A DNA stretch of 64,000 nt from assembly GCF_003977665.1 (NCBI RefSeq), contig NZ_RYYV01000015.1, forward strand, positions 1-64,000. Reading direction: 5' to 3'. The position numbers and the translations under genes were made by a program. The DNA is from Dyella choica (GTDB lineage: Bacteria; Pseudomonadota; Gammaproteobacteria; Xanthomonadales; Rhodanobacteraceae). Shown here piece by piece: positions 1 through 64,000 of the stretch (position 1 is its first letter; the number at the start of each line of letters is the position of its first letter). The notes below the pieces were generated by a model. That model was not told the DNA's origin and made no database searches. It was given only the letters and a program-made list of their open reading frames with translations.

Positions 1-41
1 GCTGTCCAGCGTTTAATCTCTTCGTCCATCGTCGTGCTCAT
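1..41 (-). CDS. N-terminus of a possible IS3-type transposase OrfA (runs off the window)
   Basis: Only 14 codons are visible before the left edge. The ATG at 41 follows AGGAG with a 6-nt gap, a good ribosome site. The visible peptide (MSTTMDEEIKRWTA) resembles, from memory, the start of small helix-turn-helix OrfA proteins of IS3-like elements. The fragment is too short to be certain. It fits the accessory character of the first 4.9 kb. Confidence 0.4.
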   Translation of the reverse strand, partial: MSTTMDEEIKRWT

Positions 42-79
42 CGGTGTCTCCTAAGTGAAGATTACACCTGAGCAGAAAA

Positions 80-562
80 TCACTGGGTCATTACACGCAT
101 GGCCATCAATTTCACAAACGCCGCGCCGCTCGCGTCCTTATATTGCGCAAGCGCTTGCGACAATGCCTTCGGCGCAGTGACTTCGACTTTTGCGATGGCT
201 GGCGCAGAATTCTGGAAACGCTCGGACGTTGCAGGCAATGGAATGGACGGGTCGCATAGCCTTCCTATGCAATTATTGGCCATCAGCACTGCTTCAACTA
301 GATCAAGGTAAAGCTGTCGCCGTAATTCATATCGACGCTGAAACCTGTCAGCAATCCACTTTCCGATTAGAGTGACAATCACGCCCACCAAGGCGAGCCA
401 CGCTGGAAGCATCCCATTCGCATCACTTCCGTTCGGCTTAGGTTGCTCGATCTGAATGACGAACGTACTCGTCGTTGTTTTCGCTGGTGGCGCTCCGACG
501 CTGGCTGGCGCTGCAAGCGCAACACGCATCGCTCCTGCCGCTTGCTGGTGTGGCTTATCCAT
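80..562 (-). CDS. hypothetical membrane-anchored protein
   Basis: A 160-residue protein. I start it at 562 because GGGAGG lies just upstream; an earlier in-frame ATG at 595 has no such site. One hydrophobic helix is visible at about residues 51-71, followed by a basic arginine-rich stretch (RFQRRYELRRQ), so the C-terminal two thirds is probably cytoplasmic. The N-terminal part is rich in Ala, Pro and Thr. I recognise no domain. It reads in the same direction as the partial transposase-like gene, 38 bp upstream of it. Confidence 0.6.
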   Translation of the reverse strand: MDKPHQQAAGAMRVALAAPASVGAPPAKTTTSTFVIQIEQPKPNGSDANGMLPAWLALVGVIVTLIGKWIADRFQRRYELRRQLYLDLVEAVLMANNCIGRLCDPSIPLPATSERFQNSAPAIAKVEVTAPKALSQALAQYKDASGAAFVKLMAMRVMTQ

Positions 563-759
563 ATCCCCTCCCTGTTTAATAAAGCTTAGAAGCAAATGAC
601 TCGCCGGCGCCCTTTCACGGCTTACTCCCAGCGAGTATCTTCTTTGAAAACGGATCCAGGTTCAGTTCCTTATCAACGAAAGTGAACCTGACTACATTTC
701 TTGACGTTTGAAGACATGAATCCACTATATTTTCCCTGCCCGAACTTCCATCGAGACCC

Positions 760-1356
760 ATGATTGTTTTGCGCTGCACCTCCCGACTACTCAAGCGGAT
801 GCGTCAACCGGTCAAACTGGCGGAGCCTCCCACACCCACCAATCCCTTGGGCGAGTGGTATGCGGACATCGCCTTCATCGACCGCGAGCCGTTTGTGGTG
901 CTGCTGAACGCCACCACCGGTGCCGCTATGGTTTTGCCCGGACGCGCAGCATTTCTCAAGCAACTGCATATCCACGCCGGGCAACAGTTCTTCAAACTAC
1001 TCATGCACTACGGCTTTGATCCAGAGTGGCCCCATTGCACGCAGGAATTGCTCGCCTGGGAAACTGCTCCCGTCTTGGCCAATACGCGTGATCGCAGCTT
1101 GCTTGGTTCGATGAACCGACTGAAGTTGGAAAGCTTCGATCATTTCGCTTACAAAAATCGCTCACTCCCGGAAGCAGCCGCACACTGGTGGGAGGGTATG
1201 TTCCGTCACCCCACACTCCCCGACTACGACAAGAATTACACTTGGCATCGGCCTGTGGAACTGGTTGCGCAAAGGCTGGTACCACCCGGTACCGGGATGC
1301 TCGGATTCGGCTCTGCCATACTCGACCTGCAAGTCGCCGCGAATGACGACGTGTAG
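760..1356 (+). CDS. DUF6933-type hypothetical protein
   Basis: A 198-residue protein. The N-terminus (MIVLRCTSRLLKRM, then LGEWYADIAFIDREPFVVLLN) has the pattern I associate with DUF6933 proteins, which are of unknown function and common in accessory regions. No signal peptide or membrane segment is seen. The last 55 or so codons lie inside the 613-bp duplicated block, and a decayed copy of this 3' end occurs at 3014-3176. It converges on the hypothetical gene at 1396-1806, only 39 bp away. No strong ribosome site is visible, so the start is moderately certain. Confidence 0.65.
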   Translation: MIVLRCTSRLLKRMRQPVKLAEPPTPTNPLGEWYADIAFIDREPFVVLLNATTGAAMVLPGRAAFLKQLHIHAGQQFFKLLMHYGFDPEWPHCTQELLAWETAPVLANTRDRSLLGSMNRLKLESFDHFAYKNRSLPEAAAHWWEGMFRHPTLPDYDKNYTWHRPVELVAQRLVPPGTGMLGFGSAILDLQVAANDDV

Positions 1357-1807
1357 GGTAGTCAGCAGATCTCATCGGTGATGCTACCCAAGGCGTCATA
1401 ACTCCAATCGGCCACGGAGGTCTTTGCAGCGGGCCTCCAGCCCAATAAGTGCAAGCCGATCGTTGCCAACGAACATATATTCATGCGCATCAGGGGACCA
1501 CTTGTCCCTGTCTGCAAACTCCGCACCGAATGAGCGCGCGCATGCCAGGCTAGTGGCTTGCCAATTCTGAAGACCTTGGTGGGAAACCCAAAGCGGATGG
1601 CGCTCGTCCCAGGGGTGCCCGGCCGGCGCCTCGTCACGTTGCAGTGCGATCAAGGCCTCGACGGATGCCCTGCACGCCAATCCATCGCGTAAGTGTCCGC
1701 CGATGAGCAGCGGGTCCAGGATGTCCACCAAGAAGTCCCGGAAAAGACGGGCGCGAGCCTTGTCTTCGTTGGAGGGTGGATTGCTTGCGGTGATTGGCGT
1801 GGTCATA
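1194..1807. repeat. direct repeat copy A, about 613 bp
   Basis: This block recurs at 3014-3627 with a constant offset of 1820 bp and no gaps, differing at only a few percent of positions. It carries the 3' end of the DUF6933 gene and the complete 136-residue hypothetical gene. Similarity begins at GGGTATGTTCCGTCACC and stops at the start codon of the hypothetical gene. Confidence 0.95.
1396..1806 (-). CDS. hypothetical protein, duplicated copy A
   Basis: A 136-residue soluble protein, rich in Asp, Arg and Ala, with no motif I recognise. Its twin lies at 3216-3626. The two copies differ at about a dozen bases, but only one change alters the protein (Leu21 here, Arg21 in the other). Mostly synonymous change implies that both copies were kept under protein-level selection, so this is a real gene. 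No clear Shine-Dalgarno precedes the ATG, and sequence upstream of the ATG differs between copies, so they have different promoters. Confidence 0.65.
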   Translation of the reverse strand: MTTPITASNPPSNEDKARARLFRDFLVDILDPLLIGGHLRDGLACRASVEALIALQRDEAPAGHPWDERHPLWVSHQGLQNWQATSLACARSFGAEFADRDKWSPDAHEYMFVGNDRLALIGLEARCKDLRGRLEL

Positions 1808-2160
1808 GGGTTGCCAGCAGTAAGAAATCAGATTCCTGTATCGGTGAACGGAACCGGAAAAAAGGAATTTGCCCCTGAGCTATCCCAACGTTTTTCAATC
1901 AAGAACCATCAGTACATCAGAAAGTTAGCTTATTGCAGCGATGCCTGATGTTTTTGCTGGTCATTCCGGCGAAGGCCGAGGCGCTTCACCGGAATGACAA
2001 TTCGCTCTGAAAGAGGATCCCTGTGATACCAACTTTGGCGGGATCCAGGCTAAAAAACTTGGGGATACCTCAGAATTTGCCCCCTTGTTTGGATTTGCAT
2101 AGAGCTGAAGCGTAACCACCAACTTTTCGTCATAGCCCAAGCCTCCTTGCCCATTTGACA
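1808..2160. other. intergenic, no gene seen; contains an inverted repeat
   Basis: No coding frame is credible here. At about 1960-1999 there is an imperfect inverted repeat (GTCATTCCGG... CCGGAATGAC), of the same general type as the hairpin at 4710-4729. The base composition is more AT-rich than the core part of the window. It lies between duplicate copy A and the toxin-antitoxin pair. Confidence 0.6.
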
Positions 2161-2544
2161 TCAAGCCGCGCGCTTGTGCGCTGGGCTTCGCGCGGAATTC
2201 GTGACCTTTCCCTTTGTTTTGCCGCCTGTCTTTGCCGTCTTCTTAGCCTCGGGCTTTGCGCCCTTCACAGCCACCCGGAGATTCACCCCCAACGCCGCAA
2301 CAACCTTTGCAATGGTAAAAAATCCCGGCTTGGCTCCCGGCTTGAGTGCCTTGTAAAGGCTTTCGCGCCCTAACCCGCTCGCTTGCGCTATTTCTGACAT
2401 GCCACGCGCACGTGCAATGTCAGACAGCGCAGACAGGAAAAGGTCATCATCGCCTGTCGCAATCACTTCGTTCATGTAGGCTGCAATGGCTTCATCGCTG
2501 TCGAGATATTCGGCAGGGTCGAAGGCCGAAAATTTCGTGGACAT
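2161..2544 (-). CDS. HigA-like antitoxin (putative addiction module antidote)
   Basis: A 127-residue helix-turn-helix protein, predicted to neutralise the toxin encoded just upstream and to repress the operon by binding its promoter. Features seen: FDPAEYLDSDEAIAAYMNE at residues 5-23, typical of the antidote family; an HTH in the middle (IARARGMSEIAQASGLGRESLYKAL); and a Lys/Ala-rich C-terminal tail (KKTAKTGGKTKGKV). I start at 2544 because AAGGTGAAG precedes it; the frame is open much further upstream but that overlaps the toxin. It follows the toxin by 43 bp in the toxin-first order of HigBA systems. Confidence 0.85.
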   Translation of the reverse strand: MSTKFSAFDPAEYLDSDEAIAAYMNEVIATGDDDLFLSALSDIARARGMSEIAQASGLGRESLYKALKPGAKPGFFTIAKVVAALGVNLRVAVKGAKPEAKKTAKTGGKTKGKVTNSARSPAHKRAA

Positions 2545-2587
2545 GGCTTCACCTTTCATCTGCGTCTCTTGAATCCTGCTAAGGCTC

Positions 2588-2881
2588 TCACGACTCACTC
2601 GCCGCGAGTATCTTCTTTGCCTTTGCAATGTCTTTGCTTTGGCTCGATTTGTCACCGCCGCACAGCAGCAAATAGAGCGTTTTGCCCTTCTTGGCTGTAT
2701 AGACCCGATACCCCGGGCCGTAGTCGATGCGCAACTCCGCAATGCCATCGAAATGCTTCGCGTCACCGAGGTTGCCCGCGGCAAGACGCTTGATGCGCAC
2801 GATAACCTTAGCCTTCGTGGTCTGATCCCGCAGACCTTTAAGCCAAGCCGCGAATTCGTCCGATTGCTGGATCGCGTACAT
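2588..2881 (-). CDS. HigB/RelE-superfamily toxin (addiction module killer protein)
   Basis: A 97-residue protein of the phage Gp49-like HigB group in the RelE superfamily, which cleave mRNA at the ribosome. Seen: FAAWLKGLRDQTTKAKVIVRIKRL near the N-terminus, then ELRIDYGPGYRVYTAKKGKTLYLLL and GGDKSSQSKDIAKAK, the usual order for the family. First gene of a toxin-antitoxin operon. Two in-frame ATGs exist (2899 and 2881). The first lies inside the promoter palindrome and would precede the predicted transcript start, so 2881 is preferred. The transcript may have almost no leader. Confidence 0.85.
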   Translation of the reverse strand: MYAIQQSDEFAAWLKGLRDQTTKAKVIVRIKRLAAGNLGDAKHFDGIAELRIDYGPGYRVYTAKKGKTLYLLLCGGDKSSQSKDIAKAKKILAASES

Positions 2882-2885
2882 GCCG

Positions 2886-2917
2886 CATAATGTATCCATA
2901 TGGATACATTATGTCAA
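2886..2917 (-). promoter_or_regulatory. toxin-antitoxin promoter with perfect operator palindrome
   Basis: Positions 2886-2913 form a perfect 28-bp palindrome centred on CCATATGG. On the minus strand TTGACA (2917-2912), a 17-bp spacer and TACATT (2894-2889) make a good sigma-70 promoter that the palindrome almost entirely covers. This is the expected arrangement for autorepression by the antitoxin or toxin-antitoxin complex. Confidence 0.8.
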
Positions 2918-3013
2918 CGCCGCAGTTGTTCCGCCCTTTGTTTTGGAGACGAGAAAAATGGATTCCTGCTTACGAGGGAATGACGCGCATAAGGGCGGCA
3001 GCAACTGCACTGG

Positions 3014-3176
3014 GGGTATGTTCCGTCACCGCACACTCCCCGACTATGACAAGAATTACACTTGGCATCGGCCTGTGGAACTGGTTGCGCAAAGGCTGGC
3101 ACCACCCGGTACCGTGATGCTCGGATTCGGCTCTGCCGTACTCGACCTGCAAGTCGCCGCGAATGACGACGTGTAG
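3014..3176 (+). pseudogene. 3' fragment of the DUF6933 gene
   Basis: About 53 codons matching the C-terminus of the gene at 760-1356, ending with the same LDLQVAANDDV. The first 145 or so codons are missing. An ATG at 3018 could in principle start a 52-residue peptide, but there is no ribosome site. It is the left end of duplicate copy B. Confidence 0.85.
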
Positions 3177-3215
3177 GGTAGTCAGCAGATCTCATCGGTG
3201 AGGCTACCCAAGGCG

Positions 3216-3626
3216 TCATAGCTCCAATCGGCCACGGAGGTCTTTGCAGCGGGCCTCCAGCCCAATAAGTGCAAGCCGATCGTTGCCAACGAACATATAT
3301 TCATGCGCATCAGGGGACCACTTGTCCCTGTCTGCAAACTCCGCACCGAATGAGCGAGCGCATGCCAGGCTAGTGGCTTGCCAATTCTGAAGACCTTGGT
3401 GGGAAACCCACAGCGGATGGCGCTCGTCCCAGGGGTGCCCGGCCGGCGCCTCGTCACGTTGCAGTGCGATTAGGGCCTCGACGGACGCCCTGCACGCCAA
3501 TCCATCGCGTAAGTGTCCGCCGATGAGCAGCGGGTCTAGGATGTCCACCAAGAAGTCCCGGAAACGACGGGCGCGGGCCTTGTCCTCGTTGGAAGGTGGA
3601 TTGCTTGCGGTGATTGGTGTGGTCAT
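3216..3626 (-). CDS. hypothetical protein, duplicated copy B
   Basis: The 136-residue twin of the gene at 1396-1806, identical except Arg for Leu at residue 21. Both frames are intact and the base differences are otherwise silent. No domain is recognised. Upstream sequence is unrelated to that of copy A. Confidence 0.65.
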   Translation of the reverse strand: MTTPITASNPPSNEDKARARRFRDFLVDILDPLLIGGHLRDGLACRASVEALIALQRDEAPAGHPWDERHPLWVSHQGLQNWQATSLACARSFGAEFADRDKWSPDAHEYMFVGNDRLALIGLEARCKDLRGRLEL

Positions 3627-3724
3627 CGGGGTCGAGAGCGATTGATGCTTGCACCATTTTTTCAGAATGTTCAGAGTTCTGGTTCAATTTGAAAGAAATG
3701 ACAAAGCATTCTTCACCCATCCTC

Positions 3725-3940
3725 TTAGTCGTGCAGATACTCAGCATACTGCTCAAGCAGTTCCGGCTTTGCACTCAGCTGCTCACGTAAATATTGTTTG
3801 AGCCGATGCATCTGGAGTATCCATTCCTCGATGCCCTCTGGGTCCTTCACCGTCTCGCTATGCTTAAGCCGGTCGTTGTACTTGATGCCGTCATTCAATG
3901 CGCACAACAGCGTCGGCAGCCATGAGTTGTCAATTTCCAT
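3725..3940 (-). CDS. small hypothetical protein, 71 residues
   Basis: Starts at the ATG at 3940, which has AAGGA about 8 nt upstream; another ATG nine bases earlier sits too close to that site. Predicted mostly helical and soluble, with aromatic residues near the start (MEIDNSWLP) and a charged helix (EEWILQMHRLKQYLREQL). No family is recognised. It is a single gene between duplicate copy B and the orphan antitoxin. Confidence 0.55.
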   Translation of the reverse strand: MEIDNSWLPTLLCALNDGIKYNDRLKHSETVKDPEGIEEWILQMHRLKQYLREQLSAKPELLEQYAEYLHD

Positions 3941-4134
3941 ATGAAACATCCTTTTCTAATAGCTTTGCCAATGGGGCGAGCAGCGCTTTACTTACCTCGG
4001 TCCTAAGGTTTATGTGATCGGCGTCTTGCTGCCTGCCAAATATATACCTGCCAGGCAGGCAACAAAGGGGGGGGCGAGCCCAAGCGCCATCCAACTTCTG
4101 TCGCAGCGAGTAGATTGGGCCTGTGATCCCGATT

Positions 4135-4158
4135 GCTGGGATTTGCATCCCAGCCTAC
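4135..4158. repeat. solitary half of the paired-palindrome (REP-like) element
   Basis: GCTGGGATTTGCATCCCAGC followed by CTAC, one arm of the element found as pairs elsewhere. No partner arm is recognisable on the other side. The whole 3941-4236 gap holds no other feature. Confidence 0.75.
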
Positions 4159-4236
4159 GTGGGGCTGCCGACCTGGAAAAGTGGGTTAGAGAACGCGTTG
4201 GCACAGGCCGGGTATGGGTTGCGGGAAAGTCCGGAT

Positions 4237-4533
4237 CTATGCCGCACGAGGATGAATTTCTTTGAGCGTGTCACCCAAATCCCGGCGCGCGCATTCCAGC
4301 TCATAACGCTGCTGGAGATTGAGCCAAAATTCGGGGGAATTACCAAAGTAGCGGGAAAGACGTAGCGCCGTATCTGCCGTAATGCCACGCTTTTCTTGCA
4401 CGATCTCATTGATGCGCGCAGCAGTAACCCCAAGGGCCGAAGCCAGTGCATTGCCCGACAAGCCCAGCGGCACCATGAAGTCCTGACAGAGCATTTCGCC
4501 GGGATGGATGGGAGGCAGTTGTTTCTTGGCCAT
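4237..4533 (-). CDS. higA: HigA-family antitoxin, no toxin partner in view
   Basis: A 98-residue XRE-type helix-turn-helix protein. Diagnostic motifs are IHPGEMLCQDFM at residues 9-20, the HTH (SGNALASALGVTAARINEIVQ) and FGNSPEFWLNLQQRYEL near the C-terminus, all classical for HigA/VapI antitoxins that bind a HigB RNase toxin and repress its promoter. A higB normally precedes it directly; here the upstream DNA is repeat-derived and no toxin frame is visible. It may be an orphan left after toxin loss, or an antitoxin acting in trans. The ribosome site is weak. Confidence 0.85.
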   Translation of the reverse strand: MAKKQLPPIHPGEMLCQDFMVPLGLSGNALASALGVTAARINEIVQEKRGITADTALRLSRYFGNSPEFWLNLQQRYELECARRDLGDTLKEIHPRAA

Positions 4534-4596
4534 AGTCGATGTCTCAATGAGCTGGCTTGGATGATAGTTCCAGCGGCTCTCCTTGAGTTTCGTATT

Positions 4597-4621
4597 GCTG
4601 GGATTTGCATCCCAGCCTACG
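4597..4621. repeat. solitary half of the REP-like element
   Basis: GCTGGGATTTGCATCCCAGC plus CTACG, nearly identical to the solitary half at 4135. The two bracket the orphan higA gene in the same orientation. Confidence 0.75.
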
Positions 4622-4880
4622 CGGGGCCGTCATTCCTGCGAAGGTGGCGGCGCCTGTCAACGGCGAATGCCGGCCCCTCTATTTTTCGCTGTAGCGAAGC
4701 GCAAGATGGATTCCCGCTTTCGCGGGAATGACGGCCCTGGAGATTATGGTCGCGACCATAAGGCTTACGATGGCCACCAGGCCTAAGGTGACAGCCGTAG
4801 GAGCTACGATGGTGTCCATGTACGATGGTGTCCATGAGGGTTCCGTGGCTACACGGACTCAGACCGAGCGCCATAGACAC
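4622..4880. other. intergenic, repeats only
   Basis: No gene is seen. ATTCCCGCTTTCGCGGGAAT at 4710-4729 is a hairpin of a second small repeat type, with degenerate relatives near 2956-2984 and 8159-8178. A perfect 16-bp unit TACGATGGTGTCCATG is repeated in tandem at 4805-4836. Confidence 0.7.
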
Positions 4881-4905
4881 AAAAAAACCCGCCAGCGGCG
4901 GGTTT
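4881..4905 (-). terminator. Rho-independent terminator of the tpiA-secG-tRNA unit
   Basis: A stem AAACCCGCC / GGCGGGTTT with a 3-nt loop, followed on the minus strand by seven T residues. It lies about 48 bp after the tRNA 3' end. Confidence 0.85.
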
Positions 4906-4952
4906 CTTGTTTTGGCTACCGAATCCTTTGCAGGTCTTCGGTAGCCTTCGAT

Positions 4953-5037
4953 TGGTGCCCAAGGGGGGACTCGAACCCCCACGACTTGCGTCGCTACCAC
5001 CTCAAGGTAGTGCGTCTACCAATTCCGCCACCTGGGC
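4953..5037 (-). tRNA. tRNA-Leu (anticodon GAG)
   Basis: An 85-nt gene including the encoded CCA. The acceptor arm GCCCAGG pairs with CTTGGGC. The anticodon loop is TTGAGGT with anticodon GAG, there is a long class II variable arm, and the T arm has GGTTCGAGTCC. It lies 16 bp downstream of secG on the same strand without a terminator between, so it is probably processed from the secG transcript. The order secG then tRNA-Leu(GAG) is also found in E. coli (leuU). Confidence 0.95.
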
Positions 5038-5053
5038 TGATGTTGCTCGTTTT

Positions 5054-5533
5054 TTAGTGCTTGCTCGTCGCTGCTGCTGCCGGGGCCGTGGCGGCGGGGA
5101 CTTCGCCCTGCTGTGCCTTGACCGGGGCCGGCTGGGCGGCGGGAACTTCGCCGTTGCCTGCCGGAGCAGCTGGCGCCGGCACCGCTGCCTTCGGCTGGGC
5201 CGGGGTCGCGGGTTGCGCATTTTGCGCGCTGGCGGGCTTGTTGCCAAGACCCGCCATCACGCCGAGGCTGTTATTCGCCTGCTGCTGGCGGATCGCACCG
5301 CCGTTCGCCTTCAGGTAGATGCCCATGCCGATGCTGAGCGCAAAAAACAGCGCGGCGAGCACGGCGGTGGAGCGCGACAAGAAGTTGGCCGAGCCGCGGG
5401 CACCAAAGACCGTGGCCGATGCACCGGCGCCGAAGCCGGAACCGGCGTCCGCGCCTGCGCCGCGCTGCATGAGGATCAGCACGATCATCGCAGCAGCGAT
5501 CAGGATGTAGAACACGCTGAAGATGACGAACAT
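5054..5533 (-). CDS. secG: protein translocase subunit SecG
   Basis: A 159-residue inner-membrane subunit of the SecYEG channel, which helps SecA-driven protein export. The N-terminal helix (FVIFSVFYILIAAAMIVLILMQ), the GAGADAGSGFGAGAS loop, FLSRSTAVLAALFFALSI as second helix and a long Ala/Pro/Gln-rich tail (about 75 residues) are seen. The core matches SecG closely; the tail is longer than in E. coli (110 residues in total) but common in Xanthomonadales. It follows tpiA by 28 bp and is followed by tRNA-Leu. Confidence 0.95.
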   Translation of the reverse strand: MFVIFSVFYILIAAAMIVLILMQRGAGADAGSGFGAGASATVFGARGSANFLSRSTAVLAALFFALSIGMGIYLKANGGAIRQQQANNSLGVMAGLGNKPASAQNAQPATPAQPKAAVPAPAAPAGNGEVPAAQPAPVKAQQGEVPAATAPAAAATSKH

Positions 5534-5561
5534 GAGGTCTCGCGTAGGGTTCTAGTGTCGC

Positions 5562-6314
5562 TCAACGGGCGGCGTGGCAGATGGCAAGAAATTCGGAAGC
5601 TACGAGCGATGCGCCACCGATCAACCCCCCATCCACGTCCGGCTGCGCAAAAAGCTCTGCAGCGTTCGCCGCCTTGACGCTGCCGCCGTAAAGCAGCCGG
5701 GTCAGACGGGCAATCATAGCATCCTGTTGCGCCAGTTGGCTACGGATGAAGGCGTGCACTTCCTGGGCCTGCTCCGGGGTGGCGGTTTGGCCCGTACCGA
5801 TGGCCCAGACCGGCTCATAGGCGATCACGGCAGTGTCGAAACAGGCAATCCCGTTCAGCGCCAGCACAGCGTGCATTTGCTGCTGGATCACTTCCATGGT
5901 CTGCCCGGCCTCGCGCTGGTGCAGGGTCTCGCCCACGCAGAGGATGGGGGTGAGCCCGGCAGCGAGTGCCGCGGCGAACTTGCGCGCCACTTTTTCGTTG
6001 CTTTCAGTGTGGTGATGGCGGCGCTCGGAATGGCCCACCAGCGCCCAGCGACAGCCGATATCGGCCACCATCGGGGCGGACACCTCACCGGTATAAGCGC
6101 CCTGCCCCTGGTGCTCGCTCACATCCTGCGCGCCAAAGCCGACACCGGATCCACCGTACTTGTCGACCAATTGAGCGAGATAGGGATACGGCGGCAAGAC
6201 CAGCACATCGACGCCTTCGGCAGGATTGGCCTTGATGAGGTCTTCCATCAAGCCATCGGCCATCGAGCGGCTACCGTGCATTTTCCAGTTAGCGGCGACG
6301 AGTTTTTTACGCAT
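5562..6314 (-). CDS. tpiA: triosephosphate isomerase
   Basis: A 250-residue TIM-barrel enzyme that interconverts dihydroxyacetone phosphate and glyceraldehyde 3-phosphate in glycolysis. Catalytic residues are visible: Asn9-Trp-Lys11, His95 in ALVGHSERR and Glu167 in AYEPVWAIGTG, with the phosphate loop LYGGSV near the end. Full length for the family. It is first in the tpiA-secG-tRNA unit and divergent from the short-chain dehydrogenase at 6426. Confidence 0.97.
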   Translation of the reverse strand: MRKKLVAANWKMHGSRSMADGLMEDLIKANPAEGVDVLVLPPYPYLAQLVDKYGGSGVGFGAQDVSEHQGQGAYTGEVSAPMVADIGCRWALVGHSERRHHHTESNEKVARKFAAALAAGLTPILCVGETLHQREAGQTMEVIQQQMHAVLALNGIACFDTAVIAYEPVWAIGTGQTATPEQAQEVHAFIRSQLAQQDAMIARLTRLLYGGSVKAANAAELFAQPDVDGGLIGGASLVASEFLAICHAAR

Positions 6315-6425
6315 GCCCGCGTCCGTTGCAAATGAAAGCTGGCAAGCTTAACCAGCGACCTGAGGCACGGCAACGCGCCTGCTGAAGGCATTTTCATTTA
6401 TATCGATCTAGCTAGGAAAAAGCCC

Positions 6426-7229
6426 ATGACCCAAGCCCGACCGCTCAGCCTGATCACCGGTGCATCCGCCGGCATCGGCGCCGCTTTCGCTCGTGCACTT
6501 GCAGCACGAGGGCATGATCTGGTGCTGACGGCACGGCGCACTGATCGCCTGGAAGCCTTGGCGGGCGAACTGCGTGATCAGCATCGGGTGAACGCAACGG
6601 TGTTGACCAACGATCTTGCCGATCCGCACGGTGTTGAGCAGTTGTGCGCAGCGTTGGATGAACGTGGTTTGCAGGTGGATTGGCTGGTCAACAACGCCGG
6701 CTATGGCGTGCCTGGGCGTTTCGATCAAAGCGATTGGCCGGTGCATGCAGATTTTTTGCGCGTGCTGGTCACGGCACCGACGGAGCTGGCCTGGCGTTTG
6801 GTGCGTGGCATGCGCGAGCGGGGTTACGGGCGTATTGTGAATGTGGCTTCGCTGGCTGGCCATGTGCCCGGCAGCGCGGGGCATACGCTGTATGCGGCGA
6901 GTAAGGCGTACATGATCAAGTTCTCGCAGTCGCTGGCGCTGGAGAATCTGGGCCTGGACGTGAATGTGTGTGCGTTATGTCCTGGCTTTACGTATTCGGA
7001 GTTTCACGACGTGACCGGAACGCGCGCGCTGGTGAGCAAGATGCCGGGTTTCATGTGGCAGCGTGCGGAGGCGGTGGTGCAGGAGGGCATCGCTGCGGTG
7101 GAGCGTGGTGAGGCCGTGCATGTAACGGGGCGATTCAATCGAACGGTGAAGAGCTTGTTCAAGCTGATGCCGGACCGGATGGCATTGAAGATGTCGGCGC
7201 AGCAGTCAAAGCGGTATCGGGCGCAATGA
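6426..7229 (+). CDS. short-chain dehydrogenase/reductase (SDR family)
   Basis: A 267-residue NAD(P)-dependent oxidoreductase of unknown substrate. It has the nucleotide-binding TGASAGIG at residues 11-18, NNAG at 89-92, and the catalytic Ser142 (ASLAGH), Tyr156 and Lys160 (YAASK). The basic residues in TARRTDRL suggest NADP preference. AGGA about 8 nt before the ATG supports the start. It is a single gene between tpiA (divergent) and the VIT1-type gene (convergent), and may have been inserted into an older folP-glmM-tpiA-secG order. Confidence 0.9.
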   Translation: MTQARPLSLITGASAGIGAAFARALAARGHDLVLTARRTDRLEALAGELRDQHRVNATVLTNDLADPHGVEQLCAALDERGLQVDWLVNNAGYGVPGRFDQSDWPVHADFLRVLVTAPTELAWRLVRGMRERGYGRIVNVASLAGHVPGSAGHTLYAASKAYMIKFSQSLALENLGLDVNVCALCPGFTYSEFHDVTGTRALVSKMPGFMWQRAEAVVQEGIAAVERGEAVHVTGRFNRTVKSLFKLMPDRMALKMSAQQSKRYRAQ

Positions 7230-7235
7230 CGTTCA

Positions 7236-7359
7236 CTCCCTCCCCTGCTTGCAGGGGAGGGTCGGGGTGGGGTTGTACGAGCTTGCCGCATTGTTTGAGT
7301 TCATCGCGAGGTTGCTTCACCCCACCCCAGCCCTCCCCTACTACACGTAGGGGAGGGAG
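7236..7359. repeat. long GC-rich palindromic repeat, copy 1
   Basis: An imperfect inverted repeat whose outer arms are CTCCCTCCCCTGCTTGCAGG... and ...ACGTAGGGGAGGGAG, with GGGTGGGG and CCCCACCCC inner arms and a core carrying GAGCTTGCCGCA and GCGAGGTTGCTTC. Relatives lie at 14006, 25071 and 27626. It is between convergent genes and could fold into a strong hairpin ending both transcripts. Confidence 0.85.
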
Positions 7360-7366
7360 CCGATCG

Positions 7367-8083
7367 TTACGGAGAACCGCCGCCGATCCAGTGGGCGAGC
7401 AGAAAGGCAGTTGCCGAGGCCAAGCCGCCGATCAGCACCGTCTGCAATGCACTGCGCCAGCCGCTTACACCGGTGAAGCGGCTCTTGGCCGCGCCGAAGA
7501 TCGCCAGCGCCGCGCCGGTGCACACGACCGACAGCAGCAGCGCCGGCTTCAATTGATCGATCAGCATGTACGGCACCAGCGGCACCAAACCGCCGACGAT
7601 GTAAGCGCCGCCAATGGTGAACGCGCTGCGCAAGGCGCGGCCGGGTTCGGGCGTGTCCAGGCCCAGTTCGAAGCGCATCATGAAATCCACCCAGGCCTCG
7701 TGGTCCTTGCGGAAGTGTTCGAGGATGGGTTCGCAGGCTGCACGATCCAGGCCGTAGCCTTTGAAGATGTCCACGATCTCGCGTTCTTCTTCGCGCTGCA
7801 GGTTGCGCACTTCGTGGAACTCGCGGCGGCGTTCGGAGTGGTAGTGATCGGCTTCACCGCGCGCGGCGAGATAGCCGCCAAGGCCCATGGCGATGGCGCC
7901 GGCAGCAATCTCCGCCACGCCGGCGACGACCACTACGCGGCTGGCTACGTTGGCGGCGGACAGGCCCGCGGCGAGCGCGAACGGTACGGTAAGACCATCG
8001 GCCATGCCCAGGACGATGTCACGGACGGTTTCGGAGGCGGCGAAATGGCGTTCCTGATGGGGATGACGGTGGGCGGCGGACAT
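7367..8083 (-). CDS. VIT1/CCC1-family membrane protein (probable Fe2+/Mn2+ transporter)
   Basis: A 238-residue integral membrane protein. The start at 8083 has GGGAG 8 nt upstream. Seen: DIVLGMADGLTVPFALAAGLS with the family's charged first helix, an amphipathic region with the ExxxE-rich metal-binding hinge (HSERRREFHEVRNLQREEEREIV split across residues 90-112), and three more hydrophobic segments towards the C-terminus. Family members move iron or manganese into vacuoles or out of the cytoplasm; the direction here is not known. It converges on the SDR gene and is a single transcription unit between repeats. Confidence 0.85.
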   Translation of the reverse strand: MSAAHRHPHQERHFAASETVRDIVLGMADGLTVPFALAAGLSAANVASRVVVVAGVAEIAAGAIAMGLGGYLAARGEADHYHSERRREFHEVRNLQREEEREIVDIFKGYGLDRAACEPILEHFRKDHEAWVDFMMRFELGLDTPEPGRALRSAFTIGGAYIVGGLVPLVPYMLIDQLKPALLLSVVCTGAALAIFGAAKSRFTGVSGWRSALQTVLIGGLASATAFLLAHWIGGGSP

Positions 8084-8190
8084 GCGATGACTCCCGGATG
8101 GCGGGGAGACTTTAGCCGGTTGTGTGCAGGGACCGGGGCAATGAGACGTACACGCATTTCCGCGCAACCGGGAATGACGGCCTTAAGCAC

Positions 8191-8264
8191 GTAGGCTGGG
8201 ATGACAATCCCAGCACCACGATTTAGCCATGCATGGCAATGCTGGGATTGTCATCCCAGCCTAC
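8191..8264. repeat. paired palindrome (REP-like) element
   Basis: GTAGGCTGGGATGACAATCC... and its inverted partner ending ...GTCATCCCAGCCTAC, separated by a short spacer; each arm is itself a small hairpin. It lies between two minus-strand genes. Confidence 0.9.
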
Positions 8265-8276
8265 CAAAGCCTTTGA

Positions 8277-9236
8277 TCAGATCAGCTTGATCTCGCGCAA
8301 GCGCTGCATGAGGTACTCGTGCGAGCTGAGCGAGGTGTCGTAGCGGCGAGGGTTGTCCGGCGTAATGCACTGCGGCAGCGGATCGAGCACCACGTCGGGA
8401 TTGGGATGCAGGAAGTACGGCACCGAATAGCGCGGCTTGCGGGCGTTGGCGTTCGGCGGGTTCACCACGCGGTGGGTGGTGGAAGGATAAACATGGTTGC
8501 TCAGGCGCTGCAGCATGTCGCCGATGTTCACCACGATCGCATCGCCCGCAGTGGTGATGGGTAGCCACTCGCCTTCGCGCGTGAGCACTTCCAGGCCTTC
8601 GGCGCTGGCGCCCACCAGCAGGGTGATGAAGTTGATGTCCTCATGCGCACCGGCACGCACGTTGGGGATGTTTGCTTCAATGATCGGCGGGTAATGGATC
8701 GGGCGCAGGATGGAATTGCCCTGGTCGATCTTGTCTTCGAAGTAGTCCTCCGGCAGATCGATATGCAGGGCCAACGCGCGCAGCACACGACTGCCGAGCA
8801 AGTCCAGCGCCTGGTACAACTCGTAGCCGTATTCGCGAAAGCCCGGCACTTCGGCCGGCCACAGGTTGGACGGCATCAGTTCGGCGAAACGCGAGTTGCG
8901 ATCGATCTCGCGGCCGATATGCCAGAACTCTTTCAGGTCCGGATAACGGCTGTCCTTGGCGGTTTCCACTTTGAAGGGCGTGTAGCCGCGCGCGCCGCCG
9001 GAGCCCGGCACGTGGTACTTCATCTTGGCTTCGGCAGGCAGCGCGAAAAAGCGCTGGAAGGCGTCGTACGCGCCATCGATCAATTGCGGGGTGATGCCGT
9101 GGCCGCTGATGCAGCAAAAGCCGAATTCACGATAGGCCGCGCCGAGCTCGGCGACGAACGCCGCGCGGTCGGTGTCATAGCGGCGGATGTCGAGGGTAGG
9201 AACTTGCTTGGGCTGTGTACGGGCAGATGTATCCAT
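8277..9236 (-). CDS. 2-oxoglutarate/Fe(II)-dependent dioxygenase (isopenicillin N synthase family)
   Basis: A 319-residue oxygenase, with the DIOX_N region at about residues 12-120 and the double-stranded beta-helix at about 170-280. The iron triad is His198-x-Asp200 (AGAHED) and His255 (STTHRV); Arg269-x-Ser271 (PRYSVPYF) binds 2-oxoglutarate. Such enzymes hydroxylate or desaturate small molecules; the substrate cannot be told from sequence. It lies 12 bp downstream of a REP-like pair and 159 bp after glmM on the same strand, apparently as a separate unit. Confidence 0.9.
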   Translation of the reverse strand: MDTSARTQPKQVPTLDIRRYDTDRAAFVAELGAAYREFGFCCISGHGITPQLIDGAYDAFQRFFALPAEAKMKYHVPGSGGARGYTPFKVETAKDSRYPDLKEFWHIGREIDRNSRFAELMPSNLWPAEVPGFREYGYELYQALDLLGSRVLRALALHIDLPEDYFEDKIDQGNSILRPIHYPPIIEANIPNVRAGAHEDINFITLLVGASAEGLEVLTREGEWLPITTAGDAIVVNIGDMLQRLSNHVYPSTTHRVVNPPNANARKPRYSVPYFLHPNPDVVLDPLPQCITPDNPRRYDTSLSSHEYLMQRLREIKLI

Positions 9237-9395
9237 AACGTTGTCCTTGTATAGGCGTGCGGTCTAGTTGTCCGCCACCGCAGGGGCGGTGCACGTCGGG
9301 CCTTAAGGAGCTTGTCTGCATAACACCAGACAGGCTCCCCTCCATGGCGACCTGGCATCTGTTCGTAGCGCTGCCGCAAAGACAGCGCTACTGGT

Positions 9396-10757
9396 TCACG
9401 AGCGTTCGGTGGCGGATTTTACGACGTCCGCAAGGCGTTCGGCCATCTGCCGTACTTCGGCCTCGTCGGCGGCCTCCACCGTCACGCGCACCAGCGGCTC
9501 GGTACCGGAGGCACGCAGCACCACCCGGCCACGCCCGAGCAGGGCCTGCTCGGTATCGGCCAGGGCCTTGCGCACCACGTCGCTGTTCAGCGCTTCGCGC
9601 GCGCCGGCAGCGCGCACATTGATCATCACCTGCGGCATTTTCTTCAGGCCATGGCGCGCGCTGGCCAGGTCCTGGCCGGACAGCTTGAGCGCTTCGAGCA
9701 GCGCCAGCGCCGCCACGACGCCATCGCCGGTGGTGGCCCGGTCCAGGCACAGCAGGTGGCCGGAGGTTTCGCCGCCCAGCACGCCGCCGTGCTCCTTGAG
9801 TTTTTGCAACACGAAACGGTCGCCCACGTTGGCGCGGATCAGTTCCACGCCAATCTTCGCCAAGGCCTGCTGCAGGCCGTAGTTGCTCATCAGGGTGCCG
9901 ACCACCGGGCCTTTCAACTGGCCACGCATGTGCCAGCTGCGCGCCAGCACGTAGAGCATGTCGTCGCCGTCGCCGAGCACGCCGTTGGCATCCACTACCT
10001 GCACACGGTCGCCATCGCCGTCGAAGGCAAAGCCGATGTCGGCCTGATGCTCCATGACGGCGCGCTGCAGCGCCTGCGGATGCGTCGAGCCGACATCGCG
10101 ATTGATGTTGAAACCGTCCGGCCGGTCGCCGATCAGGTGCAGCTCCGCGCCCAGTTCGCCGAACACCTTGGGGGCGACCTGGTAGGTGGCGCCATGCGCG
10201 CAATCGAGCACGATCTTCATGCCGGCCAGGCTGAAATCTTCCGGCACGGTGGCCTTGCAGAATTCCGCATAGCGCGTGATGGCGTCGGTGACGCGGATCA
10301 CCTTGCCCAGATGCTCCGAATCCACGGTAGCGAACGGCGCATCGGTTTCGGCCTCGATCGCGGCCTCGATCTCGTCGGAAAGTTTTTCGCCGTGGGTGGA
10401 GAAGAACTTGATGCCGTTGTCGTAGTGCGGGTTGTGCGAGGCGCTGATCACGATGCCCGCATCCGCACGCAAGCTGCGGGTGAGGTAGGCCACTGCCGGC
10501 GTGGGCATCGGGCCGAACAGACGCACGTCTGCCCCTGCCGCGGTCAGGCCGGCTTCCAGGGCCGATTCGAACATGTAGCCGGAAGCGCGGGTGTCCTTGC
10601 CGATCAGGACCAGCGGGCGGCCCTGCTGCTTCTTTCTTTCGCGGCCCAGCACGACCCCGAGCCCGCGTCCCAGGCGCAGCATGAAATCCGCACTGATGGG
10701 CCATTGGCCCACGCGGCCACGGATGCCGTCGGTACCGAAGTATTTGCGTTGGTTCAT
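9396..10757 (-). CDS. glmM: phosphoglucosamine mutase
   Basis: A 453-residue enzyme converting glucosamine 6-phosphate to glucosamine 1-phosphate for UDP-GlcNAc, peptidoglycan and LPS. It begins [14 protein letters not shown], which fixes the start at 10757; the frame is open further upstream only through a repeat. The phospho-serine is Ser107 in ISASHNP and the magnesium loop is DGDGDR at 246-251. [11 protein letters not shown] near the C-terminus is the phosphate-binding loop. It follows folP on the same strand with a REP-like element in between, an order ancestral in gammaproteobacteria. Confidence 0.97.
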
Positions 10758-10900
10758 GGAGATCGGTCCAAAGGGGAATGGGGAAGAGCCGGATTCCGGC
10801 GTCTGTAGGGCGTGAATCCTACACCGGTGGGCTATGGCCAGATGTGCTCCCTCCCCTGCTTGCAGTCGGTCGTTTGGACTTGCTGCACCGCGTGTGGCAC

Positions 10901-10973
10901 GTAGGCTGGGATGACAATCCCAGCATCGCGTGAGCTGCAACATGGCAATGCTGGGTTCCGCAACCCAGCCTAC
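10901..10973. repeat. paired palindrome (REP-like) element
   Basis: GTAGGCTGGGATGACAATCC on the left arm; the right arm is a variant with GCTGGGTTCCGCAACCCAGC in which both sides of the small hairpin have changed together, keeping pairing. It lies between folP and glmM. A fragment of the GC-rich long repeat (CTCCCTCCCCTGCTTGCAG) sits just before it at 10848-10866. Confidence 0.9.
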
Positions 10974-10997
10974 GCCAGCGAGGGAGCCGATCTGGGG

Positions 10998-11903
10998 TTA
11001 ATCATCATCCGGCCAGCTGGGCATTTTCGGCTTGTCGCGCCGCTCCGGCGTATCGCCGGCTTGCACGGCATGCCACACCTTCAGTGCATCCACCGTGGGC
11101 GCCACGTCATGTACGCGCACCATGCGTGCGCCGCGTTGCACGGCGATCAACGCGGCAGCCACCGAGCCGGCGGCACGTTCGGCATGCTCTTGGCGACCGG
11201 TGAGTGTGCCGATCATCGACTTGCGCGACAGTCCCACATAAACGCCGCTGCCCAGATCGGCAAAACGTTGCAGCTTGCGTAGCAGCGCAAGGTTGTGTTC
11301 CAGCGCCTTGCCGAAGCCGAAACCGGGGTCGACCATCACCTTGCGCCGGTCGATGCCGGCCATTTCGCAGGCGAACAGGCGATCGGTGAGAAAGCGGTGC
11401 ACTTCGCCGACTACGTCGTCGTAATGCGGCTCGTCCTGCATGCTGCGCGGCTCGCCTTGCATGTGCATCAGGCAGATCGGTACGCGCAATTCCGAGGCCG
11501 CGTCCATCGCACCTTCACTGCGCAAGGCACGAACGTCGTTGATCATGCCGGCGCCGGCAGCGACCGCCGCACGCATCACTTCCGGCTTGGAGGTATCGAT
11601 GGCAATGGGCAGCGAGGTGCGGGCAATGAGCTGCTCGATCACCGGGATGACGCGCTGAAGTTCCTCTTCGACCGGCACGTCCACCGCGCCGGGGCGCGTG
11701 GATTCGCCGCCGATGTCGAGCATGTCCGCGCCCTCATCGGCCAGGCGCAAACCATGTTCCACCGCCGCTGCAGTGCTGGAAAACTGGCCGCCGTCGGAGA
11801 ACGAATCGGGCGTGACGTTGATGATGCCCACCACGCGCGGACGATCCAGCGTCAGCGGCCGGCCGTTGCAATCCAGCACCGTGGCGAACAGGTCCGTCGT
11901 CAT
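10998..11903 (-). CDS. folP: dihydropteroate synthase
   Basis: A 301-residue TIM-barrel enzyme joining p-aminobenzoate to the pterin pyrophosphate in folate synthesis; the sulfonamide target. Signatures are [15 protein letters not shown] (about 25-39), [11 protein letters not shown] (62-72) and MIGTLTGR near the C-terminus. Its ATG overlaps the stop of orn in ATGA, so the two are translationally coupled. It is probably transcribed with orn from upstream. Confidence 0.97.
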
Positions 11904-12469
11904 GCACTCTGCTCCACGCCGCCCAGCGCGCCCATGAACTGCCGGTAGTAGCGCAGCTCATCGATCGAATCGCGGATGTCGGACAGGGCGGTATGCGCCG
12001 ATTCCTTGGAGAAGCCGCGGCCGATCGCCGGCGCCCAGCGCCGCGCCAGTTCCTTCAGTGTGGACACGTCGAGGTTGCGGTAATGGAAGAAGCGCTCCAA
12101 CTGCGGCATCTGCCGGTGCAGGAAGCGACGGTCCTGGCAGATCGAATTGCCGCACATCGGCGACTTGCCCGGCGGCAGCCACTGCTTGAGGAAGTCCAGC
12201 GTGGCCCGCTCCGCTTCGGCGTGCGTGATGGTGGAGGCCGTCACCTGGTCCCACAGGCCGGAACGGCGATGCTGGTTGCGGTTCCAGGCATCCATGGCCT
12301 CCAGCCGCTCCACCGGGTGCTGCACCGCGAACGCGGGGCCTTCGGCCAGAACGAGCAGATCCTTGTCGGTGACGATGGTGGCGATCTCGAGGATCGAATC
12401 GTTGGCGGTATCCAGACCGGTCATTTCCAGGTCGATCCAGATGAGGTTGTCTTCGTTCGCTTGGCTCAT
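11900..12469 (-). CDS. orn: oligoribonuclease
   Basis: A 189-residue DEDDh 3'-5' exoribonuclease that degrades 2- to 5-nt RNA and pGpG, finishing mRNA and cyclic di-GMP turnover. Asp13 and Glu15 in [10 protein letters not shown], the third Asp in [10 protein letters not shown], and His/Asp in [12 protein letters not shown] are all present. Standard length. Divergent from sbcB with 84 bp between; overlaps folP by four bases. Confidence 0.97.
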
Positions 12470-12553
12470 GCGCCCTCCTGGCCGGGGAGTTTAGCAAGAG
12501 GCAGGCGACTTCCCCATGCCCCGCTGCCTGCCTGGAGCCCCTATCATCGGCCC

Positions 12554-14002
12554 ATGCAAACGCTCTTCTGGCACGACTACGAGACATTCGGCACCGATAC
12601 GCGCCGGGATCGCCCGATCCAGTTCGCCGGCATCCGCACCAACCTGGAGCTGGAAATCGTCGATGAACCGGTGATGTTCTACGGCAAGCCGCCGCGGGAC
12701 TCGCCGCCCAGCCCGGAGGCCTGCCTGATCACCGGCATCCCCCCCCAGCAGGCGGAGCGCGAAGGGGTGAGCGAGGCCGACTTCGCCGCGCGCGTGCACG
12801 AGCAGCTCGCCGCACCGGGTACCTGCGGCGTAGGCTACAACTCGCTGCGCTTCGACGACGAATTCACGCGCCAGCTGCTTTACCGCAATTTTTTCGAGCC
12901 GTACGCGCGCGAGTGGGAGAACAGCAATTCGCGCTGGGACCTGATCGACCTGGTGCGCCTGTGCGCCGCGCTGCGCCCCGAAGGCATCGTGTGGCCTACG
13001 CATGAAGACGGCACGCCCAGCTTCAAGCTGGAACACCTGGCCGCGGCCAATCACTTGCGGCAGGAACGCGCGCACGATGCTTTGTCGGACGTGCATGCCT
13101 TGATCGACCTGGCACGCCTGATCCGCGTGCGGCAGCCGCGCTTGTGGGAATGGTATTTCGCGCTACGCCGCAAGCAACGCGTGTTCGAACTGCTCGACAT
13201 CCAGGCCATGACACCGCTGGTGCACGTGTCGTCACGCTATCCGGCCAGCCGTCGCTGCCTCGCGGTGATCCTGCCGCTGGCGGTGCATCCGGCCCGCTCG
13301 GGCGAAATCATCGTTTACGACCTGGCGCAGGATCCCCGCGACCTGCTGGAGCTGGAGGCCGAGGACATCGCCGATCGCATCTTCACTGCGCGCGCCGATC
13401 TGCCCGAAGGGGTGGAACGCATTGCGCTACGCACCGTGCATGCGAACCGCTCGCCGGCACTGGCGCCGCTTTCCGCACTGAAGGGTGTCGACCTGCAACG
13501 GCTGCAACTGGATCTGGACCGCTGCCTGGCGCATGCCGACCAGCTGCGCGGAGCCACCGGTCTGGGCGACAAGTTGCGCCGGGTTTTCCGCCACGCGGCC
13601 GAGCTGCCGCCGCCGGAAGATCCGGAACTAGCGCTTTACGGCGGCTTTCTGCCGGATGCCGACAAGCGCCTGCTGCGCGAGGTACGCGCTACCCCGCCAG
13701 AGCAGTTGGGTCTGCGCAAGTTCGGTTTTCGCGATGCGCGCTACCCGGACCTGTTGTTCCGCTATCGGGCGCGCAATTGGCCCGAGACGCTGACAGCGGA
13801 GGAAAGGGAGCGCTGGGAAGCGTTTCGTGTTGCGCGGTTGACGCGCCCAACTGCGCTTACGACGCTCACCCTGCCGGACTATTTCGCCCGACTGGATTTG
13901 CTGCGCAGTGATCCGCTGGGGCGTGACAAGGGCGCGGTGCTCGATCAGTTGCAAGCGTGGGGCGAGCAGCTCGCAGCGGAAGCTGGCGTGGCGACGGTCT
14001 GA
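12554..14002 (+). CDS. sbcB: exodeoxyribonuclease I
   Basis: A 482-residue 3'-5' single-strand DNA exonuclease used in recombination and repair. The exonuclease domain begins at residue 5 (FWHDYETFG with Asp8 and Glu10) and continues through GYNSLRFDDEF and HDALSDVHALIDLA (catalytic His and Asp). The SH3-like and helical C-terminal domains follow (LYGGFLPDADKRLL and LRKFGFRDARYPDLLFRYRARNWP are typical). The start is at 12554, because the longer frame upstream is the antisense of orn. Confidence 0.95.
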   Translation: MQTLFWHDYETFGTDTRRDRPIQFAGIRTNLELEIVDEPVMFYGKPPRDSPPSPEACLITGIPPQQAEREGVSEADFAARVHEQLAAPGTCGVGYNSLRFDDEFTRQLLYRNFFEPYAREWENSNSRWDLIDLVRLCAALRPEGIVWPTHEDGTPSFKLEHLAAANHLRQERAHDALSDVHALIDLARLIRVRQPRLWEWYFALRRKQRVFELLDIQAMTPLVHVSSRYPASRRCLAVILPLAVHPARSGEIIVYDLAQDPRDLLELEAEDIADRIFTARADLPEGVERIALRTVHANRSPALAPLSALKGVDLQRLQLDLDRCLAHADQLRGATGLGDKLRRVFRHAAELPPPEDPELALYGGFLPDADKRLLREVRATPPEQLGLRKFGFRDARYPDLLFRYRARNWPETLTAEERERWEAFRVARLTRPTALTTLTLPDYFARLDLLRSDPLGRDKGAVLDQLQAWGEQLAAEAGVATV

Positions 14003-14005
14003 ATA

Positions 14006-14129
14006 CTCCCTCCCCTGCTTGCAGGGGAGGGCCGGGGTGGGGTTGTACGAGCTTGCCGCAATGTTCAAGTTCATCGCGAGGTTGCTTCACCCCACCCCAA
14101 CCCTCCCCTACTACACGTAGGGGAGGGAG
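14006..14129. repeat. long GC-rich palindromic repeat, copy 2
   Basis: Almost identical to copy 1 at 7236-7359 and in the same orientation. It begins 3 bp after the sbcB stop codon, so it probably forms the 3' hairpin of that transcript. Confidence 0.85.
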
Positions 14130-14189
14130 TCTGATATCGCCTTGTATGCGACCATTGCGTCGTTCCCCAACCTACCTACTTGAACCCTC

Positions 14190-14876
14190 ATGCCACGCGC
14201 CTATTTCTCGCCCGCCACGTTCCGCTTCTTCAAAAGCCTGGCCCGCAACAACAACCGCGAGTGGTTCCAGAAGCACAAGGCCGACTACGAACGCGACGTA
14301 CGCGATCCCTTCCTGGAACTGATCAGCGACATGCAGGCGCCGCTGGCGAAGATCAGCTCGCACTTCCGCGCCGATCCGCGCAAGATGGGCGGCTCGCTGT
14401 TCCGCATCCATCGCGATACGCGCTTTTCGAACGACAAGGAGCCGTACAAGCCCTGGGCCGGTGCGCGTTTTTTCCACGAGCGGCGGCACGAGATTCCGGC
14501 GCCTTCGTTCTACCTGCACATACAGCCGGGCGAATGCTTTCTCGGCGGCGGCATGTGGCATCCGGAGGCGGATGCGCTGAAACGCCTTCGGTCTTTCCTA
14601 GCGGACAACCCAGCCGCCTGGAAACGCGCCACGCAGAGCAAGGCGTTCGCCGATCGCTTTACGTTCTGGGGTGAGGCGCTGACGCGGCCGCCGCGCGGGT
14701 TCGATCCGGAGCATGAGCTGATCGAAGACCTCAAGCGCAAGGATTTCGCGGCGGGCGAGCAGTTCGACGAAGCGTTGGCGTGTTCGGCGGAGCTGCTGCC
14801 GTTCATGCTGGCCAGCTACAAGCGGCTGGCGCCGATGATCGATTATCTGTGCGCGGCGCAGGAGCTGGAGTTTTGA
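14190..14876 (+). CDS. DUF2461 domain-containing protein
   Basis: A 228-residue protein of a conserved family of unknown function. Diagnostic stretches are YFSPATFRFFKSLARNNNREWF at the N-terminus, RIHRDTRFSNDKEPYKPWAG in the middle and FYLHIQPGECFLGGGMWHPE after it. Soluble, single domain, full length. It follows sbcB in the same direction after a long palindromic repeat that probably separates transcription. Confidence 0.9.
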   Translation: MPRAYFSPATFRFFKSLARNNNREWFQKHKADYERDVRDPFLELISDMQAPLAKISSHFRADPRKMGGSLFRIHRDTRFSNDKEPYKPWAGARFFHERRHEIPAPSFYLHIQPGECFLGGGMWHPEADALKRLRSFLADNPAAWKRATQSKAFADRFTFWGEALTRPPRGFDPEHELIEDLKRKDFAAGEQFDEALACSAELLPFMLASYKRLAPMIDYLCAAQELEF

Positions 14877-14966
14877 CACGACGCGATGGGACTGCGGCAA
14901 GCGTTCGAGCAGCACGGCAAAGGCCACTCTCTCTATACTCTTAAGAACAACAACGTAAGGACACCC

Positions 14967-15455
14967 ATGTTTGTATCGCGCTCCATCCCCTTCACTGCTT
15001 TGGTGCTCGGTGTTGCCCTGCTGGCGGTATCGTCGCCGACCCGCGCCGACAATAACGACCTCAATGCCTACAACCACAAGGCTCCCACCCGCTATCCCGC
15101 ATGGTTTCTCCCGCAGGCCGAACTGGGCGTGACCACCTGGTTGAACGCAGAAGATACGCCGGCCACCGAGACCATGCCGGCCGATCATTCGTATATCTTC
15201 AGAAGCCACTTTGCGAGTGATGAACTCATCAATCGCGTATTGGCCCTACTCAAGTCCCGTCACTTCGGCAAAATCGATTTTGAGGCCGGCAAGAAAATCA
15301 CCGCTCTGGAATTCGATCCTGACACCATCGAGGGTGTGCAGGCCGCCGCAAAAGCGGGACACAATTACTTTGTCGATATCGAAGCCGACGTCGAAATGGA
15401 CCAGGACGCGTTTCGTTTGCAAATCCAGGACGGCACGGTCAACCAGGGAGGCTGA
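14967..15455 (+). CDS. exported hypothetical protein
   Basis: A 162-residue protein with a clear Sec signal (FVSRSIPFTALVLGVALLAV, cleavage probably after TRA-D near residue 28), so periplasmic or secreted. The mature part has no cysteine and no motif I know. AAGGA 7 nt before the ATG at 14967 sets the start; a longer frame from 14886 lacks one. A TATACT hexamer at 14934-14939 is a possible -10, leaving a short 5' leader. Followed by a REP-like pair. Confidence 0.7.
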   Translation: MFVSRSIPFTALVLGVALLAVSSPTRADNNDLNAYNHKAPTRYPAWFLPQAELGVTTWLNAEDTPATETMPADHSYIFRSHFASDELINRVLALLKSRHFGKIDFEAGKKITALEFDPDTIEGVQAAAKAGHNYFVDIEADVEMDQDAFRLQIQDGTVNQGG

Positions 15456-15479
15456 CGCCGCTTGGTGCATTGATGAAAC

Positions 15480-15544
15480 GTAGGCTGGGATGACAATCCC
15501 AGCTTCGGTGGCCGGCAGGGTGCTGGGATTGTCATCCCAGCCTA
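15480..15544. repeat. paired palindrome (REP-like) element
   Basis: GTAGGCTGGGATGACAATCC left arm and its inverted partner, between the convergent exported-protein gene and lysS. Confidence 0.9.
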
Positions 15545-15550
15545 CGCCCT

Positions 15551-17071
<1,521 letters not shown>

Positions 17072-17151
17072 GGAGTGCCAACGGCTTCTTTTGGTTATTT
17101 ATCGCTGCGGGGCGAGGTCAGGATGGTCTTGGGGCGCAACTGCGTTGCGCG

Positions 17152-17466
17152 TCAATTGTCTTTGCCGAACACATGCTTGACGGCGTGCTTGGTGGCATCC
17201 CAGCCCTCGCGTGCGCCGTGGCCAATCCCCTGCCCGGCTTTCTTCGCGCCATGCCCGATGCCCACGCCGGCTTCCTTGGCGCCGTGGCCGACCGTTTTTG
17301 CGGCATGCGCCGTGGCATGCCCCACATCGCGCGCACCGTTGCCGATGGCGTGTCCGGCGTCTTTCGTATCCTGCTTGATGCCCTGCCCAGCCGCGTTCGC
17401 GACATGACTGGCGAACATCACGCTGGCGCATGCAAACACAACGGCGTAGATCGTCTTGCGATTCAT
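17152..17466 (-). CDS. small exported glycine/alanine/histidine repeat protein
   Basis: A 104-residue protein starting at 17466, with GAGGAG 7 nt upstream. A signal peptide (TIYAVVFACASVMFASHVANA) precedes a region built of loose 11-residue-like repeats around GHGAKEAG, GHGAKKAG and GHGAREG, with lysines and aspartates on a regular spacing. This could form an amphipathic helix like those of LEA or YtxH-type proteins. It is 22 bp downstream of prfB and 80 bp upstream of lysS. No assigned function. Confidence 0.7.
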   Translation of the reverse strand: MNRKTIYAVVFACASVMFASHVANAAGQGIKQDTKDAGHAIGNGARDVGHATAHAAKTVGHGAKEAGVGIGHGAKKAGQGIGHGAREGWDATKHAVKHVFGKDN

Positions 17467-17488
17467 GCTGCGACTCCTCGGTCGATGA

Positions 17489-18614
17489 TCAGGCATCCAC
17501 CCGCTTGGCGCCGGCATCCAGTCCCGATTTCAGGCTTGCCTCGATGAAATCATCCAGGTCGCCGTCCAGCACCTTCTGGGTATCGGTGCGCTCCACGCCG
17601 GTACGCAGGTCCTTGATGCGGCTCTGGTCCAGCACATAGTTGCGGATCTGGCTGCCCCAGCCGATGTCGGACTTGGTGGCTTCCAGCGCATCCTTTTCGG
17701 CGTTGCGCTTCTGCATCTCCAGTTCGTACAGCTTGGCCGCCAGCATTTTCATGGCGCGGTCGCGGTTGGCGTGCTGGCTGCGTTCGGTCTGGCACGCCAC
17801 CACCACGCCGGACGGGATGTGCGTGATACGCACGGCCGATTCGGTCTTGTTCACGTGCTGGCCGCCTGCGCCGGACGAACGGTACACGTCGGTCTTGAGG
17901 TCGGCCGGGTTGATCTCGATGTCGATATCGTCGTCGACTTCCGGCGACACGAACACCGATGTGAAGCTGGTGTGGCGGCGGTTGTCGGAGTCGAACGGGC
18001 TCTTGCGCACCAGGCGGTGCACGCCGATTTCGGTTTTCAGCCAGCCGTAGGCGTAGTCGCCCTCGACACGGAAGGTGGCGGACTTGATGCCGGCCACGTC
18101 GCCGGCGCTCGCTTCCATCAGCTCGGTCTTCCAGCCGCGCGACTCGCACCAGCGCAGGTACATGCGCAGCAGCATTTCGGCCCAGTCCTGGGCTTCGGTG
18201 CCGCCGGCACCGGCCTGGATGTCGACGAAGGCGTTGGCCGAGTCCATCTTGCCGGAGAACATGCGCTGGAATTCCAGCTTGCCCACCGCGCCTTCGAGCT
18301 TGGCGACGTCGGCCTGCACGGATTGCACGGTGTCGTCGTCCCCATCGGCGGCGGCCATTTCCAGCAGCTCGCCGGCATCGTCGAGGCCCGAGGTGATGCG
18401 GTCGATGCCGCTGACGATGGTATCGAGGCGGGCGCGTTCGCGGCCCAGTTCCTGCGCGCGCGGCGGATCGTCCCAGACGGTGGGGCTTTCCAGTTCGCGG
18501 CTTACTTCTTCCAGACGCTCACGCTTGGCGTCGTAGTCAAAGATACCCCCTAAGCGACTCGATGCGGGCCTTGAGGTCCGCGATCTGCGCAAGGATCGGA
18601 TTGGTCTCGATCAT
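17489..18614 (-). CDS. prfB: peptide chain release factor 2 (programmed +1 frameshift)
   Basis: RF2 releases peptides at UGA and UAA. The gene is in two frames: 25 codons from ATG at 18614 end in CTT TGA, and translation resumes in the +1 frame at GAC (18538) for 349 codons, giving 374 residues. The codon-recognition motif SPF ([15 protein letters not shown]) and the catalytic GGQ ([14 protein letters not shown]) are present. An ORF caller starting in frame two would give a false N-terminus. Transcribed towards the small exported-protein gene and lysS. Confidence 0.97.
18536..18554 (-). promoter_or_regulatory. RF2 programmed frameshift site
   Basis: The minus strand reads CTTAGGGGGTATCTTTGAC: an internal Shine-Dalgarno-like AGGGGG, then the slippery CTT followed by in-frame TGA and C. 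This is essentially the E. coli signal, by which low RF2 activity raises frameshifting and RF2 synthesis. Confidence 0.95.
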
Positions 18615-18752
18615 GTGTGGCTGAACCCTGATGGGATGGCGCCCGGGGGGCGCGAGGCAAACGGTTATCTTAGCAAATTACGGCTGGCCGAGCCTAGCCA
18701 CGCGGGCGGAGCCCCGCGCCTTGCCGGCGCCCGGTGGCCGCGCACAGAGAGC

Positions 18753-18820
18753 GTAGGCTGGGATGATAATCCCAGCATCCGGATGCCACATGGAAAGCTG
18801 GGATTGTCATCCCAGCCTAT
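18753..18820. repeat. paired palindrome (REP-like) element
   Basis: GTAGGCTGGGATGATAATCC and inverted partner ending CATCCCAGCCTAT, immediately downstream of the four-gene envelope operon and upstream of prfB on the same strand. Confidence 0.9.
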
Positions 18821-18826
18821 GCGCCG

Positions 18827-19696
18827 TCAACCCGCCGGGGGCACGCTCTTGAAGAACGCCATGTCCGCCGTATGCATGCCGCACTGCTCCAGCAATGCAG
18901 GCGTTCGCTGGACCAGCAGATTCAGTTGCTGCACGGACAGGTCGTTGTAGATCTTGGCGTCAGGATTGCCCAGGTCGCGCTCCTTCTCGTAGCGGTCGAT
19001 CTGCTGCCGGCGTTGCCCGGCGCTTAGCTGGGGAAATTTTTCCCGCAAGCGCTCATCCAGCTTTTTTTCCAGGCTGCTCTCACGCCATGCCTGCATGTTC
19101 TGGTCTTTCAATGCGCTCAGCATGTCGTGCAACACGTCGCCATAAGAACGGTCGATCCATTTCTCCCCGACCAGCCATACGGCAAACTGCGCCGTCTGAT
19201 GATCCAGATCCGGCTGATCCAGGCACTTGGACAGCTTTTGCACCGGCTCCAGCTCCTCCATGATGGTGCCTGGTATCTCCAGGCTCTGGCCAGGCTCCCG
19301 CGGAGCGGCGTTCAATGCCAGCGGCGATGACGAATCGGGCGGCCGTGCGAAGGGCTCCAGGCAATAAGTAGCCACCTGCTGTGTCGAAGTGGGTGAGCCA
19401 CGGCTCAAGTGCACCACCATGGTCTGCGCAGTCATCAGCCACTGCTCCCCTTCGTTGCCATTGCTAATGAGAGTGCCCGCGGGAATCACTACGGTGAGAT
19501 CGTCAGGACCGTCTGCGGGCAGGCTCAACGTGACGGTCGCCGCTTGCGCGTCACTGGCGCTCACGTCCACTTGTATCTGCCGATCTCGCAGCGCGTCGGC
19601 AATGACGGCCTGGCGCGGCGTCACGTACGAATAGCCCGCATACGCAAGGATCAACGCACCAGCCATCCATAAGGCCACGCGCCCGTATCTGCTCAT
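18827..19696 (-). CDS. membrane-anchored hypothetical protein, fourth gene of envelope operon
   Basis: A 289-residue protein with an N-terminal hydrophobic anchor or signal (VALWMAGALILAYAGYSYV, residues 7-25). A predicted beta-rich domain follows at about 35-120 (TVTLSLPADGPDDLTVVIPAG, then QTMVVHLSRG and TYCLEPFARPP), like a small sandwich with a conserved cysteine. The C-terminal half is helical and charged (KKLDERLREKFPQLSAGQRRQQIDRYEKERD). SKCLDQPDLDHQTAQFAVWL resembles a stretch I have seen with such domains, but I cannot name the family. Its ATG overlaps the previous gene in ATGA. Confidence 0.65.
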   Translation of the reverse strand: MSRYGRVALWMAGALILAYAGYSYVTPRQAVIADALRDRQIQVDVSASDAQAATVTLSLPADGPDDLTVVIPAGTLISNGNEGEQWLMTAQTMVVHLSRGSPTSTQQVATYCLEPFARPPDSSSPLALNAAPREPGQSLEIPGTIMEELEPVQKLSKCLDQPDLDHQTAQFAVWLVGEKWIDRSYGDVLHDMLSALKDQNMQAWRESSLEKKLDERLREKFPQLSAGQRRQQIDRYEKERDLGNPDAKIYNDLSVQQLNLLVQRTPALLEQCGMHTADMAFFKSVPPAG

Positions 19697-20568
19697 GATG
19701 AATGCCCCCCAAAAAGCTGCATGGTGGCTGGCCGTACCTTGTAAAGGAGCTTGCGTTCGTCGTCCAGCACGTAGAGCGTGTCATTGCGCAAGCGCAAGGC
19801 ACCGCCGCTATTGCCGACGATGGCCACGGCGCCCGCCCCATGCAGGGCGTAGACCTTGGCCGTCGTAGAGAAGAAAACGACTTTGCCATCCGTGCTGGCA
19901 GCTACCGAGACGATGGTTTCGCCATTCTCCGGCAAGTTCAGGACCAGGCGAATGGCGTCCTTGCCCATGCGAAAAATCTGCCGGTCGGTGGCGGCATATA
20001 CGGCATCAACGCAATCGGCAACACCGACGATGGGCTGCGGCACCGAAAGCAGAATGCGCATCGAGCCATCGTCGGCAAAGCTGTACACCCGATAGTCACC
20101 GTCGCCGCCGCCGAACAGGTACACCATGCCATCCAGGCTGGAATGCGCCAGGCGCATGTCCTCGTAAGGCAGCGGCAGGGCGTCGTCGATGGCGCCCGAT
20201 TCCGTCAGCCGGCCCAGGTAGCCTTCGCGCTGCACCAGCAAGGTTCCTTGGTTGTCCACCGCAAAGCTGGCCGGCACCGTGCCCTGCACCGGCAGCGTGG
20301 CGAACTTGCCGTCCTCGTTCACGCCATACAGCGAATCGCCATGGCGAAAGATCATCGCCGAGGTCGGTGTGACATCGAAATCGGCGCCAAAAGCCCGCGC
20401 GCTCCAGCGTGCATCACCGGGCAGCAGCACGTAGGAGAGCTGCACCGTGTCCAGAACATCGATGGTGGAAGCCTGGCGCACTTCGCGCAACGATTGCGCG
20501 CCGCGTACAGACACCAGGATGACGACGATGGCGACTGCCCATTTCCACATTCCGCGCTTGTGTCGCAT
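19693..20568 (-). CDS. membrane-anchored beta-propeller-like hypothetical protein, third gene of envelope operon
   Basis: A 291-residue protein. I start it at 20568, next to GGGGGAAGG. An N-terminal transmembrane helix (WKWAVAIVVILVSV) is followed by repeated short beta units with aromatic/Gly-Asp turns (YGVNEDGKFATLPV, YLFGGGDGDYRVYSFADDG, YAATDRQIFRMGKD, VVFFSTTAKVYALHG, LYVLDDERKLLYKV), suggesting a five- or six-bladed propeller in the periplasm. No catalytic motif is visible. 29 bp after the second gene, overlapping the fourth by four bases. Confidence 0.65.
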   Translation of the reverse strand: MRHKRGMWKWAVAIVVILVSVRGAQSLREVRQASTIDVLDTVQLSYVLLPGDARWSARAFGADFDVTPTSAMIFRHGDSLYGVNEDGKFATLPVQGTVPASFAVDNQGTLLVQREGYLGRLTESGAIDDALPLPYEDMRLAHSSLDGMVYLFGGGDGDYRVYSFADDGSMRILLSVPQPIVGVADCVDAVYAATDRQIFRMGKDAIRLVLNLPENGETIVSVAASTDGKVVFFSTTAKVYALHGAGAVAIVGNSGGALRLRNDTLYVLDDERKLLYKVRPATMQLFGGHSS

Positions 20569-20597
20569 GCGCCTTCCCCCTGACAGGAACGAACGCC

Positions 20598-21833
20598 CTA
20601 ATAGAAACTGCAGCCTCCACTTCCGGCGCAAGCGCTGGCCTGGCGCAAGCTCGACCAGTCGGTTGGCGCTTGCTGCTCATGATCCGATGAATCGCTTGCC
20701 GTGGTTTGCGAGTCCTGCTGCTCTTGCTCCTGTTGTACAGGTGGCGAGTCTTCATGCGGCGTTGGGTAGCGTTCCACCGGCGGCCGGTAGTTATCCGCTA
20801 CCCGCATCTCGTAACCATCCGTGCGAATGCCGTTGACCAGCAAATCGCTGGCCGGCGGCGGTGGGGCCGGTACCGCTTGAAGCGCCGGAACTGCCACCGC
20901 GGGCGCAGCTGCGGGTATCAACGCGGCGGCCGGAAGAACCGGCGCGGCAGCTGCCACGCGACGCAGTTGAGACGGGTGCTCCTGCATGGTTTTTTTGAAT
21001 TTTTCGTAGAGCGCATCGCCCCAGGCTTCCTTGAGGTGATCGGTCAGCAGCTCGTCCAACACTTTGTCGACCGCCAGATCAACGCCCTTGTCGGCCAGCC
21101 TGTCGGCGTAATACCTGGCCATGCCGGCATACGAACCAAACTTCCGCCAACCATGCCACGCCAGCCCGAGCGAAAGCTTGTTTACGCGCGCGGCAAGCTG
21201 GGAATGCTCCTTGACGAAATCGTAGGCGCTGTCGCCGGCCTCCAGTTCCTCCTTGGCGCTGCTCTTAAGACGATCCCCCAACAAACCGTCCACGGTATTG
21301 CTGATGACATTCTCCAGTCCCACCCGGCATACCGCATAACCGATATGGCCGTGGATCACGTCCATCAAATGCATCAGGGTATCTTCATCGGGCCGCTCGC
21401 CCGGGTTGTGCATGGCTTGAATCAAGCGCGCACGCGCAGCCGTGGCGCGATCGTCGCTGGCAATGTCCACGCCCTGCCCCTGCAGGTTTTTCAACAGCGC
21501 GGCATCCGCGTTGATGATCTTCAGATTGTCGGTTCTTTCGCTATCCTCAGCGTTGACGGCGGCTTCGCCGGTCCTGCGCGCGAAATCGATGGCGTCCCAG
21601 CCCACCGCGGCGGGCGGACCCACAACGGGAATGTGATTTACCCCGTTCGCAATCACGTCCATATGGTCGCCCGCCATCGTCCACACCTTCCACATCGGGG
21701 ATGGATCGACGGTTTGCCGCTTTACCCAGTCATTGAAGGCATCCAGCCGGGAAGGTTCGGGCGGACTCGCCAAAACCGTCTGCGCCAGCGCCACCCCTGC
21801 CAAGGCCGCCAGGACCATCACGGCACGGCGCAT
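20598..21833 (-). CDS. exported hypothetical protein with Pro-rich linker and Cys tail, second gene of envelope operon
   Basis: A 411-residue protein. The start at 21833 has GGGGGAG 8 nt upstream; an ATG 21 bases earlier overlaps the previous gene. The signal peptide RRAVMVLAALAGVALAQTVLA is followed by a helical domain to about residue 285 with a single cysteine (YAVCRVGLENVIS), an Ala/Pro linker (PVLPAAALIPAAAPAVAVPA), a Gln/Glu-rich low-complexity stretch and a tail ending SACAGSGGCSFY. The terminal paired cysteines suggest a disulfide, metal site or covalent attachment. No family recognised. Confidence 0.65.
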   Translation of the reverse strand: MRRAVMVLAALAGVALAQTVLASPPEPSRLDAFNDWVKRQTVDPSPMWKVWTMAGDHMDVIANGVNHIPVVGPPAAVGWDAIDFARRTGEAAVNAEDSERTDNLKIINADAALLKNLQGQGVDIASDDRATAARARLIQAMHNPGERPDEDTLMHLMDVIHGHIGYAVCRVGLENVISNTVDGLLGDRLKSSAKEELEAGDSAYDFVKEHSQLAARVNKLSLGLAWHGWRKFGSYAGMARYYADRLADKGVDLAVDKVLDELLTDHLKEAWGDALYEKFKKTMQEHPSQLRRVAAAAPVLPAAALIPAAAPAVAVPALQAVPAPPPPASDLLVNGIRTDGYEMRVADNYRPPVERYPTPHEDSPPVQQEQEQQDSQTTASDSSDHEQQAPTDWSSLRQASACAGSGGCSFY

Positions 21834-21835
21834 GG

Positions 21836-22210
21836 TCAATGCTCCCCCTGCCATTTGCGCGCTAAAGGCAAGACCTGCAAGTGCTGCTGCAGCACGTCGT
21901 CCAGTGCGCGATCGACGTCAGCTTCGTCCACCTTTTGCGCCGGCGTCTCATCGCCGGACGCAGCGGAAGACGCGCTATGTGCCGAAGAGTCGACTACCGT
22001 AGCGCTATGAATGCCATTGGCTCCGGTCAACAGACCTTGCGCACCGTTGAGGGTGGCTGTGGTCGTGGCAGTGCCGCATCCGGGACAAACGACGGTTGAA
22101 GTCGCGCCCCTCTCTGGCAGCCTTACTTCCTGGTATCCGTGCACTGGCGCCGCCAACAAACCCAGCGACAGGACCAGACAACAAGCGGAGTTGCACGCAC
22201 CGTTAGCCAT
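21836..22210 (-). CDS. small exported hypothetical protein, first gene of envelope operon
   Basis: A 124-residue protein starting at 22210 with AGGAGGG about 8 nt upstream, the strongest ribosome site of the operon. The signal region (SACCLVLSLGLLAAPVHG) leads to a short mature part with a CPGCG pair and a Thr/Ser/Ala-rich stretch. The end is an acidic helix (DEADVDRALDDVLQQHLQVL). The stop is two bases from the next ATG, so the genes are coupled. Function unknown. Confidence 0.6.
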   Translation of the reverse strand: MANGACNSACCLVLSLGLLAAPVHGYQEVRLPERGATSTVVCPGCGTATTTATLNGAQGLLTGANGIHSATVVDSSAHSASSAASGDETPAQKVDEADVDRALDDVLQQHLQVLPLARKWQGEH

Positions 22211-22346
22211 ACGTGAAGCCCTCCTCTTCACGACCGGACGCAACTGGGCGATCACACTACGCCGAATTCACGCCGGACAAAACCCTCCCGACCCGCACGG
22301 CGTCCCAGGCCCACGCACCGGGTTCGCCGTTCCGGCTGTTGCTGAT

Positions 22347-23021
22347 TCATCCGAACGCCAGCAGCAGGCCACCCAGGTTGAACAGCGAATGGCAAAGCAT
22401 GGCGGGCAGCAGGCTGCCGCTGCGGCGCTTCAATTCACCGGTCAGTACCCCGAGCACACACGCCGCGCAAGCCGTCACCGGCCCCACCTTCAGGTGGATG
22501 ATCCCGAACAGCAGGGCAATCGACAGCGATGCGGCGATACCGGCCAATGCGATACGGACATGCGCCGTTGCAAGACTTCCGGCCAACGCCGACTGCAGCA
22601 GCCCGCGGAACACTACTTCTTCCTGCACGGGAGCACCCAGCGCAAAACACAAATAGGCTTGCCAGGGAGCGAGGTGCATGCCTTGCGGCATGCCTGGTTC
22701 GTTGACGTGGAGGAGCACGATGGTCACTACCGTACCCAGCAACGCACCCAGCGCGAAGGCATGGATCACATGCCGATAGGCCGGCCGCTGCCAACCCATG
22801 TCCGACGGTGTGAGCCATCCTCGGTGGATGACCCATCCCATCAGTACGCAGCTTATCGCCAGGGTGATGGCTATGACCGCGGGCACCATCGCCGATGGTG
22901 TCAAATGCAACGCCCCTACGATCAGGAAAGCGGGCAGGTAGACCATCAGGAACAGGAGCAGCGTAAGCGCCGCCGATTGCAAGAGCTTGAGCACAAGCAC
23001 CGGCTTCCCCCGTTGGCCCAC
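22347..23021 (-). CDS. CPBP-family intramembrane metalloprotease (CAAX protease-like)
   Basis: A 224-residue polytopic membrane protein. All catalytic signatures are intact: Glu134-Glu135-x3-Arg139 (QEEVVFRG), Phe172-x3-His176 (FGIIH) and His211-x3-Asn215 (HSLFN). Bacterial members cleave membrane peptides, including bacteriocin precursors, or give bacteriocin immunity; the substrate here is unknown. The listed start is a GTG; a second GTG at 23000 has GGGGGAAG close upstream and could be the true start. It lies 136 bp upstream of the envelope operon on the same strand. Confidence 0.85.
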   Translation of the reverse strand: MGQRGKPVLVLKLLQSAALTLLLFLMVYLPAFLIVGALHLTPSAMVPAVIAITLAISCVLMGWVIHRGWLTPSDMGWQRPAYRHVIHAFALGALLGTVVTIVLLHVNEPGMPQGMHLAPWQAYLCFALGAPVQEEVVFRGLLQSALAGSLATAHVRIALAGIAASLSIALLFGIIHLKVGPVTACAACVLGVLTGELKRRSGSLLPAMLCHSLFNLGGLLLAFG

Positions 23022-23092
23022 CCCGTATACACGCTACTGCCAGGGTGCGGGGCGTGACAACATCCCTGTTGCCACGCGAGCCGAGGATCGAT

Positions 23093-24172
23093 TCAGGGGG
23101 ACATTCCCACCACGGTGCAATCCAGCCCACGCATGCGTGCCGCGGCATCCATCGCCTGCGGCAGCTCGTCCAGACCAAAGCGCTGCAGGCGCACGGTCTC
23201 CAGATCAAGCAGGCCGGCACGCAACAGCCCTAGCAGCCGGCGACTGTCCTCGTTGCTGTACATGAAATGCCCGATGACTTCCCACTGATTGATCAACAGC
23301 TGGCCGTAGTCGAGCGGCAGCGGCACGCCCATGCTGCCCATCAGCACCAGCCTGCCGCGGCGGCGCAATGCGCCGAGTGCGCTGAGCGTGGAACCGGCAT
23401 CGCTCGCGCGGCCGATCATGTCGAAGGCCAGGTGGGCGCCGCCACTAGTCGCTTCGCGCAAGGCGGCGACGTCCTGCTCGCCATTGCCGCTCAGAGCAAC
23501 GGTGCGAACCCGTTTGTCTACGGCAGCAAGGGGCTGCAGTGCATTCGTATTGCGCGCCGTTGCAACCACGCGCTCGGCGCCCATCGCCAGCGCAAGCAGC
23601 ACTGCGGCGGAGCCGAAGTAACCGCTGGCGCCATTGACGATCACCGTTTCGCCCGCCGCCAGCCGGCCGCGACGCAGGCCACCGAACGGCACCACGAACT
23701 TGGCCAGCGTGGCAAGCCGTTCCCATGGCAAATGCGATAGGCCTTCCAGGCTTACGGGCACCGTGGCCGGCACGCTGACGAACTCACTCAAGCTGCCGTC
23801 GGGCCAATCGTTCAACAGTCCGGTGCTGTGCGGACCGGTTCCGGTCAGGCCGGATAGCACCTCGGCGGGATCTTCCACGTTCTCGGTGGCTACCACGTAA
23901 GGATGCACCAGCACGGCCTGACCCGGCCGATAGTGGTGCACGCCTTCGCCCACCGCTTCGATAACGCCCACGCCATTGGTGCCGATCACGAAGGGCTGGT
24001 CGGGATACTGGTAGTGCCGTGCCAGGCCGCCGCGCACGTAGTCGCCCAGATAGCTCAGCAGTGGCACGGCGTGCACGCGCACAACGACCGAGCCAGGACG
24101 CGCCGTGGGCCGGGTGCGCTCGACTAGCGCCAGCGGCGCGGCTTCACCGGGAGAAAACAGCCATGCTTTCAT
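23093..24172 (-). CDS. medium-chain dehydrogenase/reductase (alcohol dehydrogenase/quinone reductase type)
   Basis: A 359-residue MDR-fold oxidoreductase. The GroES-like N-terminal half has no zinc-binding Cys/His set, and the Rossmann half has NGASGYFGSAAVLLALAMGA (about 187-206), so it is more like a zinc-free quinone oxidoreductase. GRPxxxG-like and DMIGRAS substrate regions are present. The gene is divergent from an HTH regulator with about 97 bp between, a layout that usually means the regulator controls the enzyme, perhaps in response to its substrate. Confidence 0.85.
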   Translation of the reverse strand: MKAWLFSPGEAAPLALVERTRPTARPGSVVVRVHAVPLLSYLGDYVRGGLARHYQYPDQPFVIGTNGVGVIEAVGEGVHHYRPGQAVLVHPYVVATENVEDPAEVLSGLTGTGPHSTGLLNDWPDGSLSEFVSVPATVPVSLEGLSHLPWERLATLAKFVVPFGGLRRGRLAAGETVIVNGASGYFGSAAVLLALAMGAERVVATARNTNALQPLAAVDKRVRTVALSGNGEQDVAALREATSGGAHLAFDMIGRASDAGSTLSALGALRRRGRLVLMGSMGVPLPLDYGQLLINQWEVIGHFMYSNEDSRRLLGLLRAGLLDLETVRLQRFGLDELPQAMDAAARMRGLDCTVVGMSP

Positions 24173-24269
24173 GAAAACCCTCGTTCGGCGGTTGCGATAC
24201 GCCTACTATGTCAGGCTCACAAAAGCGCGGGCAGCGCACGGCTTATCCTGGTATTGGCAACACCACCTT

Positions 24270-25055
24270 ATGGCTACCCTCCCTTCCCTTTCATCCCGCG
24301 AATTGCTGGCCAGCTTTCTGCGCGAACGCCGCGCGCGCCTGCAGCCGCAGGACGTAGGTTTGCCTCCCGGCGTCCGCCGTCGCACGCGCGGCTTGCGGCG
24401 CGAGGAAGTCGCGCAGATCGCAGGCATCGGGCTGACCTGGTACACCTGGCTGGAGCAGGCGCGCGACATTCAAGTGTCCGGCGCATTTCTGGACAATCTC
24501 GCCAAGGCGCTGCGCTTGAACCCGGCCGAGCGCGAGTATCTGTTCGCCTTGGCGCAAGAACGTTCCCCTCCAGTCAAGCCGCAAGTGTCGCCCGTTCTAC
24601 AGCGCATGCTGGACGGCACCCCGCAGCCGGCCTACCTGCTCGACATGCATTGGGACGTGCTGGCGTGGAACGCCACCGCGAAAACCTTGCTGACCGATTT
24701 CGGCGTCATGGCGCCGGAACAGCGCAACACCATGCTGTACGTATTTCTGGATCCGCGCTGCAAGGCAACTCTGCTCCATTGGGAGCACCACGCGCGCATC
24801 GCGATCGCGATGTTCCGGCTGGATGCCGCCAGTGCCGGTGACGATCCGCGCTTCGCCGCCCTGCTTGACGAGTTGCTGCGCGGCAGCCACGAGTTTGCCC
24901 AGTGGTGGCCGCAGCAGGACGTGAAGTCGCGCGAGCATGGCGTGAAGCGATATCGCCAGGAAGATGGCAGCGTGACGTGCTATGAGCATACTGCGTTCGC
25001 CGTAGAGGGAACGCCGGGATTGCGGATGGTGGTTTATACGCGGGTGGATTTTTGA
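24270..25055 (+). CDS. XRE-type regulator with MmyB-like ligand-binding domain
   Basis: A 261-residue transcription regulator. The N-terminal HTH is at residues 10-90 (RRRTRGLRREEVAQIAGIGL, then TWYTWLEQARDIQVS), the C-terminal MmyB-like PAS-related domain at about 105-260 (PAYLLDMHWDVLAWN, HEFAQWWPQQDV, HTAFAVEGTPGLRMVVYT). Members often sit divergently from a dehydrogenase they repress, as here. The start at 24270 has no ribosome site; the frame is open upstream to 24105, but that part overlaps the divergent gene. Confidence 0.85.
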   Translation: MATLPSLSSRELLASFLRERRARLQPQDVGLPPGVRRRTRGLRREEVAQIAGIGLTWYTWLEQARDIQVSGAFLDNLAKALRLNPAEREYLFALAQERSPPVKPQVSPVLQRMLDGTPQPAYLLDMHWDVLAWNATAKTLLTDFGVMAPEQRNTMLYVFLDPRCKATLLHWEHHARIAIAMFRLDAASAGDDPRFAALLDELLRGSHEFAQWWPQQDVKSREHGVKRYRQEDGSVTCYEHTAFAVEGTPGLRMVVYTRVDF

Positions 25056-25070
25056 CCTCGTCGCAATCGG

Positions 25071-25194
25071 CTCCCTCCCCTACGTGGAGTAGGGGAGGGT
25101 TGGGGTGGGGTGAAGCAACCTCGCGTTGAATTCATGGCACGCGGCAAACTCAAGCAACCCCACCCCAGCCCTCCCCTGCACGCAGGGAGGGGAG
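25071..25194. repeat. long GC-rich palindromic repeat, copy 3 (reverse orientation)
   Basis: Same family as copies 1 and 2, but the core reads in the opposite direction (GAAGCAACCTCGCG on the plus strand). It lies between the convergent HTH-regulator gene and asnB. Confidence 0.85.
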
Positions 25195-25228
25195 CGCATC
25201 ACCGCAAGCATCAAGACTCGTCCTGCTC

Positions 25229-26890
25229 CTACGCGAGCGCATTCGCATGCACGCCACGTACCGCGCGCCCAGAGGGATCGGCCATGGCGGCAAACGCCGG
25301 ATCCCACGCCAGCGCCGCGGGCGACGAACAGGCGATCGACTTGCCGCCCGGCACCGTCGCGGCGCAGGCTTCGCCGGGGAAGAATTTCTCGAAGATGCGG
25401 CGATACAGATACGCCTCCTTGGTGGCGGGCGTGTTGAAGGGATAGCGCGAGGCGGCGGCGGTGAATTCGCGATCGCTCACCGCCTGCTCGGCGTGCGCTT
25501 TCAAGCCGTCGATCCAGCCGTAGCCCACGCCATCGCTGAACTGCTCTTTTTGCCGCCACAGGATCGATTCCGGCAAGGCACCGGCGAAGGCTTCGCGCAG
25601 CACGGCTTTTTCGATGCGACCGTTGCCGGCCATCTTGTGGGCGGCATCCATGCTCATCGCCGCTTCCATGAACTCCAGGTCCAGGAACGGCACACGCGCT
25701 TCCACGCCCCAGGCCATCATCGACTTGTTCGCGCGCAGGCAGTCGTAGCTGTGCAGCGCGTCGAGCTTGCGCACGGTTTCCTCGTGGAAGGCTTCCGCCG
25801 AGGGCGCTTTGTGGAAATACAGGTAGCCGCCGAAGATTTCGTCCGAGCCTTCGCCGGACAGCACCATCTTCACGCCCATCGCCTTGATGCGGCGGGCCAG
25901 CAGGTACATCGGCGTGGAGGCGCGGATGGTGGTGACGTCGTAGGTTTCGATGTGGCGGATCACTTCCGGCAGCGCATCCAGCCCTTCCCAGAAGTTGTAG
26001 ACGAAACCGTGGTGCACGGTGCCCAATGCGTCGGCCACCACTTTGGCGGCGGCCAGGTCGGGCGAACCTTCCAGGCCGATGGCGAAGGAATGCAGGCGCG
26101 GCCACCAGGCTTCGCTGCGATCATCGTCTTCCACGCGTTCGCGTGCGAAGCGTGCGGCGCAAGCGGCAACGAGCGAAGAATCCAGCCCTCCCGAAAGCAA
26201 TACGCCGTACGGCACGTCGGTCATCAGCTGGCGATGCACTGCCTGCTCGAACGCCTGGCGCAACTCACCCGGGCCGTGGCCTTGGGTAGCGGAGTAATCC
26301 CGCCATGGACGCTGGTAATAACGCTGCAACTCGCCGCTGGCGCTGTCGTACACATGCCCCGGCGGGAACGGCGCCACGTCGGCGCATACACCGACCAGCG
26401 CCTTCATTTCCGAGGCCACGCACAAGCGGCCCTGCGCATCGTGGCCCCAATACAAGGGACACACGCCGATCGGATCGCGTGCAACCAGGTAGCGCCTGGC
26501 GTCGCCATCCCACAGGGCGAACGCAAAAATGCCATTGAGCCGGCTGAGGAAATCCGCACCCTGTTCGCGGTAGAGCGCGTTGATCACTTCGCAGTCCGAG
26601 CCGGTGGTGAAATCGTAGCCGCTGTGCGCACGCAGCTCGCGATGGTTGTAGATCTCACCGTTCACCGCCAGCGCCAGATGGCCATCGCGCGAGCGCAGGG
26701 GTTGCGCGCCGCTGGCCGGGTCGACGATGGCGAGGCGCTCGTGCACCAGGATGACTCCGGCATCCACGAACACCCCGCTCCAGTCGGGTCCGCGGTGACG
26801 CTGTCGCTGCGACAGTTCCAGGGCCTGCAGGCGTAACGCAGCCAGGTCGTCGCCCGGCTGCAGGTCGAACATTCCGAAGATCGCGCACAT
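25229..26890 (-). CDS. asnB: asparagine synthetase B, glutamine-hydrolysing
   Basis: A 553-residue enzyme making asparagine from aspartate, ATP and glutamine ammonia. Cys2 is the glutaminase nucleophile; RHRGPDWSG, HERLAIVD and NGEIYNH complete that domain (1-190). The PP-loop LSGGLDSSL at 232-240 and SGEGSDEIFGGY mark the synthetase domain. Length and order match E. coli AsnB. A candidate attenuator with an Asn-rich leader peptide lies just upstream (26931-27117), so expression probably tracks charged tRNA-Asn. Confidence 0.97.
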   Translation of the reverse strand: MCAIFGMFDLQPGDDLAALRLQALELSQRQRHRGPDWSGVFVDAGVILVHERLAIVDPASGAQPLRSRDGHLALAVNGEIYNHRELRAHSGYDFTTGSDCEVINALYREQGADFLSRLNGIFAFALWDGDARRYLVARDPIGVCPLYWGHDAQGRLCVASEMKALVGVCADVAPFPPGHVYDSASGELQRYYQRPWRDYSATQGHGPGELRQAFEQAVHRQLMTDVPYGVLLSGGLDSSLVAACAARFARERVEDDDRSEAWWPRLHSFAIGLEGSPDLAAAKVVADALGTVHHGFVYNFWEGLDALPEVIRHIETYDVTTIRASTPMYLLARRIKAMGVKMVLSGEGSDEIFGGYLYFHKAPSAEAFHEETVRKLDALHSYDCLRANKSMMAWGVEARVPFLDLEFMEAAMSMDAAHKMAGNGRIEKAVLREAFAGALPESILWRQKEQFSDGVGYGWIDGLKAHAEQAVSDREFTAAASRYPFNTPATKEAYLYRRIFEKFFPGEACAATVPGGKSIACSSPAALAWDPAFAAMADPSGRAVRGVHANALA

Positions 26891-26930
26891 TGATGGATTT
26901 CCTTGGGTTCGCTGGTGGGATGAAACGCTG

Positions 26931-26963
26931 AAAAAAAAGGGCCCGCACTTGGCGGGCCCTTTT
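26931..26963 (-). terminator. strong Rho-independent terminator upstream of asnB, candidate attenuator
   Basis: On the minus strand AAAAGGGCCCGC, a 5-nt loop, GCGGGCCCTTTT and a T run of eight. It ends 41 bp before the asnB ATG and begins 26 bp after the stop of the Asn-rich leader frame. A CGGGCC segment within the last leader codons can pair with GGCCCG of its 5' arm, giving a possible antiterminator. It could alternatively just end the upstream SpoIIAA-like gene. Confidence 0.85.
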
Positions 26964-26988
26964 GCGTGTGTCTGTTTGCTGCTCTCGT

Positions 26989-27117
26989 CTACACGCCGGC
27001 CCGTCCGCGGTTGCGGTTGTTGTTATTGGCGTTGTTATTCAGGACTGCTGCAGCCGAAGCAGCACGCGCCGCGAAGGCGGCGTGGCTAGTGAACTGGCTG
27101 GCGAGGCAGGTGTGCAT
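26989..27117 (-). CDS. candidate asnB leader peptide, 42 residues with eight Asn codons
   Basis: ATG at 27117 to TAG at 26991-26989. Residues 27-36 read NNNANNNNRN: eight of ten codons are AAC or AAT, an extreme bias in front of an asparagine synthetase gene. The layout (short frame, regulatory codons near its end, stop just before a strong terminator, then the biosynthetic gene) is the classical ribosome-mediated attenuator plan of his, trp, leu and thr operons. The ATG has no strong Shine-Dalgarno, and TAA stands four codons upstream in frame. Expression is unproven. Confidence 0.6.
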   Translation of the reverse strand: MHTCLASQFTSHAAFAARAASAAAVLNNNANNNNRNRGRAGV

Positions 27118-27181
27118 GAGGCCGACTTAAGCACAAGTCCGAACCGCACGCAACGGTTGCAGCGGTTACCAGCACCCCGGC

Positions 27182-27547
27182 TCAGGCTGAAGAAGCCCAG
27201 CGCATGGCTTCATCGAGTTCGGCATCGGCAAACAGCCTGAAATGGGTGGGCATGGCGAAGCCGAACATGCTGGACATCACGCGGACCCAGCCCACGTCGG
27301 TGACCAGCGCGGTGCGTTCCCAGCCACTGATATGGCGGAAGCCGAGCTTCACGTCATCCCACATCGCGCCGGGCGCGAAGCCGGTGAAATCGTCGCCGAT
27401 ATGGATCAGCAGGCGCAGCTTGGGGTTCAACGCGAAGGCGGCTTCGATATCCGGCACCATCACGTCCTCGTAGTCCCGCGCGGTCACCAGTCCGCGCATG
27501 CGAAAGCCGAGGACGCCGGCCGGCAGCGTAGGGAGTTGCTCGATCAT
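27182..27547 (-). CDS. SpoIIAA-like (STAS-fold) protein
   Basis: A 121-residue protein. The N-terminus GVLGFRMRGLVTARDYEDVMVP and central LRLLIHIGDDFTGFAPGAMWDD, then RTALVTDVGWVRV, match the SpoIIAA-like family of small proteins with an anti-sigma-antagonist fold and unknown role. It lies upstream of the asnB leader on the same strand. A long palindromic repeat precedes it. Confidence 0.8.
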   Translation of the reverse strand: MIEQLPTLPAGVLGFRMRGLVTARDYEDVMVPDIEAAFALNPKLRLLIHIGDDFTGFAPGAMWDDVKLGFRHISGWERTALVTDVGWVRVMSSMFGFAMPTHFRLFADAELDEAMRWASSA

Positions 27548-27625
27548 GGCAGCGCTCCTTGGTGCGGGGTGGGGTTATCCAAGCGCCAATTGAGCGGGGA
27601 TGCAAGTGCAGGAAAACGAGACGCG

Positions 27626-27744
27626 CTCCCTCCCCTGCTTGCACAGGGGAGGGTTGGGGTGGGGTTGCATGCGCTTGCGACACAAGTGAATTCACCGCGA
27701 GGTTGCTCCACCCCACCCCAGCCCTCCCCTGCCAGGGGAGGGAG
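27626..27744. repeat. long GC-rich palindromic repeat, copy 4
   Basis: Same outer and inner arms as copies 1-3 with a more divergent core (TGCGACACAAGTGAATTCAC). It lies between recJ and the SpoIIAA-like gene, 9 bp downstream of the recJ stop. Confidence 0.85.
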
Positions 27745-27753
27745 CAGAGCGGA

Positions 27754-29475
27754 TTACGCCGGCTCCATATAGCGCAACAAGAGCCGCGGCGATTCCCGGC
27801 CCTGCCAATCGTTGATGGTCAGCTCGAAAGCCGCGCGCATCACGCTCGGCGGCGGCTTGCCGTCGTAGGCGTTGAACATCACCGCATCGTGCAGCGTATC
27901 GTCGCGCGGATCGCGCAGGCTCAGGCGCAAATGCCGCTCGCCCATCGTGCGCCAGCTGAAGCACTCAAAGCGGTTTTCGAACACCGGCTCCGGGAACGCC
28001 TGTCCCCACGGCCCGGCGAAGCGCAACATGCGCGCCATTTCCAGGGTGAACAGGCCGGCCGGCATGTCGCCGTCGGTATAGAGCACGGCCTGCAATTGCT
28101 CTTCGCTCAGCCATTCGCGCGCCACCGCATCGAAGGCTTCGGCAAAACGGGCATAGTGATGGGTGCGCAAACTCAAGCCTGCGGCCATGGCATGGCCGCC
28201 GAAGCGCTCGATCAGGCCAGGATGGCGCGCATCCACCACCGCCAGGGCATCGCGAATATGAAAGCCGGCGATCGAGCGTGCCGAACCGCGCAGCTGATCG
28301 GGATCGTCTTCACCCGCCGGCGCAAAAGCGATCACCGGGCGATGCAGTCGCTCCTTCAGCTTGGATGCCACTAGTCCTACTACGCCGGCATGCCAGCTTG
28401 GCTCGAACAGCGTGACGCCTACGGTCTGCGCATCGACATTCGCCGCGCTTGCCACCATCCCTTCCGCTTCGGCAACCATGGATGCCTGCAAGTCGCGCCG
28501 CTCCTGATTGATGGAACCCAACAGCTCGGCGTAATGGCGCGCTTGCCGGGCGTCATCGGTGAGCAGGCATTCCACGCCCAGCCGCATGTCCTCCAGCCGG
28601 CCGGCGGCGTTCAGGCGCGGCCCTACGGCGTAAGCAAAATCGCTGGCGCACAACGATGCAATGCTGCGTTGGCTCGCTTCGATCAAGGCCAGAATGCCGG
28701 CGCAACCTCGACCGCTGCGCAGGCGCTTCATTCCTGCTTCCACCAGCACGCGATTGTTGTAGTCCAGCGGCACCAGGTCGGCCACCGTACCCAGCGCGAC
28801 CAGGTCCAGCAGCACGGACAGGTCCGGCTCGGGCTTTTCGGCAAACCAGCCCTGCTCGCGCAAATGTGCGCGCAACGCCAGCAGCACGTAGAACATCACA
28901 CCCACGCCGGCCAGGGCCTTGCTGGGAAAGCCATCGCCGTGCAGGTTGGGATTGACTATGGCGTCCGCCTGCGGCAGCTGATCGCCGGGCAGATGGTGAT
29001 CCGTCACGATCACGCGCATGCCGCGCGCGCGCGCGGCAGCGACACCGGCAACGCTGGCAATGCCGTTGTCGACGGTTACGATCCATTGCGCATGCGCCGG
29101 CAGCGCAGCCACCAGCTCCGGGGTAAGCCCGTAGCCATGCACGAAACGATTGGGTACCACGTAATCCACGCGCAGGGCGCCAAGCATGCGCAGGCCGCGC
29201 ACGGCTACCGCCGCGCCGGTAGCGCCATCGCAGTCGTAGTCACCAGCGATCACGATCGACATGTCGTCGCGAATCGCTTCCGCCAACAATGACACTGCTT
29301 GCTGCATGCCGTTCAAGTGCTGAGGCGACAGCAAACGGTTCAAACGATGCTCGGCCTGTTCGGGGCTCAACACCCCGCGCGCCGCATAGATACGTTGCAG
29401 CACCGGATGCACTGCATCGCTCCAGCCGGCCGGCTCCCCCAGCAGCGGACGCCGCCGCAATAGCTGGCGCGTCAT
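27754..29475 (-). CDS. recJ: single-strand DNA exonuclease RecJ
   Basis: A 573-residue 5'-3' exonuclease of the DHH family, acting in recombination and mismatch repair. Catalytic motifs are DYDCDG at 79-84, Asp136 (VTVDNGIA), DHH at 159-161 and HGGHAMAAG-like FGGHAMAAG further on. The start at 29475 (MTRQLLRRRPLLGE) overlaps the previous stop in ATGA; the longer upstream frame is antisense noise. Last gene of a yheS-rpfE-recJ unit. Confidence 0.95.
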   Translation of the reverse strand: MTRQLLRRRPLLGEPAGWSDAVHPVLQRIYAARGVLSPEQAEHRLNRLLSPQHLNGMQQAVSLLAEAIRDDMSIVIAGDYDCDGATGAAVAVRGLRMLGALRVDYVVPNRFVHGYGLTPELVAALPAHAQWIVTVDNGIASVAGVAAARARGMRVIVTDHHLPGDQLPQADAIVNPNLHGDGFPSKALAGVGVMFYVLLALRAHLREQGWFAEKPEPDLSVLLDLVALGTVADLVPLDYNNRVLVEAGMKRLRSGRGCAGILALIEASQRSIASLCASDFAYAVGPRLNAAGRLEDMRLGVECLLTDDARQARHYAELLGSINQERRDLQASMVAEAEGMVASAANVDAQTVGVTLFEPSWHAGVVGLVASKLKERLHRPVIAFAPAGEDDPDQLRGSARSIAGFHIRDALAVVDARHPGLIERFGGHAMAAGLSLRTHHYARFAEAFDAVAREWLSEEQLQAVLYTDGDMPAGLFTLEMARMLRFAGPWGQAFPEPVFENRFECFSWRTMGERHLRLSLRDPRDDTLHDAVMFNAYDGKPPPSVMRAAFELTINDWQGRESPRLLLRYMEPA

Positions 29476-30386
29476 GCCTTGCTCCGCCGCCACCAACGCA
29501 GGCGGTGCCAGGGGCGATGCAGGTAGCGCTCGCCACTGGCGAAAGCGAACTGGATCGGCTCGCGCTTGCACAGTTTCTGCAGGCCGGGCCACCACTCCGA
29601 AGCGATCGCGTCGGCGGGCTGATCTTGCAGGTCGATCAGCCAGCCTGGCTGGGTCGAATCCAGTCGCGCATGCCGCTGCACAGGAATGCCGGCCCGCTTG
29701 GCCAACGCAAGCAACAGCAAGTCGTCGCCGATCACACCCCGCAATGCGGTATCGACGCGAGACGGCAGCACGCCGCCGCCCCAGAACCACAGGCTGTTGA
29801 TCGGCGGCAGTCCGCGTTCACGCCGCTGGGCATTGAGCGGATGCTGATGCAACAGCACTTGCACTTCGTTGAACAGCACGCGCCAGCGGCGCGCCTGAGC
29901 GCCTTGCGGCAAGTGCTCATACAGGTCTTCGCCCAGCGCAGTCTCCGGCGCCGCGAATTCGGGCAAGGCGCTTTGCGCCGGCAAGCGCAGATGCCAACGA
30001 TGCGCCGAAGAGACTTCCAACCGCATGCCTTCCTCGGCAAACATCGCCTGCAACGGCTCGGCCAGCTCCTCGGCTTCGTCCAGCCCCAACGGCAATTGGC
30101 CACAGGCCAGCAGCCGTGCCCCGGTCATATCCGGCTGCACCCAGGCCGGATCGGCACTGAGCCAGCAGGCATCGCCGGCGTCGCCGGCCAGGTAGTCGCG
30201 GGTCAGCGCCGCCGCCGCCATGCCGCCCTCGCACACAAAATAGGCGGCGAGGCCACCGAGGTAGCCCTCGGCGCCGGTGGAAAGATGATCCGCCCGCTGC
30301 AGCAGCACGCGTAAGGGATGGGTGCGATCGAAGCGCTGCCAGGCGGGTAGCCAGCACTGCAGGGTTCGGGGAGCGCTATCGGTCAT
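29472..30386 (-). CDS. rpfE: RpfE-type protein (phosphoglycerate mutase-like fold)
   Basis: A 304-residue protein of the family annotated RpfE in xanthomonads and more broadly as cofactor-independent phosphoglycerate mutase-like. Typical stretches are LQCWLPAWQRF at the start, ADPAWVQPDMTGARLLACG, RWRVLFNEVQVLLHQHPLN and GLPPINSLWFWGGG. In Xanthomonas rpfE belongs to the rpf region of pathogenicity factors, and mutation has mild effects; its biochemical role is not settled. Coupled to yheS upstream (3-bp gap) and recJ downstream (4-base overlap). Confidence 0.8.
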   Translation of the reverse strand: MTDSAPRTLQCWLPAWQRFDRTHPLRVLLQRADHLSTGAEGYLGGLAAYFVCEGGMAAAALTRDYLAGDAGDACWLSADPAWVQPDMTGARLLACGQLPLGLDEAEELAEPLQAMFAEEGMRLEVSSAHRWHLRLPAQSALPEFAAPETALGEDLYEHLPQGAQARRWRVLFNEVQVLLHQHPLNAQRRERGLPPINSLWFWGGGVLPSRVDTALRGVIGDDLLLLALAKRAGIPVQRHARLDSTQPGWLIDLQDQPADAIASEWWPGLQKLCKREPIQFAFASGERYLHRPWHRLRWWRRSKA

Positions 30387-30389
30387 GGC

Positions 30390-32282
<1,893 letters not shown>

Positions 32283-32427
32283 GTGAAATGGGCTTGAGGC
32301 CGGGCGTGGGCGCCCGAAGCCCGCCATGATAACGGCTGATGCATCACATCTGCCGGTTTTGCTCGTAGCGGGACCTTCCAGGTTCTGCTAAAACTTCGCG
32401 GCAACGCTTTGTGCGGAGAGGGGAATC

Positions 32428-32772
32428 ATGTTCAAGCACCGTCATACCCTGCCCTTGCTGGCTGCCTTCGCCCTCGGCGCCGGGCTGGCCGCAGCGCAGA
32501 CCGCCTACGCCCAACAGACGCTAAGCCAGCGCGTGCAGGAAGAAAAAACCATGCACCTGCCGTCGCGCGGCATGAGCATGGCGCAGGTGGAGAAGCAATA
32601 TGGCGCCCCGCAGCGCAAGCTTTCACCCAAAGGCGGCGATTCGGCGCGTCATCCGGTGATCAATCGCTGGGAGTACTCGAATTTCATCGTGTACTTCGAG
32701 CGCAGCCACGTGATCCATTCGGTGTTGAATACGCCGGCCGGCAACAATCGCAATCCTGCAGCGGTGAACTGA
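32428..32772 (+). CDS. exported small protein with SmpA/OmlA-like pattern
   Basis: A 114-residue protein with a signal peptide (LPLLAAFALGAGLAAAQTAYA, cleavage before QQT), so periplasmic. The mature part has GMSMAQVEKQYGAPQRK and RWEYSNFIVYFERSHVIHSVL, which follows the GxS...V...YGxP...W.Y......F..g.V...V pattern of SmpA/BamE-like domains. It has no lipobox cysteine. GAGAGGGGA precedes the ATG. Divergent from yheS; followed by a REP-like pair. Confidence 0.75.
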   Translation: MFKHRHTLPLLAAFALGAGLAAAQTAYAQQTLSQRVQEEKTMHLPSRGMSMAQVEKQYGAPQRKLSPKGGDSARHPVINRWEYSNFIVYFERSHVIHSVLNTPAGNNRNPAAVN

Positions 32773-32791
32773 GCTTCCCACACGATAATGC

Positions 32792-32858
32792 GTAGGCTGG
32801 GATGACAATCCCAGCTTTGTGCGTGGCATCCAATGCTGGGATTTCCATCCCAGCCTAC
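32792..32858. repeat. paired palindrome (REP-like) element
   Basis: GTAGGCTGGGATGACAATCC left arm; right arm has GCTGGGATTTCCATCCCAGC. Between two plus-strand genes. Confidence 0.9.
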
Positions 32859-32959
32859 GCACTCAGTCGCCTCGCGTAACCACTGGTTACATCGTAAACT
32901 TCCGCGCTTGTCTGCCCGGCCCTGCGCCGAGCCCCTCTCTAGCGCGAGTGAAAGTCCCG

Positions 32960-33997
32960 ATGACCGATTCCAGCTTGCGCCTGCCGGCCGAATGGGAGCC
33001 GCAGGCCGCCGTGTTGATTGCCTGGCCGCATGCCGGCACCGATTGGGCCGAACGGCTCGAACAAGTGGAATCCACCTATGTTGCGCTGGCCGCGGCGGTT
33101 ACGCGGTTCCAGCCGCTGATCATCGTCGTGGCGGACGCCACGCTGCACGCACACGCCACCGCAAAGCTGCAAAGCGCCAATGCCGATCTCGCACGCATTC
33201 GCTTCGTGGAACTGCCGTACGACGACACCTGGCTGCGCGATTCCGGCCCCATCACCCTGCTTGGCGATGGCCAGCGCTTCCAGCTCACCGATTTCCGCTT
33301 CACCGGCTGGGGCGGCAAGTTCGGTGCGGAACAGGATGACGCGCTGATCGCCGGGCTGGTGCAAGCCGGTGTGTTCGGCTCGGCCGGGCACCAGCGCATC
33401 GACTGGGCGCTGGAAGGCGGCGGCATCGAAAGCGATGGTGCCGGCACCGTGCTTACCACCTGGCGCTGCCTCGTGCAGCGGCATCCGGAACAGTCGCGCG
33501 ACGAGATGAGCAGCATCCTGCGCGACAGCCTGCATGCCAAGCGTGTGCTTTGGCTGGACTACGGCTATCTGGAAGGCGACGACACGGACGCGCATATCGA
33601 CACGCTCGCCCGCTTTGCACCTGGCGACCGCATCGTCTATCAGGCTTGCGATGACACCAACGATGGCCACCACGCCGAGTTGCAGCGCATGGGCGAGGAA
33701 CTGGCCGCCCTGCGCACACCGGCTGGCAAGCCGTACACTCTGTATCGGTTGCCATGGGCCAAGCCGATCATCGACGAAGGCCGCCGGCTGGCGGCGTCGT
33801 ACGCGAATTACCTGATCGTCAACGGCGCCGTGCTGGTGCCGGCCTACGGCGACGGCGCAGATGACGAAGCCGCGCGCATCATCGGCGAAGCGCATCCCGG
33901 CCGCATGGTGGTGCAGGTCCCCTGCCGCCCGCTGATCTGGCAGAACGGCAGCCTGCATTGCATCACCATGCAGTTGCCGGCCGGATTGCTGGGCTGA
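32960..33997 (+). CDS. aguA: agmatine deiminase
   Basis: A 345-residue enzyme of the peptidyl-arginine deiminase fold converting agmatine to N-carbamoylputrescine. Seen: PAEWEPQAAVLIAWPH at the start, YDDTWLRDSGP, EGGGIESDG, DAHIDTLARF and the nucleophile Cys334 in GSLHCITMQLPAG. Start at 32960; the longer frame runs into a REP-like element. The next gene, 83 bp on, encodes the second step to putrescine, so both probably form one unit. Confidence 0.93.
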   Translation: MTDSSLRLPAEWEPQAAVLIAWPHAGTDWAERLEQVESTYVALAAAVTRFQPLIIVVADATLHAHATAKLQSANADLARIRFVELPYDDTWLRDSGPITLLGDGQRFQLTDFRFTGWGGKFGAEQDDALIAGLVQAGVFGSAGHQRIDWALEGGGIESDGAGTVLTTWRCLVQRHPEQSRDEMSSILRDSLHAKRVLWLDYGYLEGDDTDAHIDTLARFAPGDRIVYQACDDTNDGHHAELQRMGEELAALRTPAGKPYTLYRLPWAKPIIDEGRRLAASYANYLIVNGAVLVPAYGDGADDEAARIIGEAHPGRMVVQVPCRPLIWQNGSLHCITMQLPAGLLG

Positions 33998-34080
33998 CGC
34001 AGGCCCTGCTGCAACCTACGTCTGCACCCCATTCCCTTACAATACGCGTTTGTCGCCGAACGGCGATCAGGAAACGCCCC

Positions 34081-34971
34081 ATGACCCGCAAGACTCTCAA
34101 GGTGGCGCTGCTGCAGGAAACCCACCGCGGCAGCCGCGACGCCAATCTGGACGCGATCGAAGCCGGACTGCGCGAAGCCGCCGCGGCCGGCGCCGAGCTC
34201 GTACTGCTGCAGGAACTGCACAACGGCCCGTATTTCTGTCAGCACGAATCAGTCGATGAGTTCGACCACGCCGAGAGCATTCCCGGCCACAGCACCGAGC
34301 GCCTGGGCAAGCTGGCCGAGGAGCTGAAACTGGTGGTGGTGGCTTCGCTGTTCGAAAAGCGTGCGGCCGGGCTGTACCACAACACTGCAGTGGTGTTCGA
34401 CCGCTCCGCCACGATCGCCGGCAAGTATCGCAAGATGCACATTCCGGACGATCCGGCCTTCTACGAAAAATTCTATTTCACACCGGGCGACCTGGGCTTC
34501 GAGCCGATCGATACCTCGGTGGGCCGCCTCGGCGTGCTGGTGTGCTGGGACCAGTGGTACCCGGAAGCGGCGCGCCTGATGGCGCTGGCCGGTGCCGAAC
34601 TGCTGCTCTATCCCACCGCGATCGGCTGGGATCCGAACGACGCGCAGGCCGAGAAGGATCGTCAGCGCGACGCGTGGATCACGGTGCAGCGCGCTCACGC
34701 TGTCGCGAACGGGATTCCCTTGCTGTCGTGTAATCGTACCGGCTACGAACCCGATCCGGCCGGCGTGGGTGCCGGCATCCAATTCTGGGGCAGCAGCTTC
34801 GTGGCCGGTCCGCAAGGCGAATTCCTGGCCCAGGCGAGCACAGGGTCGCGCGAATTGCTGATCAGCGAAATCGACATGGTGCGCAGCGAGCACGTGCGGC
34901 GCATCTGGCCGTTCCTGCGCGACCGGCGCATCGACGCCTACGCGGATCTGTTGAAACGCTTCCGCGACTGA
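34081..34971 (+). CDS. aguB: N-carbamoylputrescine amidase
   Basis: A 296-residue nitrilase-superfamily enzyme splitting N-carbamoylputrescine into putrescine, CO2 and ammonia. The catalytic triad is Glu45 (LLQELHNG), Lys118 (YRKMHIPDD) and Cys155 (LVCWDQWYPEAAR). CAGGAA lies before the ATG at 34081. Acts on the product of the upstream agmatine deiminase, giving polyamine from arginine-derived agmatine. Confidence 0.95.
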   Translation: MTRKTLKVALLQETHRGSRDANLDAIEAGLREAAAAGAELVLLQELHNGPYFCQHESVDEFDHAESIPGHSTERLGKLAEELKLVVVASLFEKRAAGLYHNTAVVFDRSATIAGKYRKMHIPDDPAFYEKFYFTPGDLGFEPIDTSVGRLGVLVCWDQWYPEAARLMALAGAELLLYPTAIGWDPNDAQAEKDRQRDAWITVQRAHAVANGIPLLSCNRTGYEPDPAGVGAGIQFWGSSFVAGPQGEFLAQASTGSRELLISEIDMVRSEHVRRIWPFLRDRRIDAYADLLKRFRD

Positions 34972-34980
34972 CTTTTGCAA

Positions 34981-35043
34981 GCTGGGATGACCATCCCAGC
35001 GGGAATGGGGCTGGAGGAAGCTGGGATGGTCATCCCAGCCTAC
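34981..35043. repeat. paired palindrome (REP-like) element
   Basis: GCTGGGATGACCATCCCAGC and GCTGGGATGGTCATCCCAGC: in this copy both hairpin stems have changed yet still pair. It starts 9 bp after the aguB stop. Confidence 0.9.
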
Positions 35044-35113
35044 AAATTCAAGCTTGCGCTGAATGGATCTAGTCTCCATGCTGGGTGTCTCCCCCCTACC
35101 CTGCACTATCTCC

Positions 35114-36346
35114 ATGAGCGTCCCCGAAACCCGCCTTTCCGCCAAGCCTGACCTCAGCGGGCAGCCAATCGAGCGCGTGCAGCGCGACGGCGTGGAATAC
35201 GTGGTGCTGGGCACGGCGCATGTGTCACGCAGCAGTGTGGACGCGGTCAAGGCCTTGCTGGCCAGCGAGTCTTTCGACGCCATCGCGGTAGAGCTGTGCG
35301 AAAGCCGCGCCCAGGGCATGCGCGATCCGGAAGCCTTCAAGCAGATGGACCTGTTCCGCGTGATCCGCGAAGGCAAGGCCGGCATGGTGGCGGCAAGCCT
35401 GGTGCTGTCGACCTTCCAGAAGCGCCTGGCCGACCAGTACGGCATTCAGCCCGGCGCCGAAATGAAGGCGGCGATGGACGGCGCCGCCGAACTGAAGGTG
35501 CCGTTGTGGCTGGTCGATCGGGAAGTGGGCACCACGCTCAAGCGTGCCTGGCACAGCGTGGGCTTCTGGCAGCGCTTCGGCCTGCTCGGCGGCATGCTGG
35601 CCAGCGTGTTCGAGCGCCAGACGATCGACGAGAAGGAAATCGAGAAGCTCAAGCAGGGCGACATGCTGGAAAGCGCTTTCAGCGAATTCGCCAATGAATC
35701 CGAACCGCTGTACCGCAGCCTGATCGCCGAACGCGATGCCTACATGGCCGCACGCCTGCGCGAGGAAGCCGGGCGCTCGGTGACCGCCAATCCGTGCAAG
35801 GTGCTGGTGGTGATCGGCGCGGGGCATCTGAAAGGCCTGTGCGAGCACCTTCGCATCCAGCAGGCGGACCCGAGCGCGACGGTGGAGGAACTGGCCAAAC
35901 TGCCGTCCAAGGCGCAATGGCCGAAGTGGCTGGCGGTCGGCGTGGTGCTGTTGATCTTTGCTGTGATCGCTTACGCGTTTCATCGCAATACGGCGCTGGG
36001 TGCGCAAGCCTTGCGCGATTGGGTGCTGTATACCGGGGGCTTCGCCGCCCTGGGCGCACTGATTGCGCGTGCGCATCCGTTGAGCATCGTCGCCGCATTC
36101 ATTGCCGCGCCGATCAAGCCGTTCCGGCCCGGCATTCCCGCCGGCGGCATCAGTGCGATGGCGGAGGTCTGGATACGCCGTCCGCGCGTGGCGGATTTCG
36201 AAAGCCTGCGCGACGACATCGTGCACTGGAGCGGATGGTGGACCAACCGCGTGGCGCGCACGTTGCTCAATTTCTTCCTGGTGAGCCTGGGCACCATCGT
36301 CGGCGAGTACGCCGCAGGCATCCACATCCTCAAAAGCCTGTTCTGA
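35114..36346 (+). CDS. TraB-family membrane protein
   Basis: A 410-residue protein. The N-terminal soluble TraB/PrgY domain (about 20-260) has LGTAHVSRSSVDAV, ESFDAIAVELCESR and VIGAGHLKG, which carry the family's conserved His and Glu residues of a putative metallohydrolase. The C-terminal part has three or four hydrophobic helices (WLAVGVVLLIFAVIAYAF, PLSIVAAFIAAPIKPF, LLNFFLVSLGTIVGEYAAG). In enterococci PrgY blocks pheromone signalling; the function in this lineage is unknown. A single gene between REP-like pairs. Confidence 0.85.
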   Translation: MSVPETRLSAKPDLSGQPIERVQRDGVEYVVLGTAHVSRSSVDAVKALLASESFDAIAVELCESRAQGMRDPEAFKQMDLFRVIREGKAGMVAASLVLSTFQKRLADQYGIQPGAEMKAAMDGAAELKVPLWLVDREVGTTLKRAWHSVGFWQRFGLLGGMLASVFERQTIDEKEIEKLKQGDMLESAFSEFANESEPLYRSLIAERDAYMAARLREEAGRSVTANPCKVLVVIGAGHLKGLCEHLRIQQADPSATVEELAKLPSKAQWPKWLAVGVVLLIFAVIAYAFHRNTALGAQALRDWVLYTGGFAALGALIARAHPLSIVAAFIAAPIKPFRPGIPAGGISAMAEVWIRRPRVADFESLRDDIVHWSGWWTNRVARTLLNFFLVSLGTIVGEYAAGIHILKSLF

Positions 36347-36353
36347 ATGGCGC

Positions 36354-36421
36354 GTAGGCCTGGATGGCAATCCCGGCACCAAGACGCGGCATGGAAAGCT
36401 GGGATTTTCATCCCAGCCTAC
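36354..36421. repeat. paired palindrome (REP-like) element
   Basis: GTAGGCCTGGATGGCAATCC and partner with GCTGGGATTTTCATCCCAGC CTAC. More diverged left arm. Located 7 bp after the TraB-family gene. Confidence 0.85.
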
Positions 36422-36545
36422 AGTCAGCGCAGCGCATGCGCGGCTTTTTGTCGCTCCCCCACTCCCATTGTGACGGCCGCGCGGCAACCTCTATACTCGG
36501 TCGAGTAAGTTGCACGCATCCGCTGGAACCCTGGGGATCCTTTTG

Positions 36546-37214
36546 ATGATTCGACTGCAATTGTTTGGCCTGGCCACTGTGGCCGCTGTTGTGCTTTGTT
36601 CCAGCCCCGCCCATGCCACGGGCGACAAGAAAAACGGCCGTTCGCTCGTCTATACCTGCAACGGTTGCCATGGTGTTCCCGGCAGCAGCAATGCGTATCC
36701 GCAATACCCGGTGCCGAAGATCGCAGGGCAGAACGAGCAATACCTGCTCGATGCGCTGCACGCCTACAAGGCTGGCCAGCGTGCGCATCCGACCATGACG
36801 GCGCAAGCGCAGAGCCTGTCCGATCAGGAGATCGAAGACATCGCCGCCTATCTGTCCAGCCTTGCTCCCGCGGCACCGAAAGACTCGGACGCGCAGGTGA
36901 AGAAGGCCAAGGATCTGCTTACGCAATCGGACGCAGGCAAGCTGGCCAGCAAGTGCGTGTCCTGCCATGGCAACGACGGTACCGGCACCGCTCCGCAATT
37001 TCCCCGCCTGGCTGGCCAGTACAACGAATACATCCAGCATGTCGTGCACGAATACCAGAATGGTGAGCGCGACAATCCAATCATGAAGCCGCAGGTCAGC
37101 AACCTGTCTCCGGACGATATCAAGCAGCTTGCCGACTACTTTTCCACGCTGCCCACGCAGTTGGAAAAGCCCGACGAACTGAGCACGCTGAAGGGACACG
37201 TGCAGGGCGATTGA
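36546..37214 (+). CDS. diheme cytochrome c (cytochrome c4-like)
   Basis: A 222-residue periplasmic electron carrier. A signal peptide (LFGLATVAAVVLCSSPAHA) is followed by two class I cytochrome domains with haem motifs Cys38-x2-Cys41-His42 (CNGCH) and Cys137-x2-Cys140-His141 (CVSCH) and Met ligands in PTMTAQAQ and PIMKPQVS. The layout is that of cytochrome c4, a donor to terminal oxidases. Starts at 36546; GGGGA lies 7 bp upstream. Convergent with nfuA. Confidence 0.9.
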   Translation: MIRLQLFGLATVAAVVLCSSPAHATGDKKNGRSLVYTCNGCHGVPGSSNAYPQYPVPKIAGQNEQYLLDALHAYKAGQRAHPTMTAQAQSLSDQEIEDIAAYLSSLAPAAPKDSDAQVKKAKDLLTQSDAGKLASKCVSCHGNDGTGTAPQFPRLAGQYNEYIQHVVHEYQNGERDNPIMKPQVSNLSPDDIKQLADYFSTLPTQLEKPDELSTLKGHVQGD

Positions 37215-37237
37215 TTACGCCCGCTATGTCATGGCCG

Positions 37238-37846
37238 TCAGCCCATGGCTGACTGGCCTTCCTTCTTACGGTAGTACGGATTGGCACCGCCCTTGTGGTC
37301 GGTGGCGTCGCGCACGGCAGTGATTTCCGGCACGCGCTCGCGCAAAGTCTTTTCCACGCCGTTCTTCAGCGTCACGTCGACCATGCCGCAACCATGGCAA
37401 CCGCCGCCGAACTGCAGCAGCACGACGCCGTCGGCATCCACTTCAAGCAGGCTCACGCGCCCGCCATGTGCGGCGATGCGCGGATTCACTTCCGCTTCGA
37501 GCACGTAGCGCACCCGCTCGACCAGCCCGGCCTCCGCGCCCGGCAGTTCGCCCTTGATTTTGGGGGCGCGGATGTTCAGCTGGCCGCCGGTCTGGCTTGG
37601 CTCGTAATCGATGCTGGCGTTTTGCAGCCAGGACGCGCTGTCGCCCTCAATGTAGAAGTTGAAGCCCTGGCATTCCACCGTCCATTCCCCGCCGGTGAGT
37701 TCCTGCGCTTCGCAGAATTCCAGCTCGCAGTCGGCCGCAGGCGTGCCCGGTGCGGTGACGCGCAAGCGAATGCCCAGCCCGTCGATGCCTTGCTGGGCGA
37801 GTAGGCGCAGGAAATGCTGCTGCGCGCGTTCGGAAATTTCGATCAT
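37238..37846 (-). CDS. nfuA: Fe/S biogenesis protein NfuA
   Basis: A 202-residue iron-sulfur carrier that delivers 4Fe-4S clusters, especially under stress. The degenerate A-type domain (1-100) is followed by the Nfu domain with Cys150-x2-Cys153 (GGGCHGCGM), which binds the shared cluster of a dimer. Standard length. Convergent with the cytochrome c gene (23 bp). Confidence 0.95.
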   Translation of the reverse strand: MIEISERAQQHFLRLLAQQGIDGLGIRLRVTAPGTPAADCELEFCEAQELTGGEWTVECQGFNFYIEGDSASWLQNASIDYEPSQTGGQLNIRAPKIKGELPGAEAGLVERVRYVLEAEVNPRIAAHGGRVSLLEVDADGVVLLQFGGGCHGCGMVDVTLKNGVEKTLRERVPEITAVRDATDHKGGANPYYRKKEGQSAMG

Positions 37847-37894
37847 GCCTGCTCCGGGTCCACCTGTTTGCTCTTACCGTCTCTACGTCTGCGT

Positions 37895-37961
37895 GTAGGC
37901 CGGGATGACAATCCCAGCTGCCACGCGATGCGGCAATGCTGGGATTGTCATCCCCGCCTAC
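37895..37961. repeat. paired palindrome (REP-like) element
   Basis: GTAGGCCGGGATGACAATCC and partner ending GTCATCCCCGCCTAC; the same substitution appears in both outer arms, keeping the long-range pairing. Lies in the divergent nfuA-phhB gap. Confidence 0.9.
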
Positions 37962-38060
37962 GCCGCGATACCGAACCATTTTAGTCCTGTTTCAGCTGAA
38001 TGTCCGAACGGACCGTTTTCGCGTACAGTGCCACCGTTTGAGCGAACGATGGAGATCGCC

Positions 38061-38402
38061 ATGACTGCCCTTCCGCTATCCGCCCAGCATTGCTTGCCGC
38101 GCAAGGGCAAGGAACACGCGCTCGACGAGGCCGCCATCGGCGCATTGATGCCGTTGGTGCCCGGCTGGAAGCTCAGCGCACAAGGGGATGCGCTGGTGAA
38201 GGATTTCCGCTTCGAGAACTTTCATCACACGCTGGGCTTCATCAATGCGGTGGGCTACATGGCCAACCATGAGGACCACCATCCGGATATCGAGGCGGGC
38301 TACGGCCATTGCAAGCTGCGCTGGTCCACGCATGATGTGGGTGGCTTGTCGCTGAACGATTTCATCTGCGCCGCGCGCGTCGACGCCCTGCTCGAACGTT
38401 GA
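38061..38402 (+). CDS. phhB: 4a-hydroxytetrahydrobiopterin dehydratase (PCD)
   Basis: A 113-residue enzyme that recycles the pterin cofactor of phenylalanine hydroxylase. Core motif FENFHHTLGFINAVGYMANHEDHHPDI, then KLRWSTHDVGGLSLND, contains the catalytic histidines. GGAG six bases before 38061 decides between two close ATGs. No phenylalanine hydroxylase gene is in the window. Confidence 0.92.
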   Translation: MTALPLSAQHCLPRKGKEHALDEAAIGALMPLVPGWKLSAQGDALVKDFRFENFHHTLGFINAVGYMANHEDHHPDIEAGYGHCKLRWSTHDVGGLSLNDFICAARVDALLER

Positions 38403-39913
38403 GCGAAAACCGGCGCCTGCAAACGGCGTTGACCTGCGCCGGCTACGTGCTGGTTGCAGTCGTCGTCTGCCTGGCGCTTGGCCGCCTGGCAGCTCACCTG
38501 ACTGCCACGCAATTGCTTGACCAGGCCCAGCAGCAGCTCGCAAGGGTGCAGGCCGACCAGCCGCTATGGCAATGGCAGTTGCGTAAACCGCGCGACCTGA
38601 TCGCGGGCCGCGCTTTCGGCAACGCCAGGGTAGCAAGTGATGACGGCAGCTTGCGCATCAGCAGCAATGATGGCGCACCGTTCGAGCTGGGCCTGCCGAT
38701 CGCATGGTCGCTGGACCTGCGGCATTGGCCGATCCTGCAGCTGCAATTGCAAAGCAGCGCACCGGGCAAGCTGGGCCTGGTGTGGCAAGGCAGCCAGGCA
38801 CCGGCCTGCGTCGTGCTGGTGGCGCATGCCCTGACGCCGGACACCAACAGCCTGCGCATCGATTTGCGCGATCTGAGCTGGACCGGCGCCGAACAGGCAG
38901 CGTGTGCGAAACCGGGCATCGCGCAAATGTTGCGGCTGCGCGTACTGCTGCCGCGTGGCGCGAGCTTGCGCATTGCCTCGGCGGCATTGCTGACCACCGA
39001 GCCCATGCCACACCCGCAAGACGCGGCGATCAACCTCCCGCAAGACGCCACGCCGCGGGACATCGAACGCGTCAGCGAGCGAGCGCAAGGCTGGCCGATG
39101 CCGCTGTTCCGCCTGCCCGCCGGCATCAGCGCGGAAGCCATGCTCGCGCTACGCGATCGATTGCGCGCGCAGTGGCCGGCTGCCTTGATCGTTCCCGCCG
39201 GCACGACACCGCAAGCCGAGCAGGCGAGCTCTGCGCCTCCCACCACGGCCTGGTTCGGCTGCATCGTCTATCTGCTGGCCCTGTTGTGGCTGGCGCTGCG
39301 CCCGGTCCAAAGCCCCTTGCGGCCCTGGATCGAAATCGCCGGCTGCCTGCTCGGCCCCGGTTGGCTGATCATGGGTCTGAATTGGGGGCTGCGCCCTGCC
39401 CCGCTGGGCTTGCTGGCGTTTGCTGGCGGTTTGGCGTACGCCCTGGCGATCGAGCGCCGCCACCTGCCGCGGCTATGGCGCTGGCCCGAAGCCGGCTCGC
39501 ACTGGCTGTGGCCGCTGGCGATGCTGCCGCTCGCGATGGGCTTGGTCCTGGTCTTTGGCCACACGCTGCATCCGTTGCCGGCCGGCCACGTCATCGCCTA
39601 TTTCGCCTGGGCCTGGCTACAGCAATGGCTGATGCTAGTCGTGCTGCAGCACCGCTTCGAGCAGATCGTGCATCGGCCGGCCTGGGCGATCGTGCCGGTG
39701 GCGATAGTGTTCGCCCTGCTGCACACACCCAACGGGACGCTGATGCAGCTGTGCCTCCTCAGTGAGCTGGGCTGGGCGTGGTGTTTTCTGCGCTCGCGCA
39801 GCGTGTTGCCGATCGCGCTGGCGCACGCGCTTTGCGCCTTGCTGGTGGAGGCCGCCCTGGCGGGCGGACCGCTTCTGCGCTCGCTGGAAGTCAGCGCGCG
39901 CTTCTATTTGTAA
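38399..39913 (+). CDS. CPBP-like membrane protein with degenerate active site
   Basis: A 504-residue membrane protein starting at a TTG that overlaps the phhB stop (TTGA). One N-terminal helix (10-30) and a soluble, probably periplasmic region (35-280) precede about seven helices. The last part resembles the CPBP protease core: LQQWLMLVVLQHRF around 407-420, FALLHTPN (438-445) and HALCALL (476-482). The glutamates expected at the first motif are Gln408-Gln409, and the third-motif Asn is absent. Either a non-catalytic relative or a separate subfamily. The TTG start is uncertain. Confidence 0.65.
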   Translation: MSENRRLQTALTCAGYVLVAVVVCLALGRLAAHLTATQLLDQAQQQLARVQADQPLWQWQLRKPRDLIAGRAFGNARVASDDGSLRISSNDGAPFELGLPIAWSLDLRHWPILQLQLQSSAPGKLGLVWQGSQAPACVVLVAHALTPDTNSLRIDLRDLSWTGAEQAACAKPGIAQMLRLRVLLPRGASLRIASAALLTTEPMPHPQDAAINLPQDATPRDIERVSERAQGWPMPLFRLPAGISAEAMLALRDRLRAQWPAALIVPAGTTPQAEQASSAPPTTAWFGCIVYLLALLWLALRPVQSPLRPWIEIAGCLLGPGWLIMGLNWGLRPAPLGLLAFAGGLAYALAIERRHLPRLWRWPEAGSHWLWPLAMLPLAMGLVLVFGHTLHPLPAGHVIAYFAWAWLQQWLMLVVLQHRFEQIVHRPAWAIVPVAIVFALLHTPNGTLMQLCLLSELGWAWCFLRSRSVLPIALAHALCALLVEAALAGGPLLRSLEVSARFYL

Positions 39914-39915
39914 TC

Positions 39916-39976
39916 GCTGGGATGACGATCCGAGCATCGAGGGCAGCAAAAAGCTGGGATTGTCATCCCAGCCTAC
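39916..39976. repeat. paired palindrome (REP-like) element
   Basis: GCTGGGATGACGATCCGAGC and partner AGCTGGGATTGTCATCCCAG plus CCTAC; the left arm has lost its GTAG start. Between convergent genes. Confidence 0.85.
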
Positions 39977-39980
39977 TATC

Positions 39981-40952
39981 TCAGCGCTTTCTGCTTTTTT
40001 CTTGAGGGCGCAGCGCATCCAGCACGGACCTCAAGTCATCCGGCAACGGCGCCGAGAACCCATAGGACCGGCCGTCCAGTTCAAACGACAGGTGCGAGGC
40101 ATGCAGGAACAACCGATGCAGCCCCCGCTCACGGAAGCGCTTGTTCGCCTCCTTGTCACCGTACTTGGCGTCCCCCGCCAGCGGATGGCCGACGTGCGCG
40201 GCATGCACACGGATCTGGTGCGTGCGGCCGGTGCCCAGGGTGGCCTGCATCAGGCGCGCGCCGGAGTAATGCTCCATCTCGCGAAAAAAAGTCAGCGAGG
40301 GTTTGCCGTCGTCCGCCACCCGCACCATCCGCTCGCCGCCCTGCAAGACCGACTTCTTCAACGATGCGTTGACGTCGAACTTGGCCTTTTGCGGGTGCCC
40401 CACCATCAGGCACAGGTATTGTTTGGTGACCTCGCCGGCGCGGATCGCAGCCTGCAGACCGGTCAGCCCGGCGCGGGTACGGGCGAACACCAGCACCCCG
40501 CTGGTATCGCGATCCAGGCGATGCACCAGCTCCAGATGCTCCTTGGGCCGCGCCTGCCGAAGCAGTTCGATCGCCCCGAAACTCACCCCGCTGCCGCCAT
40601 GGCTGGCCATGCCGGCCGGCTTGTCGATGACCAGGAAATGCTTGTCCTCGAAGATCACCGCCGCCTCGACGGCGGCGATAGCCGCCTGGGGAGCCCCCTC
40701 TTCGGCCGGACGCTCGGCGACCCGCACCGGGGGAATACGTAGCATATCGCCCTGGCTGAGACGGGTATCCGGCTTGGCGCGCTTGCCGTTCACGCGCACC
40801 TGGCCGGTGCGCAGGAGCCGGTAAATCATGCTCTTGGGTACGCCCTTGAGCAGGGTCATGAGGGCGTTGTCGATGCGCTGGCCGTCGCGCTCCGGACCAA
40901 TCTCTACTTGACGCACCCCTTGAGGTACATCGGGGGAAGTTGCCGTCTGCAT
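39981..40952 (-). CDS. rluC: 23S rRNA pseudouridine synthase RluC-type
   Basis: A 323-residue enzyme with an N-terminal S4 RNA-binding domain (about 20-80) and a catalytic domain with HRLDRDTSG, whose Asp147 is the nucleophile. Also GTGRTHQIRVH (about 245) and LHASHLSF near the end. RluC modifies U955, U2504 and U2580 in E. coli 23S rRNA. Divergent from rne, the usual neighbour in gammaproteobacteria. Its ATG overlaps the -35 box of the rne promoter. Confidence 0.92.
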   Translation of the reverse strand: MQTATSPDVPQGVRQVEIGPERDGQRIDNALMTLLKGVPKSMIYRLLRTGQVRVNGKRAKPDTRLSQGDMLRIPPVRVAERPAEEGAPQAAIAAVEAAVIFEDKHFLVIDKPAGMASHGGSGVSFGAIELLRQARPKEHLELVHRLDRDTSGVLVFARTRAGLTGLQAAIRAGEVTKQYLCLMVGHPQKAKFDVNASLKKSVLQGGERMVRVADDGKPSLTFFREMEHYSGARLMQATLGTGRTHQIRVHAAHVGHPLAGDAKYGDKEANKRFRERGLHRLFLHASHLSFELDGRSYGFSAPLPDDLRSVLDALRPQEKSRKR

Positions 40953-40980
40953 TGAAAAAAACCTGGGTTGAGAGGATACT
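40952..40980 (+). promoter_or_regulatory. predicted rne promoter
   Basis: TTGAAA at 40952-40957, a 17-bp spacer, GATACT at 40975-40980: a strong sigma-70 match. The -35 overlaps the rluC start codon. Confidence 0.7.
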
Positions 40981-41288
40981 CGCCTGGCGCTCAGCCCGGT
41001 CCACCGACATCCGTTGAGGATCAGGCGCCCGCCTGTTACGCCGGCAAGGTTCGCTCCGGTCGGCCGTCTTGGCAGCCGGTTGCAAACACCCTTTCATCGT
41101 AACGGTTCGGGTAGCCGCTTGTCCGGTTTTCTTGCCTGACACAGTGGCGTGCGTGCATCGAATCATCCCGGTATCGGGAACGTTACCGTTCATTTTTGCC
41201 GCTTTACCGCAGCGGCGCGATCCCCGGAGAGGCCGCCACACCAGGCGCCCCCGCGGCGCGCGACGCGCGGCCAAGCCGAGGAATCACA
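40981..41288 (+). promoter_or_regulatory. long 5' leader of rne, no gene
   Basis: About 300 nt between the predicted start site and the rne ATG hold no credible reading frame. In E. coli a similarly long leader mediates RNase E autoregulation through stem-loops; the position and length suggest the same here. Sequence alone does not show the equivalent hairpins clearly. Confidence 0.55.
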
Positions 41289-44200
41289 ATGAAAAGAATG
41301 TTGATCAACGCAACTCAGCGTGAAGAGTTGCGTGTGGCCATCGTGGATGGCCAAACCTTGTACGACCTTGATATTGAAATCCCTTCCCGCGAACAGAAAA
41401 AAGCCAACATCTACAAGGGCCGCATCACCCGCGTCGAACCCTCCCTCGAAGCCTGCTTTATCGACTACGGCGCCGAACGCCATGGCTTCCTCCCCCTGAA
41501 GGAAATCGCCCGCGAGTACTTCGCATCGGGCCACGACCCCTACAAGTCCAACATCCGCGACCTGCTCAAGGAAGGCCAGGAAGTGGTGGTGCAGGTGGAG
41601 AAGGAAGAGCGCGGCAACAAGGGCGCGGCGCTGACCACCTTCATCAGCCTGGCCGGCCGCTACATGGTGCTGATGCCGAACAACCCGAAGGCGGGTGGCG
41701 TTTCGCGTCGCATCGAGGGCGAAGACCGGCAGGCACTGAAGGAAGCACTGGAGCATCTGAGCGTCCCGGACGACATGGGCCTGATCGTGCGCACCGCCGG
41801 CATGGGCCGCGACGCCGAAGAGCTGCAATGGGACCTCGACTACCTGCTGCAGCTGTGGAAGGCGATCTCCCAGGCGGCCCAGGCGCAGAAGGCGCCGTTC
41901 CTGATCTACCAGGAATCGAAGCTGTTCATCCGCGCCCTGCGCGACTACCTGCGCAACGACATCGGCGAGATCCTGATCGACGAGGAGTCCCTCTTCCAGG
42001 ACGCCCGCGACTTCATGCAGCAGGTGATGCCCAACGCCCTGCGCAAGCTGAAGCTGTACAAGGACGACACCCCGCTGTTCTCGCGCTACCAGATCGAAAC
42101 CCAGATCGAGAGCGCCTTCGACCGCACCGTGCGCCTGCCCTCCGGCGGCTCGATCGTGATCGACCAGACCGAAGCGCTCACCGCCGTCGACATCAACTCC
42201 TCCAAGGCCACCAAGGGCGGCGATATCGAGGAGACCGCGTTCAACACCAATCTTGAAGCGGCGACCGAGATCGCCCGCCAGCTGCGCATCCGCGACGCGG
42301 GCGGCCTGATCGTGATCGACTTCATCGACATGGACAGCCCCAAGCACCAGCGGGAAGTCGAAGAACGCCTGAAGGACGCCGCCAAGCTCGACCGCGCACG
42401 CATCCAGATCGGCCGCATCTCGCGCTTCGGCTTGATGGAGATGTCGCGCCAGCGCCTACGCCCTTCGCTGGGTGAAGCCACGCAGATCGTCTGCCCGCGT
42501 TGCGAAGGCCACGGCCATATCCGCAGCGTGGAATCGCTCTCGCTGTCGACCCTGCGCCTGATCGAAGAGCACGCCATGAAGGACAACACCGGCCAGGTGC
42601 TGGTGCAGGCGCCGGCCAGCGTGGCAAACTTCATGCTCAACGAAAAGCGCGCCAGCGTGGTCGAGATCGAGCTGCGCAACAAGGTGCACGTGGTGATCGT
42701 GGCGGACGACAAGCTCGACACGCCGCACATCGAGATCCAGCGCATCCGCGAATCGGAAATGGGCGAGCACAGCAAGCCCAGCTACGAGCGCCTCACCGCC
42801 GAAGAAGCGAACGTGGTGCGCAAGATGGGCCAGATGCTCGGCAGCAGCGAGCAGCCTGCGGTCACCGGCATCGTGCCCAGCAGCCCGGCCCCGCTGCGTG
42901 AAGAAGAACCAGCGGCCGCCGCACCGGTCGCCAAGCAGCAACGCCAGCCGGCGCCGGCGCCGGCTGCCGCGCCCACCCCGGCGGTGGCGCAGGGCGGCTT
43001 CCTGAGCAAGCTGTTTGGTCTGTTCCGCGGCAACGGCGCCGCGACTCCGGCGCCCGCCCCTGCCCCGGCCCCGGTGGCGGCGCGGCAGGAAACCTCGCGC
43101 AACAAGCCGCAAGACAACCGCCGCGGCGAACAGCAGCGTGCGCGTGGCGAGAATCAACAGCAGCGCCAGAACCAGCCACAGCGTGAAGGCCGCGGCGCGG
43201 CGCAGCAGCAGCAACAGCCCAAGGGCCAGAATCAGCAACGCCAGCGCCAGGAGCGGCAAGATCGGCAGGAGCAGCAGCCGCGCCAGCAGCAGGGCAAGCA
43301 AGAGCAGCAGCCACGCCAGCCGAAGGCTGCGCAGGCCAACGAAGCGGCGGCAGCCGAGCAGCGTAACAAGCAGCAAACGGCCGAACCCGCCAAGCAGCCT
43401 CAGCCGGAACGCCAGCGCCAACCGCAAGCGGAACGCCAGCCCCAGCAACCGGTAAACCCGCCGGCCAGCAAGCCGGTGGAAGCGCCAAAGCCGGCCGCAG
43501 AACCTGACGTACCCGTCGCAGCAACCGAAGCTGAGGGTGTCATTGCCGAAGCCGAAGCCGCCGCAGCGGCAGAAAGCAGTGGTCAGTCGCGCCGCCGTCG
43601 TGGCCGCCGCGGTGGCCGTCGCCGTCGTCGCCATGAAGGCGCGACCGCCGCCGATGCCAGCCAGCATGACCAGGCCAACGCGCTGGACCTGGATGACGAA
43701 GATCGTGATGACGTTGACGCGCCCGAAGAGCAAGCCGAAACGCTTGGGACAAAGCCGGATGTATCCGCTCCCACCGTTTCGCACGTTCCTGCCGCACCGG
43801 CCGTGATGCACGCCGCCGCGCCGACTGAAAACCACGCACCCGCGACGGTGAAGCCGGCGATCGCCGAGGCGGCCCCGGCCAAGCAGGCTACGATCGAGCC
43901 GGAAGCTGCCGTGGCCATCGAAGATAGCCATGCCGCCGCCCCACCGATCGTTACTCCGGCGCCGGTACCGTCATCGTTCAACCTGCCCGTGCTTCCGCCC
44001 ATTCCGGTACGCGAAGCCGTGGTCGAAGCCGAATCACTCGTCACTGCCGAGGAAATTGTTGCGCCGCCTCATCAGCACGACGAGATTTCGGTAGCCCACG
44101 CCGAGGTGGTCACCGTGAAGGTGCCGCACGAGGTAGCGCCAGCGGCCAACGAAACCAGCGTTGTGACCGAATCGAGCGTGATCGCCGAGGTCAAACACGC

Positions 44201-44447
44201 GAACGAACCCGTGCTGGTCGAACCCTCGGCAACCGCTCCTGCGCACGAAGAGCAGCCGGTAGTGGTGACGCCTGCGCCGATCATCCATCAGCCCGAACAA
44301 GGCGACCTGCTCTCCACGCCGTTGCATCAGCATGCGTCGACTGCACCGCTGCATGGTCATGGCGAGGAGCATGCCCAGACCAAGTCGCCGGCAGTGGAAG
44401 ACGACGAGCTACACCTGAACCAGCAGCGTGACGGAAGGCTTTCCTGA
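41289..44447 (+). CDS. rne: ribonuclease E
   Basis: A 1052-residue endoribonuclease that starts mRNA decay and processes rRNA and tRNA. The catalytic half (1-510) has the S1 domain (about 37-120), Asp301 (AVDINSSK) and Asp344 (IVIDFIDMD) for Mg2+, and the zinc link CPRC at 402-405. The rest is low complexity: Ala/Pro runs, a Gln/Arg-rich stretch, an arginine cluster ([14 protein letters not shown]) and an acidic tail, as expected for the RNA-binding and degradosome scaffold. GLFRG within [12 protein letters not shown] may be the membrane-targeting segment. GAGGAA precedes the ATG. Confidence 0.96.
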
Positions 44448-44476
44448 TGCACTAGCGGTTCGCGAAGCCTAGGCAA

Positions 44477-44511
44477 GCAAAAGGGCTGGACATCACGTCC
44501 GGCCCTTTTGC
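44477..44511. terminator. bidirectional Rho-independent terminator
   Basis: GCAAAAGGGC pairs with GCCCTTTTGC around an inner GGAC/GTCC stem; A/T tracts on both sides. It serves rne (plus) and the response-regulator gene (minus). Confidence 0.85.
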
Positions 44512-44542
44512 TTTTGCAAACCTTTGAGGAAAGCTTTTTTGC

Positions 44543-45193
44543 TTAGTTGCCGACCTGGTTATTGTGCGTATCCAGCAGGCCGTGCACGGTCATCAGGTGG
44601 GCCAGGCTGATCACGTGATCCACCTGCAGCTTCTCCATCAACCGCTGCTTGTAGGTGGAAACCGTCTTGGGGCTCAGGCTGAGCTGCTCCCCTATCGCGG
44701 TAAGCGCCTTGCCGCGCACCAGCATCATGGCAACTTCCAGCTCACGGCTGGACAGCGTATCGAAGGGGGAGCCTTCGCCGTCAAGCGTTGCCAACGCCAG
44801 CTGCTGCGCCACCGCCGGCGCCAGGTAGCGGCGGCCGCCGGCCACCTGGCGCACCGCATTGAGCAGTTCCTCGGCGGCGCAGCTCTTGGTGAGATAGCCG
44901 TGTGCACCGGCATCCAGCAGGCGCTTCGGAAAGCGGGCATCCTCCACCACCGTCACCACGATCACGTGCGTACGCAGCTTTGCGCGCACGATCCGCTCGG
45001 TCAGCTCGATGCCGCTCATGCCCGGCATGTGCACGTCGACCAGCGCGATGTGCGGCTTGCTGGTCCGGATCACGCGCAAGCCGTCTTCGGCGTTGGCTGC
45101 TTCGCCACAAACGCGGATGTCCGGCTGCTGCAGGATCATCCGGAAGCCGGTCCTGACCAGCTCATGGTCATCCACTAGTACCACGTCAATCAT
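44543..45193 (-). CDS. NarL/FixJ-family response regulator, GacA/UvrY-like
   Basis: A 216-residue regulator. The receiver domain has Asp8-Asp9 and the phospho-acceptor Asp53 (LVDVHMPGMSG), with Lys in YLTKSCAAEE. The C-terminal LuxR HTH (about 145-205) has LSSRELEVAMMLVRGKALTAIGEQL split over the first helix and SLSPKTVSTYKQRLMEKL as recognition helix. The sequence is close to GacA/UvrY, which control CsrA-sequestering small RNAs. No kinase gene is adjacent, as usual for GacA. Convergent with rne. Confidence 0.88.
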   Translation of the reverse strand: MIDVVLVDDHELVRTGFRMILQQPDIRVCGEAANAEDGLRVIRTSKPHIALVDVHMPGMSGIELTERIVRAKLRTHVIVVTVVEDARFPKRLLDAGAHGYLTKSCAAEELLNAVRQVAGGRRYLAPAVAQQLALATLDGEGSPFDTLSSRELEVAMMLVRGKALTAIGEQLSLSPKTVSTYKQRLMEKLQVDHVISLAHLMTVHGLLDTHNNQVGN

Positions 45194-45427
45194 CTAGCGC
45201 CCTCCTTGGTTGGAAACAATGCCCCCGCAAAGTAGGCGCGTCGTCGGCACATTGCAAGTCGATAACCCTCAGTCTGGTAAGGTTTTTTCATCTTGGGCCA
45301 ATCCTCACAGGCCTCGTAGGAAAATGCCTACATACGCGTCCCCATTTTGGTGCCATTATTGGGAAAGTAGTTCAAGTGGAAGTGGTAAGTCAGGTGTTTC
45401 GCCCACCCCTGCCTTGGGAGCGTATCG

Positions 45428-45673
45428 ATGGTGATCTACTCGCTTAGACAGTCGCCAGATGGAGATTGGAGCATTCGAAGGGATTCGGCCACGCTGTTCA
45501 GCCAGCTGCGCCTCGGTCCCGCCATTCAACTGGCGCGTGAAACCGCCCGCGACGAGTACAACCGCTCAGGCCGCAGCACCTGCGTGGAAATGCCCGGCCC
45601 CGCGTCCACCATCCGGCTGGCGCAATACGCGCATCCGGGACAGGTACTACCGATACAAAGCGCGGTGGCCTGA
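45428..45673 (+). CDS. small hypothetical protein, 81 residues
   Basis: Start supported by GGGAG 7 bp before the ATG. The beginning (MVIYSLRQSPDGDWSIRRDS) looks like the strand-turn-strand of DUF2188-type small proteins; the rest has a short helix (AIQLARETARDEYNRSG). Function unknown. The gap before it (45194-45427) holds no gene. It is followed by a terminator and tRNA-Leu. Confidence 0.6.
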   Translation: MVIYSLRQSPDGDWSIRRDSATLFSQLRLGPAIQLARETARDEYNRSGRSTCVEMPGPASTIRLAQYAHPGQVLPIQSAVA

Positions 45674-45700
45674 TCCTCGTCCAAACAAACTCGTCCAAAC

Positions 45701-45725
45701 AAAACGGAGCCGACGGCTCCGTTTT
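45701..45725 (+). terminator. Rho-independent terminator
   Basis: AAAACGGAGCC / GGCTCCGTTTT stem with a 3-nt loop, between the small hypothetical gene and tRNA-Leu. Confidence 0.85.
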
Positions 45726-45782
45726 CGTAAGGCGCATGTTACGATCCGCGCGCCTGTAGCCGGTCATTCGGCAGTCCTCCCC

Positions 45783-45869
45783 GCCCGGATGGCGAAACAG
45801 GTAGACGCAAGGGACTTAAAATCCCTCGGCCGCAAGGCTGTGCGGGTTCGAGTCCCGCTCCGGGCACCA
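45783..45869 (+). tRNA. tRNA-Leu (anticodon UAA)
   Basis: An 87-nt gene with encoded CCA. Acceptor GCCCGGA pairs with TCCGGGC; the anticodon loop ACTTAAAAT carries TAA; a long variable arm (TCGGCCGCAAGGCTGT) and GGTTCGAGTCC T arm are typical of class II tRNA-Leu. It marks the junction between core genes and the catabolic region. Confidence 0.95.
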
Positions 45870-45920
45870 ACGGCAAACCTCACACTTTCCGCCGAATCAT
45901 TCCACCGGGATGGCGTTCGG

Positions 45921-47147
45921 CTAGACGGCGGCTTCCTTGACTTTCGGAATGGCGCCACTCTCACGCAAACCATCGATTTCGCTTGCGCTGAATCCGAGCT
46001 GCTGCAGAATCTCATCGTTGTGTTCGCCAATGTTTGGAGCGCGCTTGGCGGCCACCTTGGCGACGCCGTGGACCTGCATCGGACTGCTGATGGTGGAAGT
46101 CAACTTGCCGCCTGCGCCCTCGAGCGGTACGACGATGTCATTGGCACGCAGCTGAGGATCCGCGATGACCTCTTGCGGGTTACGCACCGCACCGAATGTC
46201 ACGTGGACGCCGCTGAACACCTTGTACCAATACTCCATCGGCTGCGCGCCGAAAAGCTCGTCCAGGATGGCCGTGAGTTGCGGTCTGTTCTCCAGCAACT
46301 GCGCGGGATCGGAGAATCTTGGATCGGTGAGCAGATCGGGGCGGCCGATCGCCTTGGCCACGGCCTCCAATTTGTCGGATGTGACGACCAGGACGAACCA
46401 GGTGTCATCGGCGGCACGATAGACGTTCATTGCCGCATTCGCCGGATTTCTGCGGTCGTGCAGCGCAAAGAATTTTGCGTCGCACAGGGCAGCCTGGATC
46501 GAAACGCTGGCGGACCAGATGCCTTCGGCAAGCAGCGAGGTCGTGACACGTGCACCCTCCCCCGTACGCTCGCGGCGATACAGGGCAGTGACAATCGCCG
46601 AATACAGACCGACTGCGGTCGCATTGTCGCCACTGCCCGCCACCGGCCAGGTCGGTGGTGCGCCGGCATCGCGCGTCATCGACAGCAAACCGCTGCGAGC
46701 CCAGTATGCAGTGATGTCGAAGCCCGGAAGATCCGCGTCGGGCCCATTCTCGCCAAAACCCGTAAGGTCCGCATAAATCAGCCGCGGGTTCCAGCCCACC
46801 ACATCCTCATATTCAAGCTTCAGTCGCGCGCGTGCCGGATGCGGTGTATTGACGATCAGGACGTCGGCCCATTTGACCAGCTTTTCGATCACCTGCCTGG
46901 CGTCGGGTGATTTCAGGTCCAGCGCCATGCCCCGCTTGTTGCGGTTGGCCAGGTGCCAAGGATAGGCATCTTCGGCGACCGGTTGCGGCGGGATGTTATT
47001 CGCGTGTCGCCACAGGTCACCGTTCGGCGGCTCCACCTTGATCACATCGGCGCCGAAGTCGGACAGGATCACCGCAGCACTGGGACCTGCAATGAAGCTC
47101 GCCAAATCCACCACTTTCAGTCCGGAAAAAATGTTTTCGCTAGCCAT
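45921..47147 (-). CDS. CaiB/BaiF-type (class III) CoA-transferase
   Basis: A 408-residue enzyme moving CoA between carboxylic acids. Family marks: GLKVVDLASFIAGPSAAVILSD (start of the interlocked fold), GADVIKVEPP, NRNKRGMALDL, ADLTGFGENGPDADLPGFD with the expected catalytic aspartate in this segment, and EGARVTTSLLAEG. The start at 47147 is chosen over an upstream frame that is antisense to its neighbour. Last gene of a four-gene acyl-CoA operon, and probably activates the substrate that the others oxidise. Substrate unknown. Confidence 0.88.
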   Translation of the reverse strand: MASENIFSGLKVVDLASFIAGPSAAVILSDFGADVIKVEPPNGDLWRHANNIPPQPVAEDAYPWHLANRNKRGMALDLKSPDARQVIEKLVKWADVLIVNTPHPARARLKLEYEDVVGWNPRLIYADLTGFGENGPDADLPGFDITAYWARSGLLSMTRDAGAPPTWPVAGSGDNATAVGLYSAIVTALYRRERTGEGARVTTSLLAEGIWSASVSIQAALCDAKFFALHDRRNPANAAMNVYRAADDTWFVLVVTSDKLEAVAKAIGRPDLLTDPRFSDPAQLLENRPQLTAILDELFGAQPMEYWYKVFSGVHVTFGAVRNPQEVIADPQLRANDIVVPLEGAGGKLTSTISSPMQVHGVAKVAAKRAPNIGEHNDEILQQLGFSASEIDGLRESGAIPKVKEAAV

Positions 47148-47181
47148 ATCCGTCTCTTCTGATTCGATGCAGGTGGCGACT

Positions 47182-48015
47182 TCAGTGCCCTCGAAAGTGA
47201 GGCGCACGTTTCTCCAGGAAGGCGGAAGTACCTTCCTGCTTGTCTTCGGTGGCAGCGCAGATGCCGAAGTAGGCAGCTTCCAACGCAAGGCCATCGCTCT
47301 GGCCGGCTTCCAACCCCTTGTTCACGGCATCCAAGGAATACTTCACGGCGATCGGCGCGTTGGCCACAATCTGCCTGAGGATGGCCTCGGCGCGTTCCAT
47401 CAGGCCATCCGCAGCAACAACTTCGTTGACGAGGCTCATGCGATAGGCCTCCTGCGCAGAAATCGTTTCACCCGTGAGTATCAGCTGCAAAGCGCGGCCC
47501 TTGCCTACCAGGCGAGGCAAACGTTGCGTTCCGCCACCACCGGGCAGCAGACCCAGCTTCACTTCCGGCTGCCCGAATTTGGCGTGTTCCGTGGCAATCC
47601 GCATCGTGCAGGCCATGGCCGTCTCGCAGCCGCCGCCCAGCGCAAAGCCATTGATCGCCGCGATCACCGGTTTGCCGAGATTTTCCACCAGATCCAGCAC
47701 ACGCTGCCCGAGCCGGCTGGATTGCTCTGCCTCGTAGGCACCCAAATGCGCGAGTTCGCTGATGTCGGCGCCGGCAATGAATGACTTGTCGCCTGCGCCG
47801 GTAAGGATCACGCCGCGCACCGAGGTGTCAGCCTTCGCATCCTCGAATGCCGTCTGCAAATCGGCCCATGTCGACGTATTCAGTGCGTTGAGCACCTTGG
47901 GACGATTGACCGTTACGTAGGCGATCGAATCCTTCTTCTCGTACAGAACGTTTTGGAGGCTCAACCCTGTCGCTGGAGATGGCTCGGGTGTCGAGGCGGA
48001 TAGGGGAGAGGTCAT
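47182..48015 (-). CDS. enoyl-CoA hydratase/isomerase family protein
   Basis: A 277-residue crotonase-fold enzyme. The oxyanion hole is formed by FIAGADISEL and GFALGGGCETAMAC; the two glutamates for water addition are in GGGCETA and GQPEVKLGLLPGGGG, so hydratase activity is likely. It follows acyl-CoA dehydrogenase and precedes the CoA-transferase, fitting hydration of the enoyl-CoA formed there. An extra 20-residue Ser/Pro-rich N-terminus may be translated or the start may be later. Confidence 0.88.
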   Translation of the reverse strand: MTSPLSASTPEPSPATGLSLQNVLYEKKDSIAYVTVNRPKVLNALNTSTWADLQTAFEDAKADTSVRGVILTGAGDKSFIAGADISELAHLGAYEAEQSSRLGQRVLDLVENLGKPVIAAINGFALGGGCETAMACTMRIATEHAKFGQPEVKLGLLPGGGGTQRLPRLVGKGRALQLILTGETISAQEAYRMSLVNEVVAADGLMERAEAILRQIVANAPIAVKYSLDAVNKGLEAGQSDGLALEAAYFGICAATEDKQEGTSAFLEKRAPHFRGH

Positions 48016-48138
48016 TGCAAGGATCCTCCAGCTGCAGCTTTGAACCTAATGAACTCGGGCTGGCGCCTTTCCAAGTCGGTCACGATCTCCTGCATTTCCC
48101 TCTCCCTGGATTTTCTTGTCTGCTTGCCGCGGCGCGCA

Positions 48139-49362
48139 TCAAACAAAGGCGCCATAACCGGTGATGGCTTTACCGACGATCAGGTTCTGCATTTGATACG
48201 TGCCTTCATACGAATAGAGTGCCTCAGCGTCAGCGAAGAAACGGCCAACGTCGTAGTCGGCGAGAATGCCGTTGCCACCTAGCAACTCGCGCCCCCACGC
48301 GACGGTTTCGCGCGATTTGGACGTGCAGAAGGCCTTCGCAAGCGCCGCCTGGTGATCGCTGAGTTTCCCTTCGTCATCGAGTTGCGCAAGCCGCAACATC
48401 AGGCACTGGCAAGCCGTCACGTTGGCGAGCATCTTTGCAAGCATGTCCTGCACCATCTGGAAGGAAGCGATCGGCTTGCCGAACTGCAATCTTTCCTGGG
48501 TGTATTTGAGCGTTGCCTCGAACGCGCCCATCTGGATGCCGGTGGAAGCCCAACCCACCATGTAGCGAGTCATCCGCAGCACGCGCGCCGTATCGCGGAA
48601 CGAGTTGCCGCCCTGCAGGCGGTTCGCCTCCGGCACACGTACGTCTTTTAACGTGATCTGTCCGTTCTGGACCACCTTCAGCGCGATCTTGTGCTCCATC
48701 TTCTCCACACTGAAGCCCGGCGTGGTCTTGTTCTCGACGATGAAACCCTTGACCTGGTTGTCGTCCACGTCGCGCGCCCAGATGATAGAAATGTCGCACC
48801 ATGGCGAGTTGCCGATCCATCGCTTCTGGCCATTGAGAACCCAACAGTCGCCGTTGCGCTTCGCCGTAGTGGTCATGCCGCCAGCCGTTCCCGACCCGAC
48901 CAAGGGCTCGGTCAGCCCGAAGCAACCGATTTTCTCCCACCGCGCCATCGGCGGCAGCCACTTCTGTTTCTGCTCTTCCGATCCGTCCAGGTAGATCGAG
49001 CCCATCGCAAGGCCGCTGTGCACGCCGAAAAACGTGCACATCGATGCATCGGTGCGCGCCAGTTCCATCGCAACGTAACCGAACAGCTTCTGGCTGCCGC
49101 CTGCGCAGCCATAGCCTTCATAGCCAAGCCCGCCGATGCCCAGTTCCTTGAACGAAGGCAGCAGTTCGAACGGAAATGCATCATCCGACCAATACTTGTT
49201 GATGATCGGGCGGACCTTGGTCTCCATGTACGTCCGCACTTTTTTGACGATGGCCCGCTCCTCCGCCGTGAGAAGCTCGACCAGCAGATAGAAATCGCCG
49301 TTCGGTATCGGTATGGGCTTCGCGCCGCCGTCCTTGCTTGCTGCAGTTGCTGCTGTAGACAT
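48139..49362 (-). CDS. acyl-CoA dehydrogenase family protein
   Basis: A 407-residue FAD enzyme introducing a 2,3 double bond in an acyl-CoA. FGLTEPLVGSGTAGGMTT is the FAD/substrate loop, KRWIGNSPWCDISIIWARD the beta domain, and the catalytic base is the Glu in LYSYEGTYQMQNLI near the C-terminus. In places it is closer to plant short-chain acyl-CoA oxidase 4 and glutaryl-CoA dehydrogenase types than to FadE. Between the 3-hydroxyacyl dehydrogenase and the hydratase on the same strand. Confidence 0.88.
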   Translation of the reverse strand: MSTAATAASKDGGAKPIPIPNGDFYLLVELLTAEERAIVKKVRTYMETKVRPIINKYWSDDAFPFELLPSFKELGIGGLGYEGYGCAGGSQKLFGYVAMELARTDASMCTFFGVHSGLAMGSIYLDGSEEQKQKWLPPMARWEKIGCFGLTEPLVGSGTAGGMTTTAKRNGDCWVLNGQKRWIGNSPWCDISIIWARDVDDNQVKGFIVENKTTPGFSVEKMEHKIALKVVQNGQITLKDVRVPEANRLQGGNSFRDTARVLRMTRYMVGWASTGIQMGAFEATLKYTQERLQFGKPIASFQMVQDMLAKMLANVTACQCLMLRLAQLDDEGKLSDHQAALAKAFCTSKSRETVAWGRELLGGNGILADYDVGRFFADAEALYSYEGTYQMQNLIVGKAITGYGAFV

Positions 49363-49438
49363 TTCAGACTCCGATTTCTTCGGCTCGCTAGCCGGAAAAA
49401 GTGAAAACGTGTGATCGAACGTGCGCCAACACTCAGCC

Positions 49439-50416
49439 TCACGTGACCGGCGCCGCCGATTTCATTTGGCTAGACTTCTCAACCTTGTTGCGCAGCTCAA
49501 GCAGTCCGAGCAGCACTTCATCGCGCTCCGACGCAAGTTCGTCGATCGAACGCGAACCGATCTCGGCATGCAGGCCGTCGATCAGCTTCTGTTGGACGTC
49601 AGGCGTGAGCTCCGGGGACCCCAGCACTTTCCACCAGGCGGTCATCGGCCCGGTGAATTGCTGGAAGAAGTGCTCGATGCCGCCTTGGCCGCCACCGAGA
49701 TGATTGAGCAGCACCTGGCCCATGATGCCCCAGCGCAGACCAGGGCCCCAGCACAAGGCAGTATCGACGTCCGCAACGCTGACGACGCCATCGGCGACAA
49801 GGTGGTAGACCTCCCGCGCCAGCGCGGCCTGCAAGCGATTCGCTACGTGCCCGGGCACTTCCTTGTTCAAGCGGACGGTTCGCTTGCCAAGGCTCGTATA
49901 GAATTCGGCCACGCGCTCGATCGTCTCTCGGGATGTCTTTGCACCGCCGACGATCTCGACCAGGGGAACCAGATGCGGCGGATTGAAGGGATGCGCGATG
50001 ACGCAACGTTCAGGATGCTTTTCGCACGCCGACTGGATTTCGCTCATGGTCAAGCCCGACGAGCTTGAGGCGATGATGACACCGGGATGCAACAACTCAT
50101 CCAGCTGGCGATAGAGCGTCTTCTTGAACTCGATTCTCTCCGGTCCGTTCTCCTGCACCAGATCGACGTCCTTGATGGCATCAGCAAGGTTGGCCGTGAA
50201 CGACACTCTGCTCTGCGAAGCGTCCGCGGCCAGTCCAAGCCGCTGCAGCACCGGCCAAGCTGCTGCAATGAAGCGCTTCAACGCTGCTTCTGCATCCGGT
50301 GCAACGTCTGTCGCTACCACATCCAGACCTTTGGCAAGGAAGAGTGCTGCCCAACTGGCGCCAATCACCCCCGTGCCGATGATCGCAACCCGGCGGATGG
50401 GCTTGTTAGGGGACAT
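49439..50416 (-). CDS. 3-hydroxyacyl-CoA dehydrogenase/L-carnitine dehydrogenase-like protein
   Basis: A 325-residue NAD-dependent enzyme. The Rossmann motif VAIIGTGVIGASWAALFLAKG (8-28), ENGPERIEFKK, ASSSSGLTMSEIQ and AHPFNPPHLVPLVEIV with the catalytic His, and an all-helical C-terminal dimer domain match 3-hydroxyacyl-CoA dehydrogenase and the closely related L-carnitine dehydrogenase. First gene of the four-gene operon. With the CaiB-, CaiD- and CaiA-like neighbours, a carnitine-like acid is one possible substrate, but this is inference. Confidence 0.82.
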   Translation of the reverse strand: MSPNKPIRRVAIIGTGVIGASWAALFLAKGLDVVATDVAPDAEAALKRFIAAAWPVLQRLGLAADASQSRVSFTANLADAIKDVDLVQENGPERIEFKKTLYRQLDELLHPGVIIASSSSGLTMSEIQSACEKHPERCVIAHPFNPPHLVPLVEIVGGAKTSRETIERVAEFYTSLGKRTVRLNKEVPGHVANRLQAALAREVYHLVADGVVSVADVDTALCWGPGLRWGIMGQVLLNHLGGGQGGIEHFFQQFTGPMTAWWKVLGSPELTPDVQQKLIDGLHAEIGSRSIDELASERDEVLLGLLELRNKVEKSSQMKSAAPVT

Positions 50417-50568
50417 GTCACTTCTCCTTCGGGTACAGGCGCTCAGGGCTGTGCCGCTACCATGCCGCGAAGGTCGATTGCCGTATTGGACGAAACCATC
50501 ACCGTGAGAACGATTGTGCCGCCACCCGAAGCCGTCTAACCGGAACCGGCCTGGTCACTGTCTTGTCA

Positions 50569-51249
50569 TTATTTTGTTTTTGCTTCGTTGTGCAGATAGG
50601 CCAAGGTCGCAGTGAGCGGGAGCAGCACGAAGCACTTGACGCTGAAGATGGCAAACAGCAGCGCGCCGCAACCGCAGCCCAGCGCGAACACGGCAACATT
50701 GAAGCTGAAACTGATCAGGCGGGCATCGATCGCCGACCTTTGCTCCGCGCTCAGGCCTCCATGCCATTTGTCCGCCAGGTCCAGCATGATTTGCGTGGTG
50801 GTTCCGGTCATCAGCGTAGACGGCGGCGCGTAGGACAGATGGACCCGATGGACCGCATTCTGCACCGCCATGGCGGTGACGAAGATCATGCCGACGGCGA
50901 CCGTCCCGAATTCATCTGCGGCAGGGAAAGGACCGAGCGTCCACGCCAGCGACGCTCCCACGATCAGCAGCAGCCACTCCAACAGAAACAGCGTACGCAG
51001 GATAGGCCGGCCCAATTCTGCCAGCTTGTAGTGCAGCAGGCGCACGCCCAACACCACGATGCAAAAGACGGGCAACGCCAATATTTTCGCCAGCGTGCCG
51101 CTCGATCGAAACACGAGCGCGGCCCCCAGCGTCACGAAGTTGCCGGTTACGTGCGCAGTAAAGAGCCCGTGCAGCGCCAGAAATCCGGCCGTATCGATGT
51201 AACCGGCATTGAAGCTGAGCACGGTTGGAAGCTTTGGCATTTTCAACAT
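50569..51249 (-). CDS. YoaK/DUF1275-family membrane protein
   Basis: A 226-residue membrane protein with about six helices. The motif FNAGYIDTAGFLALHGLFTAHVTGNFVTLG at the N-terminus and MTGTTTQIMLDLADKW later are diagnostic. Function unknown; members are often next to transport genes. GAAGGAG is upstream of the ATG at 51249. It follows the porin gene by 13 bp, so the two are co-transcribed. Confidence 0.88.
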   Translation of the reverse strand: MLKMPKLPTVLSFNAGYIDTAGFLALHGLFTAHVTGNFVTLGAALVFRSSGTLAKILALPVFCIVVLGVRLLHYKLAELGRPILRTLFLLEWLLLIVGASLAWTLGPFPAADEFGTVAVGMIFVTAMAVQNAVHRVHLSYAPPSTLMTGTTTQIMLDLADKWHGGLSAEQRSAIDARLISFSFNVAVFALGCGCGALLFAIFSVKCFVLLPLTATLAYLHNEAKTK

Positions 51250-51262
51250 GGTTTCTCCTTCA

Positions 51263-52675
51263 TCACCATCCCCAGCGAAGTTCAAGTTCCAGGTAATGGG
51301 AGTCGTGTCCGCCGCTCTGTCTGAGCGCCTGGGCCACCCAGTAGCGATCCCATTCAGCGTCGAACGAAAGGCTGCGCGAGACGGTCCAGCTCGCCTGCAG
51401 TTGTACGTAGGTACTGCTGCGTTTTCCACCCTTCCCCGCCGTACCAGGTACCGGGATATCCGGTTGCGCGTAGATGGCGTCGTGCGTCGTCTGGCGCCAC
51501 AGCAAGCCGATGGCAGCGATCAGCTTCAACGGCTGCCGTGGATTGAGCGTGATGGAGGGTTTGACGTGGATGAAATTCGTGTAGCCGGTATAGCCGGACA
51601 AGGTTACGTAGTACCCGTTCGGGAAGAGCGGATTGAAGGTGCCTATATGCCGGTCGGACAGGTTGCGGTCGCCGGATGCGGCGTCCCATTGCAGCCCAAG
51701 TCGCGGCGTCCAGCCCAGGCCTGAAAAGGTATAGCCGGCCAGCGACCCGAACGCCCAGGCATCCACGTCCCTGGAGCCGATGCTTCCGCCCTGGCGCATG
51801 CCTTCGATATCCCAATCCAGCCCTCGATAGTTGCCGTTGTAGTGCAGGTCGACGCTTTGCCGGGTCTCATTGCCCGAGCCTGCGAGGAAGTGCACGTTGT
51901 CTTGTTTGAATTGGGAATAGCTGACGCTCAATTCACTCGTGGCGCTCATGCGATGCTGCACACGAACACCGCTGAAAGTCAGGTGGCGATTACTGAAGTC
52001 ATCGAAGGCGGTTTGATTGCGATACTGCACGGGCTGGCTGGTGAATCCCGTGAAGCGCCAGTCCTTGTTTTCGTAGTCCATCCAAATAGCGTCATAGGCC
52101 TGCCGTACATTCGGGCCATCCCTGACGGACACGAATCGTTGCAGGTCGAACGCAATTTCCTGTCGTCCGATTCTCAACTTCAACGCGCCATCGCCCAGCT
52201 TTGCCCGCGTATCCAGGAACAGCAAGCGCAGGTCCAGACGGTTGGCATCGACCGGCGATGGCCGTGAGAGCCAGGGCGCCAGGGCATTTTCCAGTTGCAG
52301 GAACACGCGCGTATCGGTCGTGATGTGAGCATCGGCATGCAACTCCAGGCGGTGCAGCAGGTAGTCCTGATGCCGGCCGTGCGTAACACCGAACAGCGGC
52401 GGATCGGTGCTCACGAATCGCTCGCGCAGGGTCAGCCCGAACGACAGGTAGCGGTACGGATCGGCGGCCGCCAGCGGCAGGTATTTCAGGGCATCTCCTG
52501 GCTGCCGCGGAACGCGAGGATCGGCCAGTACGGACCAATCCTCTTCCCATCGATAGAAGGCAATCGCCGGACGCAGTGGCACAGGCTGGACTTCGGCGGC
52601 CTGGGGTACCTGACCGAGGGTGAACGGGCTATCGCCATTGGCGCACGCCATGGTCAGCAGTAGCAGGCACCCCAT
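51263..52675 (-). CDS. outer-membrane porin, alginate-export (AlgE-like) family
   Basis: A 470-residue protein with a signal peptide (GCLLLLTMACANG), followed by DPYRYLSFGLTLRERF and many alternating amphipathic strands ending in LELELRWGW, whose terminal aromatic suits outer-membrane insertion. The stretch RIGRQEIAFDLQRFVSVRDGPNVRQAYDA is typical of the alginate_exp domain found in porins for small organic acids and polysaccharides. It is probably the uptake route for the substrate of the neighbouring enzymes. Starts at 52675; the longer frame runs into a repeat. Confidence 0.82.
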   Translation of the reverse strand: MGCLLLLTMACANGDSPFTLGQVPQAAEVQPVPLRPAIAFYRWEEDWSVLADPRVPRQPGDALKYLPLAAADPYRYLSFGLTLRERFVSTDPPLFGVTHGRHQDYLLHRLELHADAHITTDTRVFLQLENALAPWLSRPSPVDANRLDLRLLFLDTRAKLGDGALKLRIGRQEIAFDLQRFVSVRDGPNVRQAYDAIWMDYENKDWRFTGFTSQPVQYRNQTAFDDFSNRHLTFSGVRVQHRMSATSELSVSYSQFKQDNVHFLAGSGNETRQSVDLHYNGNYRGLDWDIEGMRQGGSIGSRDVDAWAFGSLAGYTFSGLGWTPRLGLQWDAASGDRNLSDRHIGTFNPLFPNGYYVTLSGYTGYTNFIHVKPSITLNPRQPLKLIAAIGLLWRQTTHDAIYAQPDIPVPGTAGKGGKRSSTYVQLQASWTVSRSLSFDAEWDRYWVAQALRQSGGHDSHYLELELRWGW

Positions 52676-52697
52676 TCCCACGAATCTCTCCAAGTGA

Positions 52698-52764
52698 GTA
52701 GGCTGGGATGACAATCCCAGCTCTGGAAGGCCACATGGAAGCTGGGATTGTCATCCCAGCCTAC
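52698..52764. repeat. paired palindrome (REP-like) element
   Basis: GTAGGCTGGGATGACAATCC and partner ending GTCATCCCAGCCTAC. Between the VOC gene and the porin gene, where it may separate their transcripts. Confidence 0.9.
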
Positions 52765-52823
52765 AAAAGCCGGCACGCTGGGAACGCGCCGGCTCCGGCA
52801 AGCCTGCAACGCCTGGAAGCTGC

Positions 52824-53744
52824 TCAATGCGTCTTGGAGGCGTGAATCTCGGCGATGTAACCACCCGGAAATTGCACCATGGCCGCGCTGCGGTCAGCAG
52901 CCTCGTAACGAGGCACCAGGATCTTGGCGCCGGCCGCTGTCGCTTTGGCGAGCGTCGCATCGAGATCGCTCACTTCGTAACCAGAGATCTCATGGCCGTA
53001 GGGATACGGCAGATGCCCATCGGTCACGTTCACCTGCATCTTGCCGAAGCCGGACACGATACGAATGCGCCGGTAGGTTTGACCGGCCTTGCCGATTTCG
53101 ACGGCATCCGCCTTGCGATCGTCGGATACGACCTTGCCGTGCGAGAAACGCAAAAAATCCTTCACGAAGCGGTCCGCCTCATCCGCCGAAACATAGACGC
53201 GATTGTCAGGCACGGTCTGAAGCGGGTCGTAGTGCGGAGCCGTGAAGTGCCAATACAGCTGCATTTTTACGCCACCGGGCCACTGGATCACCGTATCCAG
53301 GCCGATGGGATCCTTGAATTTGTCGACGATGACTTCCGCACCGGCGTCGCGCGCCTGCTTGATCGCTTCATCCATGTCCGTAACGAGATAGCCGGTACGC
53401 TCCTGACCGAACGGATAAGGAATCGGCGTCAGGAAACCGAATGTCGAAAGCGTGCCTGCGGGCGTCCAGACGTACTGCAGATCCGCGTTGCTGGGCACGG
53501 GCAGCACATTGGTCGTGCCCCGTTTGGACGGCTTGCCGCCAAATGTCGCGGTAAAGCTGTTGACGAAGCTGTCGAAATCGGCGGGCGCCACGTAGACGTG
53601 GGTGGTGTCGTATTGCGGGCCTACCGAGACGCCCTGTAGCGCGGAGGCTTCCTTGGCGCTGGCCGGTGCAAGGATCGACATGGACAAGGCCATGGCGGCC
53701 ACGGCGGCTGTCGGGAAGCCGAGTTTGAACGATCGTGTGAACAT
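52824..53744 (-). CDS. exported VOC-family (glyoxalase-like) protein
   Basis: A 306-residue protein with a signal peptide (GFPTAAVAAMALSMSILAPASA), unusual in this mostly cytosolic superfamily. Two VOC modules follow (about 45-170 and 185-300), each with the beta-alpha-beta3 pattern; His and Glu in DTTHVYVAP and YIAEIHASK are candidate metal ligands. A GTG 12 bases upstream overlaps the doxX-like gene; I prefer the ATG at 53744. Last gene of the amidohydrolase group. Confidence 0.82.
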   Translation of the reverse strand: MFTRSFKLGFPTAAVAAMALSMSILAPASAKEASALQGVSVGPQYDTTHVYVAPADFDSFVNSFTATFGGKPSKRGTTNVLPVPSNADLQYVWTPAGTLSTFGFLTPIPYPFGQERTGYLVTDMDEAIKQARDAGAEVIVDKFKDPIGLDTVIQWPGGVKMQLYWHFTAPHYDPLQTVPDNRVYVSADEADRFVKDFLRFSHGKVVSDDRKADAVEIGKAGQTYRRIRIVSGFGKMQVNVTDGHLPYPYGHEISGYEVSDLDATLAKATAAGAKILVPRYEAADRSAAMVQFPGGYIAEIHASKTH

Positions 53745-53745
53745 G

Positions 53746-54213
53746 CTATGCCCCACTGTTGGAATGACGGGCCGGTTCCTGGCGGCTCCGGATCTTGTGC
53801 AAGAACATCGCCGCGAAAACCATGCCTGAGATCAGGGCGATGTGCTCCATGAAGGTATTCATCTCGGCAAACCGCTGCGCGCCTTCCAGCTTCCAGAACG
53901 CGTGAGCGAGGTACGTTGCCATGGCGGTGAATACGGCCAACGCGCCTGCTCCAAGCCACGCCAGGCGATTAGTGATGATCGCCAGCGAGCCGCCCAGCTG
54001 CACCAGCAGCAGCAGGCCATACATTGCCCATGAGGGCGGCAGCCCGGTGGCCTGGAACTCGGCCAACGCCGCCATGGGATGGAACAACTTTTCGATACCG
54101 CTCCACCAATAGGGCAGCGTCAGTCCGATTCTGGCCAGGACGTTCGTTCCCTTCCAGTCCAGCATGGCGCGGATCAGTTCGGGCGTACCGCCAGTGAGGC
54201 TCGATGTCGTCAT
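53746..54213 (-). CDS. DoxX-family membrane protein
   Basis: A 155-residue protein with four hydrophobic helices; RIGLTLPYWWSGIEKLFHP is the typical start of the DoxX fold. Members have been linked to quinone or thiol redox systems, but no defined activity is assigned. The ATG at 54213 lies one base from the stop of the amidohydrolase gene, so the two are tightly coupled. Confidence 0.82.
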   Translation of the reverse strand: MTTSSLTGGTPELIRAMLDWKGTNVLARIGLTLPYWWSGIEKLFHPMAALAEFQATGLPPSWAMYGLLLLVQLGGSLAIITNRLAWLGAGALAVFTAMATYLAHAFWKLEGAQRFAEMNTFMEHIALISGMVFAAMFLHKIRSRQEPARHSNSGA

Positions 54214-54214
54214 G

Positions 54215-56098
54215 TCATACCGCCCAGCAGGCACAGCCCAAGGCGCCCCAGAAGGATTTTAAATCCGCTTCGGCGATCGGCAGGTTCGTCGACCACGCGC
54301 GTGGATGATTGTGGCCATGGATCGCGCAGCCGCCGCAGTCGCAGGCATGGACCTGATTCATCGCAGCGGGCGCCTGGCCATTGCCCCATGCCGCATAGCC
54401 ACCGTAGCGTCGCACTGGCGACCATTCCGGCATGGCCGGAGGCAGCGGCCGATCGTCGAACTGCTGGAACCCGTTCGCACCATAGACCACTTTTCCGCCC
54501 ACGATGGTCAGATCGGAAGTGATATCGGCAATGTCCGCCTCGGCACAGGAGAAGAAATCCCGCGTCGGTACGATCAGGTCGGCCAACTGCCCCACCTTGA
54601 TCTGGCCCTTCGATCCTTCCTCGTTGGAGAACCAGGTAACGTACTGCGTCCACATGCGCAACGCCGTTTCGCGATCGACACAGTTGTGCTGCGGGTAGAT
54701 CCGCATGCCGCCCACCGTCCGGCCCGTCACCAGCCACGAGAGTGATACCCAGGGGTTGTAGGAGGCGACGCGCGTCGCGTCTGTACCGGCGGAAATGCGA
54801 ACGCCTTTTTCCAGCATGCGTGCAACCGGCGGCGTGGCGGCCGCAGCGGCCGCACCGTAGCGCTCCACAAAGTATTCGCCCTGATACGCCATCCGGTGCT
54901 GTACGGCGACGCCGCCTCCGAGCGCGGCAATCCGGTCCATCGACCGCTCGGTGATGGTTTCGGCGTGATCGAAGAACCAATGCAGGCCCTTGAGCGGGAT
55001 ATCACGGTTGACCCTTTCGAACACATTGAGCGCACGTGTAATCGTTTCGTCGTACGTCGCATGCATGCGCCACGGCCAACGATTCTCCGCCAGCACGCGC
55101 ACCACATCTTCGAGCTCGCCTTCCATCGACGAGGGCATGTCCGGGCGGGGCTGCCGGAAGTCTTCGAAGTCCGCCGCCGAGAACACCAGCATTTCGCCGG
55201 CGCCGTTGTGCCGGAAATAATCATCGCCCTGCTTGTATTTGGAGGTCTTCGTCCAGTTGAGGAAGTCCTCTTTCTCGGCCTTGGGCTTTTGCGTGAACAG
55301 GTTGTAGGCGAGCCGGATGGTCAGATGTCCGTCCTGGGAAAGCTGGCGAATGACTTCGTAGTCTTCGGGATAGTTCTGAAACCCTCCGCCTGCATCGATC
55401 GCGCCGGTTACGCCCAGGCGGTTCAGGTCGCGCATGAAATGCCGCGTCGAATTGAGCTGGTATTCGAACGGCAGCTTGGGCCCTTTCGCCAACGTGGCGT
55501 ACAAGATGCCCGCGTTTGGCTTTGCCAGCAGCAAGCCGGTCGGGTTGCCGTCGCCGTCACGTACGATCTGCCCACCGGGAGGTTCCGGCGTGTCCTTGGC
55601 ATAGCCCACGGCGCGCAAGGCGGCGGCGTTGAGCAAGGCACGATCATAGAGGTGCAACAGGAACACCGGCGTATCGGGAGCCACGGCATTGAGCTCATCG
55701 ATAGTTGGCAGCCGCTTCTCCGCGAACTGGTGTTCGGTGAACCCGCCCACGACACGCACCCATTGCGGTGGTGGCGTGATGGCAACCTGCTGGCGCAACA
55801 TGGCCATGGCATCGGCCAGCGAGCGCACGCCATCCCAGCGCAGCTCCATGTTGAAATTGAGGCCGCCGCGAATGATGTGCAGGTGGTTGTCGATCAGACC
55901 CGGCAATACCGAGCGGCCCTTGAGGTCGATGACGCGCGTACCTGATCCAGCCAGCGCCATGACATCGTGGTCGCTTCCGACCGCCGTGAACCGCCCGCCG
56001 GCCATGGCCACTGCGGTTGCGGCCGGCTTGCCGGTGTCGAGCGTCGTAATTCGTCCGCCATGCAGGACAAGTTCGGGGATGGCAGTGGACGGGCTCAT
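54215..56098 (-). CDS. amidohydrolase, YtcJ-like (amidohydrolase 3), with Cys/His-rich tail
   Basis: A 627-residue metal-dependent hydrolase. The composite beta-sandwich (ELVLHGGRITTLD, GRSVLPGLID) flanks a TIM barrel beginning with His72-x-His74 (DNHLHII). A lysine or carboxylate bridge is not obvious, as in other YtcJ-like proteins. Metal ligands later include WFFDHAET and SAGTDATR. The tail (about 570-627) holds an unusual cluster HACDCGGCAIHGHNH and ends GALGCACWAV, which might bind metal. The ATG overlaps the stop of the XapX gene (ATGA). Confidence 0.82.
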   Translation of the reverse strand: MSPSTAIPELVLHGGRITTLDTGKPAATAVAMAGGRFTAVGSDHDVMALAGSGTRVIDLKGRSVLPGLIDNHLHIIRGGLNFNMELRWDGVRSLADAMAMLRQQVAITPPPQWVRVVGGFTEHQFAEKRLPTIDELNAVAPDTPVFLLHLYDRALLNAAALRAVGYAKDTPEPPGGQIVRDGDGNPTGLLLAKPNAGILYATLAKGPKLPFEYQLNSTRHFMRDLNRLGVTGAIDAGGGFQNYPEDYEVIRQLSQDGHLTIRLAYNLFTQKPKAEKEDFLNWTKTSKYKQGDDYFRHNGAGEMLVFSAADFEDFRQPRPDMPSSMEGELEDVVRVLAENRWPWRMHATYDETITRALNVFERVNRDIPLKGLHWFFDHAETITERSMDRIAALGGGVAVQHRMAYQGEYFVERYGAAAAAATPPVARMLEKGVRISAGTDATRVASYNPWVSLSWLVTGRTVGGMRIYPQHNCVDRETALRMWTQYVTWFSNEEGSKGQIKVGQLADLIVPTRDFFSCAEADIADITSDLTIVGGKVVYGANGFQQFDDRPLPPAMPEWSPVRRYGGYAAWGNGQAPAAMNQVHACDCGGCAIHGHNHPRAWSTNLPIAEADLKSFWGALGCACWAV

Positions 56099-56382
56099 GA
56101 CGCGTCCCTCCGCTGCGGTGGTGCGTCAGCGGCTTTTTTCGGGAGCTGCCCGCAAGGCAATTGGCCGAACACGTGCGGCTTGACCTGTTGCCCTACCCAT
56201 GCGGTGGTGCTGGCCTGCCGGCTGACCACCTGCTTGAACCACGGTGGAATCTGCTCGCCGATGAGGATCCCCAGCAATCCGACCAGCGCGATCACCGGCG
56301 GTGCCGGCGAGCGCACGTTGATCAGTCCGTAAACGATGCCTACCAAAAGGCCGGCAGCAAGCGATAGCAGATACGGCTTCAT
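56095..56382 (-). CDS. XapX-domain small membrane protein (DUF1427)
   Basis: A 95-residue protein with two hydrophobic helices: MKPYLLSLAAGLLVGIVYGL and PPVIALVGLLGILIGEQI, the XapX/DUF1427 signature, then a basic soluble tail. Role unknown. The start at 56382 is the first Met of the domain. Coupled to the amidohydrolase by a 4-base overlap. Confidence 0.85.
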   Translation of the reverse strand: MKPYLLSLAAGLLVGIVYGLINVRSPAPPVIALVGLLGILIGEQIPPWFKQVVSRQASTTAWVGQQVKPHVFGQLPCGQLPKKAADAPPQRRDAS

Positions 56383-56443
56383 CGAACTTTTCCTACGTCT
56401 GGTTGACACGACCGACCGCGCTCAAGGCACTGCCCGCAAGGGA

Positions 56444-57097
56444 TCAGCCGCCTTCCGCATGAAACATCGTCTTGGCGTAGATCACGCCAAGGCCGTAGCT
56501 GCCACCGTAGATCTTGGCAATACCCGTCGTGCTCTCATAGGTTTCCGTACGCGCCCAGTCGCGCTGCAGTTCAAGCAGGTACTGCAATGACGTCATGGGC
56601 CGGGCTCCCGCTTGTATCATGCGATCCATGGCACGGTTGTGCGCCTCGAGGGAAACGTCACCGCATGCATCGGCCACGACGTATACCTCAAAGCCCTGCT
56701 CCAGGGCCGAGAGTGTGGGACCGACGATGCAAACGGACGTCCACAGGCCACCGAAGACCAGCCGCGTCTTGCCGATCGCGTTGACCTGCTTGATCACCGC
56801 CGCATCTTCCCAGGTATTCATGGAGGTGCGATCGATCAGCGCCTGGCCGGGAAACGGCTCGGTCACCTCGGCGAACATCGGACCGGAGAAACTTTTCTCG
56901 GCAACGGTGGTGAGTATCGTCGGCACTTTGAAGCTGGCTGCGGCCCTGGCGATCAGGCCGGCGTTGTTGCGCAAATTGATCGCGTCGATCGAGTGCGTCG
57001 CGAACGACATCTGCGACTGGTAGTCGATCAGGATCAAAGCGTGATCTTGCGGGGTCAGCAACTGGGAGCCTGGCACGGGTTTCGCGGTGATGGTCAT
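56444..57097 (-). CDS. isochorismatase-family hydrolase (YcaC-like)
   Basis: A 217-residue cysteine hydrolase. Asp25 (LILIDYQ), Lys68 (VAEKSF) and Cys123 (TSVCIVGPTL) are the catalytic triad. The order and the ending resemble YcaC-type proteins of unknown substrate rather than nicotinamidase. First gene of the group that includes XapX, the amidohydrolase, DoxX and VOC. The 61-bp gap to XapX holds no terminator. Confidence 0.85.
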   Translation of the reverse strand: MTITAKPVPGSQLLTPQDHALILIDYQSQMSFATHSIDAINLRNNAGLIARAAASFKVPTILTTVAEKSFSGPMFAEVTEPFPGQALIDRTSMNTWEDAAVIKQVNAIGKTRLVFGGLWTSVCIVGPTLSALEQGFEVYVVADACGDVSLEAHNRAMDRMIQAGARPMTSLQYLLELQRDWARTETYESTTGIAKIYGGSYGLGVIYAKTMFHAEGG

Positions 57098-57400
57098 GAC
57101 GATGCCTCGATGTAGTGTGGGCGAACACGCCGATCAGGTAACAAGACTGCACGCTGCGGCGAACGATCATGGCGGCACGCGATATGCTTGCCGCTTCGGC
57201 AGTGCTCCGCGCGTCTTTCATACGCGCCCATAGTTCAGCTCGTTGACGATGCCTCAACAACCCTAAGGAAAGGGAGCTTGAACTCACCCTGATGGGTGAT
57301 GATCAGGATTGTCCATTGTGCGTGGGACCCGCTTGTGATTGACTGGTGCGGCTCGGACGCAGGACCGATGGCGGCATAGCCATTTTTTGGAGGCTTGCCC
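57098..57400. other. divergent intergenic region, no gene
   Basis: About 300 bp between the hydrolase gene (minus) and the response-regulator gene (plus). It must hold both promoters, but I find no clear pair of -35 and -10 boxes. A good place to look for binding sites of the neighbouring response regulator. Confidence 0.5.
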
Positions 57401-58033
57401 ATGAACGCTGAAGTTTCCCGTATTCGCATCATGATGGTCGACGACCATCCCTTGTTCAGAGAGGGTGTGGCCGCCGTGCTGGCTACGCAACCGGACATGG
57501 AACTGGTGGCGGAAGCCCAGGACGGCGAGGATGCGATTGCGCGGTTCCGCCAATGCCAGCCCGAGATCACGCTGATGGATCTGCAAATGCCAGGCATGAG
57601 CGGACTGGATGCCCTTCGACACATCCTGCATGAATGTCCGAAGGCACGCATCATCGTGTTGACGACGTATCAGGGCGACATGCAAGCGACGCGCGCGCTG
57701 CGCGCCGGTGCCGCCGGTTACCTCGTCAAGAGTACATTGCGCAAGGAGCTGCTGTTCACCATCCGGCAAGTGCACAAAGGCCATCGGCATGTCCCGCTGG
57801 AGGTGGCGCGCATCATGGCCGAATACTCGGCGGATGACATTCTCAGCGTGCGCGAACTGCAAGTCCTGGGTCATGTCGCGGGAGGCTATTCGAACAAACG
57901 AATCGCCACACACCTGGGCATTTCGGTCGAAACCGTCAAGACTCACATGAAAAGCATCCTGGCGAAGGTCAAGGCGAAGGACCGAACCGAGGCAGTGGTC
58001 ATCGCCATGCGCCGTGGCTATATCGACGCGTGA
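57401..58033 (+). CDS. NarL/FixJ-family response regulator
   Basis: A 210-residue regulator. Receiver domain with Asp14-Asp15, phospho-acceptor Asp60 (LMDLQMPGMSG) and Lys in YLVKSTLRKE; LuxR-type HTH at the C-terminus (SVRELQVLGHVAGGYSNKRI and GISVETVKTHMKSILAKV). GGAGG 8 bp before the ATG. Convergent with a histidine kinase gene (13 bp) and 2.5 kb from a second kinase; either or both could phosphorylate it. It could govern the divergent hydrolase operon. Confidence 0.92.
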   Translation: MNAEVSRIRIMMVDDHPLFREGVAAVLATQPDMELVAEAQDGEDAIARFRQCQPEITLMDLQMPGMSGLDALRHILHECPKARIIVLTTYQGDMQATRALRAGAAGYLVKSTLRKELLFTIRQVHKGHRHVPLEVARIMAEYSADDILSVRELQVLGHVAGGYSNKRIATHLGISVETVKTHMKSILAKVKAKDRTEAVVIAMRRGYIDA

Positions 58034-58046
58034 GTGAAGCGCTGCT

Positions 58047-58871
58047 TTATCTTGTTTTCGTGGTGCCAGGTGATAGCTGCGTCAGCGTGGCCCAACGAGC
58101 GGGTCGCCTAGTGATATAGGCGACATGGGACGGAACCTGCAGTTCGACCGCCGTACCCTGTCCCTGCAGCGAGGAAATCGAGCAGCTGCCACCGATGCAT
58201 TGCGCGCGCTCGCGCATCCCCCTGAGTCCCCAATGGCCTGGTTTATAGCCTGTCTCCAGGATGTCAGGATCGATGCCGATCCCGTTGTCCTGCACCCGCA
58301 GCAGAAATTGCTTGGACTCGAACGCCATGTCCATGGCTATCGTCGTGGCCCGCGCATGCCGGAAGGCATTGAGCATGGCTTCGCGGCCGATCAGATAGAT
58401 CTCTTCGAGAATGACCGGATCAACCTCGCGCCGGGTTCCGTGCAGGAACAATTGAAACTTCGCGGGGTTTTCCGCCTGAAGCTCCATGCCCAGCGATTCA
58501 AAGGTCATCGCCAGATCCTTGGCGGCGCCTTCGCTCAAGCGCAAATCGTGAACCCGGTCGCGTCCGTCCACCAACACTTCCTCCGCACGCGTAAGCGCCT
58601 GATCGATCCTGGCTCGAATGGGGTCGCCCTCCGGAATCTGTTCGGCAATGGCCTGAAAGCGCAGAATCAAACCCTGGATGCCCTGCAGCAAGGTGTCGTG
58701 AAGCTCGCGCGCGATGCGTTCGCGCTCCGCATGCCGTACCTCCAGGCGATCACGCAGCCTGGCCGCCATCTGCCGGTACCGAAATACGGCGAGGCCGATT
58801 ACGACGGCCATCGCCAGCGCGATGTAGCCCATCGAATACCAAGTAGTGAGATGCTGTGTCATCGCCGTCAT
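58047..58871 (-). CDS. HisKA_3-type sensor histidine kinase without sensor domain
   Basis: A 274-residue kinase. The start at 58871 is set by AGGGGG 7 bp upstream. One N-terminal helix (14-30), then the dimerisation box ERERIARELHDTLLQG with phospho-acceptor His58, and an HATPase domain (EEIYLIGREAMLNAFRHA, VQDNGIGIDP, GLRGMRERA). No periplasmic or PAS sensor is present. The catalytic part resembles the C-terminus of the propeller kinase at 60596, so it may be a shortened relative that needs a partner for sensing. Confidence 0.88.
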   Translation of the reverse strand: MTAMTQHLTTWYSMGYIALAMAVVIGLAVFRYRQMAARLRDRLEVRHAERERIARELHDTLLQGIQGLILRFQAIAEQIPEGDPIRARIDQALTRAEEVLVDGRDRVHDLRLSEGAAKDLAMTFESLGMELQAENPAKFQLFLHGTRREVDPVILEEIYLIGREAMLNAFRHARATTIAMDMAFESKQFLLRVQDNGIGIDPDILETGYKPGHWGLRGMRERAQCIGGSCSISSLQGQGTAVELQVPSHVAYITRRPARWATLTQLSPGTTKTR

Positions 58872-58912
58872 GCGCTTGCCCCCTGTGAAGGGTTTGTCCA
58901 TATTCTAGCTTT

Positions 58913-58926
58913 CTTGCCATGGCAAG
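58913..58926. promoter_or_regulatory. 14-bp perfect palindrome upstream of the short kinase gene
   Basis: CTTGCCATGGCAAG, 42 bp before the kinase ATG, with TAGAAT as a possible -10 close by on the minus strand. A candidate operator; no protein is assigned. Confidence 0.4.
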
Positions 58927-59033
58927 CTCCCCCACCCGAGGGATACCGAACAAATGGTGTACCCATGGCCGATGCATGTACGTTTTGGGGAAAAGCAGCG
59001 GTGCATCGGATCAGCGCCATGTCTCCGCAGCGC

Positions 59034-59100
59034 GTAGGCTGGGATGGCAATCCCAGCACCAGGATGGCGAGAGGAAGCTGGGATTATCATCCCAGCCTAC
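59034..59100. repeat. paired palindrome (REP-like) element
   Basis: GTAGGCTGGGATGGCAATCC and partner GCTGGGATTATCATCCCAGC plus CTAC. It ends 4 bp from the MFS stop codon. Confidence 0.9.
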
Positions 59101-59103
59101 ACA

Positions 59104-60360
59104 TCAGCCTCCCTGCTCTGGCCGCTTCCCCGTCTCGCGCAACGTAAACGACACCAGCAACGCCAACGCGATGACGGCGACCCAGAACAGGCCCGACTCA
59201 AAGAAGTGAAACTCCGGATTGATCGCCGGCGCGCCCATCGTCTTGCCGATATGTTTGGAAAAGACCGGCCCCAGCAGCGCCGTGACACTGAAGGTGATGA
59301 AGTTGATGGCGCCGGTTGCGCTGCCCTTGACGTGGTCCGGATTGACCTCCTTGATGATCGTGTACGGAATCATCGCCGCACCGGAGGAAATGCCGAAGAC
59401 GAGCAGCGTGATCCAGCTGGGCAGCGCCCCCGGAAGAAACGTCAGTTGCAAGGCGCAGGCAAGCATGGCGCTTACGCCGATGAGCAGTGCGAGTTTTCTA
59501 CGATGCAGGGCATCGGCCAGCCAACCGAAGAGCGGGCAGCCGAACACCCAGCCGAAGGGCACCATCGAGATGGCGAAGACGGCGTCGTGGTAGCTGAACA
59601 GTCGGTCTTCCTGGAACAGCCGGACGCCCCATACCATGTCGCCGATGGTCGTCGGAGCGAATAACAGGCCTGCAACGATGCCGCAGATGTAGGACTGCGG
59701 ATTGCTGAGTACGACCTTGTAGGGGCCAAGGAGACTGCGCTTTTCGCCGGCCTTCGCCGCATGATCTTCGCGCGGCGTCATGAGCAGCAATCCCACCGCA
59801 ACCAGCAACACCACAACGCCCATCCCCATCCAGAATTGAGCCGTACTGACCAGGCCATGGATAAGCGGCCCGACCGCTATTTGCCCCATTGTGCCGCCCA
59901 GCATGCCGAAGCATTGGGTAAATCCGATCGCCGTCGCCAGGCGCTTGGCGGAGAAGCCACGCGAAGCCAGATACACCGCTCCGGTAAAGGCGAAGGCCGA
60001 ACCGGCGCCCTGCAGGAGGCGCCCGATGCTGCCCATGGAAGCGTCGGGAATGGCGAAAAGCACGCAGCCCATGGCAAGCAACGCCATGCCGGCAGGCGCG
60101 ACGTAACGGGCGCCGAAGCGATCGAGCAGCACGCCCGCAACCAGGCTGGTGGTGGAATAGGTGTAGTAGTAATAGCCCAGGATGGTGCTGACGCCGAGGG
60201 TGGTGACAGCAAACGCCTTGGACAACTCGGGAAGCATGACCGCCGGTGCCGAGCGCGATGCGTACTCCAAAAAGTAGAAAACCGCGGCAAATCCCCAGGC
60301 TATGGCGTAAGCGATTGCCAGCCTTTTGCCGGCTTGAATGGCTACGCTCTTCACGTTCAT
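59104..60360 (-). CDS. MFS transporter
   Basis: A 418-residue major facilitator permease with twelve predicted helices. The first helix pair (YAIAWGFAAVFYFLEYASRSAPAVMLPEL split at about 19-46), the loop DRFGARYVAPAG between helices 2 and 3, and its repeat GWLADALHRRKLALLIG before helix 8 are typical. The sequence suggests an organic-anion or sugar-acid symporter of the ACS or OFA type, but substrate is not evident. Start at 60360 with AAGGTG upstream. Between the two kinases; may carry the sensed compound. Confidence 0.85.
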   Translation of the reverse strand: MNVKSVAIQAGKRLAIAYAIAWGFAAVFYFLEYASRSAPAVMLPELSKAFAVTTLGVSTILGYYYYTYSTTSLVAGVLLDRFGARYVAPAGMALLAMGCVLFAIPDASMGSIGRLLQGAGSAFAFTGAVYLASRGFSAKRLATAIGFTQCFGMLGGTMGQIAVGPLIHGLVSTAQFWMGMGVVVLLVAVGLLLMTPREDHAAKAGEKRSLLGPYKVVLSNPQSYICGIVAGLLFAPTTIGDMVWGVRLFQEDRLFSYHDAVFAISMVPFGWVFGCPLFGWLADALHRRKLALLIGVSAMLACALQLTFLPGALPSWITLLVFGISSGAAMIPYTIIKEVNPDHVKGSATGAINFITFSVTALLGPVFSKHIGKTMGAPAINPEFHFFESGLFWVAVIALALLVSFTLRETGKRPEQGG

Positions 60361-60595
60361 GGCAGCACCTTGACGCTCTTGCCAACGCGATGGGAACTGT
60401 AGCGAACGCCCCCTGCCCCTTCGTCCCCCAAACGGGTAGTTATGCGTCTGAAGCCATGACGGTTTCATCCAAATTGCGCCATGCTTGTCCAAGCCGCTCA
60501 TGCCTGAGCGGCAACGAGGACAGTGTTCCGGCTACTTTTCGGCTTTTATGCGAGTAAAGCGAAGCTTGCGAGCGCCAATGGGGGTGATGCTTAAT

Positions 60596-63500
60596 ATGGG
60601 CTCGCGCGTTGCTCGGTCTTGCTTCATGGGCATGCATGCCGCCGGCATTGCAGCCCTCGTATCAGCCAGACGACGGGTCCGCCAGCAGCTGCGTTGGTCG
60701 CTGGTCTGCCTGCTCATGGCCGGCCTTTGCTTTGCGCCAGTGGCCATGCCGGCTGAGCCGCCGCATACGGTCGCCCCCCTGTCCTCGCAGACGCCTTTTC
60801 GCTTGCAACTGGATCAGCTGCAGCACCGCGCCTATCTCTCGCGGGATGGCGCTCCGTCCAGCAGCACGGCCATCGCCCAGACGCCGGACGGCTTTTTGTG
60901 GTTTGCCACGCCAAACGGCTTGTACCGCTTCGATGGGGTGCGCTTTGACAAAAGCGTGACCAGCCTGCTGCCCAGCACGAACATTTTTTCCCTTTACGCG
61001 GAGCCCAATGGCGATCTGTGGATCGGCTATACCTTCGGTGGCGCCAGTGTGCTGCATGAGGGGACGCCATCGAACATTCCCGTTTCGGACCTCCCCGGCG
61101 GCAGCGTCATAGGCTTCGTGCGAACCGCGGACAAAACGCTCTGGCTTGCCACTACCCACGGCGTTGCCATGCAACGGGGCGACCGTTGGGAAACGCTTGG
61201 CCCTTCCCAGGGCTATCCCGGCCATCATCCGCAATGGTTCGGCAGTATCCACGGCGACATCTATCTGTTCGACAGCGATAGCGCTTACGTACTCGATCAG
61301 CACAACCATCAGTTCCACTCGACCGATTATGGGCGGGCCAAGCACGATCTGCTCGGGCTTCCACCTGACGCCACCTGGAGCAAGAGCCATAACCCCTATT
61401 GGGCGGGCCTGCGCGATCCGTCCGGTACGCTGTGGTTTACGCGCGAGGGCCAGGAGGGCATTACGCGCCTGCGCTGGGGCGGTGCAAGCGCCTCGCCCTC
61501 CTCCGAAGAGCATTTCGTTCAGCGCGACGGCCTGAGCGGCCAGTTCGTGCTGCTTTATTTCATGGATCGCGAGTCGAATGTCTGGGCCGCGACGGAAACG
61601 GGAGTCGACCGCTTCACCGTCGGCAAATTCACGCCGGTGCGTTTTCCGAACAGCATGACCAATCTCACCGTCGCTGCCGATGCCAAGGGTGGCGTATGGG
61701 TCGGAAGCCTTCGCGAATACGCTTTGTATCTCAAGGGCGACGAGGATCCTGTCCGCGTCGCCGACTTTGGGCTGGGCGCGGATTGTTCGACCGTGGACCG
61801 CCAAGGCACAGTCTGGATGCCGGGCAGGAACGATCTTGAAAGCTACGATGGCTCTCATGTCACCCATGTTGCGCCCCCACCCGGCACGCTGGCTGACGAG
61901 CATGGCGAACAGGTCCTGCAGGCGTGCCAGGGAATCGCGCAAGACGGTGCCGGCGACCTGTGGGTATCCATCGCCAAGGTGGGAGTGTTCCGCAGGTCAC
62001 GGGGAACCTGGACCCTCAACGGCGGCCTCAAGGCCCTACCGGAAGGCCCGGCCATTCGCGTCCTTGGCGATGCATCCGGCCGCATCTGGCTGACATATCC
62101 GGGTAGCCGCATTGCGCTGGTCGAGCAGGACAGCGTCAAGCTCTACAGCATCACCGACGGCTTGAACGTCGGCAACGTGCTTGCCCTCGATGTGCGCGGC
62201 ACGCACGTCTGGGCCACCGGTGATATTGGCGTTGCCTATCTGTCCCCTTCAGGCACGTTCATAAGCCTCGTAGGCAAAGGCGGCAACAGTTTTCGAGACA
62301 TGTCGGGCGTGGTCGAGACTCGCACGGGGGAGCTTTGGCTCAACGGGCCTGATGGCGTTTACCGCGTGAGCGCCGGCGAGCTTGCAAAATGGTTCCGGCA
62401 ATCGGGTTACACGCCCGCTTACGAGCTTTTCAGCCAAGCGGATGGCATCAGGGGCGTTCCCCTTCCCATCCGCCCCGGCCCGAGCATGGCCCAAAGCAGC
62501 GATGGCCGCATCTGGGTGGCGACCAAGCAGAATCTTTCCTGGGTCGACCCGGCGCATATCCGGCGCAACACGATCGCGCCGGACGTTGCCATCAACAGCC
62601 TGACCGCGGCCAAATCCACTTGGCCCGCAGCCTCCGTGCCGCCGCTGCCGCCGACCATGCACGGTGTCCACATTGCTTATACGGCGCCCGTCATGTCCAT
62701 GCCGGAGCGGGCCCATTTCCGCTACCGGCTCAAGGAAGTGGATGGCGATTGGCAGGATGACGGCGGCCGGCGCGAAGTCTTCTACGCCAACATGCAGCCT
62801 GGCAGCTATCACTTCGAAGTCGTCGCCCTCAACGAAGACGGCGTTCCGAGCCGGCAAGCGGCGAAATTGAATTTCACCATTACACCGGCTTTCTACCAAA
62901 CCTCCTGGTTCAAGGGGCTGATGGCCTGTGTGGTGGCCCTTGCCCTTTCGCTGCTGTACATGCTGCGCCTGCGTTTCATCGAGCGGCGTTACCAGTTGCT
63001 GATGGAAGAGCGCCTTGCCGAGCGTGAACGCATAGCACGCGATCTGCACGACACGCTGCTACAAGGCATGCAAGGCATGCTGCTGCAAGTGGAGATGCTT
63101 TCCAACAGCCGCGAACTGTCGGATGCGCAACGACAGCGGGTGACCCGGATCGAAGAGAAAATGCGTGGCGTGCTGATCGAAGGGCGCGACGCGATCAGCT
63201 CGCTTCGGCAGGCGCAATCCGGTCACGCCAACCTCATGGCCAAGCTGGAGGCGATAGGCAACGATGCGACTATCCGTTCAAGCACGCACTACTCCGTACG
63301 CGTCGAGGGCGAGTCACTCCCGCTACGCCCCGAGGTTTGCGAAGAGACCATCGCCATCGTCCGCGAAAGCGTGATCAATGCGTTCAAGCATGCCAAGGCC
63401 GAATGGGTACTCGTGTCCGTCTACTACACGCCCCGCGCCTTTATCGCTAACGTCACGGACAACGGCATCGGCATCACCGAGCAAAAGATCCAGCAGCAAC

Positions 63501-63703
63501 AGTCGGATGGGCATTGGGGGGTGGCAGGCATGCGCGAACGCGCGGCGAAACTCGGCGGCCGGCTGAGCATCCGCGGCGCGGATTCACGGGGCACGACGGT
63601 TGAGCTGAGCCTGTCCAGGCATGCGGCCTATGCCATCCCATCGTCGATCAAGCGGCGCTGGCTTCAGCGCAGACTGTCCGGCGGTTACAGCAATCCTCAT
63701 TGA
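60596..63703 (+). CDS. two-component sensor kinase with beta-propeller (Reg_prop/Y_Y_Y/HisKA_3)
   Basis: About 1035 residues. A signal or anchor helix (WSLVCLLMAGLCFAPVAMPA) leads to a periplasmic propeller of two-component-regulator repeats (QTPDGFLWFATPNGLYRFDG, then ANGDLWIGYTF-like EPNGDLWIGYTFGGA and others up to about residue 670). Next are a Y_Y_Y domain (about 690-760), a transmembrane helix (about 775-793), and HisKA_3 with His818 (ARDLHDTLLQGMQG) plus HATPase (DNGIGI, GVAGMRERA). Such sensors often detect oligosaccharides or small organics. The start is uncertain: the frame is open from 60485 with several Met codons, none with a decisive ribosome site. Confidence 0.88.
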   Translation: MGSRVARSCFMGMHAAGIAALVSARRRVRQQLRWSLVCLLMAGLCFAPVAMPAEPPHTVAPLSSQTPFRLQLDQLQHRAYLSRDGAPSSSTAIAQTPDGFLWFATPNGLYRFDGVRFDKSVTSLLPSTNIFSLYAEPNGDLWIGYTFGGASVLHEGTPSNIPVSDLPGGSVIGFVRTADKTLWLATTHGVAMQRGDRWETLGPSQGYPGHHPQWFGSIHGDIYLFDSDSAYVLDQHNHQFHSTDYGRAKHDLLGLPPDATWSKSHNPYWAGLRDPSGTLWFTREGQEGITRLRWGGASASPSSEEHFVQRDGLSGQFVLLYFMDRESNVWAATETGVDRFTVGKFTPVRFPNSMTNLTVAADAKGGVWVGSLREYALYLKGDEDPVRVADFGLGADCSTVDRQGTVWMPGRNDLESYDGSHVTHVAPPPGTLADEHGEQVLQACQGIAQDGAGDLWVSIAKVGVFRRSRGTWTLNGGLKALPEGPAIRVLGDASGRIWLTYPGSRIALVEQDSVKLYSITDGLNVGNVLALDVRGTHVWATGDIGVAYLSPSGTFISLVGKGGNSFRDMSGVVETRTGELWLNGPDGVYRVSAGELAKWFRQSGYTPAYELFSQADGIRGVPLPIRPGPSMAQSSDGRIWVATKQNLSWVDPAHIRRNTIAPDVAINSLTAAKSTWPAASVPPLPPTMHGVHIAYTAPVMSMPERAHFRYRLKEVDGDWQDDGGRREVFYANMQPGSYHFEVVALNEDGVPSRQAAKLNFTITPAFYQTSWFKGLMACVVALALSLLYMLRLRFIERRYQLLMEERLAERERIARDLHDTLLQGMQGMLLQVEMLSNSRELSDAQRQRVTRIEEKMRGVLIEGRDAISSLRQAQSGHANLMAKLEAIGNDATIRSSTHYSVRVEGESLPLRPEVCEETIAIVRESVINAFKHAKAEWVLVSVYYTPRAFIANVTDNGIGITEQKIQQQQSDGHWGVAGMRERAAKLGGRLSIRGADSRGTTVELSLSRHAAYAIPSSIKRRWLQRRLSGGYSNPH

Positions 63704-63717
63704 TTTCTCAACGCTGC

Positions 63718-63791
63718 GTAGGCTGGGTTGCAAAACCCAGCCTCGCCATGCAAGCAACACTTGCGATGCTGGGATTGTCATCCCAGCCTAC
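63718..63791. repeat. paired palindrome (REP-like) element
   Basis: GTAGGCTGGGTTGCAAAACC (left arm with paired changes keeping the hairpin) and partner ending GTCATCCCAGCCTAC, between convergent genes. Confidence 0.9.
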
Positions 63792-63804
63792 GTCATGACT
63801 TCAT

Positions 63805-64000
63805 TTATGCAGGCGCGCCATCGAGGAAAACATACAGCGCCGCAATCTTCCCATCGCGCACGATGATCACGTCCACGCCGGTATATTCGGGTTCTTCGCC
63901 GCGCGGGCCGGAGCCCCAGGCCAGGCGACCGGCGTTGTGCAGGGCCTGGGCTTCGCCGTGCGGTGTATAGGCGAAATGCGGGTGCGTCGCGCGAAGATCT
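63805..64000 (-). CDS. C-terminus of a SnoaL/NTF2-like protein (runs off the window)
   Basis: The last 65 codons of a gene entering from the right edge, ending at TAA 63807-63805. GRLAWGSGPRGEEPEYTGVD and VIIVRDGKIAALYVFLDG are the C-terminal sheet of the NTF2/SnoaL-like cone fold, used by polyketide cyclases, isomerases and many uncharacterised small proteins. Converges on the propeller kinase. The start and full function are outside the window. Confidence 0.8.
   Translation of the reverse strand, partial: DLRATHPHFAYTPHGEAQALHNAGRLAWGSGPRGEEPEYTGVDVIIVRDGKIAALYVFLDGAPA

Follow-up and report, generated by a model that had tools for sequence, protein, structure and literature searches.

The region upstream of the asparagine synthase B gene (asnB) of Dyella choica very probably comprises a ribosome-mediated transcription attenuator, which would sense asparagine by means of a short frame rich in Asn codons and thereby control asnB, and whose RNA is probably leaderless. 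Comparison of asnB upstream regions revealed a conserved frame, conserved Asn codons, a terminator and the potential for a competing pairing, which favours the original prediction of an attenuator on the plan of those of the his, trp, leu and thr operons. In the window, that is, the whole stretch of 64,000 nucleotides that was analysed, asnB is located on the minus strand (25229..26890) and codes for a glutamine-hydrolysing asparagine synthase B (NCBIfam NF006949, 856.8 bits against a cut-off of 499; Pfam Asn_synthase and GATase_7), so that the gene behind the leader makes the amino acid cognate to the codons within it.

The leader frame (26989..27117, read on the minus strand from 27117 to 26989) comprises 42 codons, translated as MHTCLASQFTSHAAFAARAASAAAVLNNNANNNNRNRGRAGV, and a TAG stop codon (26991-26989). 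Codons 27-36 (27010..27039) code for NNNANNNNRN, with eight Asn in ten positions, and the C-terminal end of the peptide reads LNNNANNNNRNRGRAGV. The stop codon is followed after 25 nt by a perfect hairpin, AAAAGGGCCCGC-CAAGT-GCGGGCCCTTTT (26963-26935), with a 12-bp stem, a 5-nt loop and a run of eight Ts (26938-26931), which together form a predicted intrinsic terminator (26931..26963). A further 40 nt separate the last T from the ATG of asnB, which has its own ribosome site (AAGGA, 26904-26900). The frame, its Asn run and the hairpin with eight Ts had all been described in these terms, while the two spacings had been put at 26 and 41 bp, each one too many.

In the proposed mechanism transcription would begin at the leader AUG or no more than one base away from it, and the resulting leaderless RNA would be loaded with ribosomes. 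With ample charged tRNA-Asn, the ribosome would translate the Asn run, reach the stop codon and mask the 5' strand of the antiterminator (region 2); its 3' strand (region 3) would then pair with region 4, the terminator would form and asnB would be off. If charged tRNA-Asn runs short, the ribosome would instead stall on the Asn run, and region 2 would be free to form both stems with region 3 before region 4 has been synthesized, allowing read-through into asnB. A caveat to this scheme is that the best twelve codons of some members of the group include no more than three for Asn.

Promoter and predicted leaderless start

A predicted promoter precedes the leader on the minus strand, with a -35 box TTGCGT (27148..27153; -36 to -31 from the leader AUG), identified by the conservation of TTGC, and an extended -10 box TGC-TTAAGT (27125..27133; -16 to -8), identified by its sequence and moderate conservation. 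The two boxes are separated by a spacer of 17 nt and the -10 box ends 7 nt before the AUG, which is the predicted +1. The moderate conservation around -10 among 115 leaders consists of a G at -15 (63%) and of T at -13 (63%), -8 (54%) and -7 (56%), while the base at -1 is a C in 97%. The start codon is ATG in 113 of these leaders and GTG in two. TTGC begins 35-37 nt ahead of the start codon in 103/115 leaders; the choice of start codon for this count was itself influenced in part by the promoter. A fairer check is provided by the 69 leaders in which only one ATG is possible; TTGC or TTGT starts between -38 and -34 in 68 of them, compared with approximately 4% for positions at large in these stretches. 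A Shine-Dalgarno core is found before the leader in only 13 of 113 cases, as opposed to 98/113 before asnB. Transcription thus probably starts at the leader AUG, giving a leaderless RNA, and this would explain why the leader has no ribosome site. The absence of a strong ribosome site at the leader ATG had been raised as a caveat to the attenuator; it is borne out among the relatives, and the promoter fixed relative to the AUG offers an explanation for it.

Antiterminator and ribosome positions

Two stems are predicted for the antiterminator in the window. Region 2 (26991..27003, minus strand) contains CGGGCC (27003-26998) and GCGTGT (26996-26991), the latter ending on the T of the leader stop codon, while region 3 (26953..26969) contains ACACGC (26969-26964), just before the hairpin, and GGCCCG (26958-26953), which doubles as part of the 5' arm of the terminator. 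The upper stem pairs CGGGCC with GGCCCG and the lower pairs GCGTGT with ACACGC, so that the leader end and the terminator would make mutually exclusive use of the terminator 5' arm, as far as predicted pairing potential goes. The complementarity of CGGGCC and GGCCCG had been the basis of the antiterminator in the original prediction and is present at these positions; with the folding alternatives now computed, the predicted structure is larger than was described, as it includes a second stem in which the T of the stop codon takes part.

A duplex between regions 2 and 3 is predicted in all 115 leaders, with a mean of -23.3 kcal/mol as compared to -14.6 with a shuffled leader end, and is stronger than the latter in 114/115. 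When the partners of the upper stem were swapped between genomes, the mean changed from -10.3 to -7.5; the own partner was better than the swapped mean in 97/113 leaders and better in 2162/2825 pairwise comparisons. For the lower stem the same swap changed the mean from -15.0 to -14.1, with the own partner ahead of the swapped mean in 89/113 and a near even outcome pairwise (1513/2825). The leader sequences are related, so that these counts are non-independent. Column covariation of the antiterminator in the register of the window is weak, with three pairs changed on both sides as against 2.4 in shuffles; the covariation score was reached by 4/500 shuffles and the number of paired cells by 28/500. 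The reasons are that the lower stem shows almost no variation, with 96.4% of its cells paired, and that the upper stem, as judged by eye, shifts its register between genera; it was because a single register gave little that duplexes and swaps were evaluated for each sequence.

With an assumed ribosome footprint of 12 nt counted from the first A-site base, a ribosome on at least one of the Asn codons would leave the RNA able to fold the antiterminator in all 113 distinct leaders (in the window, on seven of the eight Asn codons), while a ribosome on the stop codon would leave structure of a mean of only -2.1 kcal/mol before region 4. At equilibrium the terminator fold is predicted to win in 113/113, by a mean of 12.7 kcal/mol. 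In a looser comparison the antiterminator was ahead in 80/113, because its side counted more upstream RNA. Given that the terminator wins at equilibrium throughout, the decision in favour of antitermination would have to be kinetic, as it is in trp attenuation. The 1:2 protector hairpin, which would favour termination in the absence of translation, is barely above what codon shuffles provide (mean z of -0.47, better in 80/113). Region 2 copies region 4 over at least six bases in a row in 65/113 leaders, compared with 13% when codons are shuffled and 40% when partners are swapped; the copy is shorter than six bases in the other 48/113.

The weak protector hairpin and the equilibrium advantage of the terminator fold in every leader would also fit a scheme in which the ribosome acted by another route, with the Asn stall or the leaderless start controlling asnB translation, Rho access or RNA stability. 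Such a route is improbable: asnB mostly has a Shine-Dalgarno core of its own, a terminator-like hairpin is found in 115/115 leaders, and the distance between the leader stop codon and asnB varies widely, which fits poorly with translational coupling.

Selection on the Asn codons and charging of tRNA-Asn

The Asn run is exceptional within the window, where nine of the 127,942 ten-codon segments in six frames contain five or more Asn, and all nine overlap the leader run. Its conservation before asnB argues against a chance origin. In the last 24 codons of the 113 distinct leaders, 729 of 2712 codons in frame code for Asn, while the other two frames of the same DNA contain 3 and 7 Asn among 2599 codons each. 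The leader frame was chosen as the most Asn-rich of the three, which biases the in-frame count upwards but not by two orders of magnitude. The Asn codons are AAC (387) and AAT (342), while the lysine codons AAA and AAG occur three times each, and AAC and AAT replace one another at single positions at which Asn is kept; codon -16, for example, is AAT in 20 and AAC in 11 of the 32 Dyella-type leaders. Judged by this pattern of substitution, the Asn codons of this short frame are under selection in frame.

For a leader that reads the charging of tRNA-Asn to report free asparagine, this tRNA must be charged directly. Among 47 genomes tested for this, 32 have the leader (most identified by sequence, the rest by a match to the covariance model R1 described below with E <= 7.6e-14) and 15 do not. 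The asparaginyl-tRNA synthetase AsnRS (TIGR00457) scores over the cut-off in 32/32 genomes with the leader and 14/15 without it. Of GatA, GatB and GatC, the test covered GatA (TIGR00132), which is part of the bypass by which Asn is made on the tRNA and scores over the cut-off in 0/32 genomes with the leader and 4/15 without. The presence of AsnRS and the lack of GatA over the cut-off link the sensor and its product in the tested leader genomes without that bypass.

The same data bear on the suggestion that the Asn run reads queuosine modification of tRNA-Asn, or the general speed of translation, a role which may coexist with the sensing of asparagine. tRNA-Asn belongs to the tRNAs that carry queuosine, and the run is made up entirely of AAC and AAU. 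The suggestion nevertheless carries very little probability, since the about equal use of the two codons betrays no bias to the codon whose reading queuosine would alter, the gene controlled makes asparagine, and the tested leader genomes have AsnRS without GatA over the cut-off.

A small protein with a function of its own, encoded by the frame in place of or in addition to its role as a sensor, is just as doubtful. The frame is open and its end conserved in 113 distinct sequences, but the N-terminal part of the peptide is variable in length (21-46 aa) and in sequence, only 40 Asn occur among the 1516 residues before the last 24 codons, and the final residues vary between genera in step with the RNA pairing. 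The leader peptide has no match in Pfam or NCBIfam. A translated sensor of asparagine is the reading preferred here.

Terminator and upstream neighbour

An intrinsic terminator lies between the leader stop codon and asnB throughout the group, with a stem of at least 8 bp after the stop codon in 115/115 leaders, as located with a permissive hairpin finder; in 17 of the 115, the nine bases that follow this stem at its longest include only two to three Ts. The stem shows compensatory changes: in alignment A1, seven of its 12 pairs are changed on both sides, in 78 cells as compared to 18.2 in shuffled alignments, and 0/500 shuffles reached as high a value. The distance between stop codon and hairpin is tight (24.5 +- 3.0 nt), while that between hairpin and asnB is loose (64.8 +- 36.7 nt). 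In some Rhodanobacter tandem copies of approximately 60 nt (ACCCGGCCATCCATGGCCGATG...GCGCGGTTCCATCCGCGCAAGAGCAA) are found between the terminator and asnB (L014:1253-1459; similar by eye in L013 and L020), and the longer distance between hairpin and asnB in these strains is due to these copies.

In the window the upstream neighbour, on the same strand, is a SpoIIAA-like gene (27547-27182, Pfam PF11964), which ends 64 nt before the leader AUG. The caveat attached to the attenuator at the outset was that the hairpin simply ends this gene. Taken together with an incidental Asn frame, this is the least probable of the alternatives considered and was rejected despite that proximity, since the spacing of the hairpin is tied to the leader stop codon and not to asnB, a conserved promoter separates the leader from the upstream gene, the codons are selected in frame, and the leader-terminator-asnB unit stays together where the upstream gene changes, as in Pseudoxanthomonas, where it follows dapE (L081).

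Distribution among asnB loci

The leader was sought in 80 named-record loci that had been fetched through AsnB, regardless of the presence of a leader. In two of these the upstream region could not be read (the gene start is absent in L069 and L044 has only 123 nt upstream), and an Asn-rich frame, stop codon and hairpin were found in 74 of the remaining 78. The best twelve codons of these leaders contain between three and eight Asn, with at least five in 65/74. The leader-bearing set includes Dyella, Rhodanobacter, Frateuria, Fulvimonas and Dokdonella, as well as Luteimonas and Pseudoxanthomonas, which are members of the Lysobacteraceae, the family formerly called Xanthomonadaceae. The alignment of asnB upstream regions proposed with the original prediction thus finds the Asn run, its frame, the position of the stop codon and the hairpin conserved from the Rhodanobacteraceae into the Lysobacteraceae. 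The four named loci without the leader are actinobacterial, two from Rhodococcus and one each from Prescottella and Tomitella (L063, L067, L072 and L077), and their AsnB proteins are 78-84% identical to that of the window; AsnB was apparently transferred between phyla here, with the leader not included. A locus on a contig binned as Candidatus Eremiobacteraeota (L007) has a typical leader and an AsnB with 94% identity, and this contig is probably a mis-binned Dyella-like one.

A covariance model (R1) built from 75 sequences (the window and the 74 named loci) has matches in 340/398 genomes of the order at a loose threshold (E <= 0.01). Among the matches listed, at least 44 are in two other families of the order (f2 and f3), and the Asn frame (four to seven Asn in twelve) and hairpin were found in all 40 of these loci that were read, two of which duplicate named loci. 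The asnB start pattern follows the leader in 40/40, and the AsnB frames inspected, at 17 loci, begin with MCSI. At E <= 1e-6, the model failed to detect true members in two genomes (G233 and G244), whose leaders were read at their asnB loci (L227 and L221), and R1 counts are therefore lower bounds. A search of 369 genomes of the class with R1 at the same threshold returned two matches outside the order (L187 and L188). Read on both strands, they contain at most two Asn in twelve codons and consist of the ends of lysine-rich repeat genes with a hairpin, and they were rejected as chance matches.

The leader was also related to AsnB itself through a protein search of 58 chosen genomes, picked partly for a weak or missing R1 match, which gave 46 AsnB loci. 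A leader (three to eight Asn in twelve codons and a hairpin) is present in 25 of the 27 loci at which AsnB is at least 77% identical to that of the window, two of these repeating named loci. The two exceptions, L190 in G232 (AsnB 88% identical) and L194 in G199 (82%, with only 250 nt upstream), belong to the window's own family and are possible natural losses of the leader. Of the 19 loci with an AsnB at most 71% identical, all but L204 could be read, and no leader was found at any of these 18 (0-2 Asn per twelve codons); in eleven of them an internal AsnB start was used, approximately 16 residues in if they are like L204. Relatives of AsnB are infrequent in the class at large, with matches at E <= 1e-60 in 8/185 genomes, the window's own genome included, five of them outside the order. 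As far as tested, the element follows a single AsnB lineage of the order. In the window's own genome no such leader was found, on the strand of the gene and with a cut of at least five Asn in twelve codons, at the four loci checked, namely that of AsnRS and three asparagine synthase paralogue loci (L240, L243 and L244) of a set that also includes L245-L247.

Comparison with known attenuators

The leader-peptide attenuators of the his, trp, leu, thr, ilv and phe operons of proteobacteria share one general plan. The asnB leader is alike in its run of codons, the stop codon at region 2, the competing hairpins and the cognate biosynthetic gene, and differs in having Asn codons and asnB, a two-stem antiterminator that uses the stop codon, and a weak protector hairpin. 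What is new would be asparagine as the amino acid, the probably leaderless start and the two-stem antiterminator, in an anatomy that is otherwise that of a leader-peptide attenuator. Matches to known families of the Rfam database are sub-threshold only in the window (Thr_leader, 22.8 bits against a gathering score of 55; Trp_leader, 18.8 against 41; Phe_leader, 18.7 against 55), and a scan of eight related loci gave no family at its gathering score.

T-box elements bind uncharged tRNA directly, without a translated leader. Like the system proposed here they read tRNA charging for asparagine-related genes, whereas the proposed sensor upstream of asnB is a translated frame, and the T-box family is absent among the 42 Rfam matches (E up to 5) over 26600-27800. 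According to PMC2494555, a T-box controls asnS in a few Firmicutes. The plan of a cognate codon run, a stop codon at region 2 and a competing antiterminator and terminator is likewise outlined for classical attenuators in PMC2659441 and PMC7298713. For the trp attenuator rnTrpL of Sinorhizobium meliloti, the latter places the 5' end of the RNA at the AUG of the leader frame, and the same leaderless arrangement is predicted in the Dyella leader. The rnTrpL leader differs in its Trp codons, its target trpE(G) and its occurrence in Alphaproteobacteria; trans-acting roles have been demonstrated for it. It is conceivable, though rather unlikely, that the parallel extends further and that asnB answers to two inputs, charged tRNA-Asn and the capacity for leaderless initiation, in a lineage-wide class whose terminated leader RNA and Asn-rich peptide might in addition act in trans like rnTrpL and peTrpL.

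Among the papers listed by a literature search, judged by title and abstract, none describes an asparagine attenuator; the names Lysobacterales and Lysobacteraceae lay outside its scope, as did the texts of Vitreschak 2004 and Lopatovskaya 2010, both on attenuators, in which an earlier prediction may be found. The main texts of four papers on attenuators (PMC2965389, PMC1183508, PMC4833913 and PMC2659441) contain no words beginning with 'asparag', and the text of PMC1262725, as far as it was covered, no word beginning with 'asn'. If the attenuator is true, control by a translated leader would extend to one more amino acid pathway, that of asparagine, and the element would show how much of a bacterial order adjusts AsnB. 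With more than 100 natural variants, whose antiterminators differ in register from genus to genus, the leaders further lend themselves to the study of attenuation that begins with a leaderless RNA, and a covariance model or leader-peptide entry would allow annotation pipelines to label these short frames correctly.

Other features of the region

An imperfect inverted repeat of 38 nt, with 45 nt between its arms, is located at 27625-27745 of the window, between recJ (27754-29790) and the SpoIIAA-like gene, and gives many sub-threshold matches to Rfam microRNA models. A second frame resembling class II aminoacyl-tRNA synthetases is found at 15566-16888, approximately 8 kb from asnB, which scores 86.9 bits to asnS, below the cut-off. 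Frames like it occur approximately 1.5-7.5 kb from asnB in several relatives, including G112, G192, G072 and G145.
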